From contig NZ_CP100763.1 in assembly GCF_024296685.1 (NCBI RefSeq), positions 2,976,001 to 3,040,000 of the forward strand: a stretch of 64,000 nt of DNA, given 5' to 3'. Made by a program: the position numbers and the translations under genes. Source of the DNA: Natrinema marinum (GTDB lineage: Archaea; Halobacteriota; Halobacteria; Halobacteriales; Natrialbaceae). The notes beneath the pieces were generated by a model, which had not been told where the DNA came from, ran no database searches, and was given only the letters and a program-made list of their open reading frames with translations. The first letter of the stretch is position 1; each line of letters opens with the position of its first letter. Of this stretch, positions 1-64,000 are shown piece by piece.

Positions 1-70
1 GCTTTCGACTCGACCGCCTGCCCCGGCCGCCGTCACCGCTGACGGCAACGACGGCACCGTGCGCAAGGCC

Positions 71-79
71 TATTCTTAT
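71..79 (+). promoter_or_regulatory. Possible TATA element of the glutamine amidotransferase gene
   Basis: An AT-rich stretch (TATTCTTAT) lies 21-29 nt before the ATG at 100. That is the normal distance from an archaeal TATA box to a leaderless start. It is a weak match and the flanking sequence is GC-rich. Confidence 0.35.
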
Positions 80-99
80 CCAGCCGCCACTAGCGTGTG

Positions 100-825
100 A
101 TGAGTCAGCTCAGAATCGCCGTCCTGAACGCGGCCCATCGGGACGAGAACACGACGCGGAACTTCCGGCGCGAACTCGACGCCTCGCTGGCCGAGTTCGA
201 CGCCACCGACGGCACGGTCCCCGACGATTTCGAGTACGACGGCGCGGTGGTCACCGGCTCCCGCGCGTCGGTCTACTGGGACGACGACTGGATGCGGCCC
301 GTCAAGGAGTGGGTCGGCGAGGCGATCGACCGCGGCGTCCCTTTCCTCGGGGTCTGCTGGGGCCACCAGCTACTGGCCGACGTGCTCGGCGGCACCGTCG
401 CCGATATGGGCGTCTACGAGGTCGGCTACAGCGAAATCGAGCACACCGGCGAGTCGCGGCTGTTCGACGGCATCGACGACACCTTCCTCGCCTTTACCAG
501 CCACTCCGACGAGGTCGCCGAGCTGCCCCCCGGGGCAGCGCCGCTGGCCGAGAACGACTACTCGAACCACGGCTTCCGCAAGAACCGCGTCTTCGGCGTC
601 CAGTTTCACCCCGAGTACGATACCAAGACCGCCCGCGAACTCGTCCACCGCAAAGAGCTCTCCGACGAACGCCGCGAGTCGGTCCTCGACGAGATCACCG
701 AGGAGAACTATCAGCGGTCCTGCGAGGCGAAACTCGTCTTCGAGAACTTCCTCGAGTTCGTCCGCGAGACGAAACGCGTCGATGCCGCCGCCGACGCTTC
801 GGTGTCGGCCGGTTGTTCTGACTAG
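100..825 (+). CDS. Class I glutamine amidotransferase domain protein (GMP synthase-like)
   Basis: This 241-residue protein is a stand-alone class I glutaminase fold. The nucleophile elbow is GVCWGHQ with Cys86, and the other triad members sit in QFHPE (His170, Glu172). Such enzymes hydrolyse glutamine and pass ammonia, or act on small glutamyl or amine substrates; no synthase domain is attached, so the acceptor is unknown. A GTG at 97 directly precedes the ATG at 100. I chose the ATG because it places the TATA-like element at a leaderless distance. After the HPE motif there is a charged helical tail of about 70 residues. It could be related to the GuaA glutaminase subunit, but a dedicated GuaA subunit is usually shorter and lacks this tail. 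The family call is firm and the specific role is not. Confidence 0.85.
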   Translation: MSQLRIAVLNAAHRDENTTRNFRRELDASLAEFDATDGTVPDDFEYDGAVVTGSRASVYWDDDWMRPVKEWVGEAIDRGVPFLGVCWGHQLLADVLGGTVADMGVYEVGYSEIEHTGESRLFDGIDDTFLAFTSHSDEVAELPPGAAPLAENDYSNHGFRKNRVFGVQFHPEYDTKTARELVHRKELSDERRESVLDEITEENYQRSCEAKLVFENFLEFVRETKRVDAAADASVSAGCSD

Positions 826-1079
826 TTACCGAATCTCCACGGTTGCCGGTTCCCCCGCGATACTCGAACGTTCAGCACGATCGGAAACGCTTTCCACGGG
901 ACTCCTCGAGCGAATCGCTCGGGTCGCCTACGGGTCGAAAGACGAAGCGGTCGACCGGTTCCGCGACGGTTCTCCACCGTGGCTGAACGGTCCGTAGCGT
1001 CCTCCCAGTGTGGCTGTCTTCGTAAATGCAACTCGGAGAACGCGAGTCGATCGGAGAAACGGCGCCGATTGGGAGTCGA

Positions 1080-3266
1080 TCAGTCAGCAGCGACTTCGAC
1101 CTTCGCCTCGTCTTCCTTCCCGATCGCTTCGACGATGAGTTCGGCCACGTCGACGATCTCGATCTCGTCTTCGTAGCCGCCGGTCTTGCGGCCGTCCTCG
1201 TACATCGTCATGCACATCGGGCATGCGACGACGAACTTCTCGACGCCGCTGCCGGCGTCGGTGTCCTCGAGCGCCTCCCGAATGCGCTCCTCGCTGGGCT
1301 TGGGCTCTTCCTCGAAGTCCATCCAGAGGCCACCACCGCCGCCGCCACAGCAGAAGGAGTTGGCGCGGTTGCGGGGCATCTCGTCGAGCTCGCAGCCCGT
1401 CGCTTTGATGAGTTCGCGCGGGGCCTCGTACTCGTCGTTGTATCGGCCCAGATGGCACGGATCGTGGTAGGTGACCGTGTAGTCGAGTTCGGTACCGTTC
1501 AGGTCGAGTTTGCCGTCGGTGACGAGCTCCTCGACGGCCTGCGTCCAGTGGAGCACGTCGATCTCGCCGTCATCGTTCCACTGCTCGTCGTACTCGAAGG
1601 GCATCATCGGGTCGTCCGAGAACTCGTCGAAGTTGAGCTCCGGATACTCGTTCTTGAAGGTGTTGTACGAGTGGGGGTCCGTACAGACGATCTTGTCGAA
1701 CTCACAGTCCTCCCAGGTCTCGACGTGGTGGCCGGCCAGTTCGACGTAGAGCAGTTCCTCGCCGACGCGGCGGATGTCGTTGCCGTCGAACTTCTCGTCG
1801 TCGAAGAGGATGCCGAAGCTCACGTCGGCCTCTTTGAGGATGGTCGCCAGCGAGCGGGCGACCTGCTTGTTGCGCTCGTCGTAGCTCGGGAAGTCGCCGA
1901 CGTACCAGAGGTAGTCGACTTCCTCCTCGCGAGCGTCGGTGACATCGAACTCGAGTTCGTCGGTCCAGTCGCCGCGGTTGCGCGGCGAGTCGCCGAAGGT
2001 GTTGCCGTTTTGCATGACGTTCTGGAAGACGTCCTGCATGCTCGAGGAGACGTCGCCCTGATCGGTCTGCTGGCGGTTGAGCCGGGTGAAGCTCTTTAGG
2101 TGTTCGATCTCGACGGGGCAGGCGTCCATGCAGGCCATACAGGCCATACAGGAGTTCATGGTCTCGGAGTTGATCACCGAGGTGCCGCCGTCGGCGATGA
2201 TCGGTTTCTCCTCCCCGCCGGCGTCGAGTTCTTCGCGGTAGGATTTCAGGTCGAGGATGACGTTGCGCGGGTCGAGCGGGCGGTCGGAGGCTTTCGCGGG
2301 ACAGACAGAGGAACAGCGACCGCACTTGGTACAGGCGTCCTGATCGAGGATCTCTTTCCAGGTGAAGTCGTCGATGGACTCGGCGTTGGTCGCATCCAGA
2401 TCCGAGGGGACGTTGGGCAGGCGCCGGCCGGCCTTCTCGTCCCGGGTGACGACGTTCGCGAAGGAGGAGAGCATGTGGAACGGCTTGGCGTAGGGGATCC
2501 ACGCGACGAAGAAAAAGGCGATCAGCGAGTGGGTCCACCACGCGAGCCAGTGGAGGTTCTCGACGTTGAAGCCGGCGCCGTTGAGCCCGGCCTGATCGGG
2601 GCCGAGCGTCGAGAGGCCGACCGCGTCGAAGCTGACCGCCAGTCCGTAGCCGACGAAACTGACGATCTCGTAGTCGGGCATGCCGGCGCTGTAGATCCGC
2701 AGCCCCTCGAGCAGGAAGCCGCCGATGCCGAGCGCGAAGAGCGTCCAGATGAAGATGTCGTCCTCCATGGAGGTGTGGCGGTCCCAGAGGCGGCGGTTTT
2801 GGACCCAGTAGCGCCGGTACATCGCCATCCCGATGCCGACGACGAACAACAAGCCCATGGCGTCGACGATGAAGGAGTATGCGAGATAGAAGTCACCCTC
2901 CCAGACGGTCATATGCAGGACCTTCTGGAATGCGTACTGATCGACCGCGATGATCGTCGTCGCGATCAACAGCGTCAGGAATCCCCAGAGAATAAAGGAG
3001 TGCATCAGCCCACCGTAGAGGTCCCTGTTGAATTGCTTCTCGTTCGAGAGAACGATCTTGGTGCTGCTGACGATTCGATCCGGCAGGTCGTCGACGCGGG
3101 CGAACGAGTCGTCGTCGCCCTCGGCGTAGCGGGCGAACCGCTGATAGACGCCGTAGGCGAGGACGGCGACGGCGACGAACGCGAGGAAATAGAACACCGC
3201 GTATTCGACGCTGGTGATCCCCCAGTACGTCTCTCTCCCCACGCCCGACTGTGCTATTGCGCGCAT
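1080..3266 (-). CDS. Membrane-anchored HdrD-like iron-sulfur oxidoreductase
   Basis: The 728-residue protein fuses a cytochrome-b-like (NarI/HdrE type) membrane part to an HdrD-type soluble part. Hydrophobic segments cover roughly residues 20-40, 88-108, 130-150, 172-190 and 240-262. His89, His246 and His264 are candidate heme ligands. Two 4Fe-4S motifs follow: CTKCGRCSSVCP (312-322) and CMACMACMDACP (373-384). The C-terminal half holds cysteine-rich CCG domains. The second is complete (HDPC, then FCCGGG, then ACPMC). The first appears degenerate. Relatives move electrons between the quinone pool or ferredoxin and a soluble acceptor; in haloarchaea the partner is unknown. I chose the ATG at 3266 because an AT-rich element lies about 25 nt upstream. 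A start at 3350 would put 28 extra residues before the first membrane segment. Confidence 0.85.
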   Translation of the reverse strand: MRAIAQSGVGRETYWGITSVEYAVFYFLAFVAVAVLAYGVYQRFARYAEGDDDSFARVDDLPDRIVSSTKIVLSNEKQFNRDLYGGLMHSFILWGFLTLLIATTIIAVDQYAFQKVLHMTVWEGDFYLAYSFIVDAMGLLFVVGIGMAMYRRYWVQNRRLWDRHTSMEDDIFIWTLFALGIGGFLLEGLRIYSAGMPDYEIVSFVGYGLAVSFDAVGLSTLGPDQAGLNGAGFNVENLHWLAWWTHSLIAFFFVAWIPYAKPFHMLSSFANVVTRDEKAGRRLPNVPSDLDATNAESIDDFTWKEILDQDACTKCGRCSSVCPAKASDRPLDPRNVILDLKSYREELDAGGEEKPIIADGGTSVINSETMNSCMACMACMDACPVEIEHLKSFTRLNRQQTDQGDVSSSMQDVFQNVMQNGNTFGDSPRNRGDWTDELEFDVTDAREEEVDYLWYVGDFPSYDERNKQVARSLATILKEADVSFGILFDDEKFDGNDIRRVGEELLYVELAGHHVETWEDCEFDKIVCTDPHSYNTFKNEYPELNFDEFSDDPMMPFEYDEQWNDDGEIDVLHWTQAVEELVTDGKLDLNGTELDYTVTYHDPCHLGRYNDEYEAPRELIKATGCELDEMPRNRANSFCCGGGGGGLWMDFEEEPKPSEERIREALEDTDAGSGVEKFVVACPMCMTMYEDGRKTGGYEDEIEIVDVAELIVEAIGKEDEAKVEVAAD

Positions 3267-3287
3267 GTACAATGAGGAGCAGGGCTG

Positions 3288-3300
3288 TAACTTAATTCTT
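3288..3300 (-). promoter_or_regulatory. TATA element for the HdrD-like gene
   Basis: Read on the minus strand this is AAGAATTAAGTTA, centred about 27 nt upstream of the ATG at 3266. It is the only AT-rich stretch at that distance and supports the downstream start. Confidence 0.5.
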
Positions 3301-3414
3301 GCCACACCGGCTGCGTGACCATCTCGCCGCAGTCTTGCGAAAATCTTCACATAATTCTGAGTTTATAATCGTCGACCGTGTTCGATTCACCGACCAACGC
3401 TGGCTGGCAACAGG

Positions 3415-3422
3415 CTTAAATA
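3415..3422 (+). promoter_or_regulatory. TATA element for the Cmi4-like gene
   Basis: CTTAAATA lies 25-32 nt before the ATG at 3447, as expected for a leaderless or nearly leaderless haloarchaeal transcript. Confidence 0.6.
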
Positions 3423-3446
3423 GCCGCCCGTCGGGAGTGTCCATCC

Positions 3447-4037
3447 ATGAACGATAAAACCGAGGAACTCCGGGATATCTTCACCACCGTCACCGACGGC
3501 GAGGAAACCGTCACCGAATCCCAAGAGGACACTCGTGGCTCTCTCGAGCGCGACGAACGGACCGACGAAGAGCGCCTCGAGAGCGTCGTCCAGCAGATGC
3601 GCGAACGCTACGGGGTCGACACGGCGCTCTCGGACGACGAGCTGCTCACGGTCGCCAGAGGCTTCTACGACGACCGGAGCGACGCCGAAATTGCCGCGGA
3701 ACTGGGGGTCGACGAGGACGAGGTCTTCGAGGCACGAATGGCGTTGCATCTCGTCGGCGAGGACGACGCCGACGAGGTCGACCTCGCGGCGATCCGCGAC
3801 CGCGAGGAGGACGACGCGACTCTGGCCGACGAGTACGATGTCAGCGAGGCTCAGATCCGCCGCTACCGCCGCGTCGCCGAGGCCGAAGACCAGTCTCGAG
3901 CCGCCAACGACCGCTACCGCGACGAGTTCGACAGCATTCTCGCCGACGCCGAACTCTCCGAGCGGATGACGACCGACGTTCGAGAAGACGGCCTCGAGGA
4001 CGCGACCGAAGGGATGGAAACCGACGTGGACTTCTAA
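3447..4037 (+). CDS. Conditioned medium-induced protein 4 (Cmi4)-like helical protein
   Basis: This 196-residue, strongly acidic protein resembles the haloarchaeal family annotated as conditioned medium-induced protein 4. Residues 1-40 are disordered and acidic. Two helical segments at about 60-100 and 115-165 each look like a helix-turn-helix: the first contains SDAEIAAELGVDEDEV and the second LADEYDVSEAQIRRYRR. This suggests a DNA-binding or adaptor role linked to cell-density signals, but there is no experimental basis in the sequence. It is transcribed divergently from the HdrD-like gene, with both TATA elements in the 180-bp gap, and is followed by strong stem-loops. The family name is from memory; the helix-turn-helix reading is my inference. 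Confidence 0.6.
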   Translation: MNDKTEELRDIFTTVTDGEETVTESQEDTRGSLERDERTDEERLESVVQQMRERYGVDTALSDDELLTVARGFYDDRSDAEIAAELGVDEDEVFEARMALHLVGEDDADEVDLAAIRDREEDDATLADEYDVSEAQIRRYRRVAEAEDQSRAANDRYRDEFDSILADAELSERMTTDVREDGLEDATEGMETDVDF

Positions 4038-4041
4038 CGAA

Positions 4042-4089
4042 GTTTTTTACTCTCGGGTCGGCCGGAGGCCGACCGCTCGAGCAAAAAAC
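4042..4089 (+). terminator. Stem-loop flanked by T6 and A6 runs, probable bidirectional terminator
   Basis: GGTCGGCC (4056-4063) pairs perfectly with GGCCGACC (4067-4074) across a GGA loop. The hairpin is flanked by GTTTTTT on the left (4042-4048) and AAAAAAC on the right (4083-4089), so either strand ends in a U-tract. It begins four bases after the stop of the Cmi4-like gene. Confidence 0.6.
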
Positions 4090-4104
4090 GTCGATGAAAA
4101 AAGG

Positions 4105-4131
4105 CCGAGCGTTCGCTTCGCTCACGCTCGG
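4105..4131. repeat. Second stem-loop downstream of the Cmi4-like gene
   Basis: CCGAGCGT (4105-4112) pairs with ACGCTCGG (4124-4131) around an 11-nt loop. It follows an A6 run. The loop motif TCGCTTCGCTC recurs in the stem-loop cluster near 54.1 kb. Confidence 0.5.
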
Positions 4132-4218
4132 TACGATCGCTTGCCCCCGTGGTCCACCACCGGTTTGGAGCAGAACGTCGGCTGACTCCGTCTCCATCGC
4201 TCGCCGATCCTGGTGAGA

Positions 4219-4229
4219 TTTTTTATATC
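4219..4229 (+). promoter_or_regulatory. TATA element for the Cas4-like gene
   Basis: TTTTTTATATC ends 21 nt before the GTG at 4250. The spacing supports GTG as a leaderless start. Confidence 0.6.
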
Positions 4230-4249
4230 AAGCCGCGGCCAGACGGCCC

Positions 4250-4933
4250 GTGACCCGTACGCACGTTTCGTTCAGTGACCTCCGGACTGCCGCCTACTGC
4301 CCGCGAAAGTGCTACTACCAGCGAGCGCTGCCCGACGAGGACCGCGCACCGCCACCCGAGATCGAGTCGATTCGAGGGCTCGAGCCCCGATACGAAGCCC
4401 TCCTCGAGGCCCCACCGAGTGACCTCGAGCGCGAGCCGATCGCGGTTTCGGCCGTCCGCTACCGCGATCGACTGGCGTCCACTCGCGACCGACTCGAGGA
4501 CGCTGGTCACTGGTACCGGCTCCGAAACCCCGACGATCGAGACGTGTTCGCGGCCGGCCGCCACTGCCGCGGCGTCGTTCACAAGGTACTCTCCGAGCCG
4601 CTCGAACCGGTCTTGCTCTCGACGGGCGAACCGCCCGAAAACGGCGTCTGGGAACCCCAGTCGGTCCACGCCGTCGCGGCAGCGAAGGCGCTGGCCTGGG
4701 AGCACGGCGAAACCGTCGACCGGGCCTGGCTCGAGTATCCGGCCTACGGCGAGATTCGGTCTCTCAAGCTCACGACGCGGCGAAAGGCGCAGTATCGGAG
4801 TGCGCTCCGGGCGGTCCGAGAACTCGACGGCCCGCCGGCGCGGACGACCAACCGCTCGAAGTGCGACCCCTGTGAGTTCGCCGCCGAGTGCGGCGTCAAA
4901 ACGAGAACGCTGCGATCGCTACTCGGCCTCTAG
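4250..4933 (+). CDS. Stand-alone Cas4-like (Dna2/RecB-type) Fe-S protein, probably nuclease-inactive
   Basis: The 227-residue protein has the Cas4 arrangement of iron-sulfur cysteines. One pair is near the N-terminus (Cys17 and Cys21 in YCPRKCYY) and a cluster is at the C-terminus (Cys205, Cys208, Cys214 in CDPCEFAAECG). In active Cas4 and RecB nucleases the middle carries a G-x-x-D motif followed by E-x-K. Here the aligned positions read GVVHKVL and PVLLSTG, so the catalytic Asp, Glu and Lys seem to be missing. No CRISPR array or other cas gene is nearby. GTG is the start, supported by the TATA spacing. The gene ends tail to tail with tsaC, overlapping by 4 bp. A haloarchaeal DNA repair or nucleic-acid-binding role is possible. 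The fold call is solid; the loss of activity is my alignment by eye. Confidence 0.75.
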   Translation: MTRTHVSFSDLRTAAYCPRKCYYQRALPDEDRAPPPEIESIRGLEPRYEALLEAPPSDLEREPIAVSAVRYRDRLASTRDRLEDAGHWYRLRNPDDRDVFAAGRHCRGVVHKVLSEPLEPVLLSTGEPPENGVWEPQSVHAVAAAKALAWEHGETVDRAWLEYPAYGEIRSLKLTTRRKAQYRSALRAVRELDGPPARTTNRSKCDPCEFAAECGVKTRTLRSLLGL

Positions 4934-5517
4934 TGGGTCTCGAGCCAGGTTTCGATCTCGTCGGCCATTGCCCCACGGCGGTGAATCGTCCCGCTCGAGA
5001 CGTCGACGACGGTGCTCTCGGTCCCGCCGTCGGTTTCACCATCGTCGAGGACGACCGCGGCCGCCTCCCGAATTTCGAGGTCGAGGTCCGCGACCTGGCG
5101 GGCGCTCGCCCGGCCGCTGACGTTCGCGCTCGTCGCGGTGATCGGCGTACCCGCTCGCTCGCACAGGCGAAGCGCGAGCGGCTGATCCGGCACCCGGACG
5201 CCGACACGGTCCCGACCCGCCGTCAGTTCGTCGGGGACGCTTTTTCGCCGCCGACAGAGGACCGTTACGGGCCCGGGGAGGAACGTCGCCATGAACTGCC
5301 GCTCCCGATCGGTCGCGCGGACGTGTTGCAGCGCCGACGGCACCGACGGCACGGCGAACGACAGGGGCTTGGATCGATCCCGGCCCTTCGCCGCGAACAC
5401 CCGCTCGACGGCGTCGGGCTCGAGCGCGTCCGCCCCGAGGCCGTAGACCGTCTCGGTGGGGTAGACGACGAGTTCCCCCGCGTCGATCGCCTCGGCCGCG
5501 CGGTCGAGTTCGCTCAT
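4930..5517 (-). CDS. tsaC: L-threonylcarbamoyladenylate synthase (TsaC/Sua5/YrdC)
   Basis: The 195-residue protein is a complete YrdC-fold enzyme. It makes threonylcarbamoyl-AMP from threonine, bicarbonate and ATP, the first step of t6A modification at position 37 of ANN-decoding tRNAs. The N-terminal signature VVYPTETVYGLGADA, the KGRDRSKPL phosphate-binding motif and the C-terminal ITATSANVSG motif are all present. The length fits the short YrdC/TsaC form without the extra Sua5 domain. The KEOPS partner subunits are not in this window. The gene is the last of three on the minus strand, 57 bp after the redoxin gene, and its stop codon overlaps the convergent Cas4-like stop in a CTAG. Confidence 0.92.
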   Translation of the reverse strand: MSELDRAAEAIDAGELVVYPTETVYGLGADALEPDAVERVFAAKGRDRSKPLSFAVPSVPSALQHVRATDRERQFMATFLPGPVTVLCRRRKSVPDELTAGRDRVGVRVPDQPLALRLCERAGTPITATSANVSGRASARQVADLDLEIREAAAVVLDDGETDGGTESTVVDVSSGTIHRRGAMADEIETWLETH

Positions 5518-5574
5518 TCGGTTCGAACTCGGCTCATTCCGGTCAAAAAAGTATCGCTCGGGATCGGTATCGCC

Positions 5575-6090
5575 TCAGTCGAGGCCGAGTTCCGACTCGA
5601 GGTCGTCGTAGTCGGGGAACTCGGGCCAGTCGGTGGCGACCCACGCGCCCTCGACGGTGCGGTCGCCGTCGAGCGCGAAGAAGGCGACGCGGGGTTCGCT
5701 GACGCCGGTCATCCCGTCGAGCTCGTTGGCGATCCCGTACGATTCGGCGACCTCGTTGCTCGGGTCAGTGAAGAACTGGAACGGGTAGTCGTTGTCCGCG
5801 AGGAACCGCTTGATGCCGTAGGGGGTCGAGGCCGTGACGCCGACGACCCGATCCGCGCGCTCGTCCCACTCGCGCTCCGCGAGCTCGTCCCAGACGTACT
5901 TCGCGAGGAACGAGCCGGTCATCGGCGTGAAGACGAGGATCGTCGTGCCGTCGCTCTCGCTGACGAGTTCCGAGAGTGTGCTGTCTTCCCAGAACTCGTC
6001 GGTGACGAGTGGGCGGGTGAAGTCGGCGGCCTCGTCGCCGGGTTCGGGGTGGTCCGTCGAACCCAACTCGACGACCTCGAAGTCGGGCAT
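5575..6090 (-). CDS. Redoxin-domain (AhpC/TSA-like) protein without cysteine
   Basis: The 171-residue protein has a thioredoxin-like AhpC/TSA layout: an N-terminal substrate loop, ILVFTPMTGSFLAKYVWDEL where peroxiredoxins have their peroxidatic Cys, then GVTAS and the YGI-EL-GMTGVSEPRVAFFAL strands. The sequence contains no cysteine at all, so it cannot act as a classical peroxidase. Its start codon overlaps the stop of the CPYC glutaredoxin-like gene upstream (ATGA at 6087-6090 on the minus strand), which indicates translational coupling. It could be a scaffold, a chaperone-like redoxin or a substrate of the partner. The fold is likely; the function is unknown. Confidence 0.75.
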   Translation of the reverse strand: MPDFEVVELGSTDHPEPGDEAADFTRPLVTDEFWEDSTLSELVSESDGTTILVFTPMTGSFLAKYVWDELAEREWDERADRVVGVTASTPYGIKRFLADNDYPFQFFTDPSNEVAESYGIANELDGMTGVSEPRVAFFALDGDRTVEGAWVATDWPEFPDYDDLESELGLD

Positions 6091-6395
6091 CAGTCGTCAC
6101 CTCCCGCGCCCGCTGCTGTCGCGTCGGGGCGGTCGCCCTCGCCGTATGTCGACTCGAGGTAGTCGACGATGTTCGCGCTTTCGGCCATGGTGACGCCGGT
6201 ATTCTCGTCGACGACGACGGGGACGGTGCGGACGCCGGCGACGCGCTTGACAACGTTTCGCTCGGAGTGCATCGGTTCGACGAACCGCGATCGGTACGAG
6301 AGATCGTACTCGTTCAGCCGCCGGGCGACCCGCTCGCAGTACGGACAGCCCTGGAGGCGGTAGAACGTAATCGGTGGATCGTCGGGTGCGCTCAT
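6090..6395 (-). CDS. Glutaredoxin/GST-N-terminal-like CPYC protein
   Basis: The 101-residue thioredoxin-fold protein has the active-site motif GCPYCERV (Cys17, Cys20), the cis-Pro segment RTVPVVVD and the C-terminal SANIVDYLE typical of the glutaredoxin and GST N-terminal family. It probably reduces disulfides or mixed disulfides with a low-molecular-weight thiol, which in haloarchaea is gamma-glutamylcysteine. I chose the ATG at 6395; an upstream ATG at 6455 would add 20 residues that do not resemble the family. It is first in a three-gene minus-strand run with the redoxin-like gene and tsaC. The last 10-15 residues are low-complexity. Confidence 0.8.
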   Translation of the reverse strand: MSAPDDPPITFYRLQGCPYCERVARRLNEYDLSYRSRFVEPMHSERNVVKRVAGVRTVPVVVDENTGVTMAESANIVDYLESTYGEGDRPDATAAGAGGDD

Positions 6396-6507
6396 GCACA
6401 CTCGTAGGGCAAACGGCCGGGTAAACGTGTCGTCGGCGGCGGCGATGGCCGTCATCGATCGTCAAATGGGAAACGGTTAACCGATCCAGACGTAACGCTG
6501 TATATCA

Positions 6508-7920
6508 ATGGCGTCGTCTCCACCCCTCGAGGTCGTGTTGGCTGCATACGAGGTCCCAGTGGTGGGACTCGAGATCGAGCAGTCGGTGGTGACCGTCCTC
6601 GGAGCGCTCGCGCTCGTCGCGCTCGTCGGCCTCTCGGCGTTCTTCTCGTCGTCCGAAATCGCGCTCTTCTCCATCCCGAAACACCGCGTCGAGGGGATGG
6701 TCGAAGACGGGATTCCGGGCGCAGAGCGCGTCAAGGCGCTCAAGGAGGATCCACATCGGCTGCTCGTGACGATCCTCGTCGGGAACAACATCGTCAACAT
6801 CGCGATGTCGTCGATCGCGACGGCCATCCTCGGGCTCTACTTCGGCGGGCTGGCGGCCGTTACGGTCGCCACCCTCGGGATCACCGCCGTCGTCTTGCTT
6901 TTCGGCGAGAGCGCCCCCAAATCGTACGCGGTCGAGAACACCGAATCGTGGTCGATCCGCGTCGCCGGGCCGCTGAAGGCCGCCGAGCGGATAATGTTCC
7001 CGCTCGTCGTCCTCTTCGACTATCTCACCCGGCAGATCAACCGTCTCACGGGCTCGACGGGCGCGATCGAGACGCCCTACGTCACCCGCGACGAGATCCA
7101 GGAGATGATCGAGTCCGGCGAGCGCGAAGGGGTCTTAGAGGAGGAAGAACACGAGATGCTCCAGCGGATCTTCCGCTTTAACAACACCATCGTCAAGGAG
7201 GTCATGACGCCGCGGCTGGACATGACCGCAGTGCCCAAAGACGCGGGCATCGACGAGGCCATCGAGACCTGTATCCAGAGCGGCCACGCCCGCGTCCCGG
7301 TCTACGAGGGGAGCCTCGACAACGTGCTCGGCGTCGCGCACATCCGCGATCTCGTCCGCGATCTCAACTACGGCGAGACCGGCAACGACGAGATCGAACT
7401 CGGCGATCTCATCCAGCCGACGCTGCACGTCCCCGAGTCGAAAAACGTCGACGAACTGCTCTCCGAGATGCGCGAAAACCGGATGCACATGGCGATCGTC
7501 ATCGACGAGTTCGGCACCACCGAGGGGCTGGTCACGATGGAAGACATGATCGAAGAGATCGTCGGCGAGATCTTGGAGGGCGGCGAGGAACAGCCCATCG
7601 AGGAGATCGACGACGACACCGTCCTCGTCCGGGGCGAGGTCAACATCGAGGACGTCAACGAGGCCCTCGAGATCGACCTCCCGGAAGGGCAGGAGTTCGA
7701 GACCATCGCCGGCTTCATCTTCAACCGCGCGGGTCGGCTCGTCGAGGAAGGCGAAGAGATTACCTACGACGGCGTCCGCATCACCGTCGAGACCGTCGAG
7801 AACACCCGCATCATGAAGGCCCGCCTCCGGAAACTCGAGATCGCCGCGGAGGAACCGGAGGCCGACGAGGACGACGAGACCGCGACCCTCGAGATCGACG
7901 AAAACGATACGCAACCGTAG
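6508..7920 (+). CDS. Hemolysin-family CNNM-CBS-CorC membrane protein
   Basis: The 470-residue protein has the full three-part architecture. A DUF21/CNNM membrane domain covers about residues 28-200, with SAFFSSSEIALFSIPKHR and the NNIVNIAMSS helix. A CBS pair covers about 215-340, starting at VMTPRLDMTAVP and including HARVPVYEG and MHMAIVIDEFGTTEGLVTMED. A CorC_HlyC domain follows to about residue 440. An acidic tail closes the protein. Relatives are Mg2+ or other divalent cation transporters or exporters gated by nucleotide binding to the CBS pair. A shorter relative that keeps only the CNNM domain lies at 60859-61374. No operon partners are evident. Confidence 0.92.
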   Translation: MASSPPLEVVLAAYEVPVVGLEIEQSVVTVLGALALVALVGLSAFFSSSEIALFSIPKHRVEGMVEDGIPGAERVKALKEDPHRLLVTILVGNNIVNIAMSSIATAILGLYFGGLAAVTVATLGITAVVLLFGESAPKSYAVENTESWSIRVAGPLKAAERIMFPLVVLFDYLTRQINRLTGSTGAIETPYVTRDEIQEMIESGEREGVLEEEEHEMLQRIFRFNNTIVKEVMTPRLDMTAVPKDAGIDEAIETCIQSGHARVPVYEGSLDNVLGVAHIRDLVRDLNYGETGNDEIELGDLIQPTLHVPESKNVDELLSEMRENRMHMAIVIDEFGTTEGLVTMEDMIEEIVGEILEGGEEQPIEEIDDDTVLVRGEVNIEDVNEALEIDLPEGQEFETIAGFIFNRAGRLVEEGEEITYDGVRITVETVENTRIMKARLRKLEIAAEEPEADEDDETATLEIDENDTQP

Positions 7921-7935
7921 CGTTACTCCGCCGAC

Positions 7936-8679
7936 TCAGGTCTGCGACCGGACGAGCGCCGCCACGTCGCGGGCGACCGCCGGCGGGACGACGATCCGGC
8001 GCGGTCCCTGGACGTACTGGCCGCCGGGCTGTGCGTAGTCGAGTTTTAGGATCGCCGCGTCCCCCAGCCGACGGATCGACACGTCGGTGATCACCTCGAG
8101 ATCGATGCGCTGGTCGGGCTCGTAGAGGTAGATCGCGCCTTCTTCGGCGTCGAGCGTGCCGACCGACTGCAGGAACGATGCGAGCACGAGTGCGACCAGC
8201 CCGATCGGGAGGAACAGCGCTGCCAGCCCGGTGAACGGGCCCGCACCGACGGCGAGCAGTTCGTTCTGGGAGACGTATCGTCCGACGCCCATCAGGACGC
8301 CGATGATCGCGCCCATCGCGACCGTCCCGACCGCGGCGTCGACGGCCCGGTCGGCGCTCGTCCCCGTGGGGGCGTCGAACGGAAGCGGCCCGCTGATCCG
8401 CGCCAAGTGCCCTTCCGGATCGCCGGCGACGGCCAGCGCGATGATCGTCGCCGCGAACGCTGCAATGAGCGCGAGGACTGCGGTCCGACCGATCGCCCCG
8501 AAGGCCTCGCCGCCCAGTCGGTATAGCCGCCAGCAGATGACGGTGCCGATCGCGGCGAAGAAGGTGCCGACGCCGAACATCCACAGGAGCCGGACGGTAC
8601 GCGACGTGCTGGTGTCCCGTCGCCACTGGATCGTGTCCGTTTCTGCCCCGTCTCCAGTGCGGACGGTATCCTCGTCCAT
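7936..8679 (-). CDS. Membrane protein with a C-terminal PH-like segment
   Basis: I do not recognise a named family. The 247-residue protein has an N-terminal cytosolic segment, about four hydrophobic helices (near 28-48, 60-82, 115-135 and 148-168), and a soluble C-terminus. That C-terminus is made of short strands (AIYLYEPDQRIDLEVITDVSI and on) that resemble a bacterial PH-like domain. I chose the ATG at 8679 over the GTG at 8691 because TGTAAAGA lies 22-29 nt upstream of the ATG. It converges with the CNNM gene, with only 15 bp between the two stops. Confidence 0.6.
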   Translation of the reverse strand: MDEDTVRTGDGAETDTIQWRRDTSTSRTVRLLWMFGVGTFFAAIGTVICWRLYRLGGEAFGAIGRTAVLALIAAFAATIIALAVAGDPEGHLARISGPLPFDAPTGTSADRAVDAAVGTVAMGAIIGVLMGVGRYVSQNELLAVGAGPFTGLAALFLPIGLVALVLASFLQSVGTLDAEEGAIYLYEPDQRIDLEVITDVSIRRLGDAAILKLDYAQPGGQYVQGPRRIVVPPAVARDVAALVRSQT

Positions 8680-8700
8680 ACTCGCACTCACGACCCGTCG

Positions 8701-8708
8701 TGTAAAGA
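8701..8708 (-). promoter_or_regulatory. TATA-like element for the membrane protein gene ending at 7936
   Basis: TGTAAAGA (minus strand TCTTTACA) lies 22-29 nt upstream of the ATG at 8679. It is a moderate match and favours that start over the GTG at 8691. Confidence 0.4.
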
Positions 8709-8727
8709 CCGTTCGATATCGCCCGGC

Positions 8728-9921
8728 TTAGAGCGCGACCGCGCCGATGGCGGTGTAGCCGACGTAGCCGACGACGATCGCGCCGGTCAGCGAGCCGATC
8801 CACGCGAGGACGGTAAAACCCATCTTACGCGCACTGACGCCGCCGCCGGCGCCGGCTGCGGCGTAGCCGCTCCCGATGATCGCGCTGACGATGATCTCGT
8901 TGAACGAGACCGGAATGCCGTAGAAGACCGCGGCCTGCGCGATGATAAACGAGGGGATGAGCGCCGCGATCGACCGACGCGGCCCCAGCGAGGAGTAGTC
9001 CTGCGAGATCGCCTTGATCATCCGCGGCGCGCCGGTCCACGAACCTAACAGGAGCCCGAAGCCGCCGCCGACGAGCATCGCGATAAGTGGTAACTCGAGT
9101 TCGCTCGAGAGCGGGATCAGCGGCCCGATCGCCAATCCGACCTGACTGCCGCCGGCCGAGAAGGCGACGAGGCCGCCGAGGACGAGCAGGAAGTGGCGCT
9201 CGCCGCGCTCGAGGCCGTTGCCGAGATCGAGCGCGATCGCGCCCGACCACAGCGCTGCGATCGCGAGCGTCGCGGCGGCAACGCCGACGAGTTCCGAGCC
9301 GGGGAGCCAGCCGCCCGCGACCTGCGCGATCGAGGCGCCGCCGGCATCCGGCGGCCCGAGCAGCGCGAACTCGACGTTCGCGACGATCGCACCGACGATC
9401 CCGGCCAGCACGACGATGAGGTACGCCTCCGACAGACCTTCGGCGCGGAGGAGCCGGGCGACCGCATACGCGATGCCGCCGCCGACGAACGGCGTCAGTA
9501 TCCACAGCGTCGCCATCTCGGTGTACTTGGCCCACGCCGGACTCCCGCCCATCGCGAGGCCGACGCCGATGACCGCCCCGGTGACGGTAAACGCCGTCGC
9601 GATCGGATACCCAGTGAAAATGCCGATCGCGACGAGGGCGGCCGCGATGAGCAGCGCCATCGTAGCGGCGAGCGACGTCAGCGTCACCCCGCCGATCAGC
9701 TCGGTCCCCACCGCTTCGGAGACGTTCGCCCCCTGGAGGACCGCGCCACCGAAGCCGAGCAGGCCGACGAGAAACCCGGCTCGCATCACCGAAATCGCGT
9801 TCGCGCCGACGGCCGGTGCGAACGGGGTGGAGCCGCTCGAGCCGGCGCCGATCGCCCAGGCCATGAAGAGACTCGCGAGCGCGGCCACGGCGAAAGTGCC
9901 CAGCGTGGCGATATCGACCAT
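8728..9921 (-). CDS. PiT-family inorganic phosphate transporter (paralogue 1)
   Basis: The 397-residue polytopic protein belongs to the PiT (inorganic phosphate, Na+ or H+ symport) family. The first repeat contains FAPAVGANAISVMRAG and the second contains SARKMGFTVLAW, the inverted-topology signature copies. About ten or more membrane helices fill the sequence and there is almost no soluble loop. It differs clearly from the two tandem PiT genes at 22.4-24.9 kb: it lacks their long cytosolic loop and the IGEEEPEDI motif. No PhoU-like DUF47 gene, often paired with PitA, is adjacent. The ion coupled and true substrate cannot be read from the sequence. Confidence 0.85.
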   Translation of the reverse strand: MVDIATLGTFAVAALASLFMAWAIGAGSSGSTPFAPAVGANAISVMRAGFLVGLLGFGGAVLQGANVSEAVGTELIGGVTLTSLAATMALLIAAALVAIGIFTGYPIATAFTVTGAVIGVGLAMGGSPAWAKYTEMATLWILTPFVGGGIAYAVARLLRAEGLSEAYLIVVLAGIVGAIVANVEFALLGPPDAGGASIAQVAGGWLPGSELVGVAAATLAIAALWSGAIALDLGNGLERGERHFLLVLGGLVAFSAGGSQVGLAIGPLIPLSSELELPLIAMLVGGGFGLLLGSWTGAPRMIKAISQDYSSLGPRRSIAALIPSFIIAQAAVFYGIPVSFNEIIVSAIIGSGYAAAGAGGGVSARKMGFTVLAWIGSLTGAIVVGYVGYTAIGAVAL

Positions 9922-10012
9922 CTACTCGCTTCCTATTGGCGGATCCTACAAGTGTGTGCCGACCTGTCGCCGATAGCGGTGGCCGTTCGCCCGCGACCAA
10001 CGCCGGAGCCCC

Positions 10013-10735
10013 TCAGTTCGTCGTCGATCTCGAGTTGTCCTCGGGTTCGGGCGGCGGCTCCACGCCCTCGATGGCCTCGGCCGCGTCGGTGTCTTTTTCG
10101 ACTTCGACGTGCCAGCGGTCGATCTCGTCTTCGTACTCGGAGAGCCGGTCGGAGACAACGTCTTTGAGCTCGTCGTCGTTGACGTTGACCTCGAAGACGA
10201 ACTGCTCACCGTTGTTGCCGTTTCGCGTCGACTGCTGGACGTTGGCGCTGACGAGTTCGTTGTCGAAGTAGTAGGGCGCGAGCTGGGTCATGACGTTCTG
10301 ATAGACCGTGTCCTCGACCCGGCGCAGGGCCTTGCGGCTCGCGGAGTCGGCCGCCCGCGCGACGTAGTCGATCGACTCCTTCCAGTTGCCGACCGCGGCC
10401 TCGGCGTCGTCGTCCTCGAGGCGCTCGTAGGATTCGGAGAGCTTCTCGCCGGCCGTCTTGATGTCCTCGTCTGGCTGCTTGCCGGCTTTCTCGCCTTTGC
10501 CCTCCTCGACGCTGGCCTGGTCGGCGGTCTTCTCGCTGACGTCGGCGTCGAGGGTTTCGTGGGCCTTGGGTCGCCACTCGTCCCACTCGTCGAACGCGCG
10601 GGCGAGGTGCGCCTCGGAGTCCGCTTCGGCCTCGTGGACACCCGTGTCTCGAAGCGCGCGCGTGATGCGTTCGCCGTGCTCGACGATGTCGCCCCAATCG
10701 CCGCGGACCTTGAACCCCGAGATGCTCTCTTCCAT
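10013..10735 (-). CDS. DUF5828-type haloarchaeal protein
   Basis: The 240-residue soluble, acidic protein resembles the haloarchaeal family DUF5828 (name from memory). It starts EESISGFKVRGDWGDIVEHGERI. It then has a charged, low-complexity middle (about residues 60-100), a long helical segment (100-150), and a C-terminal region with alternating strands and helices (QFVFEVNVNDDELKDVV). There is no signal peptide or membrane segment. TATAAAC on the minus strand about 35 nt upstream suggests its own promoter with a short leader. It shares strand with the Gln/Gly-rich protein gene 87 bp upstream. Function is unknown. Confidence 0.65.
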   Translation of the reverse strand: MEESISGFKVRGDWGDIVEHGERITRALRDTGVHEAEADSEAHLARAFDEWDEWRPKAHETLDADVSEKTADQASVEEGKGEKAGKQPDEDIKTAGEKLSESYERLEDDDAEAAVGNWKESIDYVARAADSASRKALRRVEDTVYQNVMTQLAPYYFDNELVSANVQQSTRNGNNGEQFVFEVNVNDDELKDVVSDRLSEYEDEIDRWHVEVEKDTDAAEAIEGVEPPPEPEDNSRSTTN

Positions 10736-10766
10736 TCGGCTGGCCGAGTGATAGCGTCCGGATCGG

Positions 10767-10773
10767 TATAAAC
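10767..10773 (-). promoter_or_regulatory. TATA element for the DUF5828 gene
   Basis: TATAAAC (minus strand GTTTATA) lies 32-38 nt upstream of the ATG at 10735. This would give a leader of roughly 8-10 nt. Confidence 0.5.
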
Positions 10774-10822
10774 TTCTCTGCCGTCGCCCGCCTGCGCGGG
10801 CATTGTCGGTCGGCCGAACGGG

Positions 10823-11566
10823 CTATCGCTGACCCCCCGTTCCTCGGCCGCCGGTCATACCCTGTGTCGGCTGCTGTCGCCCGCTCATTCGCTGTGGCTG
10901 GCTGCTGGTCATCGGTTGCTGCTGTGGTTGGTTGCCGGTCATCGGTTGCTGGCCGCCGATCGGCTGGGAACCGGGCTGTTGGCCGCCCGCCGCCTGACCG
11001 TCGACCATGCCGAGCACGATCGAACAGGAGTCGATCGTTCGATCGATCACCGAGATCGTCTCGGCGATGTGCGGGTGTTGCTGGTACTGCTGGAGTTCCG
11101 CCAGCCCCTCGGTCGCCACCCGGACGAACGCGTCCGCGACTTCGGGACCGAACATCGAGTCGCGTGCGATCAGACTCTCGTTGAGGTCGGCGAGCTCCGC
11201 GATGTCGTGACAAATCCGGGCGCACGTCGCGAGCTGTCGTCCCTCCGAGGCACACTCCGTTGCACACCAGTCGGCGACGTTCGACAGTTCAGTAAAGTCC
11301 TCGAGCGCGATCCGAAGTTCGTTCGTCAGGTGGCCCTCGAACGACTGGCGGTGCTGCATCTGTTGCCCGCCCGGTCCTCGCCCGCCGGCCGTCCCTTGTG
11401 GCCTCATCTGTTGGCCGCCTATTCCCTGTGTTCGCTGCTGACCGCTTGGTATCGGCTGTTGGCCGCCGGACACGGGTCGCTGGCCGCCCATCGACTGGGT
11501 CGGTTGCTGTCCGTACTGTTCGGTCGGCTGTCCCTGTTGTGGCTGGTGTTGGTACTGGTGGCTCAT
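10823..11566 (-). CDS. Gln/Gly-rich protein with a cysteine-bearing four-helix core
   Basis: The 247-residue protein has three parts. Residues 1-76 and 189-247 are low-complexity, built from Gln, Gly, Pro, Met and Ser with repeated GGQQP-type units. Residues 77-188 form a compact helical domain with CATEC (Cys101, Cys105), CARIC (Cys115, Cys119) and Cys181. CxxxC spacing on successive helices is the pattern of DUF326 and copper-storage (Csp) four-helix bundles, so metal binding, probably Cu(I), is a reasonable inference. The tails are almost free of charge, which is odd for a haloarchaeon, and resemble prion-like or phase-separating sequences. There is no signal peptide. I see no metal transporter or regulator nearby. 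Confidence 0.7.
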   Translation of the reverse strand: MSHQYQHQPQQGQPTEQYGQQPTQSMGGQRPVSGGQQPIPSGQQRTQGIGGQQMRPQGTAGGRGPGGQQMQHRQSFEGHLTNELRIALEDFTELSNVADWCATECASEGRQLATCARICHDIAELADLNESLIARDSMFGPEVADAFVRVATEGLAELQQYQQHPHIAETISVIDRTIDSCSIVLGMVDGQAAGGQQPGSQPIGGQQPMTGNQPQQQPMTSSQPQRMSGRQQPTQGMTGGRGTGGQR

Positions 11567-11840
11567 TGTGATAGCCGCCCGTAGCCGGGCGTCGGAGCCT
11601 ACGCCGATCCATTGATTAAACCGGGGCCACCGTTACGACCGTTTTCGGCGGCAACACGCTGTTTTCGGATCGGCGTGACGGCGGCCGAAGTCGGATCGAA
11701 ACGCGCCGGCGGACGCGGTAATATATAGTTAGTGCCTCCAATCTCCGCTTTCGAAGGGTGCGTTGGCCGAGGACCGTGCCCCGGAGCGGCGTTCGCGGCT
11801 GATCGATACTGTGAACTACCCGGCGGGTCGCTGTAGGGAT

Positions 11841-12518
11841 ATGCCGATCGAAGACCGGGACGACGCGTATCTCATTACGCACGCACTGGCGAAGGACACG
11901 CTCTCGCGCCTGCGCGATGTCGAGACCGAGCAGGTCAGCTTCCGCAAGGGGCTCGTCAAACTCGGCCGGATCTGTGGCTACGAGATCATCGACGGCCGGA
12001 TGGAGACCGAGTACGTCGAGATCGAGACGCCCCTCGAGCCGACGATGGGCGAGCGCGTCCGCGGCCTCGAGGACGTGGTGATCATCAACGTCTTGCGTGC
12101 CGCGACGCCGTTCGTCGAGGGGCTGTTGAAGGCGTTCCCGCGGGCCAGACAGGGCGTCATCAGCGCGAGCCGCGACGAGGCGGCCGGCCGGGACGAGGAC
12201 GGCTCGTTCCCGATCACGGTCGACTACGTGAAACTCCCCGAGATCCACGAGGAGGACACGGTCATCGTCGCCGACCCGATGCTCGCGACGGGGAGTACGA
12301 TGTGTACCGTCTTGGAGCACGTCGTCGAGAACGCCGCGCAGCCGGAGAACCTGATCGTCCTCTCGGCCGTCTCCGCCCCGGAGGGCCTGCTCCGCGTCGG
12401 CGAGGAGTGTCCCGAAGCCGACCTGTTGACCGTCTCGATCGACGACCGCCTCGACGACGACGGCTTCATCGTCCCCGGCCTCGGCGACGCCGGCGACCGG
12501 GCGTTCCGAACGACCTGA
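11841..12518 (+). CDS. upp: Uracil phosphoribosyltransferase
   Basis: The 225-residue enzyme converts uracil and PRPP to UMP in pyrimidine salvage. It carries the PRPP loop [14 protein letters not shown] and the C-terminal uracil-binding region around [16 protein letters not shown]. The length fits archaeal UPRT. I chose the ATG at 11841 ([19 protein letters not shown]), because the upstream in-frame sequence from 11763 is arginine-rich and unlike the family. An AT-rich stretch (TAATATATAGTTAG) near 11720 lies too far upstream for leaderless initiation and may be a promoter with a longer leader. The prs gene at 35968 supplies its co-substrate. Confidence 0.92.
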
Positions 12519-12582
12519 GTTTGCGGTCGTCGCGGCTTTCGACTGCCGACGGATTTTTGCTGATACACGGAATCGAACCCGT

Positions 12583-12960
12583 ATGGACTACAGCGTCGTC
12601 GATCCCGACGATCTCGAGTACGTCGATGACCGCCCCTGCGACCTCCGGCGGCTAAGCGAGGCTGCGGGGATGGACGCAGTCGCGATCAACCGCTTCGACG
12701 CCGAACCGGGCGAACAGCTGCCGTTGGCCTACCACTACCACGAGACGCAAGAAGAGGCGTTCGTCGTCCTCTCGGGGACGTTACACGTCGAGACGCCCGA
12801 CGGCGACCTCGAGGTGCCCGCGGGATCGCTGTTCGCGGCCCCGCCGGAGGCACCCCACCGGGCGTACAACCCCGTCGACGCCGACGAGCCGGTGTCGGTC
12901 GTCGCCATCGGTGCGCCGCCGGTCAGCGGCGACGCCGTGCCCTACGAGCCCGACGAGTGA
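12583..12960 (+). CDS. Single-domain cupin protein
   Basis: The 125-residue protein is a small cupin. The first motif is HYHETQEEAFVVLSG, giving metal ligands His51, His53 and Glu57 or Glu58. The second is PAGSLFAAPPEAPHRAYN with His92. Such proteins bind a divalent metal and serve as isomerases, dioxygenases or sensors; the substrate cannot be inferred. GGATTTTTGC lies 23-32 nt upstream of the ATG, which fits a leaderless transcript. It follows upp by 64 bp on the same strand but probably has its own promoter. No partner enzyme is adjacent. Confidence 0.8.
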   Translation: MDYSVVDPDDLEYVDDRPCDLRRLSEAAGMDAVAINRFDAEPGEQLPLAYHYHETQEEAFVVLSGTLHVETPDGDLEVPAGSLFAAPPEAPHRAYNPVDADEPVSVVAIGAPPVSGDAVPYEPDE

Positions 12961-13214
12961 CGGTGTAGCGGGGCTCGAGCCGTCTCACGCTCCCGGCGCT
13001 CGCGAGCCGCATCCGCAGGTGTCGACCTCGAGCAACGCGTCCACCAGGCAGCGTCCGGCAACGGTGGCCGGAAGGCGATCGCCGCCGACGCCTCGATCCG
13101 CACCCGGTCGGACGGTCGTGAGTGAATAGCGTTGGCCCGTCCAACCCCTTCGTTTCCGGTCGAACTCCGCTTCTAGCCCGAATCGGCGATCCGCCGTGAC
13201 GACTCCACTCGTTA

Positions 13215-13223
13215 CTATTTTAA
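13215..13223 (+). promoter_or_regulatory. TATA element that fixes the start at 13247
   Basis: TATTTTAAC lies 24-32 nt before the ATG at 13247. A start at 13196 would place this element inside the coding sequence, so the downstream ATG is preferred. Confidence 0.6.
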
Positions 13224-13246
13224 CACAACCGCCCGTCCGTTCGGAT

Positions 13247-14134
13247 ATGACTGGTCGTGGCTCGACCGAGCGGCCCGCAATCGGCGACCGAATCGCCGAG
13301 TCGCCCGAGGCGACGTTTCCGTTCGCGTTCGCGGGCTACGTCGGCACGCTCGTTGCCACCCTCGCGGCGTTCGCCGTCGTGCGCGTGGACATCTCGCCGA
13401 CTGTCGCCGGCGCGGTCGTCGTCGTCGGCTTTCTCGTCGGGACGCTCGTTGGCGTCGCCATCGCGGGACGGGACCAGCGGCTCCCGGTGCGTCTCGGCCG
13501 GAGCTGGCGTCGACGGACCGCCGTCCTGAGCCCGGCCGCGCCGCTCGGCCTGATCGCTGGCGCCGCGTGGCTCGGTCGGCTCGAGCCCGATGTCGGCCTC
13601 GTCGGGCTCGGCGCGATGTTCCTCGTCGCGATCATCGGCCTCGTCACGATGCGGTTGGCGGAGACCTGTTACGTGGCGTCGATCACCGCCGACGAGCCCA
13701 GAGCGCACTGGCGATGGGAGCCGCCGAGCACGCGGCGGCTGGATACGTTCGTCCTCGCGGTGTGGCTCCTGCTGGGCGCGACCAACGCCTACGGCGGCGA
13801 GTGGGCGAGCGCGATCGTCTGGACGGGGCTCGCGCTCGGCTGGATGTGTACCGGTCTCGCCGAAGGTCGGTGGCGGATCGCGTCGTTCGGCGAACCGCCC
13901 GAAATTCGCGTCCACGATGCCGGGCTCGTCACGCAACGGCCCTACACGCGGGCGATCGTCCCGTGGTCCGACGTGTCCCGCGTCCGGCTGCGCGAGGACG
14001 AACTCGTCCTCGATCGGGGCTTCTTCGACGTCCGCTTCGAGCGCGACCAGCTCGCCGACCTCGAGGCCGCGCGGGCGGTGATCGAACAGCACCTCGACGC
14101 GAGTCGGGCCGGTCCGGGCACCGCGCCGCGATAG
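13247..14134 (+). CDS. Polytopic membrane protein of unknown function
   Basis: I do not recognise the family. The 295-residue protein has a short polar N-terminus and a pair of helices at about 25-70, then helices near 95-115, 120-140, 170-190 and 195-210. It ends in a soluble segment of about 75 residues with short strands (IRVHDAGLVTQRPYTRAIVPWSDVSRVRL) that reads like a PH-like or membrane-proximal domain. The pattern of membrane helices followed by a small beta-rich domain is shared with the gene at 7936-8679. The start is set by the TATA element 24-32 nt upstream. Confidence 0.65.
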   Translation: MTGRGSTERPAIGDRIAESPEATFPFAFAGYVGTLVATLAAFAVVRVDISPTVAGAVVVVGFLVGTLVGVAIAGRDQRLPVRLGRSWRRRTAVLSPAAPLGLIAGAAWLGRLEPDVGLVGLGAMFLVAIIGLVTMRLAETCYVASITADEPRAHWRWEPPSTRRLDTFVLAVWLLLGATNAYGGEWASAIVWTGLALGWMCTGLAEGRWRIASFGEPPEIRVHDAGLVTQRPYTRAIVPWSDVSRVRLREDELVLDRGFFDVRFERDQLADLEAARAVIEQHLDASRAGPGTAPR

Positions 14135-14163
14135 TCGCCGCGTTCGCGGGTCTCGGCCCTGCT

Positions 14164-14772
14164 TCACGCGAGGTCCGCCCGGCCGCTCGTGGCGCTTCGG
14201 AGCCGGTCTCGCAGCGCTGCGCTCTCTGCGAGCGGGACGCGCACGTCGAAGGTGACCGCGGTTTCGTACTCGGCGTCGAACTCGTACCCCTCGCTCTCGA
14301 GAATCGAGCGGACGGTACCGGAATCGTCGTATTCGACCGTAATCGTCACTCGGTCGTGGGGCCGCTCCTCGACGACGCCCGCCGCGTCGACGGCCTCCGT
14401 CACCGCGCGGGAGTAAGCCCGAACGAGACCGCCGACGCCGAGGTTCGTTCCGCCGTAGTAGCGGGTGACGACGACGGCACAGTTCTCGATGTCCCGCTGT
14501 GTGAGGACGTGTAACGCCGGCTTGCCGGCCGAACCGGAGGGCTCGCCGTCGTCGCTCGAGTACTCACGCAGGAACTCGCCCTCGGTTCCGGTCCGGACGC
14601 GGTAGGCGGGGACGTTGTGGGTCGCGTCGGCGTACTCCTCGCTGACGGCGTCGACGAACGATTCGGCGGCGTCGACGCCGTCGACGGGCCGAACGTGGCC
14701 GATGAACTCCGACCCCTGGACGACGAACTCGGCGGTGGCGGGTTCGGCGACGGTCCGATAGGCACCGGTCAC
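14164..14772 (-). CDS. IMPACT/YigZ family protein
   Basis: The 202-residue protein carries the UPF0029/IMPACT N-terminal domain, with THNVPAYRV, SDDGEPSGSAGKP and VVVTRYYGGTNLGVGGLVRAYS, followed by a C-terminal ferredoxin-like DUF1949-type half. Bacterial YigZ is linked to proline dipeptide cleavage or ribosome-associated functions, and eukaryotic IMPACT regulates GCN1; the archaeal role is unknown. The start is GTG at 14772, the only plausible start before the conserved N-terminus. It is convergent with the membrane protein gene ending at 14134. Confidence 0.88.
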   Translation of the reverse strand: MTGAYRTVAEPATAEFVVQGSEFIGHVRPVDGVDAAESFVDAVSEEYADATHNVPAYRVRTGTEGEFLREYSSDDGEPSGSAGKPALHVLTQRDIENCAVVVTRYYGGTNLGVGGLVRAYSRAVTEAVDAAGVVEERPHDRVTITVEYDDSGTVRSILESEGYEFDAEYETAVTFDVRVPLAESAALRDRLRSATSGRADLA

Positions 14773-14968
14773 TGCCGGTCACCTCGGCCGTTCCGCCTCG
14801 CTCGCCTCCCGCCGTCCGTCTCGACGCTGCCCATGTCGGATGGGTACATCGGCCCGCGAAAAGAGACCGTCGGTCCCACCGCTCGGGGCGGACCACGAAC
14901 GGACCGGCTCGTCTGACCGTCTCGCTGGGACCCTCACGCTATTGTTCCTCCGCGTATTGAATGGATAT

Positions 14969-15385
14969 ATGGACGGTGAGACTATCGATACCGAACTCGC
15001 GGACGAGATCCACAGCGTCTGTCGAACGACGGTGGGCGACGAACTACGCAGTATCACCTACTTCACCGAGGAGAACGTCGAACAGCTGTATCTCCGCTCG
15101 GACCTAGAGCAGACGGCGGATCTGATCGGCTTCGCGGACCACGAACGACTGGGTTTTCACTCCCAGTCGGCCTACCGGAACACGCAACTCGGCGAGTATC
15201 AGGCGACGATTCGGATGTTCGAGAACGGCTTCCTCTCGCGGGTCATTCGGGGCCCCCACGGCGTCTGGGTGACGACCGACGACATGTCGATCGAGCGCTT
15301 CGAGGAACTGACAAGCGCCCTCGAGTCGGTCCTCGACGAGTTCGCGGACACCGTCGACGTCGAGGGCGAGAGCGGGGACGCCTGA
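14969..15385 (+). CDS. DUF7522-type haloarchaeal protein
   Basis: The 138-residue soluble protein starts MDGETIDTELADEIHSVC and contains LRSITYFTEENVEQLYLRSDLEQ. It is a small alpha/beta protein of a haloarchaeal family I believe is DUF7522. There are no catalytic motifs I can name. The ATG at 14969 begins the conserved region; upstream in-frame codons to 14840 are Arg/Pro-rich and unlikely to be translated. It converges with the ACT-domain gene, with stops 9 bp apart. Confidence 0.6.
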   Translation: MDGETIDTELADEIHSVCRTTVGDELRSITYFTEENVEQLYLRSDLEQTADLIGFADHERLGFHSQSAYRNTQLGEYQATIRMFENGFLSRVIRGPHGVWVTTDDMSIERFEELTSALESVLDEFADTVDVEGESGDA

Positions 15386-15394
15386 TCGTCGGCG

Positions 15395-15898
15395 TCACTG
15401 GATTTCGATCTTCCGGACGAACTCGAGGTCGCGAATTGCGGTGATCACGCCGCCCGAGAGCTCCTCGTCGGTGATCAGGTAGAGCCGCGGCTCGTCGGTG
15501 AACTCGGGATCCTCGCTGATGGTCTGGCGGATCGAGATGCCGTGGTCGGCCAGCGTGCCCGTGATCTCGGCGACGATCCCCTCCTGTTCGGCGTCGTCGA
15601 CGGCGATCGACAGCACGGTGAGATCCAGTACCGGCGCGAGATCCATCAGGCTCGGCACCTGCGAGATGTTCTGGAAGATGCGCCGCAACTCGGGATCCTC
15701 GAGGATAACGTCCGTCGTCGAGTCGACGACTCGGCGGTCGACGCCGATCTCGCGGGCGATCCCCGTGTTCGGAATCTCGATCCCGCCCGAGACGACCCGA
15801 CCGTCGTCGTTGACCGAGAAGCCACGCTCGAGCAACAGGCGGATGACCGCCTGCTGGCTCGGCGACCCCTCGAATTTCTCCATGATCTCGTCGAACAT
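15395..15898 (-). CDS. ACT-domain regulator of amino acid metabolism
   Basis: The 167-residue protein has an N-terminal helical half resembling a winged helix (SPSQQAVIRLLLERGF to GIAREIGVDRRVV). A C-terminal ACT domain (about 90-165) follows, with LSIAVDDAEQEGIVAEIT and ISIRQTISEDPE. ACT domains bind amino acids, so this is likely a ligand-responsive regulator (COG2150 type). ATATAA lies 27-32 nt upstream on the minus strand. Its target cannot be read from context. Amino acid genes (hisB, hisA, serA, metXY) are plentiful in the window but none is adjacent. Confidence 0.8.
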   Translation of the reverse strand: MFDEIMEKFEGSPSQQAVIRLLLERGFSVNDDGRVVSGGIEIPNTGIAREIGVDRRVVDSTTDVILEDPELRRIFQNISQVPSLMDLAPVLDLTVLSIAVDDAEQEGIVAEITGTLADHGISIRQTISEDPEFTDEPRLYLITDEELSGGVITAIRDLEFVRKIEIQ

Positions 15899-15924
15899 TC
15901 GTCCGCGAGTGTACGCACGCCCGG

Positions 15925-15930
15925 ATATAA
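15925..15930 (-). promoter_or_regulatory. TATA element for the ACT-domain gene
   Basis: ATATAA (minus strand TTATAT) lies 27-32 nt upstream of the ATG at 15898. Confidence 0.55.
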
Positions 15931-16000
15931 TGTTCGGTGGTCAGTCGCGGCTGGTCGTCCGCGACGACGGTCTCGTTTCGGAGATGGTCTGTCAGCCTGA

Positions 16001-16011
16001 AATTTTTATAC
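16001..16011 (+). promoter_or_regulatory. TATA element for the zinc-ribbon protein gene
   Basis: AATTTTTATAC ends 22 nt before the ATG at 16033. It is a strong haloarchaeal TATA match and rules out the in-frame start at 15937. Confidence 0.7.
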
Positions 16012-16032
16012 ACCGCCATTGATGGGGCAGCT

Positions 16033-16839
16033 ATGCATGCACTCCAACGCTGTGACTTCTGTGGTGCCGACGCCGCTGGCGCGTTCGAAATCGTTCCCCC
16101 CGAACTCGAGCCGACCGAGGCCGAACAACGCCGCGTCGTCCTCTGTCTCGACTGCAAGGAGCGCCTCGAGGTACTGATCGACCCACTGCTCGCCCGCGCG
16201 GGTGCCGAGCACGACGCTACAGCCGACGAGCGCAATGTGGCCGACGGCGGCTCGAGGAGTACCAGCGCCGTCGTCGCCGCTGCCGACGACTCGACGCAAT
16301 CGCCCGAGCGAACCCCCAATTCGAACGCGACCGTTTCCGAGCCCGATACGGAGCCGGAGACCGACGCCGCAGAGACCGCGGCCGAACCCGTTTCGGAGAC
16401 AGCGGCTGACGCCGAGACCGAAGGCGACTCCGACGCCGAGACCGGCACCGACTCGAGCGGCGTCTCGCTGCTCGAGGAGGGGATCACCTTCGAACACGGT
16501 GACGAAGCGGCCGACACCGAGGTCGATGCGGACGCGGTCGCCGAGTTGGTCGCGGCGGCCGACGAGGAGATCGAGGCCGACGAGACAGACGACGACGAAC
16601 ACGATGAGGAGGCGTCGTCGGATGCCGAGTCGACCGACGCCCCGACGAGTCCGCCGTCGGCCTACGGCAAGGTCGTTCGGCTCCTTCGCAATCGCGAGTT
16701 TCCCATGCAGCGACGCGCCGTCGAAGAACTGGCCGCGGGAGCTTACGACCTCGAGGACCACGAGGTCGAAGCGGTCGTCGACTACGCGATCGAAGACGGC
16801 GAGTTCGTCGAGGAGCGCGAGATGCTCGAGCGGCCCTAA
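16033..16839 (+). CDS. Zinc-ribbon protein with acidic linker and C-terminal helical domain
   Basis: The 268-residue protein opens with a zinc ribbon: CDFC (Cys7, Cys10) and CLDC (Cys38, Cys41). Residues 60-205 are a disordered acidic linker of Asp, Glu, Ala, Ser and Thr. Residues 210-268 form a small helical domain (YGKVVRLLRNREFPMQRRAVEELAA and on) that looks like a winged helix. This bipartite layout suggests a DNA- or RNA-binding protein with two anchors on a flexible tether. I do not know a named family. It converges with hisB; the stops are 9 bp apart. Confidence 0.65.
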   Translation: MHALQRCDFCGADAAGAFEIVPPELEPTEAEQRRVVLCLDCKERLEVLIDPLLARAGAEHDATADERNVADGGSRSTSAVVAAADDSTQSPERTPNSNATVSEPDTEPETDAAETAAEPVSETAADAETEGDSDAETGTDSSGVSLLEEGITFEHGDEAADTEVDADAVAELVAAADEEIEADETDDDEHDEEASSDAESTDAPTSPPSAYGKVVRLLRNREFPMQRRAVEELAAGAYDLEDHEVEAVVDYAIEDGEFVEEREMLERP

Positions 16840-16848
16840 CGGTGGCGG

Positions 16849-17436
16849 CTACAGCGTTCCTTTGGTGCTTGGCGTCCCTTCCCGACGCTCGTCGAGCCGC
16901 GTCGCGTCGTCGAGGCTGCGGGCGAGCGCCTTGAACAGCGCCTCGACCTCGTGGTGGGCGTTCTCGCCGTCGACCGCGAGGTGGAGCGTCAGCCCGGCGT
17001 TCATCGACAGCGATTCGCCGAAGTGACGCGCCATATCGCTGGTGAAGTCGCCGATCGACTCCTGGGAAAACGCACCGTCGAAATAAAAGCGCGGCCGGCC
17101 GCTCACGTCGACGACGATCTCCGCGACGGCCTCGTCCAGCGGCACTTTGCGGTCGGCGTACCGGACGATCCCCGCGCGATCGCCCAGCGCCTCGTCGAAC
17201 GCCTCGCCGAGGACGATCGCCACGTCCTCGACCGTGTGGTGGTCGTCGATCTCGAGGTCGCCGTCGCACTCGATCTCGAGGTCGAACAGACCGTGCTTGG
17301 CGAACGACGTTAGCATGTGGTCGAAAAAGCCGATTCCGGTGTCGATCGCCGCCGCGCCCGACCCGTCGACCGCGAGCGTACACTCGATCGACGTCTCGGC
17401 AGTCTCGCGCGTGCGGGTCGCCGCTCGCTCGCTCAT
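16849..17436 (-). CDS. hisB: Imidazoleglycerol-phosphate dehydratase
   Basis: The 195-residue enzyme catalyses the Mn2+-dependent dehydration of imidazoleglycerol phosphate, step six (HisB) of histidine synthesis. The metal-binding motifs are DHHTVED and [10 protein letters not shown], and GIGFFDHML and the C-terminal PSTKGTL are also typical. It is the monofunctional form without a phosphatase domain. I chose the ATG at 17436; in-frame codons up to 17535 are Arg-rich and not part of the family. hisA lies 0.6 kb away on the same strand but is separated by an opposite-strand small gene, so the two are not an operon. Confidence 0.95.
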
Positions 17437-17710
17437 GGGATACTCATGCCGCCCCCGGTACAAGGGGGTTCCGCTCGTCGGCCTCGCCGCCACGGCGGAC
17501 CCGTTTACGAGTCGGTCGATCGCCCTTCGGCGCACGACGGAGAAAAACCTCTCTAAATCGATTGTAAAACGTCTAAACGAACCTAAGACGGTATAAAATT
17601 GCTGTTACTCCCCGGTATCGGGCTGAAACGGACCGAAACGACGCCAATTTTCGACCCGTTATATGATCCGTGGGGTGAATGTCCCTCTCGAGACGAGGTG
17701 TCCCGACCCG

Positions 17711-17965
17711 ATGTCAAACCCCTCCCCCGTTTCGAACGAATCGATCGCTCCGTCGAGCCCTGAGGCGGAGCGCCAGCACCGACTCCTCCGGTCGGTCAAA
17801 GGCCCCGCCCAGTTCCTGTCGTTCTGGGTCGCGATCGCCCTGCCCTTCGTGCATCTCCCCCTCCTCGCACAGGGGCTCGGCGATCCAACCGTCACGCTGA
17901 CGTTTTTCGTCCTCCTGGCGGTCAACGTCTTCGCGCTCTACCTCGGACACGGCTACAACCGCTGA
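17711..17965 (+). CDS. Small membrane protein with two helices
   Basis: The 84-residue protein has a polar N-terminus of about 30 residues and two hydrophobic helices, AQFLSFWVAIALPFVHLPLL and TVTLTFFVLLAVNVFALYL. It ends GHGYNR. I do not recognise the family. I chose the ATG at 17711 (MSNPSPV) over one at 17663 because the latter would add an unlikely Arg/Cys-containing segment. The 270 bp upstream (17437-17710) contain AT-rich stretches near 17560-17665 that may hold promoter elements for this gene. Confidence 0.55.
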   Translation: MSNPSPVSNESIAPSSPEAERQHRLLRSVKGPAQFLSFWVAIALPFVHLPLLAQGLGDPTVTLTFFVLLAVNVFALYLGHGYNR

Positions 17966-18052
17966 CTCGTCTCGTCGGTCCGACGACCGAACGCTGTGCC
18001 CTCCGCCCGTCCGTTCGGTTCCGTCGGAGCCGCCCGAGCGTCCCGTCTCGAC

Positions 18053-18814
18053 CTACTCGTCTTCGCCGACCGCGTCCTGTGCCGCCGCGAGCGTGAGGTT
18101 CCCCTCGTAGAGCGCGCTACCGACGACGACCGCGGCCGCGCCGGCGTCCGCGAGCGCGTGCACGTCCTCGAGCGTGGCCACGCCGCCGCTGGCGATCACT
18201 GGAATATCGGTCGCCGCGACCAGGTCACGGACCGGTTCGGTTGCGACCCCCTCGAGCCGACCTTCGACGTCGACGTTCGTAAAGAGGATCGCGGCGGCGC
18301 CCAGATCCGCGTACCGCTCGGCGGCCTCGACGGGCGAGAGTCCCGCGCTCTCGGTCCAGCCCTCGACGACGACCTCCCCGTCTTTCGCGTCGAGGCTGAC
18401 GACGACGCTATCCGGGTGTCGCTCGCTGATCTCGGCGACGATGTCGGGGTTTTCGACCGCCGCGGTGCCGAGGATGACGCGGTCGACGCCGCGCTCGAGC
18501 AGGTCGAACGCCTCCTCGGCGGTGCGAATCCCACCGCCGAGTTGCGTCGGTACGTCGACGGCGTCGACCACCGCGTCGATCGCGTCGGCGTTCTCGCGTT
18601 CGCCCTCGAACGCGCCGTCGAGGTCGACCAGATGGAGCGTCTCCGCACCGGCGTCGATCCATCGGCGAGCGGCCTCGACGGGCTCGCCGTAGGTCTTCTC
18701 CGTGCCGCGCTCGCCCTGAACGAGCTGGACGACGTCGCCGTCCTGTACGTCGACCGCCGGAATCACCTCGAACGCCTCGAGTCCGCCGCCTCCGTCGCTC
18801 GCATCGGTGTTCAT
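18053..18814 (-). CDS. hisA: ProFAR isomerase
   Basis: The 253-residue TIM-barrel enzyme converts ProFAR to PRFAR in histidine synthesis. The N-terminal Asp is in VIPAVDVQDG and the C-terminal Asp in LFTNVDVEG. Phosphate-binding loops LGGGIRTAEEA and IASGGVATLEDV are intact. I chose the ATG at 18814 (MNTDASDGGGGLEAFEVIPAVD); upstream codons do not match the family. The first dozen residues are a variable glycine-rich leader. It is divergent from the SLC13 permease gene. Other his genes in the window are hisB (16849) and hisI (40576), so the pathway is dispersed, as is common in haloarchaea. Confidence 0.95.
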   Translation of the reverse strand: MNTDASDGGGGLEAFEVIPAVDVQDGDVVQLVQGERGTEKTYGEPVEAARRWIDAGAETLHLVDLDGAFEGERENADAIDAVVDAVDVPTQLGGGIRTAEEAFDLLERGVDRVILGTAAVENPDIVAEISERHPDSVVVSLDAKDGEVVVEGWTESAGLSPVEAAERYADLGAAAILFTNVDVEGRLEGVATEPVRDLVAATDIPVIASGGVATLEDVHALADAGAAAVVVGSALYEGNLTLAAAQDAVGEDE

Positions 18815-18932
18815 ATCCCTGTAGGGGAGCCCGCTGCGAGTAAAGGCGACGGTTTCGGCGAACGACCATCGCCGACACACTGTATCCACACTCGACAGAA
18901 TCGTTACAAGTGTGGTCGGTGTGGATCGTCCC

Positions 18933-20795
18933 ATGCCGCTGCCGGCGTGCGTTTTCATCGCACAGGCGACTGTCACTCGACCCGAACTGACGACGGATGC
19001 GCTCGTCGTCTTCGGCGTCGTCGTCCTCGCCCTCGTCCTGTTTCTCACCGAGCGCCTGCCGATCGACGTGACCGCGATCTTGCTGATCGTGGTGCTGGTC
19101 GTTCTGGAACCCTGGACGGGCGTCGATCCCGAAACCGGCATCTCGGGCTTTGCGAACGAGGCGACGATCACGGTTCTCGCCATGCTCATCCTGAGCGGCG
19201 GGATCAGCCGGACCGGCGTCGTTCAGGAACTCGGCCGGCGGATGGCGGCGTTCGCTGGCGACAGCCTCCGCAAACAGCTGTTCGCGACCGTCGCGGCGAC
19301 CAGCCCGGTCTCCGGCTTTCTGAACAACACGCCGGTCGTCGCGCTGCTGGTGCCGGTCGTTACCGACGTGGCCAACCGCGGGAACACGTCGCCCTCGAAG
19401 CTCTTGATCCCGCTCTCCTACGCCTCGCAGATGGGTGGGATGCTCACGCTCATCGGTACCTCGACGAACATTCTCGCGAGCGACGTCAGCGCCCGCCTCG
19501 GCTCTCAGTACCCCGAACTTCACCGATTCTCGATGTTCGAATTCACTGGCCTCGGCGCTATCGTCGTCGTCGTCGGCTCGCTCTATCTGATCTTCGTCGG
19601 CCACTACCTGCTTCCCGAGCGGGTTCCGCCCAATGCCGACTACCTCGAGGAGTACAAGGTCGGTGACTATCTCGCCGACTTGGCCATCATTCCGGGATCG
19701 CCGTTGGTGGGCGAGACGGTCCGCGACGCGACGGAATCGCTTGGCCCGGAGATCGACGTCGTGCAGGTGATCCGTGATGAGGTACGGTCGGTCGCCCCCC
19801 GACAGGCGACTCCTCTCCGCGAGGGCGACGTGTTAGTCGTCCGAACGAACCGCGACGCGATCGCGACGCTCGAGGACGCCGCCGGCGTCGAACTCGTCGG
19901 CGGGCCGGGCTCGGCGGCGGAGCTGTCGACGGACGCGGAAACGGGCGTTCTCACGGAGCTGGTCGTCTCGCTCGACTCGCGGCTCGTGGGCGAGCGCCTC
20001 GATCCGGAATCGTTCCGCGAGGAGTTCAACGCGGCCGTTCTCGGGCTGCGCAGCCACGGCGAACTCGTCGCCGACCGCATCGTCGGCAACCGTCTGGATG
20101 TCGGCGATACGCTGCTCGTACAGGCACCGCCGGACACGCTCGATCGACTCGCTCGACGGGACGACGTGATCGTTGCCCGCGAACCGCCCCGTCCCGACTA
20201 CCGCACGGACAAGGCCCCCGTCGCCATCGCGATCATGGTCGGCGTCGTCGCCGTCGCCGCCCTCGAGCTCTACCCGATCCTTGTCTCCGCGCTCGCGGGC
20301 GTCGTCGCGATGGTCGTCACCGGCGTCTTGGAGCCGAACGAACTCTACGACGCCGTCGAGTGGGACATCATCTTCCTGCTCGCGGGGGTGATCCCGCTGG
20401 GGATCGCGCTTGAGGCCAGCGGCGGCGCGGCGTATCTCGCCTGGCTGGTCGTCCAGTCGGCCGGTTTCCTGCCGCCGATCGCCGTGCTGTGGCTCTTTTA
20501 TATCCTGACGGGGTTGCTCACGGAAGTCATCAGCAACAACGCGAGCGTCGTCCTTCTGCTTCCGGTCGCGGCGGCCGCGGGGGCCGGCATCGGCGCGAAC
20601 CCGTTCGCGTTCGTGCTCGCGGTAACCTTCGCCGCGAGCACCGCCTTCCTGGGGCCGATCGGCTATCAGACGAACCTGTTCGTGTACGGCCCCGGCGGCT
20701 ACCGATTCGGCGACTATTTCCGGATCGGCGCGCCGCTACAGCTGCTGCTGTCGGTCGTGACCGTGGGCGGGATCGCCCTGTTCTGGGGCGTCTAA
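18933..20795 (+). CDS. SLC13-family permease with central RCK_C domains
   Basis: The 620-residue protein has two halves of membrane helices (about 20-240 and 425-615) flanking a cytosolic region. That region reads as two TrkA-C/RCK_C domains (VVQVIRDEVRSVAPRQATPLREGDVLVV and a second copy to about 405). The signature GFLNNTPVVALLVPV in the first half and TEVISNNASVVLLLPV in the second are the paired substrate and Na+ motifs of the DASS/SLC13 family. Substrates in the family are dicarboxylates, sulfate or similar anions; the exact one is unknown. I chose the ATG at 18933; one at 18912 adds seven residues. Confidence 0.88.
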   Translation: MPLPACVFIAQATVTRPELTTDALVVFGVVVLALVLFLTERLPIDVTAILLIVVLVVLEPWTGVDPETGISGFANEATITVLAMLILSGGISRTGVVQELGRRMAAFAGDSLRKQLFATVAATSPVSGFLNNTPVVALLVPVVTDVANRGNTSPSKLLIPLSYASQMGGMLTLIGTSTNILASDVSARLGSQYPELHRFSMFEFTGLGAIVVVVGSLYLIFVGHYLLPERVPPNADYLEEYKVGDYLADLAIIPGSPLVGETVRDATESLGPEIDVVQVIRDEVRSVAPRQATPLREGDVLVVRTNRDAIATLEDAAGVELVGGPGSAAELSTDAETGVLTELVVSLDSRLVGERLDPESFREEFNAAVLGLRSHGELVADRIVGNRLDVGDTLLVQAPPDTLDRLARRDDVIVAREPPRPDYRTDKAPVAIAIMVGVVAVAALELYPILVSALAGVVAMVVTGVLEPNELYDAVEWDIIFLLAGVIPLGIALEASGGAAYLAWLVVQSAGFLPPIAVLWLFYILTGLLTEVISNNASVVLLLPVAAAAGAGIGANPFAFVLAVTFAASTAFLGPIGYQTNLFVYGPGGYRFGDYFRIGAPLQLLLSVVTVGGIALFWGV

Positions 20796-20822
20796 AGCCC
20801 GGTCCGGCGTCGCCGACGACGT

Positions 20823-22154
20823 TCACCGCGGCCGGGTCGTCGGTCGTCGTTGCTCCCCGGCCTCGCGCCAGTCGACCGGCGGCTCCGACCGGCCGAGTCG
20901 GAGCCCGTACTCCGCGAGGGAACGGTCGATGGGAACTCGTTCGTCGAGTTCGCGGAGTCCGTCCTGCACGAAGGGGACGGGATCGTCGCGGCTGTACACG
21001 TCGAATTGGGGCTGTCGATAGCAGGACTCGACGATCTCCCGGATCGACCGGAGCGGATTCGGCCGATCCACGAGCGACGACTCGTCCCGGAAGTGACTCA
21101 GCAGGTAGTTCAGTTCGCCCTTCAGGTAGTGACTGCCGACGCCCCGTTCGTACCCGGCCTCGATCTCGTCGGTTCGATCGGTCGCCAGCTGCCAGTAATA
21201 CCGCGGGAAATCGGCCCCCATTCGAACGTTCGCCGCCAGCGACGTCCACATCCGCGGGTTGATCTCCGCGAGGTAGAACTCGCCGGTCTCGGGGTGGCGC
21301 ATGTACTCGATACAGGCGAGCCCGTGCCAGTCGAGTTCCTCGAGCAGCCGACGCGCGGCCTCCTCGAGTTCCGGCACGAAGACCGACTCGCGGTAGACGC
21401 CGCCCCCGCCGGTGTAGGACGCGCCCCGTATCTGTTCGTGCTGAAACGTCGCCACCGGTTCGCCGCGGTCGTAGAGCCCGGCGAACATGTACTCCTCCTT
21501 GATCGGGATGAACTCCTGGACGATGGGCTCGTGTCCGAACGCCGCGCGCAGTTCCGCGACGTCCGGCGACTCGCCCGGCTCGAGGTGCTCGATCGTCTGC
21601 TCTCGGCTCGTCTCCCCGGGCGATTCGGTGTCGACGAACTCGTCGGCGACGAGGTTGTATCGGGACTTGACGATCGCCCTCGAGTCGACCGTCCCGACGT
21701 CGCCGATCGGAACGGTCCGCGGAACCGGGACGCCGGCAGCCTCGGCGGCCTCCCGCAGCCGGACGCGATCGGTGACGCGCTCGAGCGTCTCGAGGGTCGG
21801 CCAGGGCGTCGCGACGTGGTCCGCGAACGCGTCGCGGCGCTTCGCGAGGACGAACGCGTCCTCCTCGCGGAGCGGGACGATCGTCCGGACATCGTCTCTG
21901 CGCGCGAGCGAGAGGAGCGCGTCGGCGTAGCCCGCGATATCGGTCGTCGGATCCGGCGTCAGGACGGCCTCGTCGCAGTACTTCGAACAGAACGTCTTGG
22001 CGGTCGGATCCTCCGAGATGACGATCGTGTTGACGCCGGTCTGTGCCAGCGATCGAACGCAGGCGTCGGAACTGGGAACCGGGACGGCGGACAGCACGAT
22101 CGACTCGCCGTCGGTACCGTTCGGACCGGTGGGTGGAGTTGAATGTATTGACAC
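20823..22154 (-). CDS. ATP-grasp carboxylate-amine ligase-like protein
   Basis: The 443-residue protein is an ATP-grasp enzyme. A Rossmann-like N-terminus (residues 18-95) carries IVLSAVPVPSSDACVRSLAQ. The ATP-binding half includes AIVKSRYN, IVQEFIPIKEEYMFAGLY and the metal-binding YLAEINPRMW. The C-terminal 120 residues are variable. Family members join a carboxylate to an amine or thiol through an acyl phosphate; the substrates here are not evident. AT-rich sequence (TATTGTAAT, 22189-22197) lies about 40 nt upstream and may be its TATA box. It is convergent with the SLC13 permease gene (28 bp between stops). Other candidates would be a cell-surface or polyamine-modifying ligase. Confidence 0.78.
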   Translation of the reverse strand: MSIHSTPPTGPNGTDGESIVLSAVPVPSSDACVRSLAQTGVNTIVISEDPTAKTFCSKYCDEAVLTPDPTTDIAGYADALLSLARRDDVRTIVPLREEDAFVLAKRRDAFADHVATPWPTLETLERVTDRVRLREAAEAAGVPVPRTVPIGDVGTVDSRAIVKSRYNLVADEFVDTESPGETSREQTIEHLEPGESPDVAELRAAFGHEPIVQEFIPIKEEYMFAGLYDRGEPVATFQHEQIRGASYTGGGGVYRESVFVPELEEAARRLLEELDWHGLACIEYMRHPETGEFYLAEINPRMWTSLAANVRMGADFPRYYWQLATDRTDEIEAGYERGVGSHYLKGELNYLLSHFRDESSLVDRPNPLRSIREIVESCYRQPQFDVYSRDDPVPFVQDGLRELDERVPIDRSLAEYGLRLGRSEPPVDWREAGEQRRPTTRPR

Positions 22155-22369
22155 GCTGGTCGGTACGCGGACCGAGCACGCCGGGCCCTATTGTAATGGA
22201 GATGGTACAGCACTCCGGTGTCAGTGGAGCAGCGATCGGCGAGAACGGCGGGCTGTTGGACGCGATTTATCGTCCAATCGGACGGCGTTCGCTGCTCAGG
22301 GAACGGATACAACTGACGAACGAGTCATAACTCTGGTCCAGAGGTCGCGTCGCCGTTCGAACGACGTGA

Positions 22370-22377
22370 TTTTTATC
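22370..22377 (+). promoter_or_regulatory. TATA element for PiT paralogue 2
   Basis: TTTTTATC lies 24-31 nt upstream of the GTG at 22401, supporting GTG as a leaderless start. Confidence 0.6.
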
Positions 22378-22400
22378 GTCGGCTCGCATGACTACCGAAC

Positions 22401-23582
22401 GTGCCGGAAGTACTGCTTGTCGTTGGACTCCTCACGGCGATCTTCGTCGGTTACAACATCGGTGGCTCGACGACCGGGCCCGCGTTCGGGCCGGCGGTCG
22501 GCGCGAACGTGATCACGAAAGTGATGGCCGCCGCACTGATGTCGGTTTTCTTCTTCGTCGGTGCGTACACGATCGGCCCGCAGGTCGTCGAGACGCTCGG
22601 GAGAGAACTCGTCGAGGACACGGCGATCTTCACGCTCCGGACGAACGTCGCCGTCCTCTTTTTCATCGGCGGCGCGCTGTTCGTCGGCAACTACGCCGGC
22701 GTCCCGGCCTCGACGTCGATGACGGCCGTCGGGGCAATCGCCGCGCTGGGCTTTGCGACCGGCGAACTCAACTGGGATGTTCTCGGCGAGGTCGTCGTCT
22801 GGTGGGTCGTCGCGCCCATCACCGGCTTCTGGGTTGCCGGCGTGGTCGGCCGCTACTTCTACCCCCGGATCAACGCCTGGATCGCCATCGAGGGCGATCA
22901 GGAGGGCGAGCCGATGGTCTCGCTCGACCGGTCGGGAGTCGTGCCCCGCCTCGGCTTCCGTGCCGACGGCGACCGCCGGGAGATCACCGGCGCGCTGGTC
23001 GTCGTCGCCATCGGCTGTCTGATGGGTTTTGCCTCCGGGACGAGCAACATCGCGAACGCGATCGCGCCGATCTACGGCACCGGCGACGTCGACATGATAC
23101 CGCTCATCCTGATCGGCTGTGCGGCGGTCGCGATCGGCTGCTTTACGATCGCGCGTCGCACCCTCGATACGCTCGGCAGCGATATCACGAACCTGCCGCT
23201 GACCGCGGCGATCGTCGTCGCGGTCATCAGTTCGGGGATCGTCGTCACGCTCTCGTGGCTCGGCATTCCCGCGAGCTTCGTCGTCATCGCGACGATGAGC
23301 ATCGTCGGGCTGGGCTGGGGCCGGGCCACTCGGACGACGACGCTTTCGGGCGTCCGCGCCGGCGAGGAGACCCGCGTCTCCGTCGGTGCGCTGACCGCCG
23401 AGGAGGAGGGCGAACGCTCCCCCGAAATCGGCGAGGAGGAACCCGAGGATATCCCGCAGGCGTCGGACCTCTTCGACCCGTCGACGACCGCCCGCGTGAT
23501 CCTCATGCAGAACGTCGTGCCGGCCATCTCGACGATCGGCGCCTACCTCACCTTTCGGTTCGTTCCGCTCTTCGGCTTCTGA
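22401..23582 (+). CDS. PiT-family inorganic phosphate transporter (paralogue 2, tandem)
   Basis: The 393-residue protein begins with GTG. The first PiT repeat motif is FGPAVGANVITKVMAAALMS and the second is GFASGTSNIANAIAPIYGTG. About ten membrane helices are split by a cytosolic loop near residues 175-200. The C-terminal region carries an acidic segment with IGEEEPEDI before the last helix. The next gene on the same strand is a close paralogue with the same layout, so this is a tandem duplication. The substrate is likely phosphate, but PiT relatives for sulfate exist. No DUF47 partner is present. Confidence 0.87.
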   Translation: MPEVLLVVGLLTAIFVGYNIGGSTTGPAFGPAVGANVITKVMAAALMSVFFFVGAYTIGPQVVETLGRELVEDTAIFTLRTNVAVLFFIGGALFVGNYAGVPASTSMTAVGAIAALGFATGELNWDVLGEVVVWWVVAPITGFWVAGVVGRYFYPRINAWIAIEGDQEGEPMVSLDRSGVVPRLGFRADGDRREITGALVVVAIGCLMGFASGTSNIANAIAPIYGTGDVDMIPLILIGCAAVAIGCFTIARRTLDTLGSDITNLPLTAAIVVAVISSGIVVTLSWLGIPASFVVIATMSIVGLGWGRATRTTTLSGVRAGEETRVSVGALTAEEEGERSPEIGEEEPEDIPQASDLFDPSTTARVILMQNVVPAISTIGAYLTFRFVPLFGF

Positions 23583-23707
23583 CGATCCGTGGACACGGTC
23601 GCGGATGGCCCGTCCTCGAGCGCTCGAGGGGGTCGACCTGTCGTGGCCGATGATAGTCGTATCGTCGCTCCGAAACGTCTTTTTCGGCAGGGAGAATGGT
23701 CCCGGGT

Positions 23708-24889
23708 ATGGTTTCCGCGATTCTCTTGGTCGGGATCGTCGTGGCCGTCTTCGTCGGGTTCAACATCGGTGGTTCGTCTACGGGGATCGCCTGGGGGCCG
23801 GCCGTCGGCGCTGGCGTCATCGGCAAGACGGCAGCTGCGGCGCTCATGTCGATTTTCGTCTTCGTCGGCGGCTGGACCGTCGGCCGAAACGTCATCGAAA
23901 CGATGGGCGGCGACATCGTCCCCGCCGAAATCTTCACGCTGCAAGCTAGCATCATCGTGTTGTTCTTCATCGGGCTCGGGATGCTGGTCGCGAACCTCTT
24001 TGGCGTCCCCGTTCCCACGTCGATGACCGCCGTCGGAGCCATCGCCGGCCTCGGGCTCGCGACCGGCACGCTCGATATGGTCGTGATGGGCCGGATCATC
24101 TCCTGGTGGGTCGTCACGCCGATCCTCGCGTTCTGGATCGGCGGCATCGTCGGCCGCTACTTCTATCCGTACCTCGATCGCTTCTTCGAGATCCGTCAGT
24201 CGAGCGGGCCCCTGCTCACGCTCGAACGATCGGGGCTCGTTCCACAGCCCGCGATGGGGCCGGGGACGACGGGCAAGGAGCTCGCGACGACGATTCTCAT
24301 CGTCGTGATCGCCTGTTACATGGCCTTCGGCGCGGGCGCGAGCAACGTCGCGAACGCGGTCGCGCCGCTGGTCGGCAGCGGAGCGCTCGATATCGGGGGG
24401 TACGACGGGACGAACCTCGGCATCGCGATCGGTGCGCTCGCGATCAGCCTCGGCGGGTTTACCATCGCGCGGCGGACGATGGAGGCCGTCGGTAACGACC
24501 TCACCGAACTTCCCCTGCTGGCGGCGCTGATCGTCGCCGTTACCGCCGCCACGATCACGACCTTCCTCTCCGCGATCGGTATCCCGATCAGCCTCGTGAT
24601 GGCCACCGTGATGACCATCGTCGGACTGGGCTGGGGTCGAGCCAGCCGCACCGCCACGATCACCGGCCTCGCGCGCGGCGAGGAGGAACTCGAGCTCTCG
24701 ATGAACGTCCTCACGCAGGAGACGCCGGAGGAAGTGCCCAAGATCGGCGAGGAGGAACCCGAGGACATCCTCGAGGCCGACGATCTGGTCAGGCCGGCCG
24801 CCGTGGCGCGGTTCGTCGCGTTCTGGATCATCGGCCCGTCGGCGTCGGCCGGCCTGGCGTACGCCTTCTTCCTCGTCGTCCCGATCTGA
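23708..24889 (+). CDS. PiT-family inorganic phosphate transporter (paralogue 3, tandem)
   Basis: The 393-residue protein aligns along its full length with the gene at 22401-23582. FNIGGSSTGIAWGPAVGAGVIGKT is repeat one, GAGASNVANAVAPLVGSGAL is repeat two, and IGEEEPEDI is conserved near the end. I chose the ATG at 23708 (MVSAILLVGIV). It gives the same distance to the NIGG motif as in the paralogue, and TCTTTTTCGG lies about 25 nt upstream. An ATG at 23696 is the alternative and adds four residues. The 125-bp gap between the two paralogues contains this promoter-like stretch, so the pair may be transcribed separately. Confidence 0.87.
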   Translation: MVSAILLVGIVVAVFVGFNIGGSSTGIAWGPAVGAGVIGKTAAAALMSIFVFVGGWTVGRNVIETMGGDIVPAEIFTLQASIIVLFFIGLGMLVANLFGVPVPTSMTAVGAIAGLGLATGTLDMVVMGRIISWWVVTPILAFWIGGIVGRYFYPYLDRFFEIRQSSGPLLTLERSGLVPQPAMGPGTTGKELATTILIVVIACYMAFGAGASNVANAVAPLVGSGALDIGGYDGTNLGIAIGALAISLGGFTIARRTMEAVGNDLTELPLLAALIVAVTAATITTFLSAIGIPISLVMATVMTIVGLGWGRASRTATITGLARGEEELELSMNVLTQETPEEVPKIGEEEPEDILEADDLVRPAAVARFVAFWIIGPSASAGLAYAFFLVVPI

Positions 24890-25166
24890 GTTCCCGAGAT
24901 CGCTCGCGGGCGCCCGATCCCGGTCGCCCGCCGACCCAGGGCTGTCGGATCCGTCGCCGCTCGCTCGTCTGCCCCCGAATTTCGAATGCGGCAAATACTG
25001 TATATCCTTCCGGCTTCGGCGAAACAGATCTCGCTCCTCTCCCGTTCGACCGAACATCTTCTAACAAATGACGGCATTCTTCCCTTCGAACTGGCCGGTT
25101 CTGACTCAAAGACAATTTAGGACTGAACAGCAAGCTATACCAGTGCGGGACTCGAACCGCCGAGTG

Positions 25167-25556
25167 ATGCCCACGGTAGAATACCTCAACTACGAAGTAC
25201 TGGACGATCAGGGCTGGGACATAGACGACGACGATCTCTTCGATGAGGCCGCCGACGCCGGCCTCGGCGAGGAGGACTACGGCACGCTCGACGTCGCCGA
25301 GGGCGAATACATCCTCGAGGCGGCCGAGGCCCAGGGGTACGACTGGCCGTTCTCGTGTCGCGCGGGCGCCTGTGCGAACTGCGCGGCGATCATCAAGGAG
25401 GGCGAAATCCAGATGGACATGCAGCAGATCCTCTCGGACGAGGAGGTCGAGGACAAGAACGTTCGCCTGACCTGCATCGGCTCGGCCGAGACCGACGAGG
25501 TCAAAATCGTTTACAACGCCAAGCACCTCGACTACCTCCAGAACCGCGTCATTTAA
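25167..25556 (+). CDS. fer: Halobacterial 2Fe-2S ferredoxin
   Basis: The 129-residue protein is the plant-type ferredoxin characteristic of haloarchaea. It has the extra acidic N-terminal insertion ([20 protein letters not shown]), the cluster motif CRAGACANC and a fourth cysteine in RLTCIGS. It accepts electrons from 2-oxoacid:ferredoxin oxidoreductases and feeds redox and biosynthetic reactions. The sequence ends [10 protein letters not shown] as in the Halobacterium protein. I chose the ATG at 25167; an upstream in-frame ATG at 25068 adds 33 unrelated residues. Upstream, ACAATTTAGG near 25109 may be a TATA element with a roughly 30-nt leader. Confidence 0.96.
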
Positions 25557-25743
25557 ACAATCGTGGCCGACGGCCACAGACACGTTTTTTCGGCGCAGCG
25601 ACTTCCGTTCACGCGCACGGCCCCCTTTCGGTGTTCGTCTCGCGGCGCGCCCGCAGTTAGCTGCTGTCGGCGCTGTTCCCGGCGGTCGTCGAGCCGAGCG
25701 ACGACTCGAGATCCAGCGTCGGAAGCGTCGTCGCGTCACCGAG

Positions 25744-26253
25744 CTACGGCGACGAGCCGCTCGAGGACACCGATCGGTTCCGGGTCCGGGTCGCGAGCTC
25801 GTGGACGACGACGAGGACGACGACGGCGACGGCGATGAGCGCGCCGTCGACGAGCGACGGGAGGAGGCCGAGCGAGACGATGAGCGTCGTCGCACAGGCG
25901 GGCGGGTGTCCCGTCTCGGTCGCGAGCATTCCGCCCGACGTGAGGGCGACGGCGAGGACGCCGCTGGCGACGAGCCGGAACTGGGAACCGGCGAGCATCG
26001 GCGCGCTCGCCGTCACGACGAGTCCGGGAGCGATCGTGTGGTACGCGACGAGCCCGGCCGCGATGCCGACGAGGTGGCCGCCGATGACCCGTCGCGGGCG
26101 AGTCGCCTCGCCGTCCGGACCCGTCGCCAGCAGGAACGCGGAGGGGCCGAGACTCGGGAAGAGCAGCGCTTCACCCGTCAGCCAGGCCAGCGCGCCCGGG
26201 ACCGCGAGCAAGACGCCAGCGTACAGCGTCGAGACCGCCGCGCCCTCTCTCAT
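25744..26253 (-). CDS. HPP-family membrane protein
   Basis: The 169-residue protein has four to five hydrophobic helices and the family signature ATETGHPPAC (His116-Pro117-Pro118). HPP domain proteins are integral membrane proteins; some plant and cyanobacterial members transport nitrite, but the haloarchaeal role is unknown. The start is ATG at 26253 (MREGAAVSTL). The last residues, after VVVLVVVHELATRTRNR, form a short polar tail. About 190 bp separate its stop from the convergent ferredoxin gene, and I see nothing in that gap. Confidence 0.8.
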   Translation of the reverse strand: MREGAAVSTLYAGVLLAVPGALAWLTGEALLFPSLGPSAFLLATGPDGEATRPRRVIGGHLVGIAAGLVAYHTIAPGLVVTASAPMLAGSQFRLVASGVLAVALTSGGMLATETGHPPACATTLIVSLGLLPSLVDGALIAVAVVVLVVVHELATRTRNRSVSSSGSSP

Positions 26254-26424
26254 GGCCGCGTCCTTGCAGATGCGAACGGATAGATGTTCAGTTTTCGACT
26301 CGAGCGCCGGCGGTAACTGACTGTTTCTCGAGTTCGAATTTAAACGGGCTCGAGATGCCTCCCGCCTCGCCCCCCCTCGAGCCGGGCCGAAAACGTAAGG
26401 GCACCGCGCTCCGGAGACCCCGTC

Positions 26425-27438
26425 GTGACGCTCTCCGGTGTCGCGGCGACCGGCCCGGACCTGCTTCGGCTGGTCGCCGTCCCCGTCTTCGCCTGGACCG
26501 CCGTCCGCGATATCAAAACGCGGCGCGTCTCGAGCGCCGTCTGGATCCCGCTCTCGGTGCTCGGGGCTGCGCTGCTGGTCTGGGACGGCTGGCTGGCGTG
26601 GACCGCGGGCCAATCGGTCTGGACGTACGAGTTCCTGCTTCCGACGGCGATCAGCGTCGGGCTGGTCGTCCCGATCGCCTACCTGTTCTGGTGGGTCGGT
26701 GGGTTCGGCGGCGCCGACGCGAAGGCCCTGCTCGTCCTGGCCGTTCTCTTTCCGACGTTTCCCGAGTACGGGCTCGGGCCGTGGTCGGTCCCGCTCGAGA
26801 CGCCGCCGATCGGCGCGTTCTCGTTTTCGATTCTGACCAACGCCGTGCTCGTGGGAGTCACGCTGCCGGTCGTTCTCGCCGTCCGTAACGCCGTCGCCGG
26901 CCGGATCGCGCCGGTGATGTTCGTCGGCTGGCCGATCCCGTGGGACCGAGTTCCGGAGACCCACGGTCGCCTTCTCGAGACCCCGTCGGGGCTCTCTCGG
27001 GGCGGTCTCGACCTCGACGCCTTGCGGATGTACCTCCGCTGGCGGGGGCTCACGCTCGCCGACCTGCGCGACGAGCCCGACCGGTACCGCGATCCGGCGA
27101 CGCTGCCCGCCGAGCCGAACCTGCCGACGGACGGGGCGGTGACCGCCGACGTGGAGGCTCGCGGCGACGGCGGGACGCTCGAGGCGAGCGCCGACGGCCC
27201 GGTCGCTGCGGCGGATACTGCCGAGTCGGACGATCCGTGGGGTGCAGAAGCCTTCCTCGAGGACATCGAGGGGACGGCCTACGGCACGAGCCCCGAGACG
27301 CTGCGCGACGGGCTCGAGGTGCTCGCGACCGCGGAGACGGTCTGGATCTCGCCGGGCACGCCGTTTCTCGTGCCGATCTTCGCCGGGCTGGTGATCGCGC
27401 TGGGCTACGGCGATCTGTTGCTCGGCACGCTGTTCTGA
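26425..27438 (+). CDS. Archaeal prepilin/preflagellin peptidase (A24 family, PibD-like)
   Basis: The 337-residue membrane aspartyl protease processes class III signal peptides of archaellins and pilins. The two catalytic aspartates are Asp29 in RDIKTRRVSS and Asp98 in the GxGD-type motif GGFGGADAK. About six membrane helices lie at 15-160 and one is at the C-terminus. Between them is a long acidic cytosolic stretch (about 165-305), longer than in crenarchaeal FlaK. The start is GTG at 26425, the first plausible start before the hydrophobic N-terminus. No pilin or archaellin gene is in this window. Confidence 0.88.
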   Translation: MTLSGVAATGPDLLRLVAVPVFAWTAVRDIKTRRVSSAVWIPLSVLGAALLVWDGWLAWTAGQSVWTYEFLLPTAISVGLVVPIAYLFWWVGGFGGADAKALLVLAVLFPTFPEYGLGPWSVPLETPPIGAFSFSILTNAVLVGVTLPVVLAVRNAVAGRIAPVMFVGWPIPWDRVPETHGRLLETPSGLSRGGLDLDALRMYLRWRGLTLADLRDEPDRYRDPATLPAEPNLPTDGAVTADVEARGDGGTLEASADGPVAAADTAESDDPWGAEAFLEDIEGTAYGTSPETLRDGLEVLATAETVWISPGTPFLVPIFAGLVIALGYGDLLLGTLF

Positions 27439-27666
27439 CTACAGCGTCCGCTCGTACAGCGGCACCAGAGCCGTCCAGAAGAGCACGAACGCGACGCCGA
27501 CGCCGATCAGCGCCAGCCACGGGTCGCCCCGGCCGGTCGGGACGCCGTTCAGGAGGAGGACGAAGAGGCCTGCGAACAGCAGGAGACAGACGAGCACGCT
27601 ACCGAGTTCGAGGATCGCGGCGACGGGGTACTCGCGAACGCGGGCGGCGATACCGGCGAGGGCCAT
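27439..27666 (-). CDS. Small membrane protein with two helices
   Basis: The 75-residue protein has two helices, ILELGSVLVCLLLFAGLFVLL and WLALIGVGVAFVLFWTALV, joined by a short polar loop. It is convergent with the prepilin peptidase gene and the two stops abut (27438/27439). I chose the ATG at 27666 (MALAGIAARV). An upstream ATG at 27711 would add 15 charged residues. No family is recognised. Confidence 0.55.
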   Translation of the reverse strand: MALAGIAARVREYPVAAILELGSVLVCLLLFAGLFVLLLNGVPTGRGDPWLALIGVGVAFVLFWTALVPLYERTL

Positions 27667-27726
27667 ACGCGAGCCTCGATCGGTGACGGTAAAAGCGTCA
27701 CGGCAATCCACGCGTCGGCTCCGTCG

Positions 27727-28032
27727 TCAGTCGACGACGTACGACTGGTGGTCGCCGCGGGTCCGCGTGTCGACGAACTGGTGACGTGTCGCCCCCTCGA
27801 GATCGCCCGCGAACGACGGGTCCGAGCCGCCGCTTCCGTACACCTCGTTCGCCCCGCGTAAGTCGTGTGCCGCGAGCAGGTCGGCCAGTTCCCGCGGGAG
27901 TGACGCGTCGTCCTCGAGGTCGAGGATCAACTGCTGGTCGGTGAAGCTCTTCGCGACGAAGGCGTCGCTGACGGCGTCGTCCTCCCGGAGCCGCGCCGCG
28001 AGGTCTCGAAGGGCTGCCTCTCGATCGCTCAT
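27727..28032 (-). CDS. Small acidic soluble protein of unknown function
   Basis: The 101-residue protein starts MSDREAALRDLAARLREDDAV. Its first half is a helix-strand-helix unit (FVAKSFTDQQLILDLEDD). The second half is polar and ends DTRTRGDHQSYVVD. It looks like a conserved haloarchaeal hypothetical; I can name no family. It follows the HIT gene on the same strand after 149 bp and precedes the small membrane protein by 60 bp. Confidence 0.55.
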   Translation of the reverse strand: MSDREAALRDLAARLREDDAVSDAFVAKSFTDQQLILDLEDDASLPRELADLLAAHDLRGANEVYGSGGSDPSFAGDLEGATRHQFVDTRTRGDHQSYVVD

Positions 28033-28181
28033 ATGGCCCGTTTCGGACGCGACGAGGGAAGGGTCTCGCGACGAACATCTTCGCCGGGCCTGCGGTTCCG
28101 AGCGGTCAGCGGAGCTGGCCTCGAGCACCGCCGGGGCCGGCCGACGGCGAGGAGAACGGGACCGCGATCGCGTCGCTCGAG

Positions 28182-28601
28182 TCAGGCTCGCGACTCGATG
28201 TCGGCGGCGATGTCGTCGAGTTCGTCGTCCGCGAGGTCCGGTCGCTCGCCTGCGACGGCGTGGATGGGTCCGCCGCCGTCGCCCTCGAATCGGGGGACGA
28301 TGTGACAGTGGACGTGGGGCACTTCTTGGCCGGCCTCCTCGCCGTTGTTGAACGCGACGGTGGTCGCGTCGGCGTCGACGGCCTCCTCGACGGCGGGGAC
28401 CATGCGGTGGACGGTGTCGTAGAGATCGGCGGCGACGTCGTCGGGGACGTCGTTCAGCCGCTCGTACTCGTCTTTCGGGATCACCAGCGTGTGGCCCGGT
28501 GCCAGCGGGTTGGCGTCGAGGAACGCGACCGTGGTCTCGTCTTCGTACACGATTCGGGCCGGAATCTCTCCCTCGACGATCTGGCTGAAGATCGTACTCA
28601 T
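28182..28601 (-). CDS. HIT-family nucleotide hydrolase or transferase
   Basis: The 139-residue protein has the histidine triad HVHCHIVPR preceded by the usual HTLVIPKDEYERLNDV and FNNGEEAGQEV segments. HIT proteins hydrolyse nucleoside phosphoramidates or dinucleoside polyphosphates; this length and motif are of the Hint type. The N-terminal FSQIVEGEIPARIVYEDE is typical. A glycine-rich insert (EGDGGGP) follows the triad. It shares strand with the uracil-DNA glycosylase gene 102 bp upstream. Confidence 0.92.
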   Translation of the reverse strand: MSTIFSQIVEGEIPARIVYEDETTVAFLDANPLAPGHTLVIPKDEYERLNDVPDDVAADLYDTVHRMVPAVEEAVDADATTVAFNNGEEAGQEVPHVHCHIVPRFEGDGGGPIHAVAGERPDLADDELDDIAADIESRA

Positions 28602-28703
28602 GCTCGAGTGTGCGTCGGCGCTCCGTATGAAGGTTTCCCGACTCGTAGACGGAGCGTCGGTCCCCGTTCCTCGGCCGGCTCTGCTCGGGCGGCGGGCGGC
28701 TAT

Positions 28704-29426
28704 CTACCTCCCGCCGCTCGGCTCGCAGAGTCCGTCGAGCGTCTCCCCGATCGCCTCGAGGTACCCCGCTGCTTCGTATCCCAGTCGGCCGATCCAGACG
28801 TCCTGATAGGAGGGATGGAGGATCGGCACCAGGTGAACGCCGAGCCGTTCGCACCGCACCGGCTCGAGCACGCTGTCGAGAAAGCCCTCGCATTTTCGAC
28901 CTTCGGCCGCCAGCACCGTCTTCGTCGCGTGTTTGCCGGTCCCGAGCACCACTGACGGATCGATAGACTCGAGTTCGGTTAGCAGGTGGGACCGACAGTT
29001 CGCGCGCTCTTCGGGTGTGGGCTCCCGATTGGTCGTCGGGTCGTCGGGATCGGCCGGGAAGCACTTCACCGCGTTCGTGAAGTAGGTGTCGTCGCCGTAG
29101 CCGATGTCGTCGAGCAGGCGCCGGATGCGCCGACCGGAGTGGCGCGAGGTGTAGGCCTTGCCGGTCCAGTTGCCGCCCCGCCAGCGGTCGGCGTCCGGAT
29201 TTCCGTAGCCGGGGGCCTCGCCGATGACCACGACCGCAGCGTCGGGGTCGCCGGTCCCCCACGAGATACACTCGCGGGCGTCGGCCAGCGCCGGACAGCG
29301 GGTGCAGTCGGGCTCGAGGACGTTTCGACGGGTCGGATAGGCGGGCTCGCCGCCGGAAGTCGAGTCGGATTCGGCGTCGCCGTCGGCCGAATCGGATTCT
29401 GCGTCGGTGTCGTCGGTGGCGGGCAC
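28704..29426 (-). CDS. Family 4-like uracil-DNA glycosylase with Fe-S cysteines
   Basis: The 240-residue protein excises uracil from DNA. After a disordered acidic leader (residues 1-32) come Cys41 and Cys44, then Cys122 (VKCFP) and Cys144, the four-cysteine pattern of family 4 Fe-S UDGs. Motif A reads GEAPGYGNPDAD and motif B is HPSYQ. In well-known family 4 enzymes motif A is nearer GEGPG-EED and motif B nearer HPAYL, so this is a divergent haloarchaeal branch. GTG at 29426 is the start. It may work alongside an AP endonuclease not in this window. Confidence 0.82.
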   Translation of the reverse strand: MPATDDTDAESDSADGDAESDSTSGGEPAYPTRRNVLEPDCTRCPALADARECISWGTGDPDAAVVVIGEAPGYGNPDADRWRGGNWTGKAYTSRHSGRRIRRLLDDIGYGDDTYFTNAVKCFPADPDDPTTNREPTPEERANCRSHLLTELESIDPSVVLGTGKHATKTVLAAEGRKCEGFLDSVLEPVRCERLGVHLVPILHPSYQDVWIGRLGYEAAGYLEAIGETLDGLCEPSGGR

Positions 29427-29530
29427 ACTCGAGGGTACGGCCGCGAGGATATATGCGAGTCGGTCCGCGCGAACGTACTCGCTCGCCCAGTGGGTCCGCC
29501 GCCGTGGGATCGCGTCGCACTCGAGGGGAC

Positions 29531-29540
29531 AGGTTTACTT
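29531..29540 (+). promoter_or_regulatory. TATA-like element for the 76-residue membrane protein gene
   Basis: AGGTTTACTT lies 26-35 nt upstream of the ATG at 29566, compatible with leaderless transcription. Confidence 0.45.
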
Positions 29541-29565
29541 TCGCCGGGTGACTAAGAGACTCCCA

Positions 29566-29796
29566 ATGTCATCGATCGGCCCGGAACTCCTCGTGGAATC
29601 GCTCCAGTTACTCATCTATACCCTCGTCGCGGGTACGCTGACCGTCGGCGGCGTCCTCGTCGAGCAGGCGAGTCTCCAGCACCTCGGTGCCGGTGAAGCG
29701 ATGATCGCCCTGTGGCTCGGTGCGCTCGGCGCCGTCATGCTCTATGCGGGCACTTACGGCGTCGGCTATCAGAAGGTCCTCTCGCGGCTCGTCTAG
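29566..29796 (+). CDS. Small membrane protein with two helices
   Basis: The 76-residue protein consists of two hydrophobic segments, LLIYTLVAGTLTVGGVLVEQ and AMIALWLGALGAVMLYAGTY, with a short linker and a basic end (YQKVLSRLV). No family is recognised. It lies 91 bp before ileS on the same strand and could be a regulatory or stress-related membrane peptide. The TATA-like element supports this start. Confidence 0.55.
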   Translation: MSSIGPELLVESLQLLIYTLVAGTLTVGGVLVEQASLQHLGAGEAMIALWLGALGAVMLYAGTYGVGYQKVLSRLV

Positions 29797-29887
29797 GCGT
29801 CGAGTCGCTCCCGGGCGCTCGAGTCGACGCGGACGGACGACCCGCAATATCGATTCCTCTTTACTGCCGGAGGCGATTAGGTCGCGT

Positions 29888-32800
29888 ATGAGCAGGTTCG
29901 GCGAGGTCGACGACCAGTACGACCCACACCAACTCGAGCAGCGGGTCTTCGAGTACTGGGACGACGTCGACGCCTACGAGCGAACGGTCGAGCACCGATC
30001 GGACGGCGACTCCTTCTTCTTCGTCGACGGCCCGCCGTACACGTCGGGATCGGCGCACATGGGGACGACCTGGAACAAGTCGCTGAAAGACGTCTACATC
30101 CGCTTTCTGCGGATGCAGGGGTACGACGTGACGGATCGGCCGGGCTACGACATGCACGGGCTCCCCATCGAGACCCGCGTCGAGGAGCGACTCGGATTCG
30201 AGAACAAGAAGGACATCGAGGAGTACGGCGAGGAGAACTTCATTGAGGCCTGCAAGGAGTACGCCGACGAACAGCTCGAGGGGCTGCAGTCGGACTTTCA
30301 GGACTTCGGCGTCTGGATGGACTGGGAGAACCCCTACCGGACGGTCAGCCCGGAGTACATGGAGGCTGCGTGGTGGGGCTTTTCGAACGCCGCCGACCGC
30401 GGTCTGGTCGAGAAAGGTCACCGCTCGATCTCCCAGTGTCCGCGCTGTGAGACCGCCATCGCGAACAACGAGGTCGAGTACGAGGACGTCGAGGATCCCT
30501 CGATCTACGTCAAGTTCGACCTCGCCGAGCGCGACGGCAAACTCGTCATCTGGACGACGACCCCGTGGACGATCCCGGCGAACACCTTCGTCGCCGTCGA
30601 CGAGGACGGCGACTACGTCGGCGTCCGCGCCGAAAAGGGCGGGGAGGAAGAGCTGCTCTACGTCGCCGAGGCCAAACACGAGGAGGTGCTGAAAGCGGGC
30701 CGCTACGACGACTACGAGGTCGTCGAGGAACACGCGGGCGAGGACCTGCTCGGCTGGTCGTACGACCACCCGATGGCCGAAGAGGTCCCCGACCACCCCG
30801 ACCACGAGGGGGCCTGCGAGGTCTACGCCGCCGACTACGTCGATACCGGCGGTGACGGCACCGGGCTCGTCCACTCCGCGCCGGGCCACGGTGAGGAGGA
30901 CTTCGAGCGCGGTCGCGAACTCGGCTTCCCGATCTTCTGTCCCGTCGGCGGCGACGGCGTCTACACCGACGAGGCGGGCGCCTACGCGGGCGAGTTCGTC
31001 CGCGACGCGAACGAGGACATCATCGCGGACCTCGAGGCCAACGATTCGCTGCTGGCCTCGGAGACGATCTCCCACAGCTACGGGCACTGCTGGCGCTGTG
31101 ACACGGGTATCATCCAGATCGTCACCGACCAGTGGTTCATCACGATCACGGACGTCAAGGACGAACTGCTCGAGAACATCGAAGACAGCGAGTGGCACCC
31201 CGAGTGGGCCCGCGACAACCGCTTCCGGGACTTCGTCGAGGAAGCGCCCGACTGGAACGTCTCCCGCCAGCGCTACTGGGGGATCCCGCTGCCGGTCTGG
31301 ACCCCTGAAGACCGCGACGACGACGAGGACACGATCGTCGTCGGGACCCGCGAGGAACTCGCCGAGCGCGTCGATCAGGACGTCGACCCCGACGCGGTCG
31401 ACCTCCACAAGGACACGGTAGACGAGTTGACGATCACCGAAGACGGCACCACCTACACGCGCGTTCCCGACGTCTTCGACGTTTGGCTCGACTCCTCGGT
31501 CGCGTCGTGGGGCACCCTCGACTTCCCCGCGGACGACAGCCGATTCGACGAACTCTGGCCCGCAGACCTCATTCTCGAGGCCCACGACCAGACGCGGGGC
31601 TGGTTCTGGTCCCAGCTGGGGATGGGCACGGCCGCGATCGGCGAGATCCCCTACGAGGAGGTGCTGATGCACGGCCACGCGCTGATGCCCGACGGCCGCG
31701 CGATGAGCAAATCCAAGGACATTCTGGTCGACCCCCACGAGGCGATCGACCGCCACGGTCGGGACGTGATGCGCATGTTCCTGCTGTCGAACAACCCGCA
31801 GGGCGACGACATGCGCTTTTCGTGGGACGGGATGCAGACGATGGAGAACCACCTCCGGACGCTCTGGAACGTCTTCCGATTCCCGCTGCCGTACATGCGG
31901 TTAGACGACTTCGATCCGCAGGAGACGAGTCTGGACGATGTCGATTCGGACCTCGAGCTGATCGACGAGTGGGTGCTCGCCCGGCTGGAGTCCACGAAAG
32001 CCGAGATGACCGACCACTTCGAGGACTACCGGCAGGACCGCGCGATCGACGCCCTGATCGAGTTCGTTGTCGAGGATGTCTCGCGATTCTACGTCCAGGC
32101 CGTCCGCGAGCGCATGTGGGAGGACGAGGACAGCGCCTCCAAAACGGCCGCCTACGCGACGATCTACCGCGTGCTCCGCGAGACGGTCGCGCTGCTGGCT
32201 CCCTACGCCCCCTTCATCAGCGAGGAGATCTACGACACGCTGACCGGCGATGCGGGCCACCTCACGGTCCACATGGAAGACTGGCCCGCGGTCGACGAGT
32301 ACTGGGAGGACGAGCAACTCGAGGAGGACGTCTCCCTCCTGCGGGCCATCGAGGAGGCCGGCGCGAACGCCCGCCAGCAGGCCGGCCGCAAGCTGCGCTG
32401 GCCGGTCCCGCGCGTGGTCGTCGCCGCGGACGACGACCGCGTCGTCGAGGCCGTCGAGCGCCACACCGGGCTGCTCGAGGATCGCCTCAACGCCCGCGAG
32501 ATCGAACTCGTCTCGCCGGACGACCGCTGGGGCGAACTCCGGTACAGCGCCGAGGCGGACATGAGCGAACTCGGCCCCGCGTTCGGCGACCGCGCCGGGC
32601 AGGTGATGAACGCGTTGAACGAGGCCCGCATCGACGAGCCGAGCCTCGAGGCGCTCGAGGCGGCCGTCGCGGACGCACTCCAAGACGACGAAGCGATCAC
32701 CGACGAGATGGTCTCGTTCGTGACCCAGACGCCCGACGGCGTCGCTGGCACCGCCTTCGGCACCGACGGCGACGACCGCGGCGTCGCCTACGTCGACGCC

Positions 32801-33094
32801 TCCCTGACCGACGACATCGAGAGCGAGGGCTACGCCCGCGAGGTCATCCGCCGCGTCCAGGAGATGCGCAAGGACCTCGAGCTCGACGTCGACGAGCGGA
32901 TCGCGCTCGACCTCGAGATCGACGACGACCGCGTGACCGACCTCGTCGCCGAGCGCGAGGCCCTGATCCGCGAGGAGGTCCGCGCCGACGAACTCGGCGA
33001 CCTCGAGGACGGTCACCGCAAGGAGTGGGACGTCGACGGCGTGACGATGGAGATCGCGATCGAGCCGCTGGCGGCGGCCGAGGCGTCGGACTAA
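29888..33094 (+). CDS. ileS: Isoleucyl-tRNA synthetase
   Basis: The 1068-residue class Ia enzyme charges tRNA-Ile. The HIGH-like motif is GSAHMGT (residues 54-60) and the KMSKS-like motif is AMSKS (605-609). The editing domain CP1 holds HSAPGHGEEDF. Zinc-binding pairs are CPRCET and CWRCDT. The anticodon-binding and C-terminal domains occupy the last 400 residues. The N-terminal MSRFGEVDDQYDPHQLEQRVFEYW is typical and fixes the ATG at 29888. The archaeal/eukaryotic subtype is expected here. Confidence 0.96.
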   Translation: MSRFGEVDDQYDPHQLEQRVFEYWDDVDAYERTVEHRSDGDSFFFVDGPPYTSGSAHMGTTWNKSLKDVYIRFLRMQGYDVTDRPGYDMHGLPIETRVEERLGFENKKDIEEYGEENFIEACKEYADEQLEGLQSDFQDFGVWMDWENPYRTVSPEYMEAAWWGFSNAADRGLVEKGHRSISQCPRCETAIANNEVEYEDVEDPSIYVKFDLAERDGKLVIWTTTPWTIPANTFVAVDEDGDYVGVRAEKGGEEELLYVAEAKHEEVLKAGRYDDYEVVEEHAGEDLLGWSYDHPMAEEVPDHPDHEGACEVYAADYVDTGGDGTGLVHSAPGHGEEDFERGRELGFPIFCPVGGDGVYTDEAGAYAGEFVRDANEDIIADLEANDSLLASETISHSYGHCWRCDTGIIQIVTDQWFITITDVKDELLENIEDSEWHPEWARDNRFRDFVEEAPDWNVSRQRYWGIPLPVWTPEDRDDDEDTIVVGTREELAERVDQDVDPDAVDLHKDTVDELTITEDGTTYTRVPDVFDVWLDSSVASWGTLDFPADDSRFDELWPADLILEAHDQTRGWFWSQLGMGTAAIGEIPYEEVLMHGHALMPDGRAMSKSKDILVDPHEAIDRHGRDVMRMFLLSNNPQGDDMRFSWDGMQTMENHLRTLWNVFRFPLPYMRLDDFDPQETSLDDVDSDLELIDEWVLARLESTKAEMTDHFEDYRQDRAIDALIEFVVEDVSRFYVQAVRERMWEDEDSASKTAAYATIYRVLRETVALLAPYAPFISEEIYDTLTGDAGHLTVHMEDWPAVDEYWEDEQLEEDVSLLRAIEEAGANARQQAGRKLRWPVPRVVVAADDDRVVEAVERHTGLLEDRLNAREIELVSPDDRWGELRYSAEADMSELGPAFGDRAGQVMNALNEARIDEPSLEALEAAVADALQDDEAITDEMVSFVTQTPDGVAGTAFGTDGDDRGVAYVDASLTDDIESEGYAREVIRRVQEMRKDLELDVDERIALDLEIDDDRVTDLVAEREALIREEVRADELGDLEDGHRKEWDVDGVTMEIAIEPLAAAEASD

Positions 33095-33202
33095 CGACTC
33101 CGGTAATCGGAGCCCGAACGTTCCTGCACTCGCCGATTTCAGCGCGACATGACACTCGCGCTGCCATAAACGTCTTGAGCGCTGACTTACCAGAGAGGCG
33201 TA

Positions 33203-35269
33203 GTGACATCTCGAGCCGCCGTCGTCGTGTTCGTCGTCGTGCTCGTCGGGAGCGTCCCGGCCGGCGTCGGCGCGCTCGAGCCGGCTCCCCAGCCAGCCTC
33301 GCCGGCACCGGCCGCGTCGCTCGCCGCGGCCGGGATGAGTTCCGGCGCGACGGTGACGACCGGCGGGGGCGAGGACGTGCTCCACCGGACGACGGTTCTC
33401 AGCCACCGCCCGGACGACACCGACGCGTTCGGCGTCGAGATGACCTTTCGGGTCCCCGACTCGGTGACGGAACTCGAGATCACGCTCGAGGAGGAGGCGA
33501 GCGTCGAGTCGACGCGCGGGTTCGAGCGGACGGGCGAGCGGACCTTCGAGTGGACCGGCGGGACGGCGTCGCCGACGGTGCGGTACGCGATGCCGGCCGA
33601 TCGGACGGGCGAGGGCGAGCAGCGGGCCTCGGCGTCCGGCGACGGCTACACCTTCGTCGATACGGGCGAGTGGGGCGTCGTGCCTGTCCCCGGCGTGGGG
33701 ATCACGGTGGGGCGGACCGAGCCCGTCGGTTTCGAGGAGACGGTGACCGTCGACGGACCGGGCGCGACCGGCGGCGACATCGCCTTCTTCGGCCCGGTGA
33801 CGACCTACGAGCGCGACGCGAACGGGGAGACGTTCCGGCTGGTCGTCCCCGAGGCCGCCGACCTCGAAGAGTCGCCCGATGCGATCCTCTCGGCGCTGAC
33901 CGCGGCGAGCGGCCGGCTCGAGGTCGGGATGCGAAGCGACGAGGTGTTCGTCGTCGCAGTGCCGAACACGGTCGACTGGGGGCCGCGGGGCATCCAGTAC
34001 GGCCGGTCGGACGCGTGGGTGGTCGACGACGCCGGCCTCGACGAACCGAACCCGGTCTGGCTCCACGAGTACGTCCACGTCCGCCAGCGCTTCTCCACCG
34101 CGGAGGACGACCTCGCGCCCGACGCCGCGTGGCTCGTCGAGGGGCAGGCCGACTACTACGCGGGCCTGCTCGCCCTCGAGGGCGGTCTCACCGACTTTTC
34201 GGACTTTCGTGACCTCCTCGAGCGCGGCGAGCGTTCGCTGTACGCCGACGGGGTGCTCGCTCGGCCGTCGACGTGGGAGGACGACCGCACCGATTACGCG
34301 AAGGGGGCGCTCGTCGCCGGCGAACTCGACCGCCGATTGCGGCTCGCGACCGACGGTGATCGCACGCTCGAGGATGTCTTCCGAACGCTGAACGCACGCG
34401 AGGGGACGATAACCGAGGCCGACTTCCTGGACGCGCTCGAGGACGCCGGCGGCAACGCGGTTCGAGCCGCCGCCGAGAAATACACGCAAACCGATGCGAC
34501 GCCGTCGATGTGGAGCCGACGCGACCATGAGGTCGCCTTCGACCAGCCGGTCGCCGTCTTCGAATACGGGATCGACAGCGGTCCGCTCGAGGTGGCGGGC
34601 CAGGAGTGGCAGCGCTGGTCGGCAGCAGCGAGCGGGGGCGAGAGCGAAGCTCCCGACGTGATCGCGGTTCCGGCCGGCGAATCCGTCTCGATCCCGGTCG
34701 CGGCCGCAAACGTCGGCGAGCGCGACGGGACTTACGACGCGATGTTGCAGGTCGACGGACGGGTCGTCGATCACCGGCGGGGAACGCTCGCGGCCGGCGA
34801 ACGGACGAGTCACCGGCTCACGTGGACGCCGGCTAAGCCGGGTACGTACGACGTTCGCGTCGGTTCCGAGCGACTGACCGCCGTCGTCCGCGCGCCCTCG
34901 AGCGTGACCGTCTCCGAACTGCGGGTCACGTCCGGAGCCGCCAGTCCCGGTGAGTCGGTGACGATGACCGCAACGGTCGAAGCCGCGGACGAGCGACCGG
35001 GCGCGGCGGTCCTCGCGTTCCGGACCGTCGAGGGAACCGTCGCGGAGCGGCCGGTGGCGGTTCGGCCGGGCGAGACGACGACGGTCGAGGCCGAACTCCG
35101 ATTCGACGACCGCGGCCGGTACGAGGTCGTCGTCGGCGAGGCGACGACGACGGTCAGCGTCGGTGGTCCGGCTGCGACGGTCGAAGAAGTGTCCGGATTC
35201 GGTGTGCCCTCGGCGCTCGCGGCCGTCGCGACGGCACTGGCGGGCGCGCTGCTCGCCCGGCGTCGCTGA
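33203..35269 (+). CDS. Secreted gluzincin-type metalloprotease-like protein with CTERM-like anchor
   Basis: The 688-residue protein starts with GTG and a Sec-type signal peptide (residues 1-24, VVVFVVVLVGSVPAGVGA). A beta-rich N-terminal domain (to about 270) precedes the zinc site. That site is HEYVH (His288, Glu289, His292) with the third ligand Glu313 in WLVEGQADYYA, a gluzincin arrangement. Two Ig-like or CARDB-like repeats follow (about 470-560 and 570-655). The C-terminus, SGFGVPSAL then a hydrophobic stretch ending RRR, resembles a PGF-CTERM archaeosortase signal with Ser for Pro. The protein is probably exported and anchored or lipid-attached at the cell surface. Substrate is unknown. 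CCATAAAC about 35 nt upstream may be its TATA box. Confidence 0.78.
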   Translation: MTSRAAVVVFVVVLVGSVPAGVGALEPAPQPASPAPAASLAAAGMSSGATVTTGGGEDVLHRTTVLSHRPDDTDAFGVEMTFRVPDSVTELEITLEEEASVESTRGFERTGERTFEWTGGTASPTVRYAMPADRTGEGEQRASASGDGYTFVDTGEWGVVPVPGVGITVGRTEPVGFEETVTVDGPGATGGDIAFFGPVTTYERDANGETFRLVVPEAADLEESPDAILSALTAASGRLEVGMRSDEVFVVAVPNTVDWGPRGIQYGRSDAWVVDDAGLDEPNPVWLHEYVHVRQRFSTAEDDLAPDAAWLVEGQADYYAGLLALEGGLTDFSDFRDLLERGERSLYADGVLARPSTWEDDRTDYAKGALVAGELDRRLRLATDGDRTLEDVFRTLNAREGTITEADFLDALEDAGGNAVRAAAEKYTQTDATPSMWSRRDHEVAFDQPVAVFEYGIDSGPLEVAGQEWQRWSAAASGGESEAPDVIAVPAGESVSIPVAAANVGERDGTYDAMLQVDGRVVDHRRGTLAAGERTSHRLTWTPAKPGTYDVRVGSERLTAVVRAPSSVTVSELRVTSGAASPGESVTMTATVEAADERPGAAVLAFRTVEGTVAERPVAVRPGETTTVEAELRFDDRGRYEVVVGEATTTVSVGGPAATVEEVSGFGVPSALAAVATALAGALLARRR

Positions 35270-35326
35270 CGGCCGTACTCGCGGAGCGATCGGCCGAACG
35301 GAACCGAGAACGCGGCGACGTGTCGG

Positions 35327-35866
35327 TTACTCGAGGTCGACCCGGAACGTACACTCGTCGGCGCCGTCGTCGACGCAGGCCGTCTCCGTGACCGTCGCGT
35401 CGGCACCGTAGGCGGCGGCGAACCCCTCGAGGATGCCGTGAGCAAGTCCACAGTACTGCTGGTCCCGGTGGGTGTCGTACGTGACGACCGTCCCGTCTGA
35501 CTCGCGGGAACAGGAGATGGCCGGGAGCGACGCCTCCTTCGTCGCGTCGTCGACGTCGTCGTAGACGTCCTCGAGCGACGCGAGCAGTTCCGCGAACTCC
35601 CAGTCCCGGCGCAAGTGGGCGCTGAACGTCGAGAGCAGTTCGGGGGCGAGCGTCCGCCCGAAATCGCGCTCGATAGCGTCCCTGTCCTGGGTCGCCATCG
35701 ACGAGAGGCGTTCGAGGACGGTGTCGATCTCCGCGTCGTCGTAGTGGGTGACGGGGAGGTATAGCTTCGGCTCGAGGTCGGTCTGCTCGACGATCGTGTC
35801 CCAGGTGTCGTCGTCGGTTCGCTCGACGACGTACTCCTTGAGGGACTTGTGGACGATTCCGTGCAT
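35327..35866 (-). CDS. H-NOX (heme NO/O2-binding)-like protein with Tyr at the proximal ligand position
   Basis: The 179-residue protein has the length and layout of an H-NOX domain, starting MHGIVHKSLKEYV. By hand alignment to bacterial H-NOX, the heme-ligating His near residue 102 aligns with Tyr102 in LEDVYDDV. The YxSxR heme-propionate motif aligns with YDTHR (Tyr130, Thr132, Arg134). The C-terminus CVDDGADECTFRVDL matches the family. The ATG at 35866 fits H-NOX starts; an ATG at 35914 adds 16 residues. It lies 101 bp downstream of prs on the same strand and next to no cyclase, kinase or chemoreceptor gene. It may bind heme differently or sense another ligand. The fold is likely; the ligand assignment is from my alignment. 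Confidence 0.72.
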   Translation of the reverse strand: MHGIVHKSLKEYVVERTDDDTWDTIVEQTDLEPKLYLPVTHYDDAEIDTVLERLSSMATQDRDAIERDFGRTLAPELLSTFSAHLRRDWEFAELLASLEDVYDDVDDATKEASLPAISCSRESDGTVVTYDTHRDQQYCGLAHGILEGFAAAYGADATVTETACVDDGADECTFRVDLE

Positions 35867-35967
35867 GTGGCTCCCTTCTATCCGTTCTCGCGGCACTCTC
35901 GCGGTCGCCTCCATCGTGCCACGCGCTAACAGCTAGGTCAGTGTCTGGGGACTACTTAATCGTTTGC

Positions 35968-36825
35968 TTACAAGTGTCGTGCGAGAAGCGGGGCGATCGA
36001 GACGGTGTCGACGCCGCGCTCGATAGTGTCGGTGCCGTAGATCGCCTCGACGCCGGCCCGAGAGAGCTTCGTGACGGCGTTTCGGGCCAGCAGTGGGTGG
36101 ACGCAGGTGACGAAGACGCGGCCGACGCTCCGGTCGCGGAGGACGGCGACGGCCTCGCTCATCGTCGAGCCGGTCGCGATGATGTCGTCGACGACGACCA
36201 CGTCGCGGCCGGCCACGTCGACGTCGCTCGGGGTGATTTCGACCTCGGTGCCGGAGTGGCGAGTCTTCTCGAAGTAGTCGGTCTCGCCCGCGCCGTAGGC
36301 GTCGTGGACGGTCTCGGCGAGCTCGGTCGCGCCGGCGTCGGGCGCGAGGAAAACCGGCTCCGCGAGCTCGTCGGGTAGCGGTTCGGCCAGCCGGCTCGCC
36401 GCGTCGACCGCGGTCGCCGTCGGCTCGAAGAACTCACAGACGCCCTCCTCGTGGGGGTTGACGGTCAGGACGCGGTCCGTCCCGGTCGAAATCGCACGGG
36501 CAACCGCCCGCGCGGAGATGGGATGCCCTGGCTCGAAGGCCGCGTCCTGCCGGCCGTAGCCCATGTACGGCAAAACGGTGATGACCTCCTCGACGCCGGC
36601 TTCGCGGACCGCGTCCTGCAACTGGAGCACCTCGAGGTGGGCGTCGCTCGAGACGGTCGAGGCGACGATCACCGCCCGATCGGGCTCGGCGTCGGCGACG
36701 CCGGGGGCGGCCGCGAGCAGTTCGCCGTCGGGAAAGCGGTCGTACTCGACGGCGGCGAGTGGTTCCTCGAGTTCGCGTGCGAGCGCCGCGGCGAGGGCCT
36801 GCGACGCGGATCCGCTGACGATCAT
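35968..36825 (-). CDS. prs: Ribose-phosphate pyrophosphokinase
   Basis: The 285-residue enzyme makes PRPP from ribose 5-phosphate and ATP, feeding nucleotide and histidine synthesis and the upp salvage step. The PRPP-binding motif is VVVVDDIIATGSTM (209-222). PYMGYGRQD and HEEGVCEFF are the ATP and catalytic-loop regions, and HPISARAVA is present. The length fits the archaeal class. The ATG at 36825 begins the family (MIVSGSASQALAAALARE). The next gene upstream, 68 bp away on the same strand, is the beta-propeller protein, a conserved haloarchaeal neighbour as far as I recall. Confidence 0.95.
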   Translation of the reverse strand: MIVSGSASQALAAALARELEEPLAAVEYDRFPDGELLAAAPGVADAEPDRAVIVASTVSSDAHLEVLQLQDAVREAGVEEVITVLPYMGYGRQDAAFEPGHPISARAVARAISTGTDRVLTVNPHEEGVCEFFEPTATAVDAASRLAEPLPDELAEPVFLAPDAGATELAETVHDAYGAGETDYFEKTRHSGTEVEITPSDVDVAGRDVVVVDDIIATGSTMSEAVAVLRDRSVGRVFVTCVHPLLARNAVTKLSRAGVEAIYGTDTIERGVDTVSIAPLLARHL

Positions 36826-36893
36826 AGTCGGTGGGACAGGCCGGGGGGTAAACCCGTTTTCGTTCTGCCGGCGATTCGCCCCGGATTTCGGGA

Positions 36894-37808
36894 TCAGTCG
36901 GCGCCGTCGTCCGCGCTCGGTGCCGCGGCCGCGGGGATCGCCAGCCCGGCCACGTCGGTGACGCCCAGGGTTCGCGTCCGCCAACCGCCCTCGCTCGCCG
37001 ACAGGAAGGTCCCGTCGGCGGTGACTGCGTAGACCGCGTCGCCGTAGCCGACACCGACGATCCCGCCGCTGGGCTGGCTCACCCCCTCGAGCGCCCGCCA
37101 CTCCCCGTCGGCAGCGTACTCGTAGACTGCGTCGTCCGAGACGGCGTGGGCGCGCTCGAGGCGGCCCCGTTCCGAGCGCGGGTCCGCCGCGACGGTCCGG
37201 AAGTCGCCCTCGAGAACCTCCATCCAGCCGTTGCCGAGCTTGTAGAGCCCGTCTGCGGTGGCAGCGAGCGGGACGCCGGCGGCCGAGACATCGCGCACGT
37301 CCGTCAGTCCGGCGTGATCGAGCCCGTCGTCGTGGACGCGGTAGACGCCATCGTCGGTTCCCAGCAGATCGCCGTCGATGGCTCGCACCGGCGTGCCGAG
37401 ATCGTCGGTGAGGGTCGTCCACGCGTCGGTTCCGGCCGGGCGACGGGCGACGCGGCCGTCCCGACCGGCCGCGAGCAGGTCGCCGCCGTCGTAGCCGACG
37501 GCGACCGCCGGGCCGAACCCCGTTTCGGCGAACGATTCGTCGCCGGCGGCGACCGGCCCGTCGCCCGCTCCGCCGTCGTCGGTCTGGGTGTCCTCGAGCG
37601 CGAACTCCCGAACGTCCTCGTCGGTCGCGACGGCGACGCTGCTGGGCGTCGCCGCGACGCCGCGCGCGGTACAGCGCTCGCAAAGGCCGAACTCGCCGAC
37701 GGTGTCGCCGGCGACCCGGACGCGGACGACGCCGATCGCGCTCGCGACGTAGACGGTGATCGCCCCCTCGCGGTCGCCGAAGACGCGCTTTTCCTCGATC
37801 GTGTCCAT
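36894..37808 (-). CDS. HVO_0234-type beta-propeller protein
   Basis: The 304-residue protein is built from short repeating strands with glycine-rich turns (LLAAGRDGRVARRP, LLGTDDGVYRVHDDG, AVYAVTADGTFLS), as expected for a beta propeller. It corresponds to the haloarchaeal family named after HVO_0234 (from memory). It has no signal peptide, so it is probably cytosolic. An acidic loop (about 75-90) is inserted after the second blade. It sits directly upstream of prs on the same strand. A protein-interaction or regulatory role is plausible; no enzymatic motif is evident. Confidence 0.72.
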   Translation of the reverse strand: MDTIEEKRVFGDREGAITVYVASAIGVVRVRVAGDTVGEFGLCERCTARGVAATPSSVAVATDEDVREFALEDTQTDDGGAGDGPVAAGDESFAETGFGPAVAVGYDGGDLLAAGRDGRVARRPAGTDAWTTLTDDLGTPVRAIDGDLLGTDDGVYRVHDDGLDHAGLTDVRDVSAAGVPLAATADGLYKLGNGWMEVLEGDFRTVAADPRSERGRLERAHAVSDDAVYEYAADGEWRALEGVSQPSGGIVGVGYGDAVYAVTADGTFLSASEGGWRTRTLGVTDVAGLAIPAAAAPSADDGAD

Positions 37809-37910
37809 ACGTGACCGTCGGGTGGGCGGGCCGAAAACGTTCCGTCACGGGGCCTGCGCGACGGTCGTTTTGCGGAATCCCTTTGAGGAGGCCGGTTAGA
37901 CTAACGCGTA

Positions 37911-39287
37911 ATGCAAGTGTTCGGATCGAGCGGGACCCGGGGCGTCGCCAACGAGGAGCTGACGCCCGCGTTCGTCCTGCGCGTCGCGAAAGCGGCGGGA
38001 ACGGCCTGGGACGACGGTCACGGTGGGGCCCGAGTCGCCATCGCTCGAGACACGCGCCACACCGGGCGGATGCTGGCCGACGCGGCCGCGAGCGGGCTGG
38101 CGAGTACGGGGACCGATGTCGACCGCCTCGGCGTCCTCCCCACGCCGGGGGCACAGGCCTACGCCGAACGGGAAGGGGTGCCGGTCATGGTCATCACCGC
38201 CTCGCACAACCCGCCGCCGTACAACGGCGTCAAACTCGTCGGCCACGACGGCGTCGAGCTCTCGATCGCCGATCTCGAGGCGATCGAGGAGACGCTGCTA
38301 ACCGAATCGTTCGCCGTCGCTCCCTGGGACGAGACGGGCCGCGTCCGCGAGATCGACGGCGCGGGGCGGGAGTACGTCGACGAACTGCTCGCGGCCGCCG
38401 ACCGGGAGGCGATCGCCGACGCCGAGCTCACCGTCGCGCTCGATCCGGGTCACGGCGCGGGCTCGCTGACCAGCCCCGAGTTCTTCCGCGAACTCGGCTG
38501 TCGCGTCGTCACCGTCAACGCCCAGCCTGACGGCCACTTCCCCGGTCGCGATCCAGAACCCATCCCGAGTAACCTCGCCGATCTGGGCCGGCTCGTCCGC
38601 GCGACCGACGCCGACGTGGGGATCGCCCACGACGGCGACGCCGACCGCGCCATCTTCTTCGACCAGAACGGGGAGTACGTCGAGGGCGACGCCACCCTCG
38701 CCGCGCTCGCCGCCGCCGAACTCGAGCCCGGCGACACCACCGTCTCCGCTGTCAACGTCTCTCAGCGCCTCGTCGACGTCGTGAACGAGGTCGACGCCGA
38801 ACTCGAGCTCACCCCGATCGGCTCGACCAACATCATCACCCGCATCGAGGAACTCGAGGACAACGGCGAACGCGTGCCGATCGCCGGCGAGGGCAACGGC
38901 GGGATCTTCTTCCCGAACTACCGGCTCTCCCGTGACGGCGCGTTCACCGCGGCGCGCTTCCTCGAGTTAGTCGCCCAGCGGCCGGTCAGCGAGATCGTCG
39001 CGCCCTACGACGGCTACGTCAACGTCCGGCGCAACGTCGAGTACGAGTCGACGGCCGAACGCGACGCGATGCTCGACGCGGCGGCCAACCAGGCGCAGGC
39101 GGCCGACGCCGAACTGAACACTCGCGACGGCTACCGGCTCGACTACGGCGACGCCTGGGTGCTCGCCCGCCCTTCCGGAACCGAGCCGCTCGTCCGGATC
39201 TACGCCGAAGCCCGCGATGGCGACCGCGCCGCGCGACTCGCCGACGACATGTACGAGGCGCTGGCGGCGGCGAAAGCCGACGTCTGA
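37911..39287 (+). CDS. Phosphoglucosamine/phosphomannomutase family protein
   Basis: The 458-residue phosphohexomutase interconverts hexose 1- and 6-phosphates. The phosphoserine loop is TASHNPPPYNG with Ser98. The Mg2+ loop is DGDADRAIFF, the sugar-binding loop is GEGNGGIFF, and the C-terminal phosphate-binding motif is RPSGTEPLVRIYAE. The length suits the GlmM/ManB-like archaeal class. The choice between GlmM (glucosamine) and phosphomannomutase cannot be made by reading. It is divergent from the beta-propeller gene. UDP-GlcNAc or mannose donors would serve S-layer glycosylation. Confidence 0.88.
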   Translation: MQVFGSSGTRGVANEELTPAFVLRVAKAAGTAWDDGHGGARVAIARDTRHTGRMLADAAASGLASTGTDVDRLGVLPTPGAQAYAEREGVPVMVITASHNPPPYNGVKLVGHDGVELSIADLEAIEETLLTESFAVAPWDETGRVREIDGAGREYVDELLAAADREAIADAELTVALDPGHGAGSLTSPEFFRELGCRVVTVNAQPDGHFPGRDPEPIPSNLADLGRLVRATDADVGIAHDGDADRAIFFDQNGEYVEGDATLAALAAAELEPGDTTVSAVNVSQRLVDVVNEVDAELELTPIGSTNIITRIEELEDNGERVPIAGEGNGGIFFPNYRLSRDGAFTAARFLELVAQRPVSEIVAPYDGYVNVRRNVEYESTAERDAMLDAAANQAQAADAELNTRDGYRLDYGDAWVLARPSGTEPLVRIYAEARDGDRAARLADDMYEALAAAKADV

Positions 39288-39395
39288 ATCGTCTCAGCTG
39301 CTACTCTCGTATCGTTTCCGTTTCGCGTCCGCTATCGGAGAGCGTCCGCCACTCGTCTCTCAGGCGGTCCGATAGTGCCGAACCGTTCCGGGGGG

Positions 39396-40574
39396 TTAGA
39401 TCGGATCGTCGACTTCGAGCGCCGCCTCGAGTCGCTCGCGCTCCGTCCGTAACTCCTCGAGTTCGGCGTCGACGCGGCCGTCGGCCAGCCGCTCTCGCTC
39501 CTCGGGGGTGAGCTGCGCGACGGCCTGCGCCGCGGTCTGGAGCCGATCGTAGTCGGCGTCGGTCGCCAGCAGGCGAACCGCGCGCAGCGCCGCGACGACT
39601 TCCTCGTCGGCGACCCGTGCGACGAACGGCCGGTACTCTCGCACCCGATGGCGCAGTTCCCCGGCCGGCCCCGGCGGCCAGTCGATCGTCAGCGGCTCGG
39701 CGTCGATCCCGTCGAGGAACGTCTGCTGGGTCGCCACGTTGCGCTTGAGTTCGTCGGCGCTGTCGACGTAATGAGAGAGCTTCGACCGGGAGTAGTCGGC
39801 GTACTCGAGCAATTCGGGAATCGAATACTCCCCCGCTGGATTCTCCCGCACGTACCTCGCCAGATCGTCGGGCGGGCGCTCGTAGCCTACGAAGGGGTAC
39901 CACTGACTGCGCTCGAGCAGGTCGAACACCTCCCGCGCGCTGGCCGCGAGCCGGTACTCGTCGAACGCCTCACGAACGGCTTCGTTGTAGGTCTGGATCG
40001 GATCGCGAAGTCGCTCGACCGGCGCGTCCAGATCGGCGTTCGCGAGTTCGAGCAGCCGTTCGCGCTCGACGATCGCATCGTCGAGGTCACGCCGGCGCTT
40101 GTTCGCGGTCTTGCGCGCCTCGGCGAGGGCCTCGCGTGCGGTCTCGCGTTCGTCGAGCATGTCGGCGTACTCCGCTGCGGGCTCGAGCGCATCGTGAGCG
40201 CGCTCGAAGTCCGATTCGCTGAGCCGGCGCTTGTCGATCGCGTCGAGGGCGTCTTCGAACGCCTCGCGCTCGGGGAGGTCGTCGTCGAGGTCCGAGACGA
40301 GCGTATCGAATTTTCCCTCGAGTTCGATGTAGGCCTGAAAGTTCTCCTTCCCGGTCCCGGTCGCGCGGTCGACGTAGTCTTCGAGCAGTTTGGTCGCGTT
40401 CCGATAGGCCGTCGCAACTTCCGTGACGGTCGCCTCGCCGCGGTCGTCGATCCGCGTCTCGACCGCTTCGAGCCGGTCGCGGGCGGCCTCGAGGGCCTCG
40501 AGCGGCGTCGCCTCGCCGTCGCTTCCGACCCCGGCGCTCGAGCCGGCGTCGGTGGGAGGGGCGCGCTCGCTCAT
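39396..40574 (-). CDS. DUF7118-type coiled-coil protein
   Basis: The 392-residue protein is almost entirely helical and highly charged. Coiled coils occupy about residues 25-180 and the last 45 residues. A central segment (about 205-300) contains SQWYPFVGYERPPDDLARYVRENP and SIPELLEYADYSRSKLSHYV and may be globular with a helix-turn-helix look. The family name DUF7118 is from memory. It starts one base after the stop of hisI on the same strand, so the two are probably co-transcribed. No function is known; an SMC-like or scaffold role is one possibility. Confidence 0.65.
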   Translation of the reverse strand: MSERAPPTDAGSSAGVGSDGEATPLEALEAARDRLEAVETRIDDRGEATVTEVATAYRNATKLLEDYVDRATGTGKENFQAYIELEGKFDTLVSDLDDDLPEREAFEDALDAIDKRRLSESDFERAHDALEPAAEYADMLDERETAREALAEARKTANKRRRDLDDAIVERERLLELANADLDAPVERLRDPIQTYNEAVREAFDEYRLAASAREVFDLLERSQWYPFVGYERPPDDLARYVRENPAGEYSIPELLEYADYSRSKLSHYVDSADELKRNVATQQTFLDGIDAEPLTIDWPPGPAGELRHRVREYRPFVARVADEEVVAALRAVRLLATDADYDRLQTAAQAVAQLTPEERERLADGRVDAELEELRTERERLEAALEVDDPI

Positions 40575-40575
40575 C

Positions 40576-40944
40576 TCACTCGTAGACGGCGTCGGGGTCG
40601 AACACTTGTTCGCCGACGTGTTCGCCCTCTACCGTCCGGTAGAAACAGGATCGGTGGCCGGTGTGGCACGCCCCGCCCGCCTGGTCGACCAGATACAGGA
40701 GGGTGTCGGCGTCGCAGTCGACGCGGACCTCCTCGACGGACTGGACGTGGCCGCTCGTCGCCCCCTTCTCCCAGAGTTCGTCCCGGCTCCGCGAGTAGTA
40801 GTGTGCGCGTCCGGTCTCCCGAGTTCGCTCGAGGGCTTGCGGCGAGACGTACGCGAGCATCAGCACCTCGCCGGTGTCGGCGTCCTGTGCCACGGCGGGG
40901 ACGAGTCCGTCCTCGCCGAAGTCGACCGAAACGTCGTCGTCCAT
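40576..40944 (-). CDS. hisI: Phosphoribosyl-AMP cyclohydrolase
   Basis: The 122-residue enzyme opens the purine ring of PR-AMP in histidine synthesis. Metal-binding residues are in [13 protein letters not shown] and the cysteine/histidine cluster is [34 protein letters not shown] is typical. It is monofunctional, without the HisE pyrophosphohydrolase domain. The ATG at 40944 begins the conserved sequence. It lies just upstream of the DUF7118 gene with a 1-bp gap, a likely operon. hisB and hisA lie over 20 kb away. Confidence 0.94.
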
Positions 40945-41042
40945 ACGCGAGACGTTGATCGGCCGAGCGATAGGTCTTTTGCCGCGGGCGAGCCGCCGAG
41001 AATCGTCTCGAGGGGCATCGGACTGAAAAAGCGAGTGGTGCG

Positions 41043-41312
41043 CTACCGGCCGTTCCAACTCCAGCGGGCGAGAGCGACCAGTGCGATCGCCGCCGCCACG
41101 AAGCCGATCGCCACGACGACCGTCCCAGTCGCGCTCGTCGACGCCGCGATCAGCCCCGACATCAGCATGAGTCCGACGACCAGTAGCAGGAGGCCGAACA
41201 TCGAGACGATCGCCAGTCCGATCCCCTCGCGGATCCCCCACCTCGTCGCCGCGGCGTCCTCGAGGGCGCTCTTCGTCGGGTACTGTTCTGGACCGCGGTA
41301 GGGGGTTGCCAT
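41043..41312 (-). CDS. Small membrane protein with two helices
   Basis: The 89-residue protein starts [14 protein letters not shown] and has two hydrophobic segments, [21 protein letters not shown] and [23 protein letters not shown]. An upstream ATG at 41345 would add 11 residues. CATAAACC (41351-41358, minus strand) could be a TATA box with a short leader to 41312. No family is recognised. Confidence 0.55.
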
Positions 41313-41503
41313 CTCTCTCGCCTCTGCTGGTACGTACGTTAGCATTCAGCATAAACCGCGCTCACGGCGGACCGGACTGTCCGGATCTCGGGCGGTTGGC
41401 GGCCGGCGGGTCCTTTCCTCTCTACGACCGCCCACAACGAGATCACGGCGGCTAATCGTTTCTCGGACTGAGACGAAACAGAGGGGCAGTATCGGTCGAG
41501 CGC

Positions 41504-43090
41504 TTAGCTCTGGCCGTTCAGCGTGATGTCGTTGATACCGATGATCCGCTCGTCGGCCTCGAGTTCCTCTTTGGCCTCGGTGGGCACCTCGCTGTCGACG
41601 TTGTAGACGGTCAGGGCCTCGCCGCCGATGGTCTCGCGGGCGTTGAACATGCCGGCGATGTTGACGTCGTAGTCACCCATGACGGAGCCGATGAGGCCGA
41701 TGACGCCGGGTTCGTCCGTGTTGCGCGCGATGACCATCCGGCCGTGGGGGATGGCGTCGACGCGGTAGCCGTCGATACGGACGATGCGCGGGTCGTCGCC
41801 GGCGAAGAGGGTGCCGTCGACCGAGACCTCGTCGTCGTCGTTGCTGACGGTCACCGAGATCAGGCTCTGGAAGTCCTCGGCCTGACGGGTCTTGGACTCG
41901 GTGACGTCGACGCCGCGATCCTCGGCGATCTGTGGCGCGTTGACGGCGTTGACCTGCCACTCGAGCGGTTCGAAGATGCCCTTGAGCGCGCTCGCGGTGA
42001 CGAACTCGACGTCCTCGCCGGCGATGTCGCCCTCGTAGACGACCTCGACGTCCTCGATGCGGCCCTCGAGGAGTTGGGCGGCGACCTTGCCGGCGGTCTC
42101 GGCGATCTCGATGTAGGGCTCGACGCGGGGGAACGCGCTCTCGTCGATCGACGGGGCGTTGAGAGCGTTGGCGACCGGCTCGCCGATCAGCGCGGCGTTG
42201 ACTTGCTCCGCGGTGGAGGTCGCGACGTTCTCCTGGGCGGCCTCCGTCGAGGCCCCGAGGTGTGGCGTGACGATGATGTCGTCGTGCTCGAGCAGCGGCG
42301 AGTCGGGCGAGAGCGGTTCCTCGGCGAAGACGTCCAGCGCCGCGCCGGCTACGGTGCCGTCTTCGACTTTCGCCGCGAGGGCGTCCTCGTCGACGACGCC
42401 GCCGCGGGCGCAGTTGATCAGGTAGCCGTTCCCGAGCAGGTCGAGTTCGTCCTCGCTGATGAGCCCCTCCGTCTCCGGCGTGAGCGGGGTGTGGACGGTC
42501 AGGAAGTCCGCTCGCTCGAGGCTCGCCTCGAGATCGACGAGTTCCGCGCCGATGCGGTCGGCGCGCTCCTCGCTGATGTAGGGGTCGTAGGCGACGATAT
42601 CCATGCCCAGCGAGTCGAGTTTCTTGGCGACCTCCTGGCCGACGCGGCCGAGGCCGACGACGCCGAGGGTCTTGCTGTCGAGTTCGGCCCCGAGATAGTC
42701 GCTTTTGGCCCACTCGCCGTTCTTGAGGCGGATGTGGGCCTGCGGGATCGAGCGAGCGGCCGCGAACGTCATCGCGACGGTGTGCTCGGCGGCCGCGCGG
42801 ACGTTGCCCTCGGGGGCGTTGGCGACGATGACGCCGTGGTCCGTCGCGGCGTCGATGTCGATGTTGTCGACGCCGATACCGGCTCGGCCGACGATGGCCA
42901 GTTCCTCGGCGGCGTCGAAGACCTCCTCGGTGACTTCCGTCCCGGAGCGAACGATCAGTCCGTTGGCGTCCGCGACCGCCTCGAGGAGCGCGTCGCCCTC
43001 GAGTTCGTAGCCCGTCTCGACCTCGTGGCCGGCGTCTCTGAGTACGTCCAGACCCGCGTCTGCGATCGGATCCGTGACGAGAACCTTCAT
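41504..43090 (-). CDS. serA: D-3-phosphoglycerate dehydrogenase
   Basis: The 528-residue enzyme oxidises 3-phosphoglycerate to 3-phosphohydroxypyruvate, the first step of serine synthesis. A Rossmann NAD-binding fold carries GVVGLGRVGQEVAKKL. The catalytic region includes NCARGGVVDEDAL and TPHLGASTEAAQEN with the active-site His. The intervening ASB domain (about 315-450) and the C-terminal ACT domain (about 455-528) make the long form that usually responds to serine. The ATG at 43090 begins MKVLVTDPIADAGLDVL; upstream sequence to 43291 does not fit. serB lies 1.4 kb away on the opposite strand. Confidence 0.96.
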   Translation of the reverse strand: MKVLVTDPIADAGLDVLRDAGHEVETGYELEGDALLEAVADANGLIVRSGTEVTEEVFDAAEELAIVGRAGIGVDNIDIDAATDHGVIVANAPEGNVRAAAEHTVAMTFAAARSIPQAHIRLKNGEWAKSDYLGAELDSKTLGVVGLGRVGQEVAKKLDSLGMDIVAYDPYISEERADRIGAELVDLEASLERADFLTVHTPLTPETEGLISEDELDLLGNGYLINCARGGVVDEDALAAKVEDGTVAGAALDVFAEEPLSPDSPLLEHDDIIVTPHLGASTEAAQENVATSTAEQVNAALIGEPVANALNAPSIDESAFPRVEPYIEIAETAGKVAAQLLEGRIEDVEVVYEGDIAGEDVEFVTASALKGIFEPLEWQVNAVNAPQIAEDRGVDVTESKTRQAEDFQSLISVTVSNDDDEVSVDGTLFAGDDPRIVRIDGYRVDAIPHGRMVIARNTDEPGVIGLIGSVMGDYDVNIAGMFNARETIGGEALTVYNVDSEVPTEAKEELEADERIIGINDITLNGQS

Positions 43091-43228
43091 GCGCGGGACA
43101 ACCGCGCGGAGAACGTAAACCCTTCCGTTGTGGTCGGGGCAGGCAAAAAATACCGCTTTCGGGACGGCGTTCCTGCACGCTGAAAATCCACGGCACGAAC
43201 TATGCCTATAGGCGATGTCTCCTCGAGT

Positions 43229-43690
43229 ATGTACGACCGGATTCTGCTGCCGACCGACGCGGAGAAAGGGACGGAACTGGCGACCGAACATGCCATCGCT
43301 GCTGCCGAGCGGACCGGCGCGGAGCTACACCTGCTGTACGTCGTCGACAGCGATGTCTACGCCTCCTACAGCGGCGACGAGTACGTCCACGAGTTCGAAG
43401 GACTCGAGGCCGCCCTCGAACAGGTCGGCGAGGACGCCCTCGAGTCGGCGGCCGAAGCGGCCAGGGAGGCGGGGCTCGAGCCGACGACGGTCGTTCGACA
43501 CGGCTCGCCCCACGAGGAAATCCTCGCGTACGCCGACGAGGCGGACGTGGATCTGCTCGTGATGGGGTCGAAGGAACGGTCCGGCGAGTACCGTCAACTG
43601 CTGGGGAGCGTCACCGACCGCGTCGCGCGGCTGGCCTCGCGGCCGGTGACGATCGTCAAAACGCCGGTAGAAGAAGACGACGCGGACTGA
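43229..43690 (+). CDS. Universal stress protein (UspA family)
   Basis: The 153-residue protein is a single Usp domain. It starts MYDRILLPTDAEKG and ends with the ATP-binding signature GSKERSGEYRQLLGSVTDRVARLASRPVTIVK (G-2x-G-9x-G-S/T type with substitutions). An in-frame ATG at 43202 would add nine residues. The shorter start matches the family and leaves the palindrome GCCTATAGGC upstream as a possible promoter or operator. Usp proteins bind ATP and respond to stress; no specific partner is evident. It is divergent from serA. Confidence 0.88.
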   Translation: MYDRILLPTDAEKGTELATEHAIAAAERTGAELHLLYVVDSDVYASYSGDEYVHEFEGLEAALEQVGEDALESAAEAAREAGLEPTTVVRHGSPHEEILAYADEADVDLLVMGSKERSGEYRQLLGSVTDRVARLASRPVTIVKTPVEEDDAD

Positions 43691-43705
43691 CTCCAGACCG
43701 TCGGC

Positions 43706-44389
43706 TCACCGCTCAGCCGCCAGTAGCCTCGGAACGGCTGCGACGCCGGCTCCGATCGCAGTGAACACCACCGCGGTGCCGCCGATCGCCGCGAACAGGG
43801 ATGGCTCGATCGCGACGGCGATCGTCTCGGTCTCACGGTCTCCGGTTGGCGTCCAGCGACCGATCGTCGCGAGGCCGGCCGTGAGGACGACGTAGCTCAG
43901 CAACAGCGAGCCGAGCGCGAGGCCCGCTTCCCGCCTCGTCTCGAGGCGGACGCTGCGCACGAGGAGGTAGCCGGCAATCAATAGAACGACGGCCGGGACG
44001 AGAGCGGTAACGTTGGTCGTCAGACCGCGAATGACTCCGTACGCTCCTTGTATCGCCTCCTCGCCGCGCTCGATCGGCGCGCCGTGGCTTCCGAGCGCGA
44101 TCAGTCCCGTGATGACCACGCGGCTCGGTCGGTCCTCCATACCGCTGAACAACCCCCCGGCGAACATCGCTCCGACCAGTTGGTACGTCACTGCGACGAC
44201 GGTGACGAAGGCACCGATACCCGAGACGGCCCCGGCTTTCCACGGCGGAACGGCCAACCGCCGCTGCCGTGGATACCGTGTGTCGGTCGGTTCTTCCTCG
44301 CATTCGTCGTCGGCATCGTCCTCGTCGCTCTCTCGTTCGTCCTCGAGACGTGGTCCTTTGTCGTACTCGAACCGTCGATCTGACGACAT
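43706..44389 (-). CDS. Multi-span membrane protein with acidic N-terminus (DUF7978-like)
   Basis: The 227-residue protein has a polar, very acidic N-terminus (residues 1-45) and four to five hydrophobic helices (about 50-75, 90-105, 125-148, 155-175, 195-220). It resembles in layout the gene at 45890-46669: an acidic cytosolic start, a PPWKAGA/LPIKQGA motif before the first helix, and several helices. I think both belong to one haloarchaeal family of unknown function. It is convergent with the Usp gene. Its start lies 121 bp from the divergent serB start. Confidence 0.6.
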   Translation of the reverse strand: MSSDRRFEYDKGPRLEDERESDEDDADDECEEEPTDTRYPRQRRLAVPPWKAGAVSGIGAFVTVVAVTYQLVGAMFAGGLFSGMEDRPSRVVITGLIALGSHGAPIERGEEAIQGAYGVIRGLTTNVTALVPAVVLLIAGYLLVRSVRLETRREAGLALGSLLLSYVVLTAGLATIGRWTPTGDRETETIAVAIEPSLFAAIGGTAVVFTAIGAGVAAVPRLLAAER

Positions 44390-44481
44390 GTATCGGGCAA
44401 CGAAAGCGGGTCGATAATACGTTTCGGTCGGTCCCGGACCGAAAACAGCGGCCCGCAGCGCCAGTCCGAAACCTGAACTGG

Positions 44482-44488
44482 TTTATCC
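44482..44488 (+). promoter_or_regulatory. TATA element for serB
   Basis: TTTATCC lies 23-29 nt upstream of the ATG at 44511, consistent with a leaderless serB transcript. Confidence 0.55.
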
Positions 44489-44510
44489 GGGGACCGACAA
44501 CCGGGGCACA

Positions 44511-45155
44511 ATGACAGTCGTCGCTTTCGACTTCGACGGGACGCTTTCGGACTCCGAGATGACCGTGCTGCTCGGTAGCCGCCGCGACGTTGCCGAGGAC
44601 ATGGCCGACATCACCGAGCGCGCGATGAACGACGAGATCGGCTACGCCGAGAGTCTGCGCAAACGCGCGGCCCTCCTCGAGGGGCTCCCGGAGTCCGAGG
44701 CCGAGGCCGCCTTCGACGAGGTCGTCCTTCGGGAGGGGGCCGCCGACCTCATCGAGGAACTGAACGCGGCCGGTGTCACGACCGCCATCCTCACGGGCGG
44801 CTTCGAACGCGGCGTCGCGGCTGCCTTAGAGCGCGAGGGCGTCGCCGTCGACCATATCGTCTCGAATCGGCTCCCGATGCGGGGCGGCGAACTCACCGGC
44901 GCGGTCGAGGGACCGCTGATCGAGGGGACCAAAGACGACGCGCTCGAGGACCTCGCCGACGACGTGGGCGTCGATCTCGCGGACACCGTCGCGGTCGGCG
45001 ACGGAGCCAACGACCTGCCGATGCTCGAGGTCGCCGGACTGGCGGTCGGCTTCGAACCCAAGCCAGCGGTCGAACCCCACTGTGATGTCGTCGTCTCGTC
45101 GATGGCCGAGGCCCGTGAGGTGCTGCTCGAGGAGTCCGTCCTCACCGAGCCCTGA
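44511..45155 (+). CDS. serB: Phosphoserine phosphatase (HAD-IB)
   Basis: The 214-residue enzyme removes phosphate from phosphoserine, the last step of serine synthesis begun by serA. Motif I is DFDGTL (Asp7, Asp9). Motif II is in AILTGGF, motif III has Lys in EGTKDDALED, and motif IV is GDGANDLPML. A helical cap lies between motifs I and II. The length suits HAD-IB. serA is nearby on the opposite strand. Other HAD-IB phosphatases are possible, but the context favours SerB. Confidence 0.88.
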   Translation: MTVVAFDFDGTLSDSEMTVLLGSRRDVAEDMADITERAMNDEIGYAESLRKRAALLEGLPESEAEAAFDEVVLREGAADLIEELNAAGVTTAILTGGFERGVAAALEREGVAVDHIVSNRLPMRGGELTGAVEGPLIEGTKDDALEDLADDVGVDLADTVAVGDGANDLPMLEVAGLAVGFEPKPAVEPHCDVVVSSMAEAREVLLEESVLTEP

Positions 45156-45310
45156 TCGACTCGAGTAACAGCGTCTTAGCGCCCGTAATCGCGTATTAGT
45201 TCCCTCTCGCGACCTCGGTTACCGTTGGTACGCTCGCTGTACGCCTCTTCGATCTCTCTAGTCCGAGCGGGTGATTGTCGGGACCAACGAGCTATTTCCA
45301 GACCAATGAG

Positions 45311-45320
45311 GTTATTAACT
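45311..45320 (+). promoter_or_regulatory. TATA element for the gene starting at 45343
   Basis: GTTATTAACT lies 23-32 nt upstream of the ATG at 45343. Confidence 0.55.
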
Positions 45321-45342
45321 CGAGGACGAGTAAGTAGTTAGT

Positions 45343-45720
45343 ATGATGTGGCAAGACCTCGTATTCACGCTCGGAAGCGGCCTCTCGATCGCGTTTCTCG
45401 CGCCGACGCTTCGCGACGCCAGCGCGCGGGTCCCGCTGGGCACGAGCCTGCCCTCGATGGGGATCGGGTTCGTCTACGCGACGACGTTCTTCACGCTCGG
45501 CATGACGTTCTCCGCCGTCGGCGCATTCGCCGCCGGGACGATGTGGTCGTTGATCGCCCTGTTTCGCTCGCCACGGGGCGTCTCGATGAAGTTACTCGCT
45601 CGCGAAAACCTCGTGCTGTTCGTCGCCGACCTCGAGTACTGGATCGATCGCCGGCGCTCCGACCGTCCGTATGCAGACCACTACGTCTCGTTCGAGCACG
45701 GCCACGAACAGCAGTACTGA
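45343..45720 (+). CDS. Membrane protein of unknown function
   Basis: The 125-residue protein has two hydrophobic segments (LVFTLGSGLSIAFLAPTL and the long GIGFVYATTFFTLGMTFSAVGAFAAG) and a soluble C-terminus with a charged end (DRRRSDRPYADHYVSFEHGHEQQY). ATG codons at 45343 and 45346 are adjacent; either may be used. No family is recognised. The TATA element supports leaderless expression. The 169 bp that follow to the convergent membrane protein gene show nothing recognisable. Confidence 0.6.
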   Translation: MMWQDLVFTLGSGLSIAFLAPTLRDASARVPLGTSLPSMGIGFVYATTFFTLGMTFSAVGAFAAGTMWSLIALFRSPRGVSMKLLARENLVLFVADLEYWIDRRRSDRPYADHYVSFEHGHEQQY

Positions 45721-45889
45721 AGCCCACCCGTATCCGTCCGAAGTCGACCAGTATCTCGTTTTTCAGTTTGCTTGTGCTTCGACTGTCAGCACTGCCGATC
45801 GTGGGAGCGGCTGCAGCCGCCGTCACAGCGAGAAAAATACGTCGTCCCGCAGGCTATTCCACGAACGGGACAACCGGTTGGCTCAGCCG

Positions 45890-46669
45890 TTACTGAACCT
45901 TCGCCATCACGGTCTCGAGTGCGTCTCGAGGCTGCGTGAGCAGGCCGCCGACGGCACCGAGGACTGCCGGAACGATGATTCCGGCGAAAAGGATCGCGTC
46001 GGTGGTCGACGGACCGAACGTGACGTTAGAACTGACCGAGTCTCCCGCATCGTTGAGGTAGTCTCCGGCTGTGAGTCCGAGTACATCGGACTGTTCGGAA
46101 CCGATGAGATCCACGACGGTCGGCACCTCTGAGTACGTTTGCGTCATTACGAACGCAGCGAGCACAGCGAACACGACGTATGGGAGGGCGACAGTAGCAC
46201 CGGCCTTGACCGCATCGACGGCGTCGTCAGCGTCGGTGTATTTGGCGACTGCGTAGCCGGCGGCGACGACGCCGCCGACCGTCACGAGGAACAGAAATAG
46301 CGTCGATAGCGTGAACGACCCGCCCATGAACGCGGCGGCGTGATTCGGAGCGTCGCTGAGCGTTGCAGTTTCGCCATCCGCCTGAAATCCCGTTCCGAAC
46401 ACGCTGAGATAACTCCAACCTGCAGCCTTCCACGAGGCGACCATTTCTGTGACAACGACTGAGTCCCCTACCTGCCTGGCGGTCGGGCTGGAGCGGGCCG
46501 TCGTAATCATCGTCAGAAACAGGTGCGTGAGATACGTGGCGACCACTGCGATGGCCCCGAATACTGCCCCCTGTTTGATCGGCAGTTCCGTTCCGTCGTC
46601 CCGCGGAATCCGCTGTTGTTCTATCGATTCGTCCTCCTCTTCGTATTCCAGTTGCTTCCCGTCTGACAT
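45890..46669 (-). CDS. Multi-span membrane protein with acidic N-terminus (DUF7978-like)
   Basis: The 259-residue protein has an acidic N-terminus (EYEEEDESIEQQ), then LPIKQGAVFGAIAVVATYL and further helices near 110-140, 160-185 and 230-250. It contains a long extracellular-looking loop (about 60-100) with GDSVVVTEMVASWKAAGWSYLSVFG. Its layout parallels the gene at 43706-44389. I chose the ATG at 46669, two codons after an upstream ATG at 46675, because of the strong TATA element 22-34 nt away. Codon use is slightly less GC-biased than the neighbours and the flanks are AT-rich. Function is unknown. Confidence 0.6.
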   Translation of the reverse strand: MSDGKQLEYEEEDESIEQQRIPRDDGTELPIKQGAVFGAIAVVATYLTHLFLTMITTARSSPTARQVGDSVVVTEMVASWKAAGWSYLSVFGTGFQADGETATLSDAPNHAAAFMGGSFTLSTLFLFLVTVGGVVAAGYAVAKYTDADDAVDAVKAGATVALPYVVFAVLAAFVMTQTYSEVPTVVDLIGSEQSDVLGLTAGDYLNDAGDSVSSNVTFGPSTTDAILFAGIIVPAVLGAVGGLLTQPRDALETVMAKVQ

Positions 46670-46690
46670 CACCAATACATCAGACAGTGG

Positions 46691-46703
46691 AATATTATAA
46701 TTT
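46691..46703 (-). promoter_or_regulatory. Strong TATA region for the membrane protein at 45890-46669
   Basis: AATATTATAATTT is among the most AT-rich stretches of the window. On the minus strand it is centred 28 nt upstream of the ATG at 46669. Confidence 0.6.
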
Positions 46704-46807
46704 ACGGCACTGTTCTATCACACACCGATTAAATTCCTCACTCTGAGCGCACTGAGTGGGCGTTCTCGACCCAACTATAACTATAAGAAATTCGTTTCGA
46801 CAACCGA

Positions 46808-48016
46808 TCACTCAGAAAAGAGGCTCGTGTGGACCGGGGCGAACTCTCCCGTCTCCTCCGTTCCCTCCGTGGCGGTGTCGGTGATCGCACGACCGGCGAG
46901 CCCCTCCGCGAGCAGTTCGGAGAGCGGCGGGCCGACCTTCTCGGGTTCGACGAGGAAGGCGTCGTGGCCGTGGTCGGATTCGACGACGTGGTGGGCGACG
47001 TCGACGCCCGCCTCGCGGCAGGCCTCGGCCAGTGCTTCGGACTGTTCGACGGTGAAGTGCCAGTCGCCGGTAAACGAGAGCAAGAGGAGTTCACCCTCGA
47101 AGGCAGCCATCGCGTCGGCGTCGGACTCGTAGCCCGCCGAGAGGTCGAAATCGTCCATCGCGCGGGTCATGTAGAGGTAGCTGTTGGCGTCGAACCGATC
47201 GGTGAACTTGTCGGCTTGATAGTCGAGGTAGGACTCGACCTCCCGGTAGGGGAAGAAGGCGGCCGCGGGGTCCGGCGGCTCCTCGCGGACGGCCTCCCGA
47301 CCCGCGGACCGGCGGCCGAACTTGCGCCCCATCGAGGCCTTCGAGAGGTACATGATGTGGCCGATCTGGCGCGCTCGAGCCAGCCCCGCTTCGGGTTCTT
47401 CGCCGCCGTAGTAGTGGCCGCCGTTCCAGTTCGGATCGCTCGTGATCGCCCGTCGGGCGACGGTATCGAGCGCGAGACACTGCGCATCGAGTCGGGCGGC
47501 GGTGGCGACCGCTCCCGCCCGCTCCACGTCGTCGGGGTAGCGGCGCAACCAATCGAGGACGTTCATCCCGCCGACGCTGCCGCCGACGACGGCGTGGACT
47601 CGTCCGACGCCGAGTTCGTCCAGCAGTTTGCGCTGGGCGCGGGTCCAGTCGCCGACGGTGACCGGCGGGAAGTCGGTGCCGTAGGGCTCGCCCGTCTCGG
47701 GGTTCTCGCTGGCGGGGCCGGTCGTCCCGTAGCACGAACCAGGCGCGTTCGCGCAGACGACGAAGTACTCGCTCGTGTCGATCGCCTTCCCGGGGCCGAC
47801 CACGTCGCCCCACCAGGCCCGGGCCTGGCCCGCCGTCTCGCCGCCCGCGTCCGGCCGGCGGGCGACGTGGGCGCTGCCGGTCAGCGCGTGACAGACGAGC
47901 ACCGCGTTGTCACCGGTAAAGTCGCCGTAGGTCTCGTAGGCCACCTCGAGGCTCGGAATCGACTCCCCGGATTCGAACTGGAACTCGCCGAGGTTGACCG
48001 TCTCCTTCGTCGTCAC
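46808..48016 (-). CDS. metX: Homoserine O-acetyltransferase
   Basis: The 402-residue alpha/beta-hydrolase acetylates homoserine with acetyl-CoA. The nucleophile is Ser147 in [12 protein letters not shown]. The other triad members are the Asp in SFTGDWHF and the His in [21 protein letters not shown] forms the oxyanion region. A polar C-terminal extension of about 25 residues after [10 protein letters not shown] is variable. The start is GTG at 48016, which overlaps the stop of metY by four bases (GTGA), so the two genes are translationally coupled. The product feeds the metY enzyme encoded just upstream. Confidence 0.93.
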
Positions 48017-49359
48017 GACTGATCACCCTCCCCTCGACAGGCCCGCGTCGCCACCTCGATCGCCCCCTCGAGATCCGCCAGGATGTCTTCGGGGTCCTCG
48101 ATCCCGACCGACATCCGGGTCAGGTCGGCGGTGACGCCCGCTTCCTCGCGCTCTTCGGGCGTGAGCTGACCGTGGGTCGTGCTCGCCGGATGAATGACGA
48201 GCGTCTTCGCGTCGCCGATGTTCGCGAGGAACTGGGCGACCTCGACGTTCTCGCAGAAGGCTTTGCCCGCTTCGAACCCTTCCTCGAGCCCGAACGCGAC
48301 CATGCCGCCGTAGTCCTCGAGGTACCGGTTCGCGTTGTCGTGGGTCGGATGATCCTCGAGTCCCGGATGCGTGACCCACGCCACGTCCTCGTGGTCGTCG
48401 AGGAACTCCGCGACGATCTGGGCGTTCTCGCAGTGTTTCTCGACGCGCAGGGGCAGCGACTCGAGGCCCTGCAAGGTCTGCCAGGCGTCGAACGGCGACT
48501 GCTGGTTCCCCAGACTCCGGAGCGAGCGGAATCTGGCCGTCGCGGCGAAGGGCGCCTCGGGGAAGTCCCGCGAGAAGTCCACGTCGTGGTAGGCGTGGTT
48601 CTGGCCCTCGATCTCGTCGTAGCCGTGCTCGCCCCAGGGGAACGAGCCGCCGTCGACGAGGACGCCGCCGACGGTCGTCCCCGAGCCGTGGAGCCACTTG
48701 GTCGTCGACTCCCAGACGACGTCGGCCCCGTGCTCGAGCGGGCGACACAGCGCCGGCGTCGCAAAGGTGTTGTCCACGACAAGCGGGATGCCGTTGTCGT
48801 GGGCGATCTCGGCGACGCGCTCGAAATCGGGCGTCACGAGCGACGGATTGCCGATCGTCTCGACGTGGACGAAGGCGGTGTCCTCGTCGATCGCCGCCTC
48901 GTAGGCGTCGTACTCGAGCGTGGGGACGAACCGCGGTTCGATGTCCCGCCGGGTCGCGGTCTTCGAGAAGTAGGCCGTCGTGCCGCCGTAGGTGTCGGTC
49001 GAGCAGACGACGTTGTCGCCGGCCTCGGCGAGGATCAGCGTCGCCGAATCGAGTGCGGCCATACCGCTGCCGGTCGCGACCGCGCCGGCCCCGCCCTCGA
49101 GGGAAGCGAGTCGGTCCTCGAGCGTCGTCACGGTGGGGTTGGCGATGCGAGAGTAGATGTAGCCGTCGTCCTCGAGAGCGTAGCGGGCGGCGGCCGTGTC
49201 GGCATCCTCGAAGACGTAGGAGGTCGTCTGGTAGATCGGCGGTGCCATCGCGCCGGTCGCCGGATCGGGGGACTGGCCGGCGTGGACGCTGCGCGTCCCG
49301 AAGCCGCGCTCGCCACGCTCACCACCAGCGTCGGTCCCGTCGCTCGCGTCGTCGCTCAT
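48013..49359 (-). CDS. metY: O-acetylhomoserine sulfhydrylase (aminocarboxypropyltransferase)
   Basis: The 448-residue PLP enzyme of the Cys/Met metabolism family replaces the acetyl group of O-acetylhomoserine with sulfide or methanethiol. The PLP lysine is Lys221 in [27 protein letters not shown] and [17 protein letters not shown] are family motifs. The first 18 residues are an acidic leader. It is the first gene of a two-gene operon with metX. A perfect 12-bp palindrome lies between its probable TATA element and the start codon. Confidence 0.9.
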
Positions 49360-49363
49360 GTTT

Positions 49364-49375
49364 AGTATGCATACT
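49364..49375. promoter_or_regulatory. Palindrome AGTATGCATACT before metY, candidate operator
   Basis: A perfect 12-bp palindrome begins four bases upstream of the metY ATG. CATATG (49386-49391) lies 27-32 nt upstream and may be the TATA element. A repressor bound here would block transcription start. Confidence 0.45.
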
Positions 49376-49521
49376 CCCCCACGTTCATATGCGTCTCAGT
49401 AACGGCAAATACGGCAGGCTAGAGAACGTCACGCATGAATTAGCCGTTCAGCCGTCCCATGCCGCTGACCGCTTCGCTTGCAGGCTCAACTCCTATTGGC
49501 AGACGGCGCGCCCGTCTTCGT

Positions 49522-49860
49522 GTGCAGACAGTTTTCCACCTCATCGCCGACGATCCGGCCCAGCAACAGACCGCGCTCGCGATCGCCGAGAACCTCACAC
49601 AGGATGACTCCGTCGAGATCGACGACATCGCGATCGTCGCCCAAGCCGATGGCATCGAACCGCTGACGGCCGGCGGGGACGGCAGCGACACGGTCGAGTC
49701 ACTGCTCGAGACGGGCATCGACGTCAAGGCCTGCAGCAACACGCTCGATTTGAAAGACCTCGCAGAGTCGGATCTCGTCGAGGGCGTCGAGACCGTTCCC
49801 TCCGGCGGCGGCGAACTCACGCGGCTGCAAAACGAGGGGTACGCCTACATCCGTCCGTAG
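49522..49860 (+). CDS. DsrE-family protein
   Basis: The 112-residue protein starts with GTG (MQTVFHLIADDP). It contains the DsrE/DsrF fold pattern, DIAIVAQADGIEPLT then a loop and VKACSNTLDLKDL, where the Cys (CSNT) is the position of the sulfur-carrier or active cysteine. Family members handle sulfur trafficking or bind small ligands. An ATG at 49459 would add 21 residues, mostly polar and basic, that do not belong to the fold. It is divergent from metY-metX, which use sulfide, but a functional link is only suggestive. Confidence 0.8.
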   Translation: MQTVFHLIADDPAQQQTALAIAENLTQDDSVEIDDIAIVAQADGIEPLTAGGDGSDTVESLLETGIDVKACSNTLDLKDLAESDLVEGVETVPSGGGELTRLQNEGYAYIRP

Positions 49861-49876
49861 CCGCGGGCGCGAACAC

Positions 49877-50530
49877 CTAGTGCTCGAGCGATTCGAGCAT
49901 CGTCCGAACTGCCCCGGACTCGCTCTCGAGGCCCGCGACCTGCGGGTAGACCGCGACGCAGACCACGAAGTCCTCGCCGTGGGCGACGGGCTCGCTGAGC
50001 TGCAAGTAGACGTCGAGGGAGGTCCCGGCTGAAGTCAGCCGAGCGCGCCCCTCGTATCGGGCGAGCGTCGTGTCGCTTCCGAGAATCGAGATCGATTCCT
50101 CGTCGACGGGCCGGACGTTCTCGAGTCGGTCGTACCGGTTCTGGATCAGCGCGACGAGCTCGTCCGTCGAGTACTCGCCGACCGGATTGAACGTCTTCCC
50201 GAGAAACGAGATCTGCGGCGTGGTCAGGACGGCGACGACCGCCCCCTGCACGCGTCGCAGGCCCAGCGCGTCGAGCGAAATCGCACGGTCGTACTCGGCG
50301 TACCAGTTTTCGACCTCGATCGTGCGTTCGATCCCGAAGCGGCCGACGGTCCGTTCGATAGTGACCGTCTCCACGGTGTGTTCGTCGTAGCCGGTTTCGT
50401 CTAACGACGCCTGCGAGACGGTCGCTTGCGTCGACGAGAGCGTGTCGCTGAGAAAGCCGGTACAGCCGGCGGTGAGCACTGCTCCAGCGGTCGCTCCCGT
50501 CGCGAGGAGACGCCGACGTGAGACTGTCAT
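49877..50530 (-). CDS. DUF6517-type Tat lipoprotein
   Basis: The 217-residue protein has a twin-arginine signal (SRRRLLATGATAGAVLTAGC) with a lipobox LTAGC and Cys23 as the likely lipid-modified residue. The mature part is beta-rich with Ser and Thr, and contains DEHTVETVTIERTVGRFGIERTI and RVQGAVVAVLTTPQISFLG. The family name DUF6517 is from memory. The protein is exported folded and anchored to the outer face of the membrane. Its role is unknown. It converges with the DsrE gene; stops are 16 bp apart. Confidence 0.75.
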   Translation of the reverse strand: MTVSRRRLLATGATAGAVLTAGCTGFLSDTLSSTQATVSQASLDETGYDEHTVETVTIERTVGRFGIERTIEVENWYAEYDRAISLDALGLRRVQGAVVAVLTTPQISFLGKTFNPVGEYSTDELVALIQNRYDRLENVRPVDEESISILGSDTTLARYEGRARLTSAGTSLDVYLQLSEPVAHGEDFVVCVAVYPQVAGLESESGAVRTMLESLEH

Positions 50531-50635
50531 CGAGAACTACTGGTCGGTCGCGGACGAAAACGCATCGGTTTCCCCCGGCCGAGGTAGCGGTCTCGAGTTC
50601 GGTGACTCGGCGACCGGCCGCCGGTCGAGACGAAC

Positions 50636-50644
50636 GATTTCATA
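50636..50644 (+). promoter_or_regulatory. TATA element for the MFS transporter gene
   Basis: GATTTCATA lies 25-33 nt upstream of the GTG at 50669 and supports that start. Confidence 0.45.
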
Positions 50645-50668
50645 GTACCCGAGCGCCAAGGGGCGCTC

Positions 50669-51901
50669 GTGCACTCGAGTGACCGCGATCGCGCCGTGCT
50701 CGCCGGCCTCGTCTTCGCGGTGTTGTTCTCGCAGGTGCTGCTCTATCCGGGCGTCGCGACGCTCGTGGAGACGCTGGGTGCCGACGCGGCGACATCGGCG
50801 TTCGCGGCGACGGCATTGGACGCGAGTATGTGGTTTCTGGTCGCCGAGTTCGCCGCCTACGTCGCGTTCGTCGGCCTCTGGGGCCTCGCGAGCGACGCGA
50901 CCGGCCGTCGTCGGCCGTTCATCGTGGCCGGCGCGCTGGCCGGTGCCCTCGGCTACGCCGCCCTTGCCGCCGTCCCCGCCGTCGGCTCGCTCCCCTTCGA
51001 GGCCGTCCTCCTCCTGCGGGTCTTTCAGGGCGCGACGACGATCGGCGCGTTTTCCCTGACGATGACCATGCTGATGGACTTAGAGGGCGGCCACGGGCGG
51101 AACATGGGCGCGGCCGGCATCGCCATCGGGCTCGGTGCCGCCCTGGGCGCGCCCGTCGGCGGCCAACTGACGGAACTCTCCCCCGTCGCACCGCTTGCCG
51201 TCGCGGCCGGCCTGCTCGTCTGCGTGGGCGCGCTCGTCTCCCTCGTCGACGACCGCACGCCCGACGAGCGCCGGACGGCCAGCGCGCTGCTCGAGGGTGT
51301 CCGCCGGCGGCCGACGCTGTCGATTCCCTACGCCTTCGGCTTCGTCGACCGACTCACGGCGGGGTTTTTCGCGCTGGTGGGCACCCTCTACTTCCAGTCG
51401 GCGTTCGGCCTCGACGCCGGGGCGACCGGGCTCATGCTGGCGTGCTTTTTCGCGCCGTTCGCCCTCCTACAGTACCCGATGGGTGCCCTGTCGGACCGAA
51501 TCGGGCGGACGATCCCGATCGTCGTCGGCTCGGTCTGCTACGGCGTCGGGATTCTGGCCGTCGGGGCCGCGCCGTCGGTCCCGACCGCCGCGGCGGCGAT
51601 GGTCAGCGTCGGCATCCTCGGCGCGCTGGTCGCCCCCGCGACGATGGCCCTCGTGACCGATCTCGCCGATAAAAACGAGCGCGGGATCGCCATGGCCGGC
51701 TTCAACCTCGCCGGCAGCCTCGGCTTCCTCGGCGGCTTCCTCCTCGGCGGCACCGTCGCCAGCAGCTACGGCTACGGCGCGGCCTTTCTCGTCGTCGGCG
51801 GCCTCGAGGTCGCTATCGCCGTCGTCACCGTGCCCGTATTCTTGCGACTCTCGATAACGCGGGCCGACCGATTTCGGACGAGCGATCGCGGTGATGCGTG
51901 A
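50669..51901 (+). CDS. MFS transporter
   Basis: The 410-residue protein has twelve predicted membrane helices in two halves. The loop 2-3 signature is GLASDATGRRRPF and the corresponding loop in the second half is GALSDRIGRTIPI. It starts with GTG. The substrate is not evident; such carriers often export drugs or sugars. The central loop is short and basic (DDRTPDERRTASALLEGVRRRP). It is divergent from the DUF6517 lipoprotein gene. Confidence 0.88.
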   Translation: MHSSDRDRAVLAGLVFAVLFSQVLLYPGVATLVETLGADAATSAFAATALDASMWFLVAEFAAYVAFVGLWGLASDATGRRRPFIVAGALAGALGYAALAAVPAVGSLPFEAVLLLRVFQGATTIGAFSLTMTMLMDLEGGHGRNMGAAGIAIGLGAALGAPVGGQLTELSPVAPLAVAAGLLVCVGALVSLVDDRTPDERRTASALLEGVRRRPTLSIPYAFGFVDRLTAGFFALVGTLYFQSAFGLDAGATGLMLACFFAPFALLQYPMGALSDRIGRTIPIVVGSVCYGVGILAVGAAPSVPTAAAAMVSVGILGALVAPATMALVTDLADKNERGIAMAGFNLAGSLGFLGGFLLGGTVASSYGYGAAFLVVGGLEVAIAVVTVPVFLRLSITRADRFRTSDRGDA

Positions 51902-51993
51902 CTCGAGCGAGACCGAATACCGACTCATCGTTGAATCGGACAATCTTTCGTTGTGGTATGGATTCACATAACATTGTAGGGTGAGAAGGTATC

Positions 51994-52003
51994 AATTTTT
52001 ATG
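51994..52003 (+). promoter_or_regulatory. TATA element for the halocyanin gene
   Basis: AATTTTTATG lies 23-32 nt upstream of the ATG at 52026. It is a strong match and fixes the start. Confidence 0.65.
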
Positions 52004-52025
52004 TTCAGGGGCCCAACCCCCGGTG

Positions 52026-52511
52026 ATGGCACGAGACAAGGCAGTTTCACGGCGAACGGCACTGAAGCTCACGGGTGCGGCCGCGTCGACGGCGCTCGTC
52101 GCCGGCTGTAGTGGTGGTAGCGACGACGGTAACGGGAACGGGAACGGTAACGGCAACGGGAACGGCGGCGGCGCCGTCTCGATCGAGTCCGGCGCCGATA
52201 TCCGATTCAAAGCGGACAGCCTGAAGTGGGTCGGTAAATCCCCGTCGGGAATCGAGGGTCAGGAGAACCCGACGATCACGCTCACCGAGGGCGAAACCTA
52301 CACGATCGGCTGGGACGAGGGCGACGGTCAGGGCCACAACTTCGCGATCTACGACGACAGCGAATCCGTCGTCGGCGAGTACCAGACGGAGCAGGTCTCC
52401 GAGCCCGGCGACGGCCAGATCCTCGAGATCGAGGCCTCAAGCGATATGGCCGAATACGTCTGTGAGCCCCACTACGGCGCGGGCATGAAAGGCTCCATCA
52501 ACGTCGAGTAA
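52026..52511 (+). CDS. Halocyanin-like blue copper lipoprotein
   Basis: The 161-residue protein has a Tat signal (SRRTALKLTG) and lipobox LVAGC with Cys28 as the lipid site. A flexible linker of Gly-Asn repeats (about residues 34-48) leads to a cupredoxin domain. The copper ligands are His104 (GHNF), Cys146, His149 and Met154 (YVCEPHYGAGM). It is a mobile electron carrier at the outer membrane face, likely linking quinol oxidation to a terminal oxidase. It is transcribed as a single gene. The upstream alternative start at 51981 is ruled out by the TATA element. Confidence 0.93.
   Translation: MARDKAVSRRTALKLTGAAASTALVAGCSGGSDDGNGNGNGNGNGNGGGAVSIESGADIRFKADSLKWVGKSPSGIEGQENPTITLTEGETYTIGWDEGDGQGHNFAIYDDSESVVGEYQTEQVSEPGDGQILEIEASSDMAEYVCEPHYGAGMKGSINVE
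52131..52164 (+). repeat. Gly-Asn codon repeat in the halocyanin linker
   Basis: Tandem GGN-AAC codon pairs (GGT/GGG/GGC with AAC) encode the Gly-Asn linker after the lipobox. The third positions vary, so this is a protein-level spacer and not a simple DNA satellite. Confidence 0.7.
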
Positions 52512-52761
52512 CGCCGCTCCCGTTCAGTTTCTCTCGTTTCGAATCGCTACGTACTGGCGATTCGTATCGCCACCTTCGGAGCGCCGCAAGTTGGGTTCCA
52601 GTAGTCGACCGAAACTACCGCGGGCCAACCGCCCCCGTCGAGATCCGGCCGACAGCGGTGTGCGAGCGGCTCTGGCCCGCTCGGCGGCCACGTTGCTCCC
52701 GTACGGCATCAAAAGTACCATACCGTCCCGCGACGCAGTACGTCGTACTCAGGTGATTTGC

Positions 52762-53874
52762 GTGACCGACAAACGCGAATATAAAGACGACTATCCCGAC
52801 AAGACGCTGTACATTCCGGGCCCGACCGAGGTGCGCGAGGACGTGATCGAGGCGATGTGCGAGCCGATGTTCGGCCACCGGATGGACCGGATGACCGACC
52901 TCTATACGACCATCGTCGAGGACACGAAGGAGTTCCTCGGCACCGACAACGAGGTCATCATCCTCACGGCCTCGGGCACGGAGTTCTGGGAGGCCTCGAC
53001 GCTCAACCTCGTCGACGAGAACATCCTCGTCCCGACCTGCGGGAGCTTCAGCGAGCGACACGCCAACGTCGCCGAACGGCTCGGCAAGAACGTCGACCGA
53101 CTCGAGTACGAGTGGGGCGAGGCGATCAAGCCCGAAGACATCCGCGCGGAACTGGAGGACGACGACACCGACTACGACGTCGTCGCGACGGTGATGAACG
53201 AGAGCTCGACCGGCGTCCGCAACCCCATCGAGGAGATCGGCGACGTCGTCGCCGAGTATCCGGACACGTACTTCGTCGTCGACGCCGTCTCCGCGCTCGG
53301 CGGGGACTACGTCGACATCGACGAGCACAACATCGACGTCATCTTCGCCTCCACGCAGAAGGCCTTCGCGATGCCCCCCGGACTGGCGGTCTGCGTGGTC
53401 AGCGACGAAGCCTACGACCGCGAAGTCGAGAAGGACTCCGCGTCGTGGTACGGCGGCTTCCAGCGCTCGCTCGACTACTACGACCGGAAGGGCCAGACTC
53501 ACTCGACGCCCGCCATCCCAGTCATGCTCGCGTATCGACAACAGATGAAACACATGCTCGAGGAAGGTCACGACGGTCGGGACGAGCGCCACCGCGAGAT
53601 GGCCGAGTACACCCGCGAGTGGGCCCGCGAGCACTTTGCGATGTTCCCCGAGGAGGGCTACGAGTCCCAGACGGTGGCCTGCATCGAGAACACGCAGGGG
53701 ATCGATGTCGCGGAGACGATCGCGACCGTCGACGAGGAGTACGACATGGTCTTCTCGAACGGTTACGGCTCCCAACTCGGCGAGAAAACGTTCCGCATCG
53801 GTCACATGGGCGAACACGACCTCGAGTCGATCAAAGAGCTAACCGACGCCATCGAAGACGTCGCTGGACTGTAA
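52762..53874 (+). CDS. Alanine-glyoxylate/serine-pyruvate-type aminotransferase
   Basis: The 370-residue PLP enzyme of class V starts with GTG (MTDKREYKDDYPDKTLYIPGPTEV). The PLP lysine is Lys200 in ASTQKAFAMPPGL. PGPTEV, GHRMDRMTDLY and MNESSTGVRNP are typical. Substrates in the family include alanine plus glyoxylate, serine plus pyruvate or glyoxylate, and ureidoglycine. Serine or glycine metabolism would fit a genome with serA and serB, but the exact pair is unknown. Codons upstream of 52762 are Arg-rich and not part of the family. The 250 bp before the start (52512-52761) show no other gene. Confidence 0.88.
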   Translation: MTDKREYKDDYPDKTLYIPGPTEVREDVIEAMCEPMFGHRMDRMTDLYTTIVEDTKEFLGTDNEVIILTASGTEFWEASTLNLVDENILVPTCGSFSERHANVAERLGKNVDRLEYEWGEAIKPEDIRAELEDDDTDYDVVATVMNESSTGVRNPIEEIGDVVAEYPDTYFVVDAVSALGGDYVDIDEHNIDVIFASTQKAFAMPPGLAVCVVSDEAYDREVEKDSASWYGGFQRSLDYYDRKGQTHSTPAIPVMLAYRQQMKHMLEEGHDGRDERHREMAEYTREWAREHFAMFPEEGYESQTVACIENTQGIDVAETIATVDEEYDMVFSNGYGSQLGEKTFRIGHMGEHDLESIKELTDAIEDVAGL

Positions 53875-54331
53875 GTCGGCGCTCGAGGCCGCGAGTACGC
53901 CGCGCGCTACCCCGTTTTCCGCCCGAGGACTGACGATCGAATCGACGACCGGTGGCCGTGAGTACGCCTCGAGTGATACGAGAGGCGTACGATCCGGGGA
54001 AGGGCAGGCTTTTGAAGGATTTTGCGGTACTCTGGTGCGAAGGCAGCTACGTTCCAGCGAGACGTCCATCACCGAACGCTCAGCGAGTGAGCGGTTCGGA
54101 GCACTCGAGCGGTACGCGGTTCTCGCTCGCTTCGCTCGCTCCGAACCCCGAGAACGCGAACGGGGAACGGAGTGACCCGTGACCGACGCCGTTTACCGCG
54201 AGCGCCGGAGGCGCGAGCGGGCCGACGACTGACTCGGAACGAACGAAGTGAGTGGAGAGGAAGGAGGAGTGCTTTTCATCACCGTTTTGCCGAGGGCGCG
54301 GCTCCGCCGCGCCCGCAGCCCAAAAGGTTGG
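53875..54331. other. 457-bp gene-free region with clustered inverted repeats
   Basis: No credible gene is present. Several inverted repeats are: CCGAACGCTCA to TGAGCGGTTCGG (54072-54099), GGTTC to GAACC enclosing TCGCTCGCTTCGCTCGC near 54118-54148, and a 9-bp perfect stem at 54294-54314. The CGCTCGCTTCGCTCGC type sequence also occurs near 4.11 kb. It could be a terminator cluster for the convergent genes or a haloarchaeal intergenic repeat family. Confidence 0.5.
54294..54314 (-). terminator. Hairpin terminator downstream of aIF1A
   Basis: GGGCGCGGC pairs perfectly with GCCGCGCCC across a TCC loop, 17 bp beyond the aIF1A stop. TTTTG lies to the left and CAAAA to the right, so the structure could work on either strand. 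Confidence 0.55.
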
Positions 54332-54622
54332 TTATTGAATATGGCCTTCTCGGCGAAGCTGGTCGGCCTCGCTTTTCTCGTAGCGCCAGGTGATGTCGGC
54401 TTTCTCGTCCTGCCAGTCCCAGGGTTCGACGAGCACGACGTCGTCCTCGCGGATCCAGATGCGCTTTTGCATCTTGCCGGGGATGCGCGCGGTGCGTTCT
54501 GTCCCGTCGGCACAGCGTACTTTCACCCGATTCGCCCCGAGCATGTTGGTGACGGTCGCGAAGACCTCGTCGTCCTCGGGCATTCGGAGGTTCTTCCGAC
54601 CACCGTCGCCGTCGTCGCTCAT
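54332..54622 (-). CDS. eif1A: Translation initiation factor aIF1A
   Basis: The 96-residue protein is the archaeal aIF1A. It has an OB-fold (S1-like) core from about residue 18 to 90, containing [36 protein letters not shown] and [16 protein letters not shown]. It binds the A-site of the small ribosomal subunit and helps initiation. The N-terminal 15 residues are flexible and acidic. GTTTAAC lies 24-30 nt upstream and fits a leaderless start. Haloarchaea often carry one or two copies. Confidence 0.95.
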
Positions 54623-54645
54623 GGCCGCGGATTCGCGGTCGAGCG

Positions 54646-54652
54646 GTTTAAC
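54646..54652 (-). promoter_or_regulatory. TATA element for aIF1A
   Basis: GTTTAAC (minus strand GTTAAAC) lies 24-30 nt upstream of the aIF1A ATG at 54622. Confidence 0.5.
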
Positions 54653-54723
54653 GTTTTATCGATCCCGCCGCGTGAGTGTCCGTTGTCGGCGAACGCCGCG
54701 ATCTCGAGCGGCGAAACCACGCC

Positions 54724-54730
54724 GTTTATT
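54724..54730 (+). promoter_or_regulatory. TATA element for the 59-residue membrane protein gene
   Basis: TTTATTT lies 25-31 nt upstream of the ATG at 54755. Confidence 0.5.
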
Positions 54731-54754
54731 TCGCTCGCCTCTGCACGCCTGGGT

Positions 54755-54934
54755 ATGTTACGGAATCTCGGTGCGCTCGGGATCGTCGGGCTCCTGCTCT
54801 TGCTCGCCGGCATCGCACTCATCGCCTACGCGAATATCGTCGTCGCGCTCGGGATGGCGCTCGTCCTCGCCGGCCTCGGGCTGGTCGTCCGATCGCTGAT
54901 CTCCGGCATGCTCCAGAACTTCGGGATGTTCTGA
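54755..54934 (+). CDS. Small membrane protein with two helices
   Basis: The 59-residue protein, MLRNLGALGIVGLLLLLAGI and onward, has two hydrophobic helices separated by a short turn (YANIVVALGMALVLAGLGLVV) and ends SLISGMLQNFGMF. It looks like a conserved haloarchaeal small membrane protein. The TATA element 25-31 nt upstream supports translation from this ATG. The longer in-frame reading through the aIF1A region is not a gene. Confidence 0.6.
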   Translation: MLRNLGALGIVGLLLLLAGIALIAYANIVVALGMALVLAGLGLVVRSLISGMLQNFGMF

Positions 54935-55001
54935 CCGGCCTCGAGGAGCGTCCTCCCGCCCGCGGCTCAAGCGTTTTGCCCCTGGGGTGTGAATGTGGCG
55001 T

Positions 55002-55256
55002 ATGGCGTATACCCTGCAGTATTACGATCTCGTGTTGGTCGGTATCGGGATGAGCCTCGGGCTCGGTGCCGGCGTCGGCTACGCCACGCCCGTCCCGTAT
55101 CCGGTCGCGATCGTCGGGCTCGGCGTCGTCGCGATCGCCTTCATCGCCCACGCGCTGTTCGTCAACGGCCCCGTCGACACGACCGAGGATCTGACCGAGG
55201 AGGTCGCCCTCGAGGAGGTGCCACAGGCGCTGTCGCCGATGGAGTCGGCGGACTGA
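55002..55256 (+). CDS. Small membrane protein with two helices
   Basis: The 84-residue protein starts MAYTLQYYDLVLVGIGMSLG, has two membrane helices (LVLVGIGMSLGLGAGVGYA and VAIVGLGVVAIAFIAHALFV) and an acidic C-terminal tail (DTTEDLTEEVALEEVPQ). It follows the 59-residue membrane gene by 67 bp on the same strand. No family is recognised. It is convergent with the DUF460 gene (9 bp between stops). Confidence 0.6.
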   Translation: MAYTLQYYDLVLVGIGMSLGLGAGVGYATPVPYPVAIVGLGVVAIAFIAHALFVNGPVDTTEDLTEEVALEEVPQALSPMESAD

Positions 55257-55265
55257 GACCGGCGC

Positions 55266-57242
55266 TCAGACCTCGTTGTCGCCGGCCCGGTGTTCGCTGA
55301 TGAGCTGGTCGACCATCGCCGCCTTCCGATCTCGTCGCCGGGCTTCGGCGCGTTCGTGCCAGTCGTCGATGACTGCCTCGACATCGTCTTCGCGGGCGAC
55401 GGCGAGTTCGTCGACTTCCTGCATGGCAACGTCGTCGGCGGGGCCGATCGGGAGCTCGGCGTCGAAGAGGATCTCGTCGGCGATCTCCGAGAGGCCGCCG
55501 TCTTTGAGGATCACTCGAGGCTCGAACTCGGCGAGCAGTTCGGCCGTCGATCGGCCCGCGCCGCTGGCGTCCCGGAGGTAGACCACGTCGCCGGCGGCGA
55601 TGCCGTACTGTTCGTCGGCCTCGCGGATCGCGCCCTTGGTGAACTTCTCGACGACCTTGACCGGGACCAGTCCCTCCTTTTTCGCCGAGATGTCGCTGAA
55701 GTTCGAGTGATCGAGTTTCCAGAGGGCTTTCATCCGCTCGACCTTTTTCTCCAAGGTCTCGACCTCCTCGCGGGCGTCGTCGCGCTCGCGCTCGAGTCGG
55801 TTCGCCTTCCGCTCGAGGCGGCTCACTTCGCGGTCTTTGCGGACTTCCTTGCGCTCCTGGCGTCGGGCGCCGCTGAGGCTGTTCTCGAGTTCGTGGATCC
55901 GCTCGTCGCGGTCCTCGATGCGCCCCTCGAGCGTCTCGACGTGCGATTGGAGGCGCTCGACCTGCCGCTCTAAGTCCTTGATCCGCTGTTCTTCCTCGGT
56001 GAGCTCGCGGGGTTCGTGCTCGGTCGACTCCTCCTCGTCGCCGCCGTCGTCGTCGCTCAGCTCCCGGAGGACGGCCTCGACGCTCTCCTCGCCGGCAACG
56101 ACGCGGGCGGTGACCTCGCCGCGGTCGAGCCCCGGCGGGAGCTTGGCGGCGATGCGCTCGAACTGATCCGTGTGGGCGTCGACGGCGTACAGCGCGGCGG
56201 CCATCGCGTCGCGCTGGTGGTCGTCGTCGTAGGGGTGGTCGCGCGTGCGGTGTTGTTTCTCGTCGACGGGGAGATCGCTGTCGGGCGTCCAGCCCGCGGC
56301 GTCGAAGCTCCGGCGGAACTTCTCGACGGTCTCGGGGATCGGCGTCACGTCGGCCGCGACGACGATCGGCCGGCCGCGCTCGACGATCCACTCGATCACG
56401 TCGGCGGTGTCGCTGGTGCGGGAACTCCAGACGTCCAATACCTCGCCCTCGAGGCCGACGATGGCGACGGCGGTCGTCGTCCCGGGGTCGATCCCGACGA
56501 CGACGTGGTCGCGCCGTTTGACGAGCGGCTGGAACTCGATGCCGTCCCTGCGCTCGCGCTCGATCTCGACGCGGACGTCGCCCGACCGATTTCGGGAGAC
56601 CGGAATGTCGCTGGGCCGGGCCTGTACGGTGAAGACGGCGTTGGCGTAGCCGCCGTAGGATTCGCGGACCTCTTTCTCGTACTCGAGGTTCGCGTCCTCG
56701 AGTTCGGACTCGACCTCGCGGGATCGCTTCCTGACCGAGCCGTGGATGCGGCGGGTGTAGCGGTCCTCGCTCCAGCCGCCGCTGCCGGTCGAGCGCCCCC
56801 TCGAGACCTTGACCTCGGTCGTGTCGGTGAACGCCGATACTTCGTGGCCGACGTTGTGGGCGGCTAGTCGGGCGGCGGCCTCGGCCTCCTGCATCGGGTC
56901 CTTCCCGTAGGGGATTCCGTGGCGTTTCGCGACGCGAGAGAGCGGCTCGGGCTGTTCGGCCCCCGTCACCTGGACGAGCCGGGTGCCCGACGGCAGCGAG
57001 CCGAGGAAGTGGATGAGCTGGTCCTTGTCGGCGGCCAGCTCGTACATGTTGTCGGTCGCGACGATCGCCGGCTCCTCGTCGTCGATCAGTCGCCGGAGTT
57101 TCCGGTGGGAGACGACGTCCCGTCTCACCTCGTCGCCGTCGTAGACGGTGAGCGCGTACGATGGCGCATCACCGCGCACGTCACCGCTCTGGATGTCGAC
57201 ACCGAAGACGACCGCATCGAGCGCACTCGTTCGCGTACTCAC
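55266..57242 (-). CDS. DUF460 protein: two RNase H-like domains plus coiled coil
   Basis: The 658-residue protein is an archaeal DUF460 member. A first RNase H/RuvC-like domain has Asp16 (GVDIQSG), Asp64 (VATDNMYEL) and Glu119 or Glu121 in DPMQEAEAAARL. A basic linker region (140-205) follows. A second RuvC-like domain has Asp252 (GIDPGTTTA), Asp298 (VAADVTP) and Asp345 (DDDHQRDAMAAA), the usual acidic triad. Coiled coil runs about 410-520. A C-terminal domain (530-640) carries KEGLVPVKVVEKFTKGAI. The function is unknown; a nuclease or resolvase role is plausible. TATAAAT lies 25-31 nt upstream of the ATG at 57242. It is a conserved archaeal gene without known partners here. Confidence 0.8.
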   Translation of the reverse strand: MSTRTSALDAVVFGVDIQSGDVRGDAPSYALTVYDGDEVRRDVVSHRKLRRLIDDEEPAIVATDNMYELAADKDQLIHFLGSLPSGTRLVQVTGAEQPEPLSRVAKRHGIPYGKDPMQEAEAAARLAAHNVGHEVSAFTDTTEVKVSRGRSTGSGGWSEDRYTRRIHGSVRKRSREVESELEDANLEYEKEVRESYGGYANAVFTVQARPSDIPVSRNRSGDVRVEIERERRDGIEFQPLVKRRDHVVVGIDPGTTTAVAIVGLEGEVLDVWSSRTSDTADVIEWIVERGRPIVVAADVTPIPETVEKFRRSFDAAGWTPDSDLPVDEKQHRTRDHPYDDDHQRDAMAAALYAVDAHTDQFERIAAKLPPGLDRGEVTARVVAGEESVEAVLRELSDDDGGDEEESTEHEPRELTEEEQRIKDLERQVERLQSHVETLEGRIEDRDERIHELENSLSGARRQERKEVRKDREVSRLERKANRLERERDDAREEVETLEKKVERMKALWKLDHSNFSDISAKKEGLVPVKVVEKFTKGAIREADEQYGIAAGDVVYLRDASGAGRSTAELLAEFEPRVILKDGGLSEIADEILFDAELPIGPADDVAMQEVDELAVAREDDVEAVIDDWHERAEARRRDRKAAMVDQLISEHRAGDNEV

Positions 57243-57266
57243 AGCGAGCTATAGGGACGAGTCGGC

Positions 57267-57273
57267 TATAAAT
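57267..57273 (-). promoter_or_regulatory. TATA element for the DUF460 gene
   Basis: TATAAAT (minus strand ATTTATA) lies 25-31 nt upstream of the ATG at 57242. Confidence 0.65.
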
Positions 57274-57308
57274 CCGGCGCGGGTTCGCAGGACGATCTGC
57301 CGGCGCGT

Positions 57309-58250
57309 TCACTCCGCGCCGTCCGAATACGGAATCTCGAGGCCCTGCCCGTCTTCGGGGACGAACACGTTCTCGCCGTCGCCGGCGAAGACCTCGCGGG
57401 CCTGCGCGAGGTGGTCCTCGGTGCGCCCGGCGTAGCGCGAGGAGACGTGCATCAGTGCGAGTCGCTTCGCGCCGGTCCGATTCGCGATCTCGGCGGCCTG
57501 ACGGGCGGTCGAGTGAGCGGTATCGGTCGCCCGGTCGGCCCGATCGTCGGCGAACGTGGCGTCGTGGATCAGCAGGTCGGGCTCGTCGGCGGCCTCGATC
57601 GTCGCCGCTGCGGGGCGGGTGTCGCCGGTGTAGACGATCGACCGGCCGGGCCGGGGCTCGCCGACGACCTGCTCGGGGTCGACGACGGTGCCGTCCTCGA
57701 GTTCGACGGATTCGCCCTCGTGGAGCCGCGAGAACTTCGGCCCGACGGGGACGCCCAGTTCCTCGGCGCGCTCGCGGTCGAAGCGACCCTTGCGCTCGTC
57801 CTCGACGAGCGCGTAGCCGACCGAGCGGGTGTCGTGGTCGGTCTCGAACGCGCGGACCTCGTACTCGTCGGCGCGGTAGGCGATGTCGCCGTCGCCGACT
57901 TCGCTGATGCGCACGGGAAACGTGGGACGGTTCCCGAGGGCGTTGACGAGCGATTTGAGCTGGCGGCGCGTCCCGTGGGGCGTGTGGATCGCGAGCGGTG
58001 CCTCGCGGTCGTTGAAGTCCATCGTCTGGAGCAGCCCCGGAATCCCGAGGACGTGGTCGCCGTGGAGGTGCGTGACGAACAGGTGAGAGACCGAAAAGCC
58101 GGTGCCGAAGCGCATCATCTGGCGCTGGGTTCCCTCGCCGGCGTCGAACAGGAGCCCCTCGCCCTCGCGGGCGACGAAGACGCCGCTCGGGTTTCGCTCC
58201 GTCGTCGGAATCGCGCCGGCCGTCCCCAAGAACGTCACGCGCAGTGGCAT
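57309..58250 (-). CDS. rnz: Ribonuclease Z
   Basis: The 313-residue metallo-beta-lactamase-fold enzyme cleaves the 3' trailer of tRNA precursors. The zinc-binding motif is THLHGDHVLGIPGL. Further ligands are in YTGDTRPA and HDATF, and LALMHVSSRYAG is the C-terminal signature. The length fits the short archaeal RNase ZS form. The start at 58250 gives MPLRVTFLGTAGAIPTTERNPSG. A negative-patch exosite region is expected around residues 150-190. It is divergent from the DUF7282 gene. Confidence 0.94.
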   Translation of the reverse strand: MPLRVTFLGTAGAIPTTERNPSGVFVAREGEGLLFDAGEGTQRQMMRFGTGFSVSHLFVTHLHGDHVLGIPGLLQTMDFNDREAPLAIHTPHGTRRQLKSLVNALGNRPTFPVRISEVGDGDIAYRADEYEVRAFETDHDTRSVGYALVEDERKGRFDRERAEELGVPVGPKFSRLHEGESVELEDGTVVDPEQVVGEPRPGRSIVYTGDTRPAAATIEAADEPDLLIHDATFADDRADRATDTAHSTARQAAEIANRTGAKRLALMHVSSRYAGRTEDHLAQAREVFAGDGENVFVPEDGQGLEIPYSDGAE

Positions 58251-58571
58251 CGGTCGATCTTCGGCGGGCCGTGGCTAAACCGCCTTCGGATCGCTCGAGT
58301 CGAACGCTCGGTAGGCCGGTCGGTCGTCTCGAGCGCCGCCGAGCCCGTGTGTGTGGTAGTGGGTGCCAACCGATCCGTCTAGAGGCGCGTACCGGTCAGC
58401 GCTCCGTTCGGTCCGGAGCCCTGTCCGTCAGGGTCGGCCGACGGATCGCGTTCGTGAACAGTGGTAATCAGTGACTATTCGTGCGAACTGTCGTGAACCG
58501 ATTCGATGCCCTGCGAACGGACTGCGCGTTTTACGTCCGTCGAGTCCGAACGCGATGACGACGACACCCCA
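58251..58571. other. 321-bp gene-free divergent region
   Basis: This region separates rnz and the DUF7282-type gene, which point away from each other. GTTTTAC (58528-58534) may be the TATA element for the latter, leaving a short leader. I see no other gene, repeat or hairpin of note. Confidence 0.4.
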
Positions 58572-59705
58572 ATGAGTTCGAGACTGACGTTCGGCACGGT
58601 CAAGCGGGCCGGTGCGATCCTGCTGGCGGTCGCGATCGTCGTCGCCGCCGGCATCGTCGTCGGTCAGGCACCCGCTATCTTCGGCGTCGAGGAAGACCCA
58701 CAGGCCTCGATCACGTTCGAAGACCAACAGGGCAACGGCACCGCCGTCACGATTCGGGAGGTCACGCTCTCCGATGGCGGCTACGTCGTCGTCACCGACG
58801 GCGGCGACGATCCGCTCGCCGTTTCGGAGCGTCTCGAGGCGGGGACCCACGAGAACGTCACCGTCGAACGCGAGGACGACGCGACGCGCGAACTCGTCGG
58901 CTCGTTGACGGCGACGGTTCATCAGGATACGTCCGACGAGGACGGCTACGCGTACGCGGAGACGAACGGGGACGAAGATCAGCCGTACCTCGAGGACGGG
59001 TTCCCGGTCAGCGCGACCGCGACGGTGACCTCGACCGACGAGAACGCGCTCGGCGACTCGTTCCTCGTCGACTCGATCGACGCGCCCGCGTCGGCGACGA
59101 CCAACGAGACGATCGAGGTGAGCGCTCGGATCCGCAACCCGACCGAGTACCGGGCCGAACAGCCCGTCGAGGTTCGCATCGACGGGGTCGTCTACGAACG
59201 GCAGGTGCTGGACCTCGAGGGCGGCGAGGCCCGGAACGTGACCCTCGAGACGGAGACGCGGGGCGCGCCGCCGGGCGATCGGACGATCGGCGTCTACACC
59301 GAGGACGGCGGTGCGGTCACCGGGATCGACCTCGAGTTCCACACCGAGCCGAGCGTCGCGGTCGCCGACGCGAGCAACGAGAGCGTGACCGTTTCCGCGG
59401 CGATTCCCGAGCGCGGGTTCGTCGCCGTCGAGCGCAACGGGACGATCGTGGGCACCAGCGACGAGCTCGCGCCCGGCGAACACGAGAACGTCACCGTCGA
59501 ACTGGCCGGCGACGCGGAGATCGGCCAGGACGAGGAGCTGACGGCGACCCTCTATGCGGGCACCCCGGCTAACGCGAGCGCGGCGTCGCCGATCACGTTC
59601 GAGGGCGCCCCCGTCCGGACGACGTTCACGCTGGCGGAGGTGACCGGCGACGAATCGGACAGCGACGCCGGCTCGAGCGGCGGTGGTGCCGACTCGGGCG
59701 GCTAG
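58572..59705 (+). CDS. Secreted protein with two DUF7282-type repeats
   Basis: The 377-residue protein has an N-terminal membrane helix or uncleaved signal (VKRAGAILLAVAIVVAAGIVVG), so it is exported and perhaps anchored. Two beta-sandwich repeats follow. The first (about 45-150) contains ASITFEDQQGNGT, YVVVTDGGDDPLAVSERLEAGTHENVTV and LTATVHQDT. The second (about 265-360) contains VAVADASNESVTVSA, FVAVERNGTIVGTSDELAPGEHENVTV and LTATLYAGT. Between them is an Ig-like stretch. A short Ser/Gly/Asp tail ends the protein. The family name DUF7282 is from memory. Start codon 58572 precedes the hydrophobic segment. Confidence 0.7.
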   Translation: MSSRLTFGTVKRAGAILLAVAIVVAAGIVVGQAPAIFGVEEDPQASITFEDQQGNGTAVTIREVTLSDGGYVVVTDGGDDPLAVSERLEAGTHENVTVEREDDATRELVGSLTATVHQDTSDEDGYAYAETNGDEDQPYLEDGFPVSATATVTSTDENALGDSFLVDSIDAPASATTNETIEVSARIRNPTEYRAEQPVEVRIDGVVYERQVLDLEGGEARNVTLETETRGAPPGDRTIGVYTEDGGAVTGIDLEFHTEPSVAVADASNESVTVSAAIPERGFVAVERNGTIVGTSDELAPGEHENVTVELAGDAEIGQDEELTATLYAGTPANASAASPITFEGAPVRTTFTLAEVTGDESDSDAGSSGGGADSGG

Positions 59706-59831
59706 TCGACTGTCGGCAGCGCCGATCCGATCGGCGACTCGTCGGCTCCCCGCACGTCCATGCCCGCTCGGCGTGCTCCGATCGCCGAACAATCGACCGA
59801 TTCTTACCCGCGCCGTCCCTACCTGCCGGCG

Positions 59832-60836
59832 ATGGACGCGCCGCTGTGGACCGACACCCACGCCCCGGAGCTGGCCGAGTTGCCACAGGACGACGCCCGC
59901 GAGTACTTACAGCGAGCCGTCGAGGAGCCGATCAACCTCCTCCTGCAGGGGCCGCCTGGAAGCGGGAAGACGGCCGCAGCGCGCGCACTCGCTCGCAAAG
60001 CACACGACGACCCGGACAACGACTTCGTCGAGATCAACGTCGCGGACTTCTTCGCCCGGACGAAAACCGAGATCAAGAACGACCCGCGGTTCGAGCACTT
60101 CCTCGTCGGCCGCTCGTCGCTGTCCAAACGGGACATGATCAACCACGTCCTCAAGGAGTCGGCGGGCTACGCGCCCGTCTCGGGCGGCTACACCACGATC
60201 TTGCTCGACAACGCCGAGGACGTCCGCGAGGACTTCCAGCAGGCGCTACGCCGGATCATGGAGCAACACCACCGGACGACCCAGTTTATCATCGCGACGC
60301 GCCAGCCGACCAAGCTCATTCCGCCGATCCGCTCGCGGTGTTTCCCCGTCTCGCTTCGCTCGCCATCGAGCGAGGAGATCGTGACCGTCTTAGAGCGCAT
60401 CGTCACGGAAGAAGGGGTCGACTACGACGCCGACGGCCTCGAGTTCGTCGCGGGCTACGCCAACGGCAACCTCCGTCAGGCGATTCTTGCTGCCCAGACG
60501 ACCGTCGAAGACGCCGGTGAACTGACGATGAGCGCCGCCTACGAGACGATCGGTGAGGTCGGCGTCGACGACGAGATCGAGTCCATGCTGGACGACGCCG
60601 AAGCCGGCGACTTTACCGACGCCCGATCGACGCTGGACGACCTGCTCGTCGACGAGGGACTCGACGGGGGCGAGGTGCTCGAGGCGATCCTCCGAATCGG
60701 ACGCAAGCGCTATCAGGGCCAGCGGCTCGCGCGACTCCACCGGCTGACCGCCGACGTGGAGTTCGAGATGCACGAGGGGACGAGCGACCGGATTCACGTT
60801 TCACATTTACTGGCGGAGCTGGGCCGGGACACCTGA
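59832..60836 (+). CDS. RFC-like clamp-loader small subunit (RfcC-like) with atypical ATPase motifs
   Basis: The 334-residue AAA+ protein resembles a replication factor C small subunit of the haloarchaeal RfcC type. Walker A is GPPGSGKTAAA (40-50). Walker B reads ILLDNAED (123-130) where RFC subunits usually have DEAD. Sensor 1 reads IIATRQP, with Thr156 where Asn is expected. The arginine-finger motif is PIRSRCF (Arg167, Arg169). The C-terminal collar domain covers about 230-334. It probably assembles with other RFC subunits to load the PCNA clamp. ATG at 59832 gives the family start; upstream codons do not fit. Confidence 0.8.
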   Translation: MDAPLWTDTHAPELAELPQDDAREYLQRAVEEPINLLLQGPPGSGKTAAARALARKAHDDPDNDFVEINVADFFARTKTEIKNDPRFEHFLVGRSSLSKRDMINHVLKESAGYAPVSGGYTTILLDNAEDVREDFQQALRRIMEQHHRTTQFIIATRQPTKLIPPIRSRCFPVSLRSPSSEEIVTVLERIVTEEGVDYDADGLEFVAGYANGNLRQAILAAQTTVEDAGELTMSAAYETIGEVGVDDEIESMLDDAEAGDFTDARSTLDDLLVDEGLDGGEVLEAILRIGRKRYQGQRLARLHRLTADVEFEMHEGTSDRIHVSHLLAELGRDT

Positions 60837-60858
60837 GGGCCGCGTGATTGCCCCTTCC

Positions 60859-61374
60859 TCAGTCGACGTACGGCTGCTCGAGGTCGGCGTCCCCGCCGAT
60901 CAGATCGGTGAGCCACTGTGTCACGATATCGAAGACGCTCACCAGCGGCGACAGCGCGCGCTCGACCAGCGAGATCGGCCGCGCGACTGTGACCGCCCAC
61001 CGCTCGGCGTTGCCCAGTCCGTAGGACTTGGGAACGATCTCGCCGAAGATCAGCACGACGACGCTGACGACAACGGTCGCCGCGGTCACGGCCACGCCCG
61101 CAGGGAGGTAGGTGACGAAGACGAGGGTTACGATACTCGAGAGCGCGACGTTGACGACGTTGTTGCCGACGAGCACCGTCACCAGCAACCGATGCGGGTC
61201 GTCTCGTAACGCCTTGAGCGTGCTCGCGTTCGGATCGTCGGTGGCTGCGCGCTCGTCGACCCACTCGATCGGGAGTGTGAAGATCGCGGTCTCCGCGCTC
61301 GAGAAGAACGCGCTACAGCACAGCAAGACGACGGTGGCACCGAGCCCGAACCACGCCAGCGTGAAATCGACCAT
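60859..61374 (-). CDS. CNNM (DUF21)-only membrane protein
   Basis: The 171-residue protein is homologous to the membrane domain of the CNNM-CBS protein at 6508-7920. AFFSSAETAIFTLP, DDPHRLLVTVLVGNNVVNVALSSI and EIVPKSYGLGNAERW occur in the same order. It ends soon after the fourth helix and lacks CBS and CorC domains. The intact stop and the DLEQPYVD ending suggest a genuine short gene and not a truncation by frameshift, although I see no CBS remnant between its stop and the convergent RFC-like gene, which lie 22 bp apart. It may be an ion transporter module that works with a partner or alone. Confidence 0.8.
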   Translation of the reverse strand: MVDFTLAWFGLGATVVLLCCSAFFSSAETAIFTLPIEWVDERAATDDPNASTLKALRDDPHRLLVTVLVGNNVVNVALSSIVTLVFVTYLPAGVAVTAATVVVSVVVLIFGEIVPKSYGLGNAERWAVTVARPISLVERALSPLVSVFDIVTQWLTDLIGGDADLEQPYVD

Positions 61375-61472
61375 GCCGCCGGTTTCGAGACCACGGTGAA
61401 GAAGTCGTGGGATTCACCGGTCAATATGGGCACCTCGCGGACCGTTATCCGCACGCCAGACGAACGGCGAGT

Positions 61473-61910
61473 ATGCCGACACTTCACGAGACCCGCATTC
61501 GGAACCGATTCCGTGTCCAGCCACACCACGCGAACAACAACGACACGCTCCACGGCGGCAATCTCATGAAGTGGCTCGACGAGGTGGGTTCGATGTCGGC
61601 GATGCGCTTCGCTGGCGAGGGCTGTGTCACTGCACGCGTGAACGAACTCGACTTCGAGCGGCCGATCGGCATCGGCGACACGGCGCTGATCGAGGCGTAC
61701 GTCTACGACGCCGGCCGGACGAGCGTTCACGTCGCGCTGCGCGCCTGGCGCGAAGAGCCCCGATCCGGCGAGACCGAGAAGACGACCGAGTCGACGTTCA
61801 CGTTCGTCGCGATCGACGCGAACGGCGAGAAAGTCCCCGTCCCCGACCTGTCGATCGAGACCGAGGAAGAGAGCCGGCTCCGGAACCGCGTGCTCGAGAC
61901 CGATCGCTGA
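61473..61910 (+). CDS. Hotdog-fold acyl-CoA thioesterase
   Basis: The 145-residue protein is of the YciA/BACH type. The hotdog motif is ANNNDTLHGGNLMKWLDEVGS with the catalytic Asn/Asp-Gly region, and VNELDFERPIGIGD follows. Such enzymes hydrolyse acyl-CoAs; the chain length preferred is not readable. The ATG at 61473 (MPTLHETRIRNRFRV) begins the family sequence. It is convergent with the Trm-G10 gene, leaving 24 bp between stops. Confidence 0.9.
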   Translation: MPTLHETRIRNRFRVQPHHANNNDTLHGGNLMKWLDEVGSMSAMRFAGEGCVTARVNELDFERPIGIGDTALIEAYVYDAGRTSVHVALRAWREEPRSGETEKTTESTFTFVAIDANGEKVPVPDLSIETEEESRLRNRVLETDR

Positions 61911-61934
61911 CCCGTCCGCCTCGATTCGCAGCAA

Positions 61935-63053
61935 TCACGGGGACCGCCGCTCGAGGACCAGCACGTACCGCGTCAACGACCGGTGGACCCGGCGCTCGAA
62001 CGCCGACTCGAGTTCCCAGCCCGCGGCCCGCGCCTCCTCGGCCCACGAGCGATCGGAGATCACCACGGCCCGCGGTGCGACCCGGTGAGCCTCGGAGAGC
62101 GCGCCCGCGACGAGGTCCTCGAGCCGATGGGTGTCGATCTTCGACTGGCGACCGTAGGGCGCGTCGAAGACGACGCCGTCGACCGCGTCGTCGGCGATGG
62201 GCAGTCGGGTCCCGTCACCCCGGCCGACGTGCCAGGTCCCCCGTGAAACGCCGGTCGGCGAGGGCGCGTCTCGCTCGAGGAAGTGCCGCAGATTCGTCCG
62301 CGCTCCGGCTGCCATCTTCGCCTGCGCGTCGGTGCCGACCACGTCCGCGCCGACGAGACCGGCCTCGACGAGGACGCCGCCGGTGCCACACATCGGGTCC
62401 AAGATCGTCGTGCCCGGCCGCGCGCCGGCGACGTTCGCGACGGCGCGGGCGAGCAGCGGGTCCATGCTCCCGGGCTGGAAGAAGGGTTTGTCCGTCGGCG
62501 CGCGGCTCCCGAAGTCCCGGACGCTCTCGGCCGCGAGCCAGCCGAGCGCGCAGACGGAGACATGTTCGCCCACCGGCTCGTCGCCATCGTCATCGTCTGT
62601 GCGCTCGAGCGGGTCGTCGTCCGCAGGTCGCTCGAGCACGTCACCCCCGCTGGCCTCGAGTCGCCCCTCCGAAAACGCGACCCGCAGGACGTGGTCGGGT
62701 TCCTCGAGATCCACCGAAAAGCCCCGATCGACCAGAATTTGCCCGAGTTCGCGTTCCGCTTGCCCGGTACTCACGCCACTCGAGCCCTGGACGTCGGTCG
62801 CGCGCACGGCAACCGACCCCTCGCGGTCGATCGAGGCGGCCTCGAGGACGGCGCGGGCGCTCGCGAGGTCGGCGTCGCCCCGGCCCAGCAGGTCGCTGGC
62901 GCGGTGGGTGTAGACGAGCCCGCGGACGCGCTCGGGGCTGACGGCGTTCGCGACGGCGAGGCCGGGGGCGATCCGTTCGACGCCGCTGGCGGCGCTCTCA
63001 GCTTCGCGGGCCGCGAACGCGTCGTCCTCGCCGCCTAACTCGAGCAGGTACAC
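61935..63053 (-). CDS. tRNA (guanine10-N2)-dimethyltransferase (Trm-G10/Trm11 family)
   Basis: The 372-residue enzyme methylates N2 of G10 in tRNA. An N-terminal THUMP-like region (about 30-130) contains VRATDVQGSSGVSTGQAERELG. The Rossmann methyltransferase domain carries the SAM motif DPMCGTGGVLVEAGLVGADVVGTD. The catalytic motif reads DAPYGRQSK, where the family has (D/N)PPY. The acidic stretch at about residues 140-165 (ERPADDDPLERTDDDDGDEP) is a haloadaptive loop. The start is GTG at 63053. Confidence 0.9.
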   Translation of the reverse strand: MYLLELGGEDDAFAAREAESAASGVERIAPGLAVANAVSPERVRGLVYTHRASDLLGRGDADLASARAVLEAASIDREGSVAVRATDVQGSSGVSTGQAERELGQILVDRGFSVDLEEPDHVLRVAFSEGRLEASGGDVLERPADDDPLERTDDDDGDEPVGEHVSVCALGWLAAESVRDFGSRAPTDKPFFQPGSMDPLLARAVANVAGARPGTTILDPMCGTGGVLVEAGLVGADVVGTDAQAKMAAGARTNLRHFLERDAPSPTGVSRGTWHVGRGDGTRLPIADDAVDGVVFDAPYGRQSKIDTHRLEDLVAGALSEAHRVAPRAVVISDRSWAEEARAAGWELESAFERRVHRSLTRYVLVLERRSP

Positions 63054-63558
63054 GATCGATGGTGACGGGGCCTCGGGTATGAGGCTGCCGTTTTTCGGGA
63101 ATCAGTTGCGGGACGACTGGCCAGTCGCCTCACTTCGTCGACTGCGGATTTGAGACCGGTGTCGTCGGAAGCGAGCGTCCTGCTAGCGTGGCGACGGGGA
63201 ATTGCCACGGCCTCCCCAACCGATTTCTCTTCACGGGCGCTGCGAGACGGTGAAACCGTCCCGACAGTCGCGGCGCATTGTGCCGCGCACTGCCCGTTTG
63301 CATGGTATACGGGACCTCCGGTCCCGCACTATTCGCGAAGACCTCCCACGCCGTCGACCGCCAGTTCGCTGGTCGCTCACTGGCGCTCAGCGTGCGCCAC
63401 CGCAATCGATCGGTAGTCCCGGGGCGAGACCCCACCGTTGCGCATGCAAGCAACCGGAAACCGGCAATGTTCGCGGCTCGGCCCCGCCGTATATACCGGA
63501 TATATCAGGTGGCGGTACCAACCTTTATAAATCTTAAATACGTCCTTTTAAGCGACTA
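63054..63558. other. 505-bp gene-free region upstream of tbp
   Basis: No credible gene is seen; open frames here are short and lack family features. It contains a perfect 14-bp palindrome CGACTGGCCAGTCG (63114-63127), hairpins GACGGT/ACCGTC (63246-63260) and GGGACC/GGTCCC (63311-63325), and three TATA-like tracts just before tbp. It is likely the control region of tbp and the Trm-G10 gene. Confidence 0.5.
63524..63533 (+). promoter_or_regulatory. tbp: TATA element for tbp
   Basis: TTTATAAATC lies 26-35 nt upstream of the ATG at 63559. It is a near-consensus archaeal TATA box. CCAACC just upstream resembles a BRE only weakly. Confidence 0.7.
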
Positions 63559-64000
63559 ATGACGGATCCGAAGGACACCATCAACATCGAAAACGTGGTG
63601 GCGTCGACCGGTATCGGGCAAGAACTCGACCTCCAGAGTGTCGCGATGGACCTCGAGGGGGCCGACTACGACCCCGAGCAGTTCCCCGGTCTCGTCTACC
63701 GAACCCAGAATCCCAAGTCCGCCGCCCTGATCTTCCGCTCGGGGAAGATCGTCTGTACCGGCGCGAAGAGCACCGACGATGTCCACGAGAGCCTGCGCAT
63801 CGTCTTCGACAAGCTCCGCGAGCTCCAGATTCAGGTCAACGAGGACCCCGAGATCGTCGTCCAGAACATCGTCACCTCGGCCGACCTCGGCCGCAACCTC
63901 AACCTGAACGCGATCGCGATCGGGCTGGGCCTGGAGAACATCGAGTACGAGCCCGAGCAGTTCCCCGGTCTCGTCTACCGCCTCGACGAGCCCGAAGTGG
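63559..64000 (+). CDS. tbp: TATA-binding protein, 5' part (runs off the window)
   Basis: The first 147 codons of a TATA-box-binding protein are visible, starting [21 protein letters not shown]. The two-repeat TBP fold shows in the direct repeats [12 protein letters not shown] and [12 protein letters not shown], about 90 residues apart, and in the [13 protein letters not shown] segment. It binds the TATA element and recruits TFB and RNA polymerase. The rest of the second repeat, including the C-terminal stirrup, lies beyond the window. Haloarchaea often encode several TBPs; this one has the canonical core sequence. Confidence 0.95.

Follow-up and report, generated by a model that had tools for sequence, protein, structure and literature searches.

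H-NOX domains are regarded as defined by their proximal histidine, which was absolutely conserved in a survey of 598 sequences (PMC7108781). The gene at positions 35327..35866 (minus strand) of the 64-kb window, by which we mean the whole stretch of DNA analyzed, encodes a protein of 179 amino acids (plus stop) that resembles H-NOX and carries Tyr at the position of this His. The locus raises the question of whether such a protein still binds heme, through Tyr or otherwise, or whether it functions without heme. A literature search found neither a paper on the H-NOX proteins of haloarchaea nor one on an H-NOX with Tyr as heme ligand.

Tyr at the proximal site of an H-NOX domain

The preliminary description of this locus had called the protein H-NOX-like on the strength of its length and both termini, and this assignment held. 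In a Pfam search, HNOB matched residues 2-160 with 89.5 bits (E 2.8e-25), far above its cut-off of 25.5 bits, while V4R gave a borderline match (30.9 bits, E 2.9e-7) that fell below its cut-off of 31.0. The single sequence aligned end to end with solved H-NOX proteins from S. woodyi (6ocv, E 1.6e-10) and S. oneidensis (4u99, E 3.8e-10), and a profile of 33 family members matched 2kii (E 2e-23) and also reached archaeal TRAPPC3 (E 1.2e-4). The plus strand of the same interval contains stops. Structure prediction had been proposed in the preliminary description. AlphaFold2 returned poor models (pLDDT 52 each, from a shallow alignment of six sequences) for both the 179-residue protein and a Natrinema homologue, P0004; S. 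oneidensis (So) H-NOX nevertheless ranked first in the PDB for the weak P0004 model (E 5e-7, TM 0.55, rmsd 7 Å), with TRAPPC3 next. The P0004 model bears on the H-NOX fold only, to which it lends weak support.

Tyr102 (codon TAC, 35561..35563, minus strand) occupies the proximal heme His position, as had been proposed from a hand alignment. It pairs with His103 of So H-NOX and with His102 of L002, a paralogue in the same genome, to which BLASTP aligned it without a gap from residue 1 to past residue 102. The spacing between Tyr102 and Pro115 is 13 residues, identical to that between His103 and Pro116 in So H-NOX. Helix αF contains no other His; together with the gap-free L002 pairing, this rules out a slip in the alignment, and no His can be placed at the proximal site. 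A lone substitution or sequencing error is likewise ruled out, by 71 homologues: the closest ones lack the His, as does every one of the 71 members of their clade. Neither of the two results that the preliminary description had named as refuting its proposal was obtained.

Descent and maintenance of the His-less clade

We surveyed 391 genomes of the class, 85 of which had HNOB matches; the sample covered the Halobacteria and part of the phylum. Among 112 usable domain sequences, 41 retained the proximal His and 71 did not. The host genome holds three HNOB genes, two of which (L001 and L002) belong to the 41 canonical haloarchaeal sequences, all with His. The 71 full-length His-less homologues came from two families of the haloarchaeal order Halobacteriales, one of them the Natrialbaceae. 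In a tree computed without alignment columns 6 and 102, the whole set fell on one side of a single branch (SH-aLRT 100), with one change between His and non-His compared to 39.5 expected for shuffled labels. Since this was a quick tree in which several canonical sequences formed long branches, we trust the clade itself and not the order of its sisters. The tree shows that His was lost once, in an ancestor within the Halobacteriales. Outside the class, every full-length H-NOX in the phylum-wide sample has the His, so the His-less clade looks haloarchaeal, and a search of viral contigs found no relatives. The absence of the His is a trait of the family and predates the genus Natrinema.

Position 102 itself is variable within the clade. 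Tyr is found in 40 of the 71 members, the remainder having Ala (10), Val (8), Thr (8), Arg (2), Ser (1), Ile (1) or Leu (1); even among 20 sampled congeners, two lack Tyr and have Ile and Ser instead. Within the clade the site ranks 122 out of 179 in conservation, whereas every canonical sequence has His there. All of the lineages that diverge first within the clade carry Tyr, which is probably ancestral, and at least six changes between Tyr and non-Tyr are needed on the tree. The codons for Ala, Val and Thr lie two base changes away from Tyr, making regain of Tyr less likely; the pattern would best fit a single change of His to Tyr followed by repeated loss of Tyr. Because 31 of the 71 members do without it, Tyr102 is dispensable, and together with the low rank of the site this makes a conserved Tyr-ligated heme unlikely as the function of the family.

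Selection on the His-less H-NOX is purifying: pairwise dN/dS values ranged from 0.08 to 0.37, and were alike in Tyr and non-Tyr lineages. Among the 125 genomes that represent the host's family in the sample, about 76 have a full-length His-less copy. Single copies in three genomes (G387, G703 and G051) look broken, being frameshifted or split (G387:C49:33447, G703:C1:2582965 and L108). These broken copies, as well as the variability of helix αF, are what one would expect of a decaying relic without function. However, the dN/dS values and the number of full-length copies, as well as an upstream element and a gene place that are both conserved (see below), largely refute that reading, which we regard as very improbable.

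The gene was described initially as a single gene beside prs with no cyclase, kinase or receptor nearby, and reading of the neighborhood bore this out. The upstream neighbor, prs (ribose-phosphate pyrophosphokinase; 35968..36825, minus strand), occupies this place in 51 of 70 His-less loci, at a distance of 69-231 bp. Downstream and convergent lies a gene for a conserved 688-residue protein with a CARDB domain (33203..35269, plus strand), present in 50 of the 70 loci. The conserved order is a phosphoglucomutase-like gene, an HVO_0234-like propeller, prs, H-NOX, the convergent CARDB gene and a further conserved gene, which in the window is ileS. Following the prs stop is a conserved intergenic block (35911..35967, minus strand; AAACGATTAAGTA ... 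TAGCTGTTAGCGCGTGGCACGA), kept in 17 loci of the Natrinema group, where it reads AAACGRTTAAGTA, then TAG-TGTTAGCGCGTGGCACGA. This block is probably the gene's own promoter or 5' element, with the putative promoter at about 35953-35965. The gap of 69-231 bp with its promoter-like block makes an operon with prs less likely, and we regard the His-less H-NOX gene behind prs as a unit of its own. The AAACGATTAAGTA core was found only once in the host genome, and the idea of a regulon defined by it was rejected.

Residues kept, lost and gained

Several features of the heme pocket outlasted the His. The heme-propionate motif YxSxR is present as YDTHR (residues 130-134; 35465..35479, minus strand), as noted in the preliminary description, with Ser replaced by Thr. 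This replacement is conservative, and Thr accounts for 37% of the clade at position 132 by weight. Weighted conservation of the motif across the clade was 96% for Tyr130, 99% for Ser/Thr132 and 91% for Arg134. Arg134 was lost in 5 of the 40 Tyr-bearing members, where it is replaced by Lys, Asn, His or Leu, and in none of the 31 Tyr-less members. The heme-distorting Pro of H-NOX, Pro115 (35522..35524, minus strand), was kept in 95% of the clade; His2, Gly70, His84 and Gly144 are kept as well. The pocket lining is entirely apolar (Val5, Leu9, Leu73, Ala74, Leu77, Leu141 and Ile145), and the set typical of O2-binding (Cs/Tt type) H-NOX, Tyr140 as distal H-bond donor with Trp9 and Asn74, is absent, with Leu141, Leu9 and Leu73 at those positions.

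Other positions distinguish the clade from canonical haloarchaeal H-NOX. His6 (35849..35851, minus strand) is found in 68 of the 71 His-less members and in none of the 41 canonical ones. Position 66 (35669..35671, minus strand), which is Leu in 86% of canonical sequences, is Glu here and Glu or Gln in 69 of the 71; in our alignment it corresponds to Ns Leu67, a residue in the wall of tunnel 1, which runs between αA and αD toward the distal pocket and is also lined by αA residues 5, 9, 12 and 13 (PMC7356049). Phe81 is present in 71/71 His-less sequences, compared to Tyr in 41/41 canonical sequences, and the αF residues Arg106 and Asn97 of canonical H-NOX were lost.

Cys139 (35450..35452), Cys164 (35375..35377) and Cys172 (35351..35353), all on the minus strand, correspond to the Zn-binding cysteines of S. 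oneidensis H-NOX, which carry the same residue numbers (PMC7108781). All three are kept in 62 of the 71 members, of which four were misaligned by C-terminal insertions and were read by eye; acidic low-complexity insertions lie between the second and third zinc-site Cys in L071, L072, L080 and L089. The cysteines have decayed in two lineages, both of them Tyr-less. At the position of the fourth Zn ligand (His/Gln161 in bacteria) the protein has Glu161, and most clade members have either Glu or Lys. Since canonical haloarchaeal H-NOX have the same Cys set, its role may be only structural.

Probable heme-independent signaling and its alternatives

We favor the view, with a probability of about 0.58, that the His-less H-NOX is a heme-independent 'pseudo-H-NOX' signaling adaptor in which Tyr102 fills the vacated proximal position rather than acting as a conserved ligand; the competing readings are not mutually exclusive, and their probabilities need not add up to one. 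The H-NOX copy that lost its proximal His in an ancestor within the Halobacteriales retained the fold, the pocket floor (Pro115 and YxS/TxR) and, in most members, the three zinc-site Cys. With that His gone, NO would not be read through an Fe-His bond, and ordinary heme-NO sensing is not expected. By comparison with H-NOX biology, the protein most likely acts as a small stand-alone adaptor: its two subdomains would move against each other, and a partner protein would read the movement. Support comes from the origin of the 71-member clade in one His loss, the variability of site 102 against 100% His in canonical sequences, the maintenance of the clade and the retention of the zinc-site Cys in 62/71. 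The repeated loss of Tyr from position 102 likewise suggests that the family probably functions without ordinary heme binding. There is also precedent: Cys oxidation elicits a response from heme-free V. cholerae H-NOX and, unlike NO, activates the Caulobacter protein (PMC12329717), sGC β with the H105C substitution is without heme, and the sGC α pseudo-H-NOX binds none (PMC8196705). Against this view, near-invariance of YxS/TxR is odd unless the pocket holds a carboxylate-bearing ligand, heme included, and So H-NOX with the H103G substitution was solved in its Fe(II)CO state (2kil), so loss of the His need not abolish heme binding.

With respect to what might trigger such an adaptor, oxidation of the zinc-site cysteines is our leading candidate, tentatively proposed by analogy with the V. 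cholerae and Caulobacter proteins; the decay of these cysteines in two lineages, the Glu or Lys at the fourth ligand position and the possibly structural role of a Cys set shared with canonical H-NOX all speak against it. Somewhat less probable, although possible, is that the old heme pocket instead accommodates a non-heme carboxylate, either hydrophobic or amphipathic, with YxS/TxR as its anchor, a reading that would replace the redox trigger and is compatible with heme-independent function. Persistence of YxS/TxR and Pro115 after His loss and the apolar lining are consistent with this, and cinaciguat, which binds Y135/S137/R139 of sGC β (PMC8448884), provides a structural precedent in heme-free sGC. 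Relatives with the V4R fold, one of which (TRAPPC3) was reached by the family profile, bind palmitate (TRAPPC3) and phenols (PoxR) (PMC10933270). YxSxR may, however, have been kept for fold stability alone, and the few Tyr-bearing members without Arg134 fit poorly with an anchored carboxylate.

Two further readings would retain a metal cofactor. An exchange of ligands, in which His6, perhaps with Glu66, binds heme or some other metal cofactor from the distal side, appears unlikely. In its favor, His6 and Glu/Gln66 mark the clade and position 66 lines the tunnel leading toward the distal pocket; nonetheless, position 6 is not among the published tunnel residues and its side chain may face away from the pocket, His6 is missing from three members, and the gained residues share one ancestry and so are not independent evidence. 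The proposal that heme is bound through Tyr, made in the preliminary description, is not supported as the leading reading, and we consider it slightly more doubtful still that Tyr102 serves as proximal ligand to a ferric heme in the Tyr-bearing members. Tyr does sit at the exact proximal position and is probably ancestral, YxS/TxR is retained, and Tyr-ligated heme is known in other folds, such as that of yeast Sfh5. Set against this, 31 of the 71 members, including the two congeners with Ile and Ser, have another residue under unchanged purifying selection, and Arg134 was lost exclusively among Tyr-bearing members, the opposite of what Tyr ligation predicts. The remaining suggestions of that description, that the protein may bind another tetrapyrrole or sense a non-heme ligand, are still alive because YxS/TxR and Pro115 were retained.

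Among known systems, the protein can be compared with the bacterial stand-alone NO-sensing H-NOX proteins (S. oneidensis SO2144, 4u99/2kii; S. woodyi 6ocv), with which it shares length, end-to-end alignment, Pro115, YxSxR, the Gly hinges and, in the So protein, the identically numbered Cys139/164/172. It differs from them in lacking the proximal His and a neighboring histidine kinase or cyclase, in the gain of His6, Glu66 and Phe81, and in the Glu or Lys at the fourth Zn position. The V. cholerae and Caulobacter proteins have the three zinc-site Cys in common with it and set a precedent for function without NO-heme sensing, but they keep the proximal His, are capable of binding heme and act on HnoK, a protein without an equivalent next to the gene described here. 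The human sGC α pseudo-H-NOX likewise has an H-NOX fold without proximal His and binds no heme; in contrast to the His-less H-NOX, a stand-alone domain starting at the canonical MHG N-terminus, it is part of a multidomain cyclase and has an N-terminal extension that plugs the pocket. The V4R/TRAPPC3 (Bet3)/MsvR family has a homologous proximal half with a Cys pair and binds hydrophobic ligands, but is without the N-terminal subdomain arrangement of H-NOX, which the His-less protein keeps in full. Haloarchaeal proteins of ~220 residues that match the proximal half only (about 70-175; L107/L140), with weak matches of this kind in G106, G033, G005, G246 and others, are perhaps a V4R-like group.

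The canonical paralogues L001 and L002 are 29-33% identical to the His-less protein over its whole length and have the same N-terminus and Cys set, but keep His102 and lack His6, Glu66 and Phe81. L002 (1498-2148) lies directly upstream of a gene with a methyl-accepting chemotaxis (MCP) signaling domain, and similar MCP genes adjoin canonical H-NOX in L102, L109 and L111, which suggests NO/O2 taxis in haloarchaea. At L001 261-2055, the second canonical H-NOX is followed by an abutting flavin amine oxidoreductase-like ORF.

The loss of the heme ligand is of greater interest than Tyr ligation. A monophyletic group of stand-alone H-NOX proteins with a single His loss and under purifying selection amounts to a natural experiment, one that separates the roles of the H-NOX fold that involve heme iron from those that do not, and the puzzling sGC α pseudo-H-NOX gains in it a simple counterpart made of a single domain. 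The repeated losses of Tyr to Ala, Val or Thr provide matched proteins in which heme, Zn-Cys redox chemistry and another ligand can be compared as the signal.
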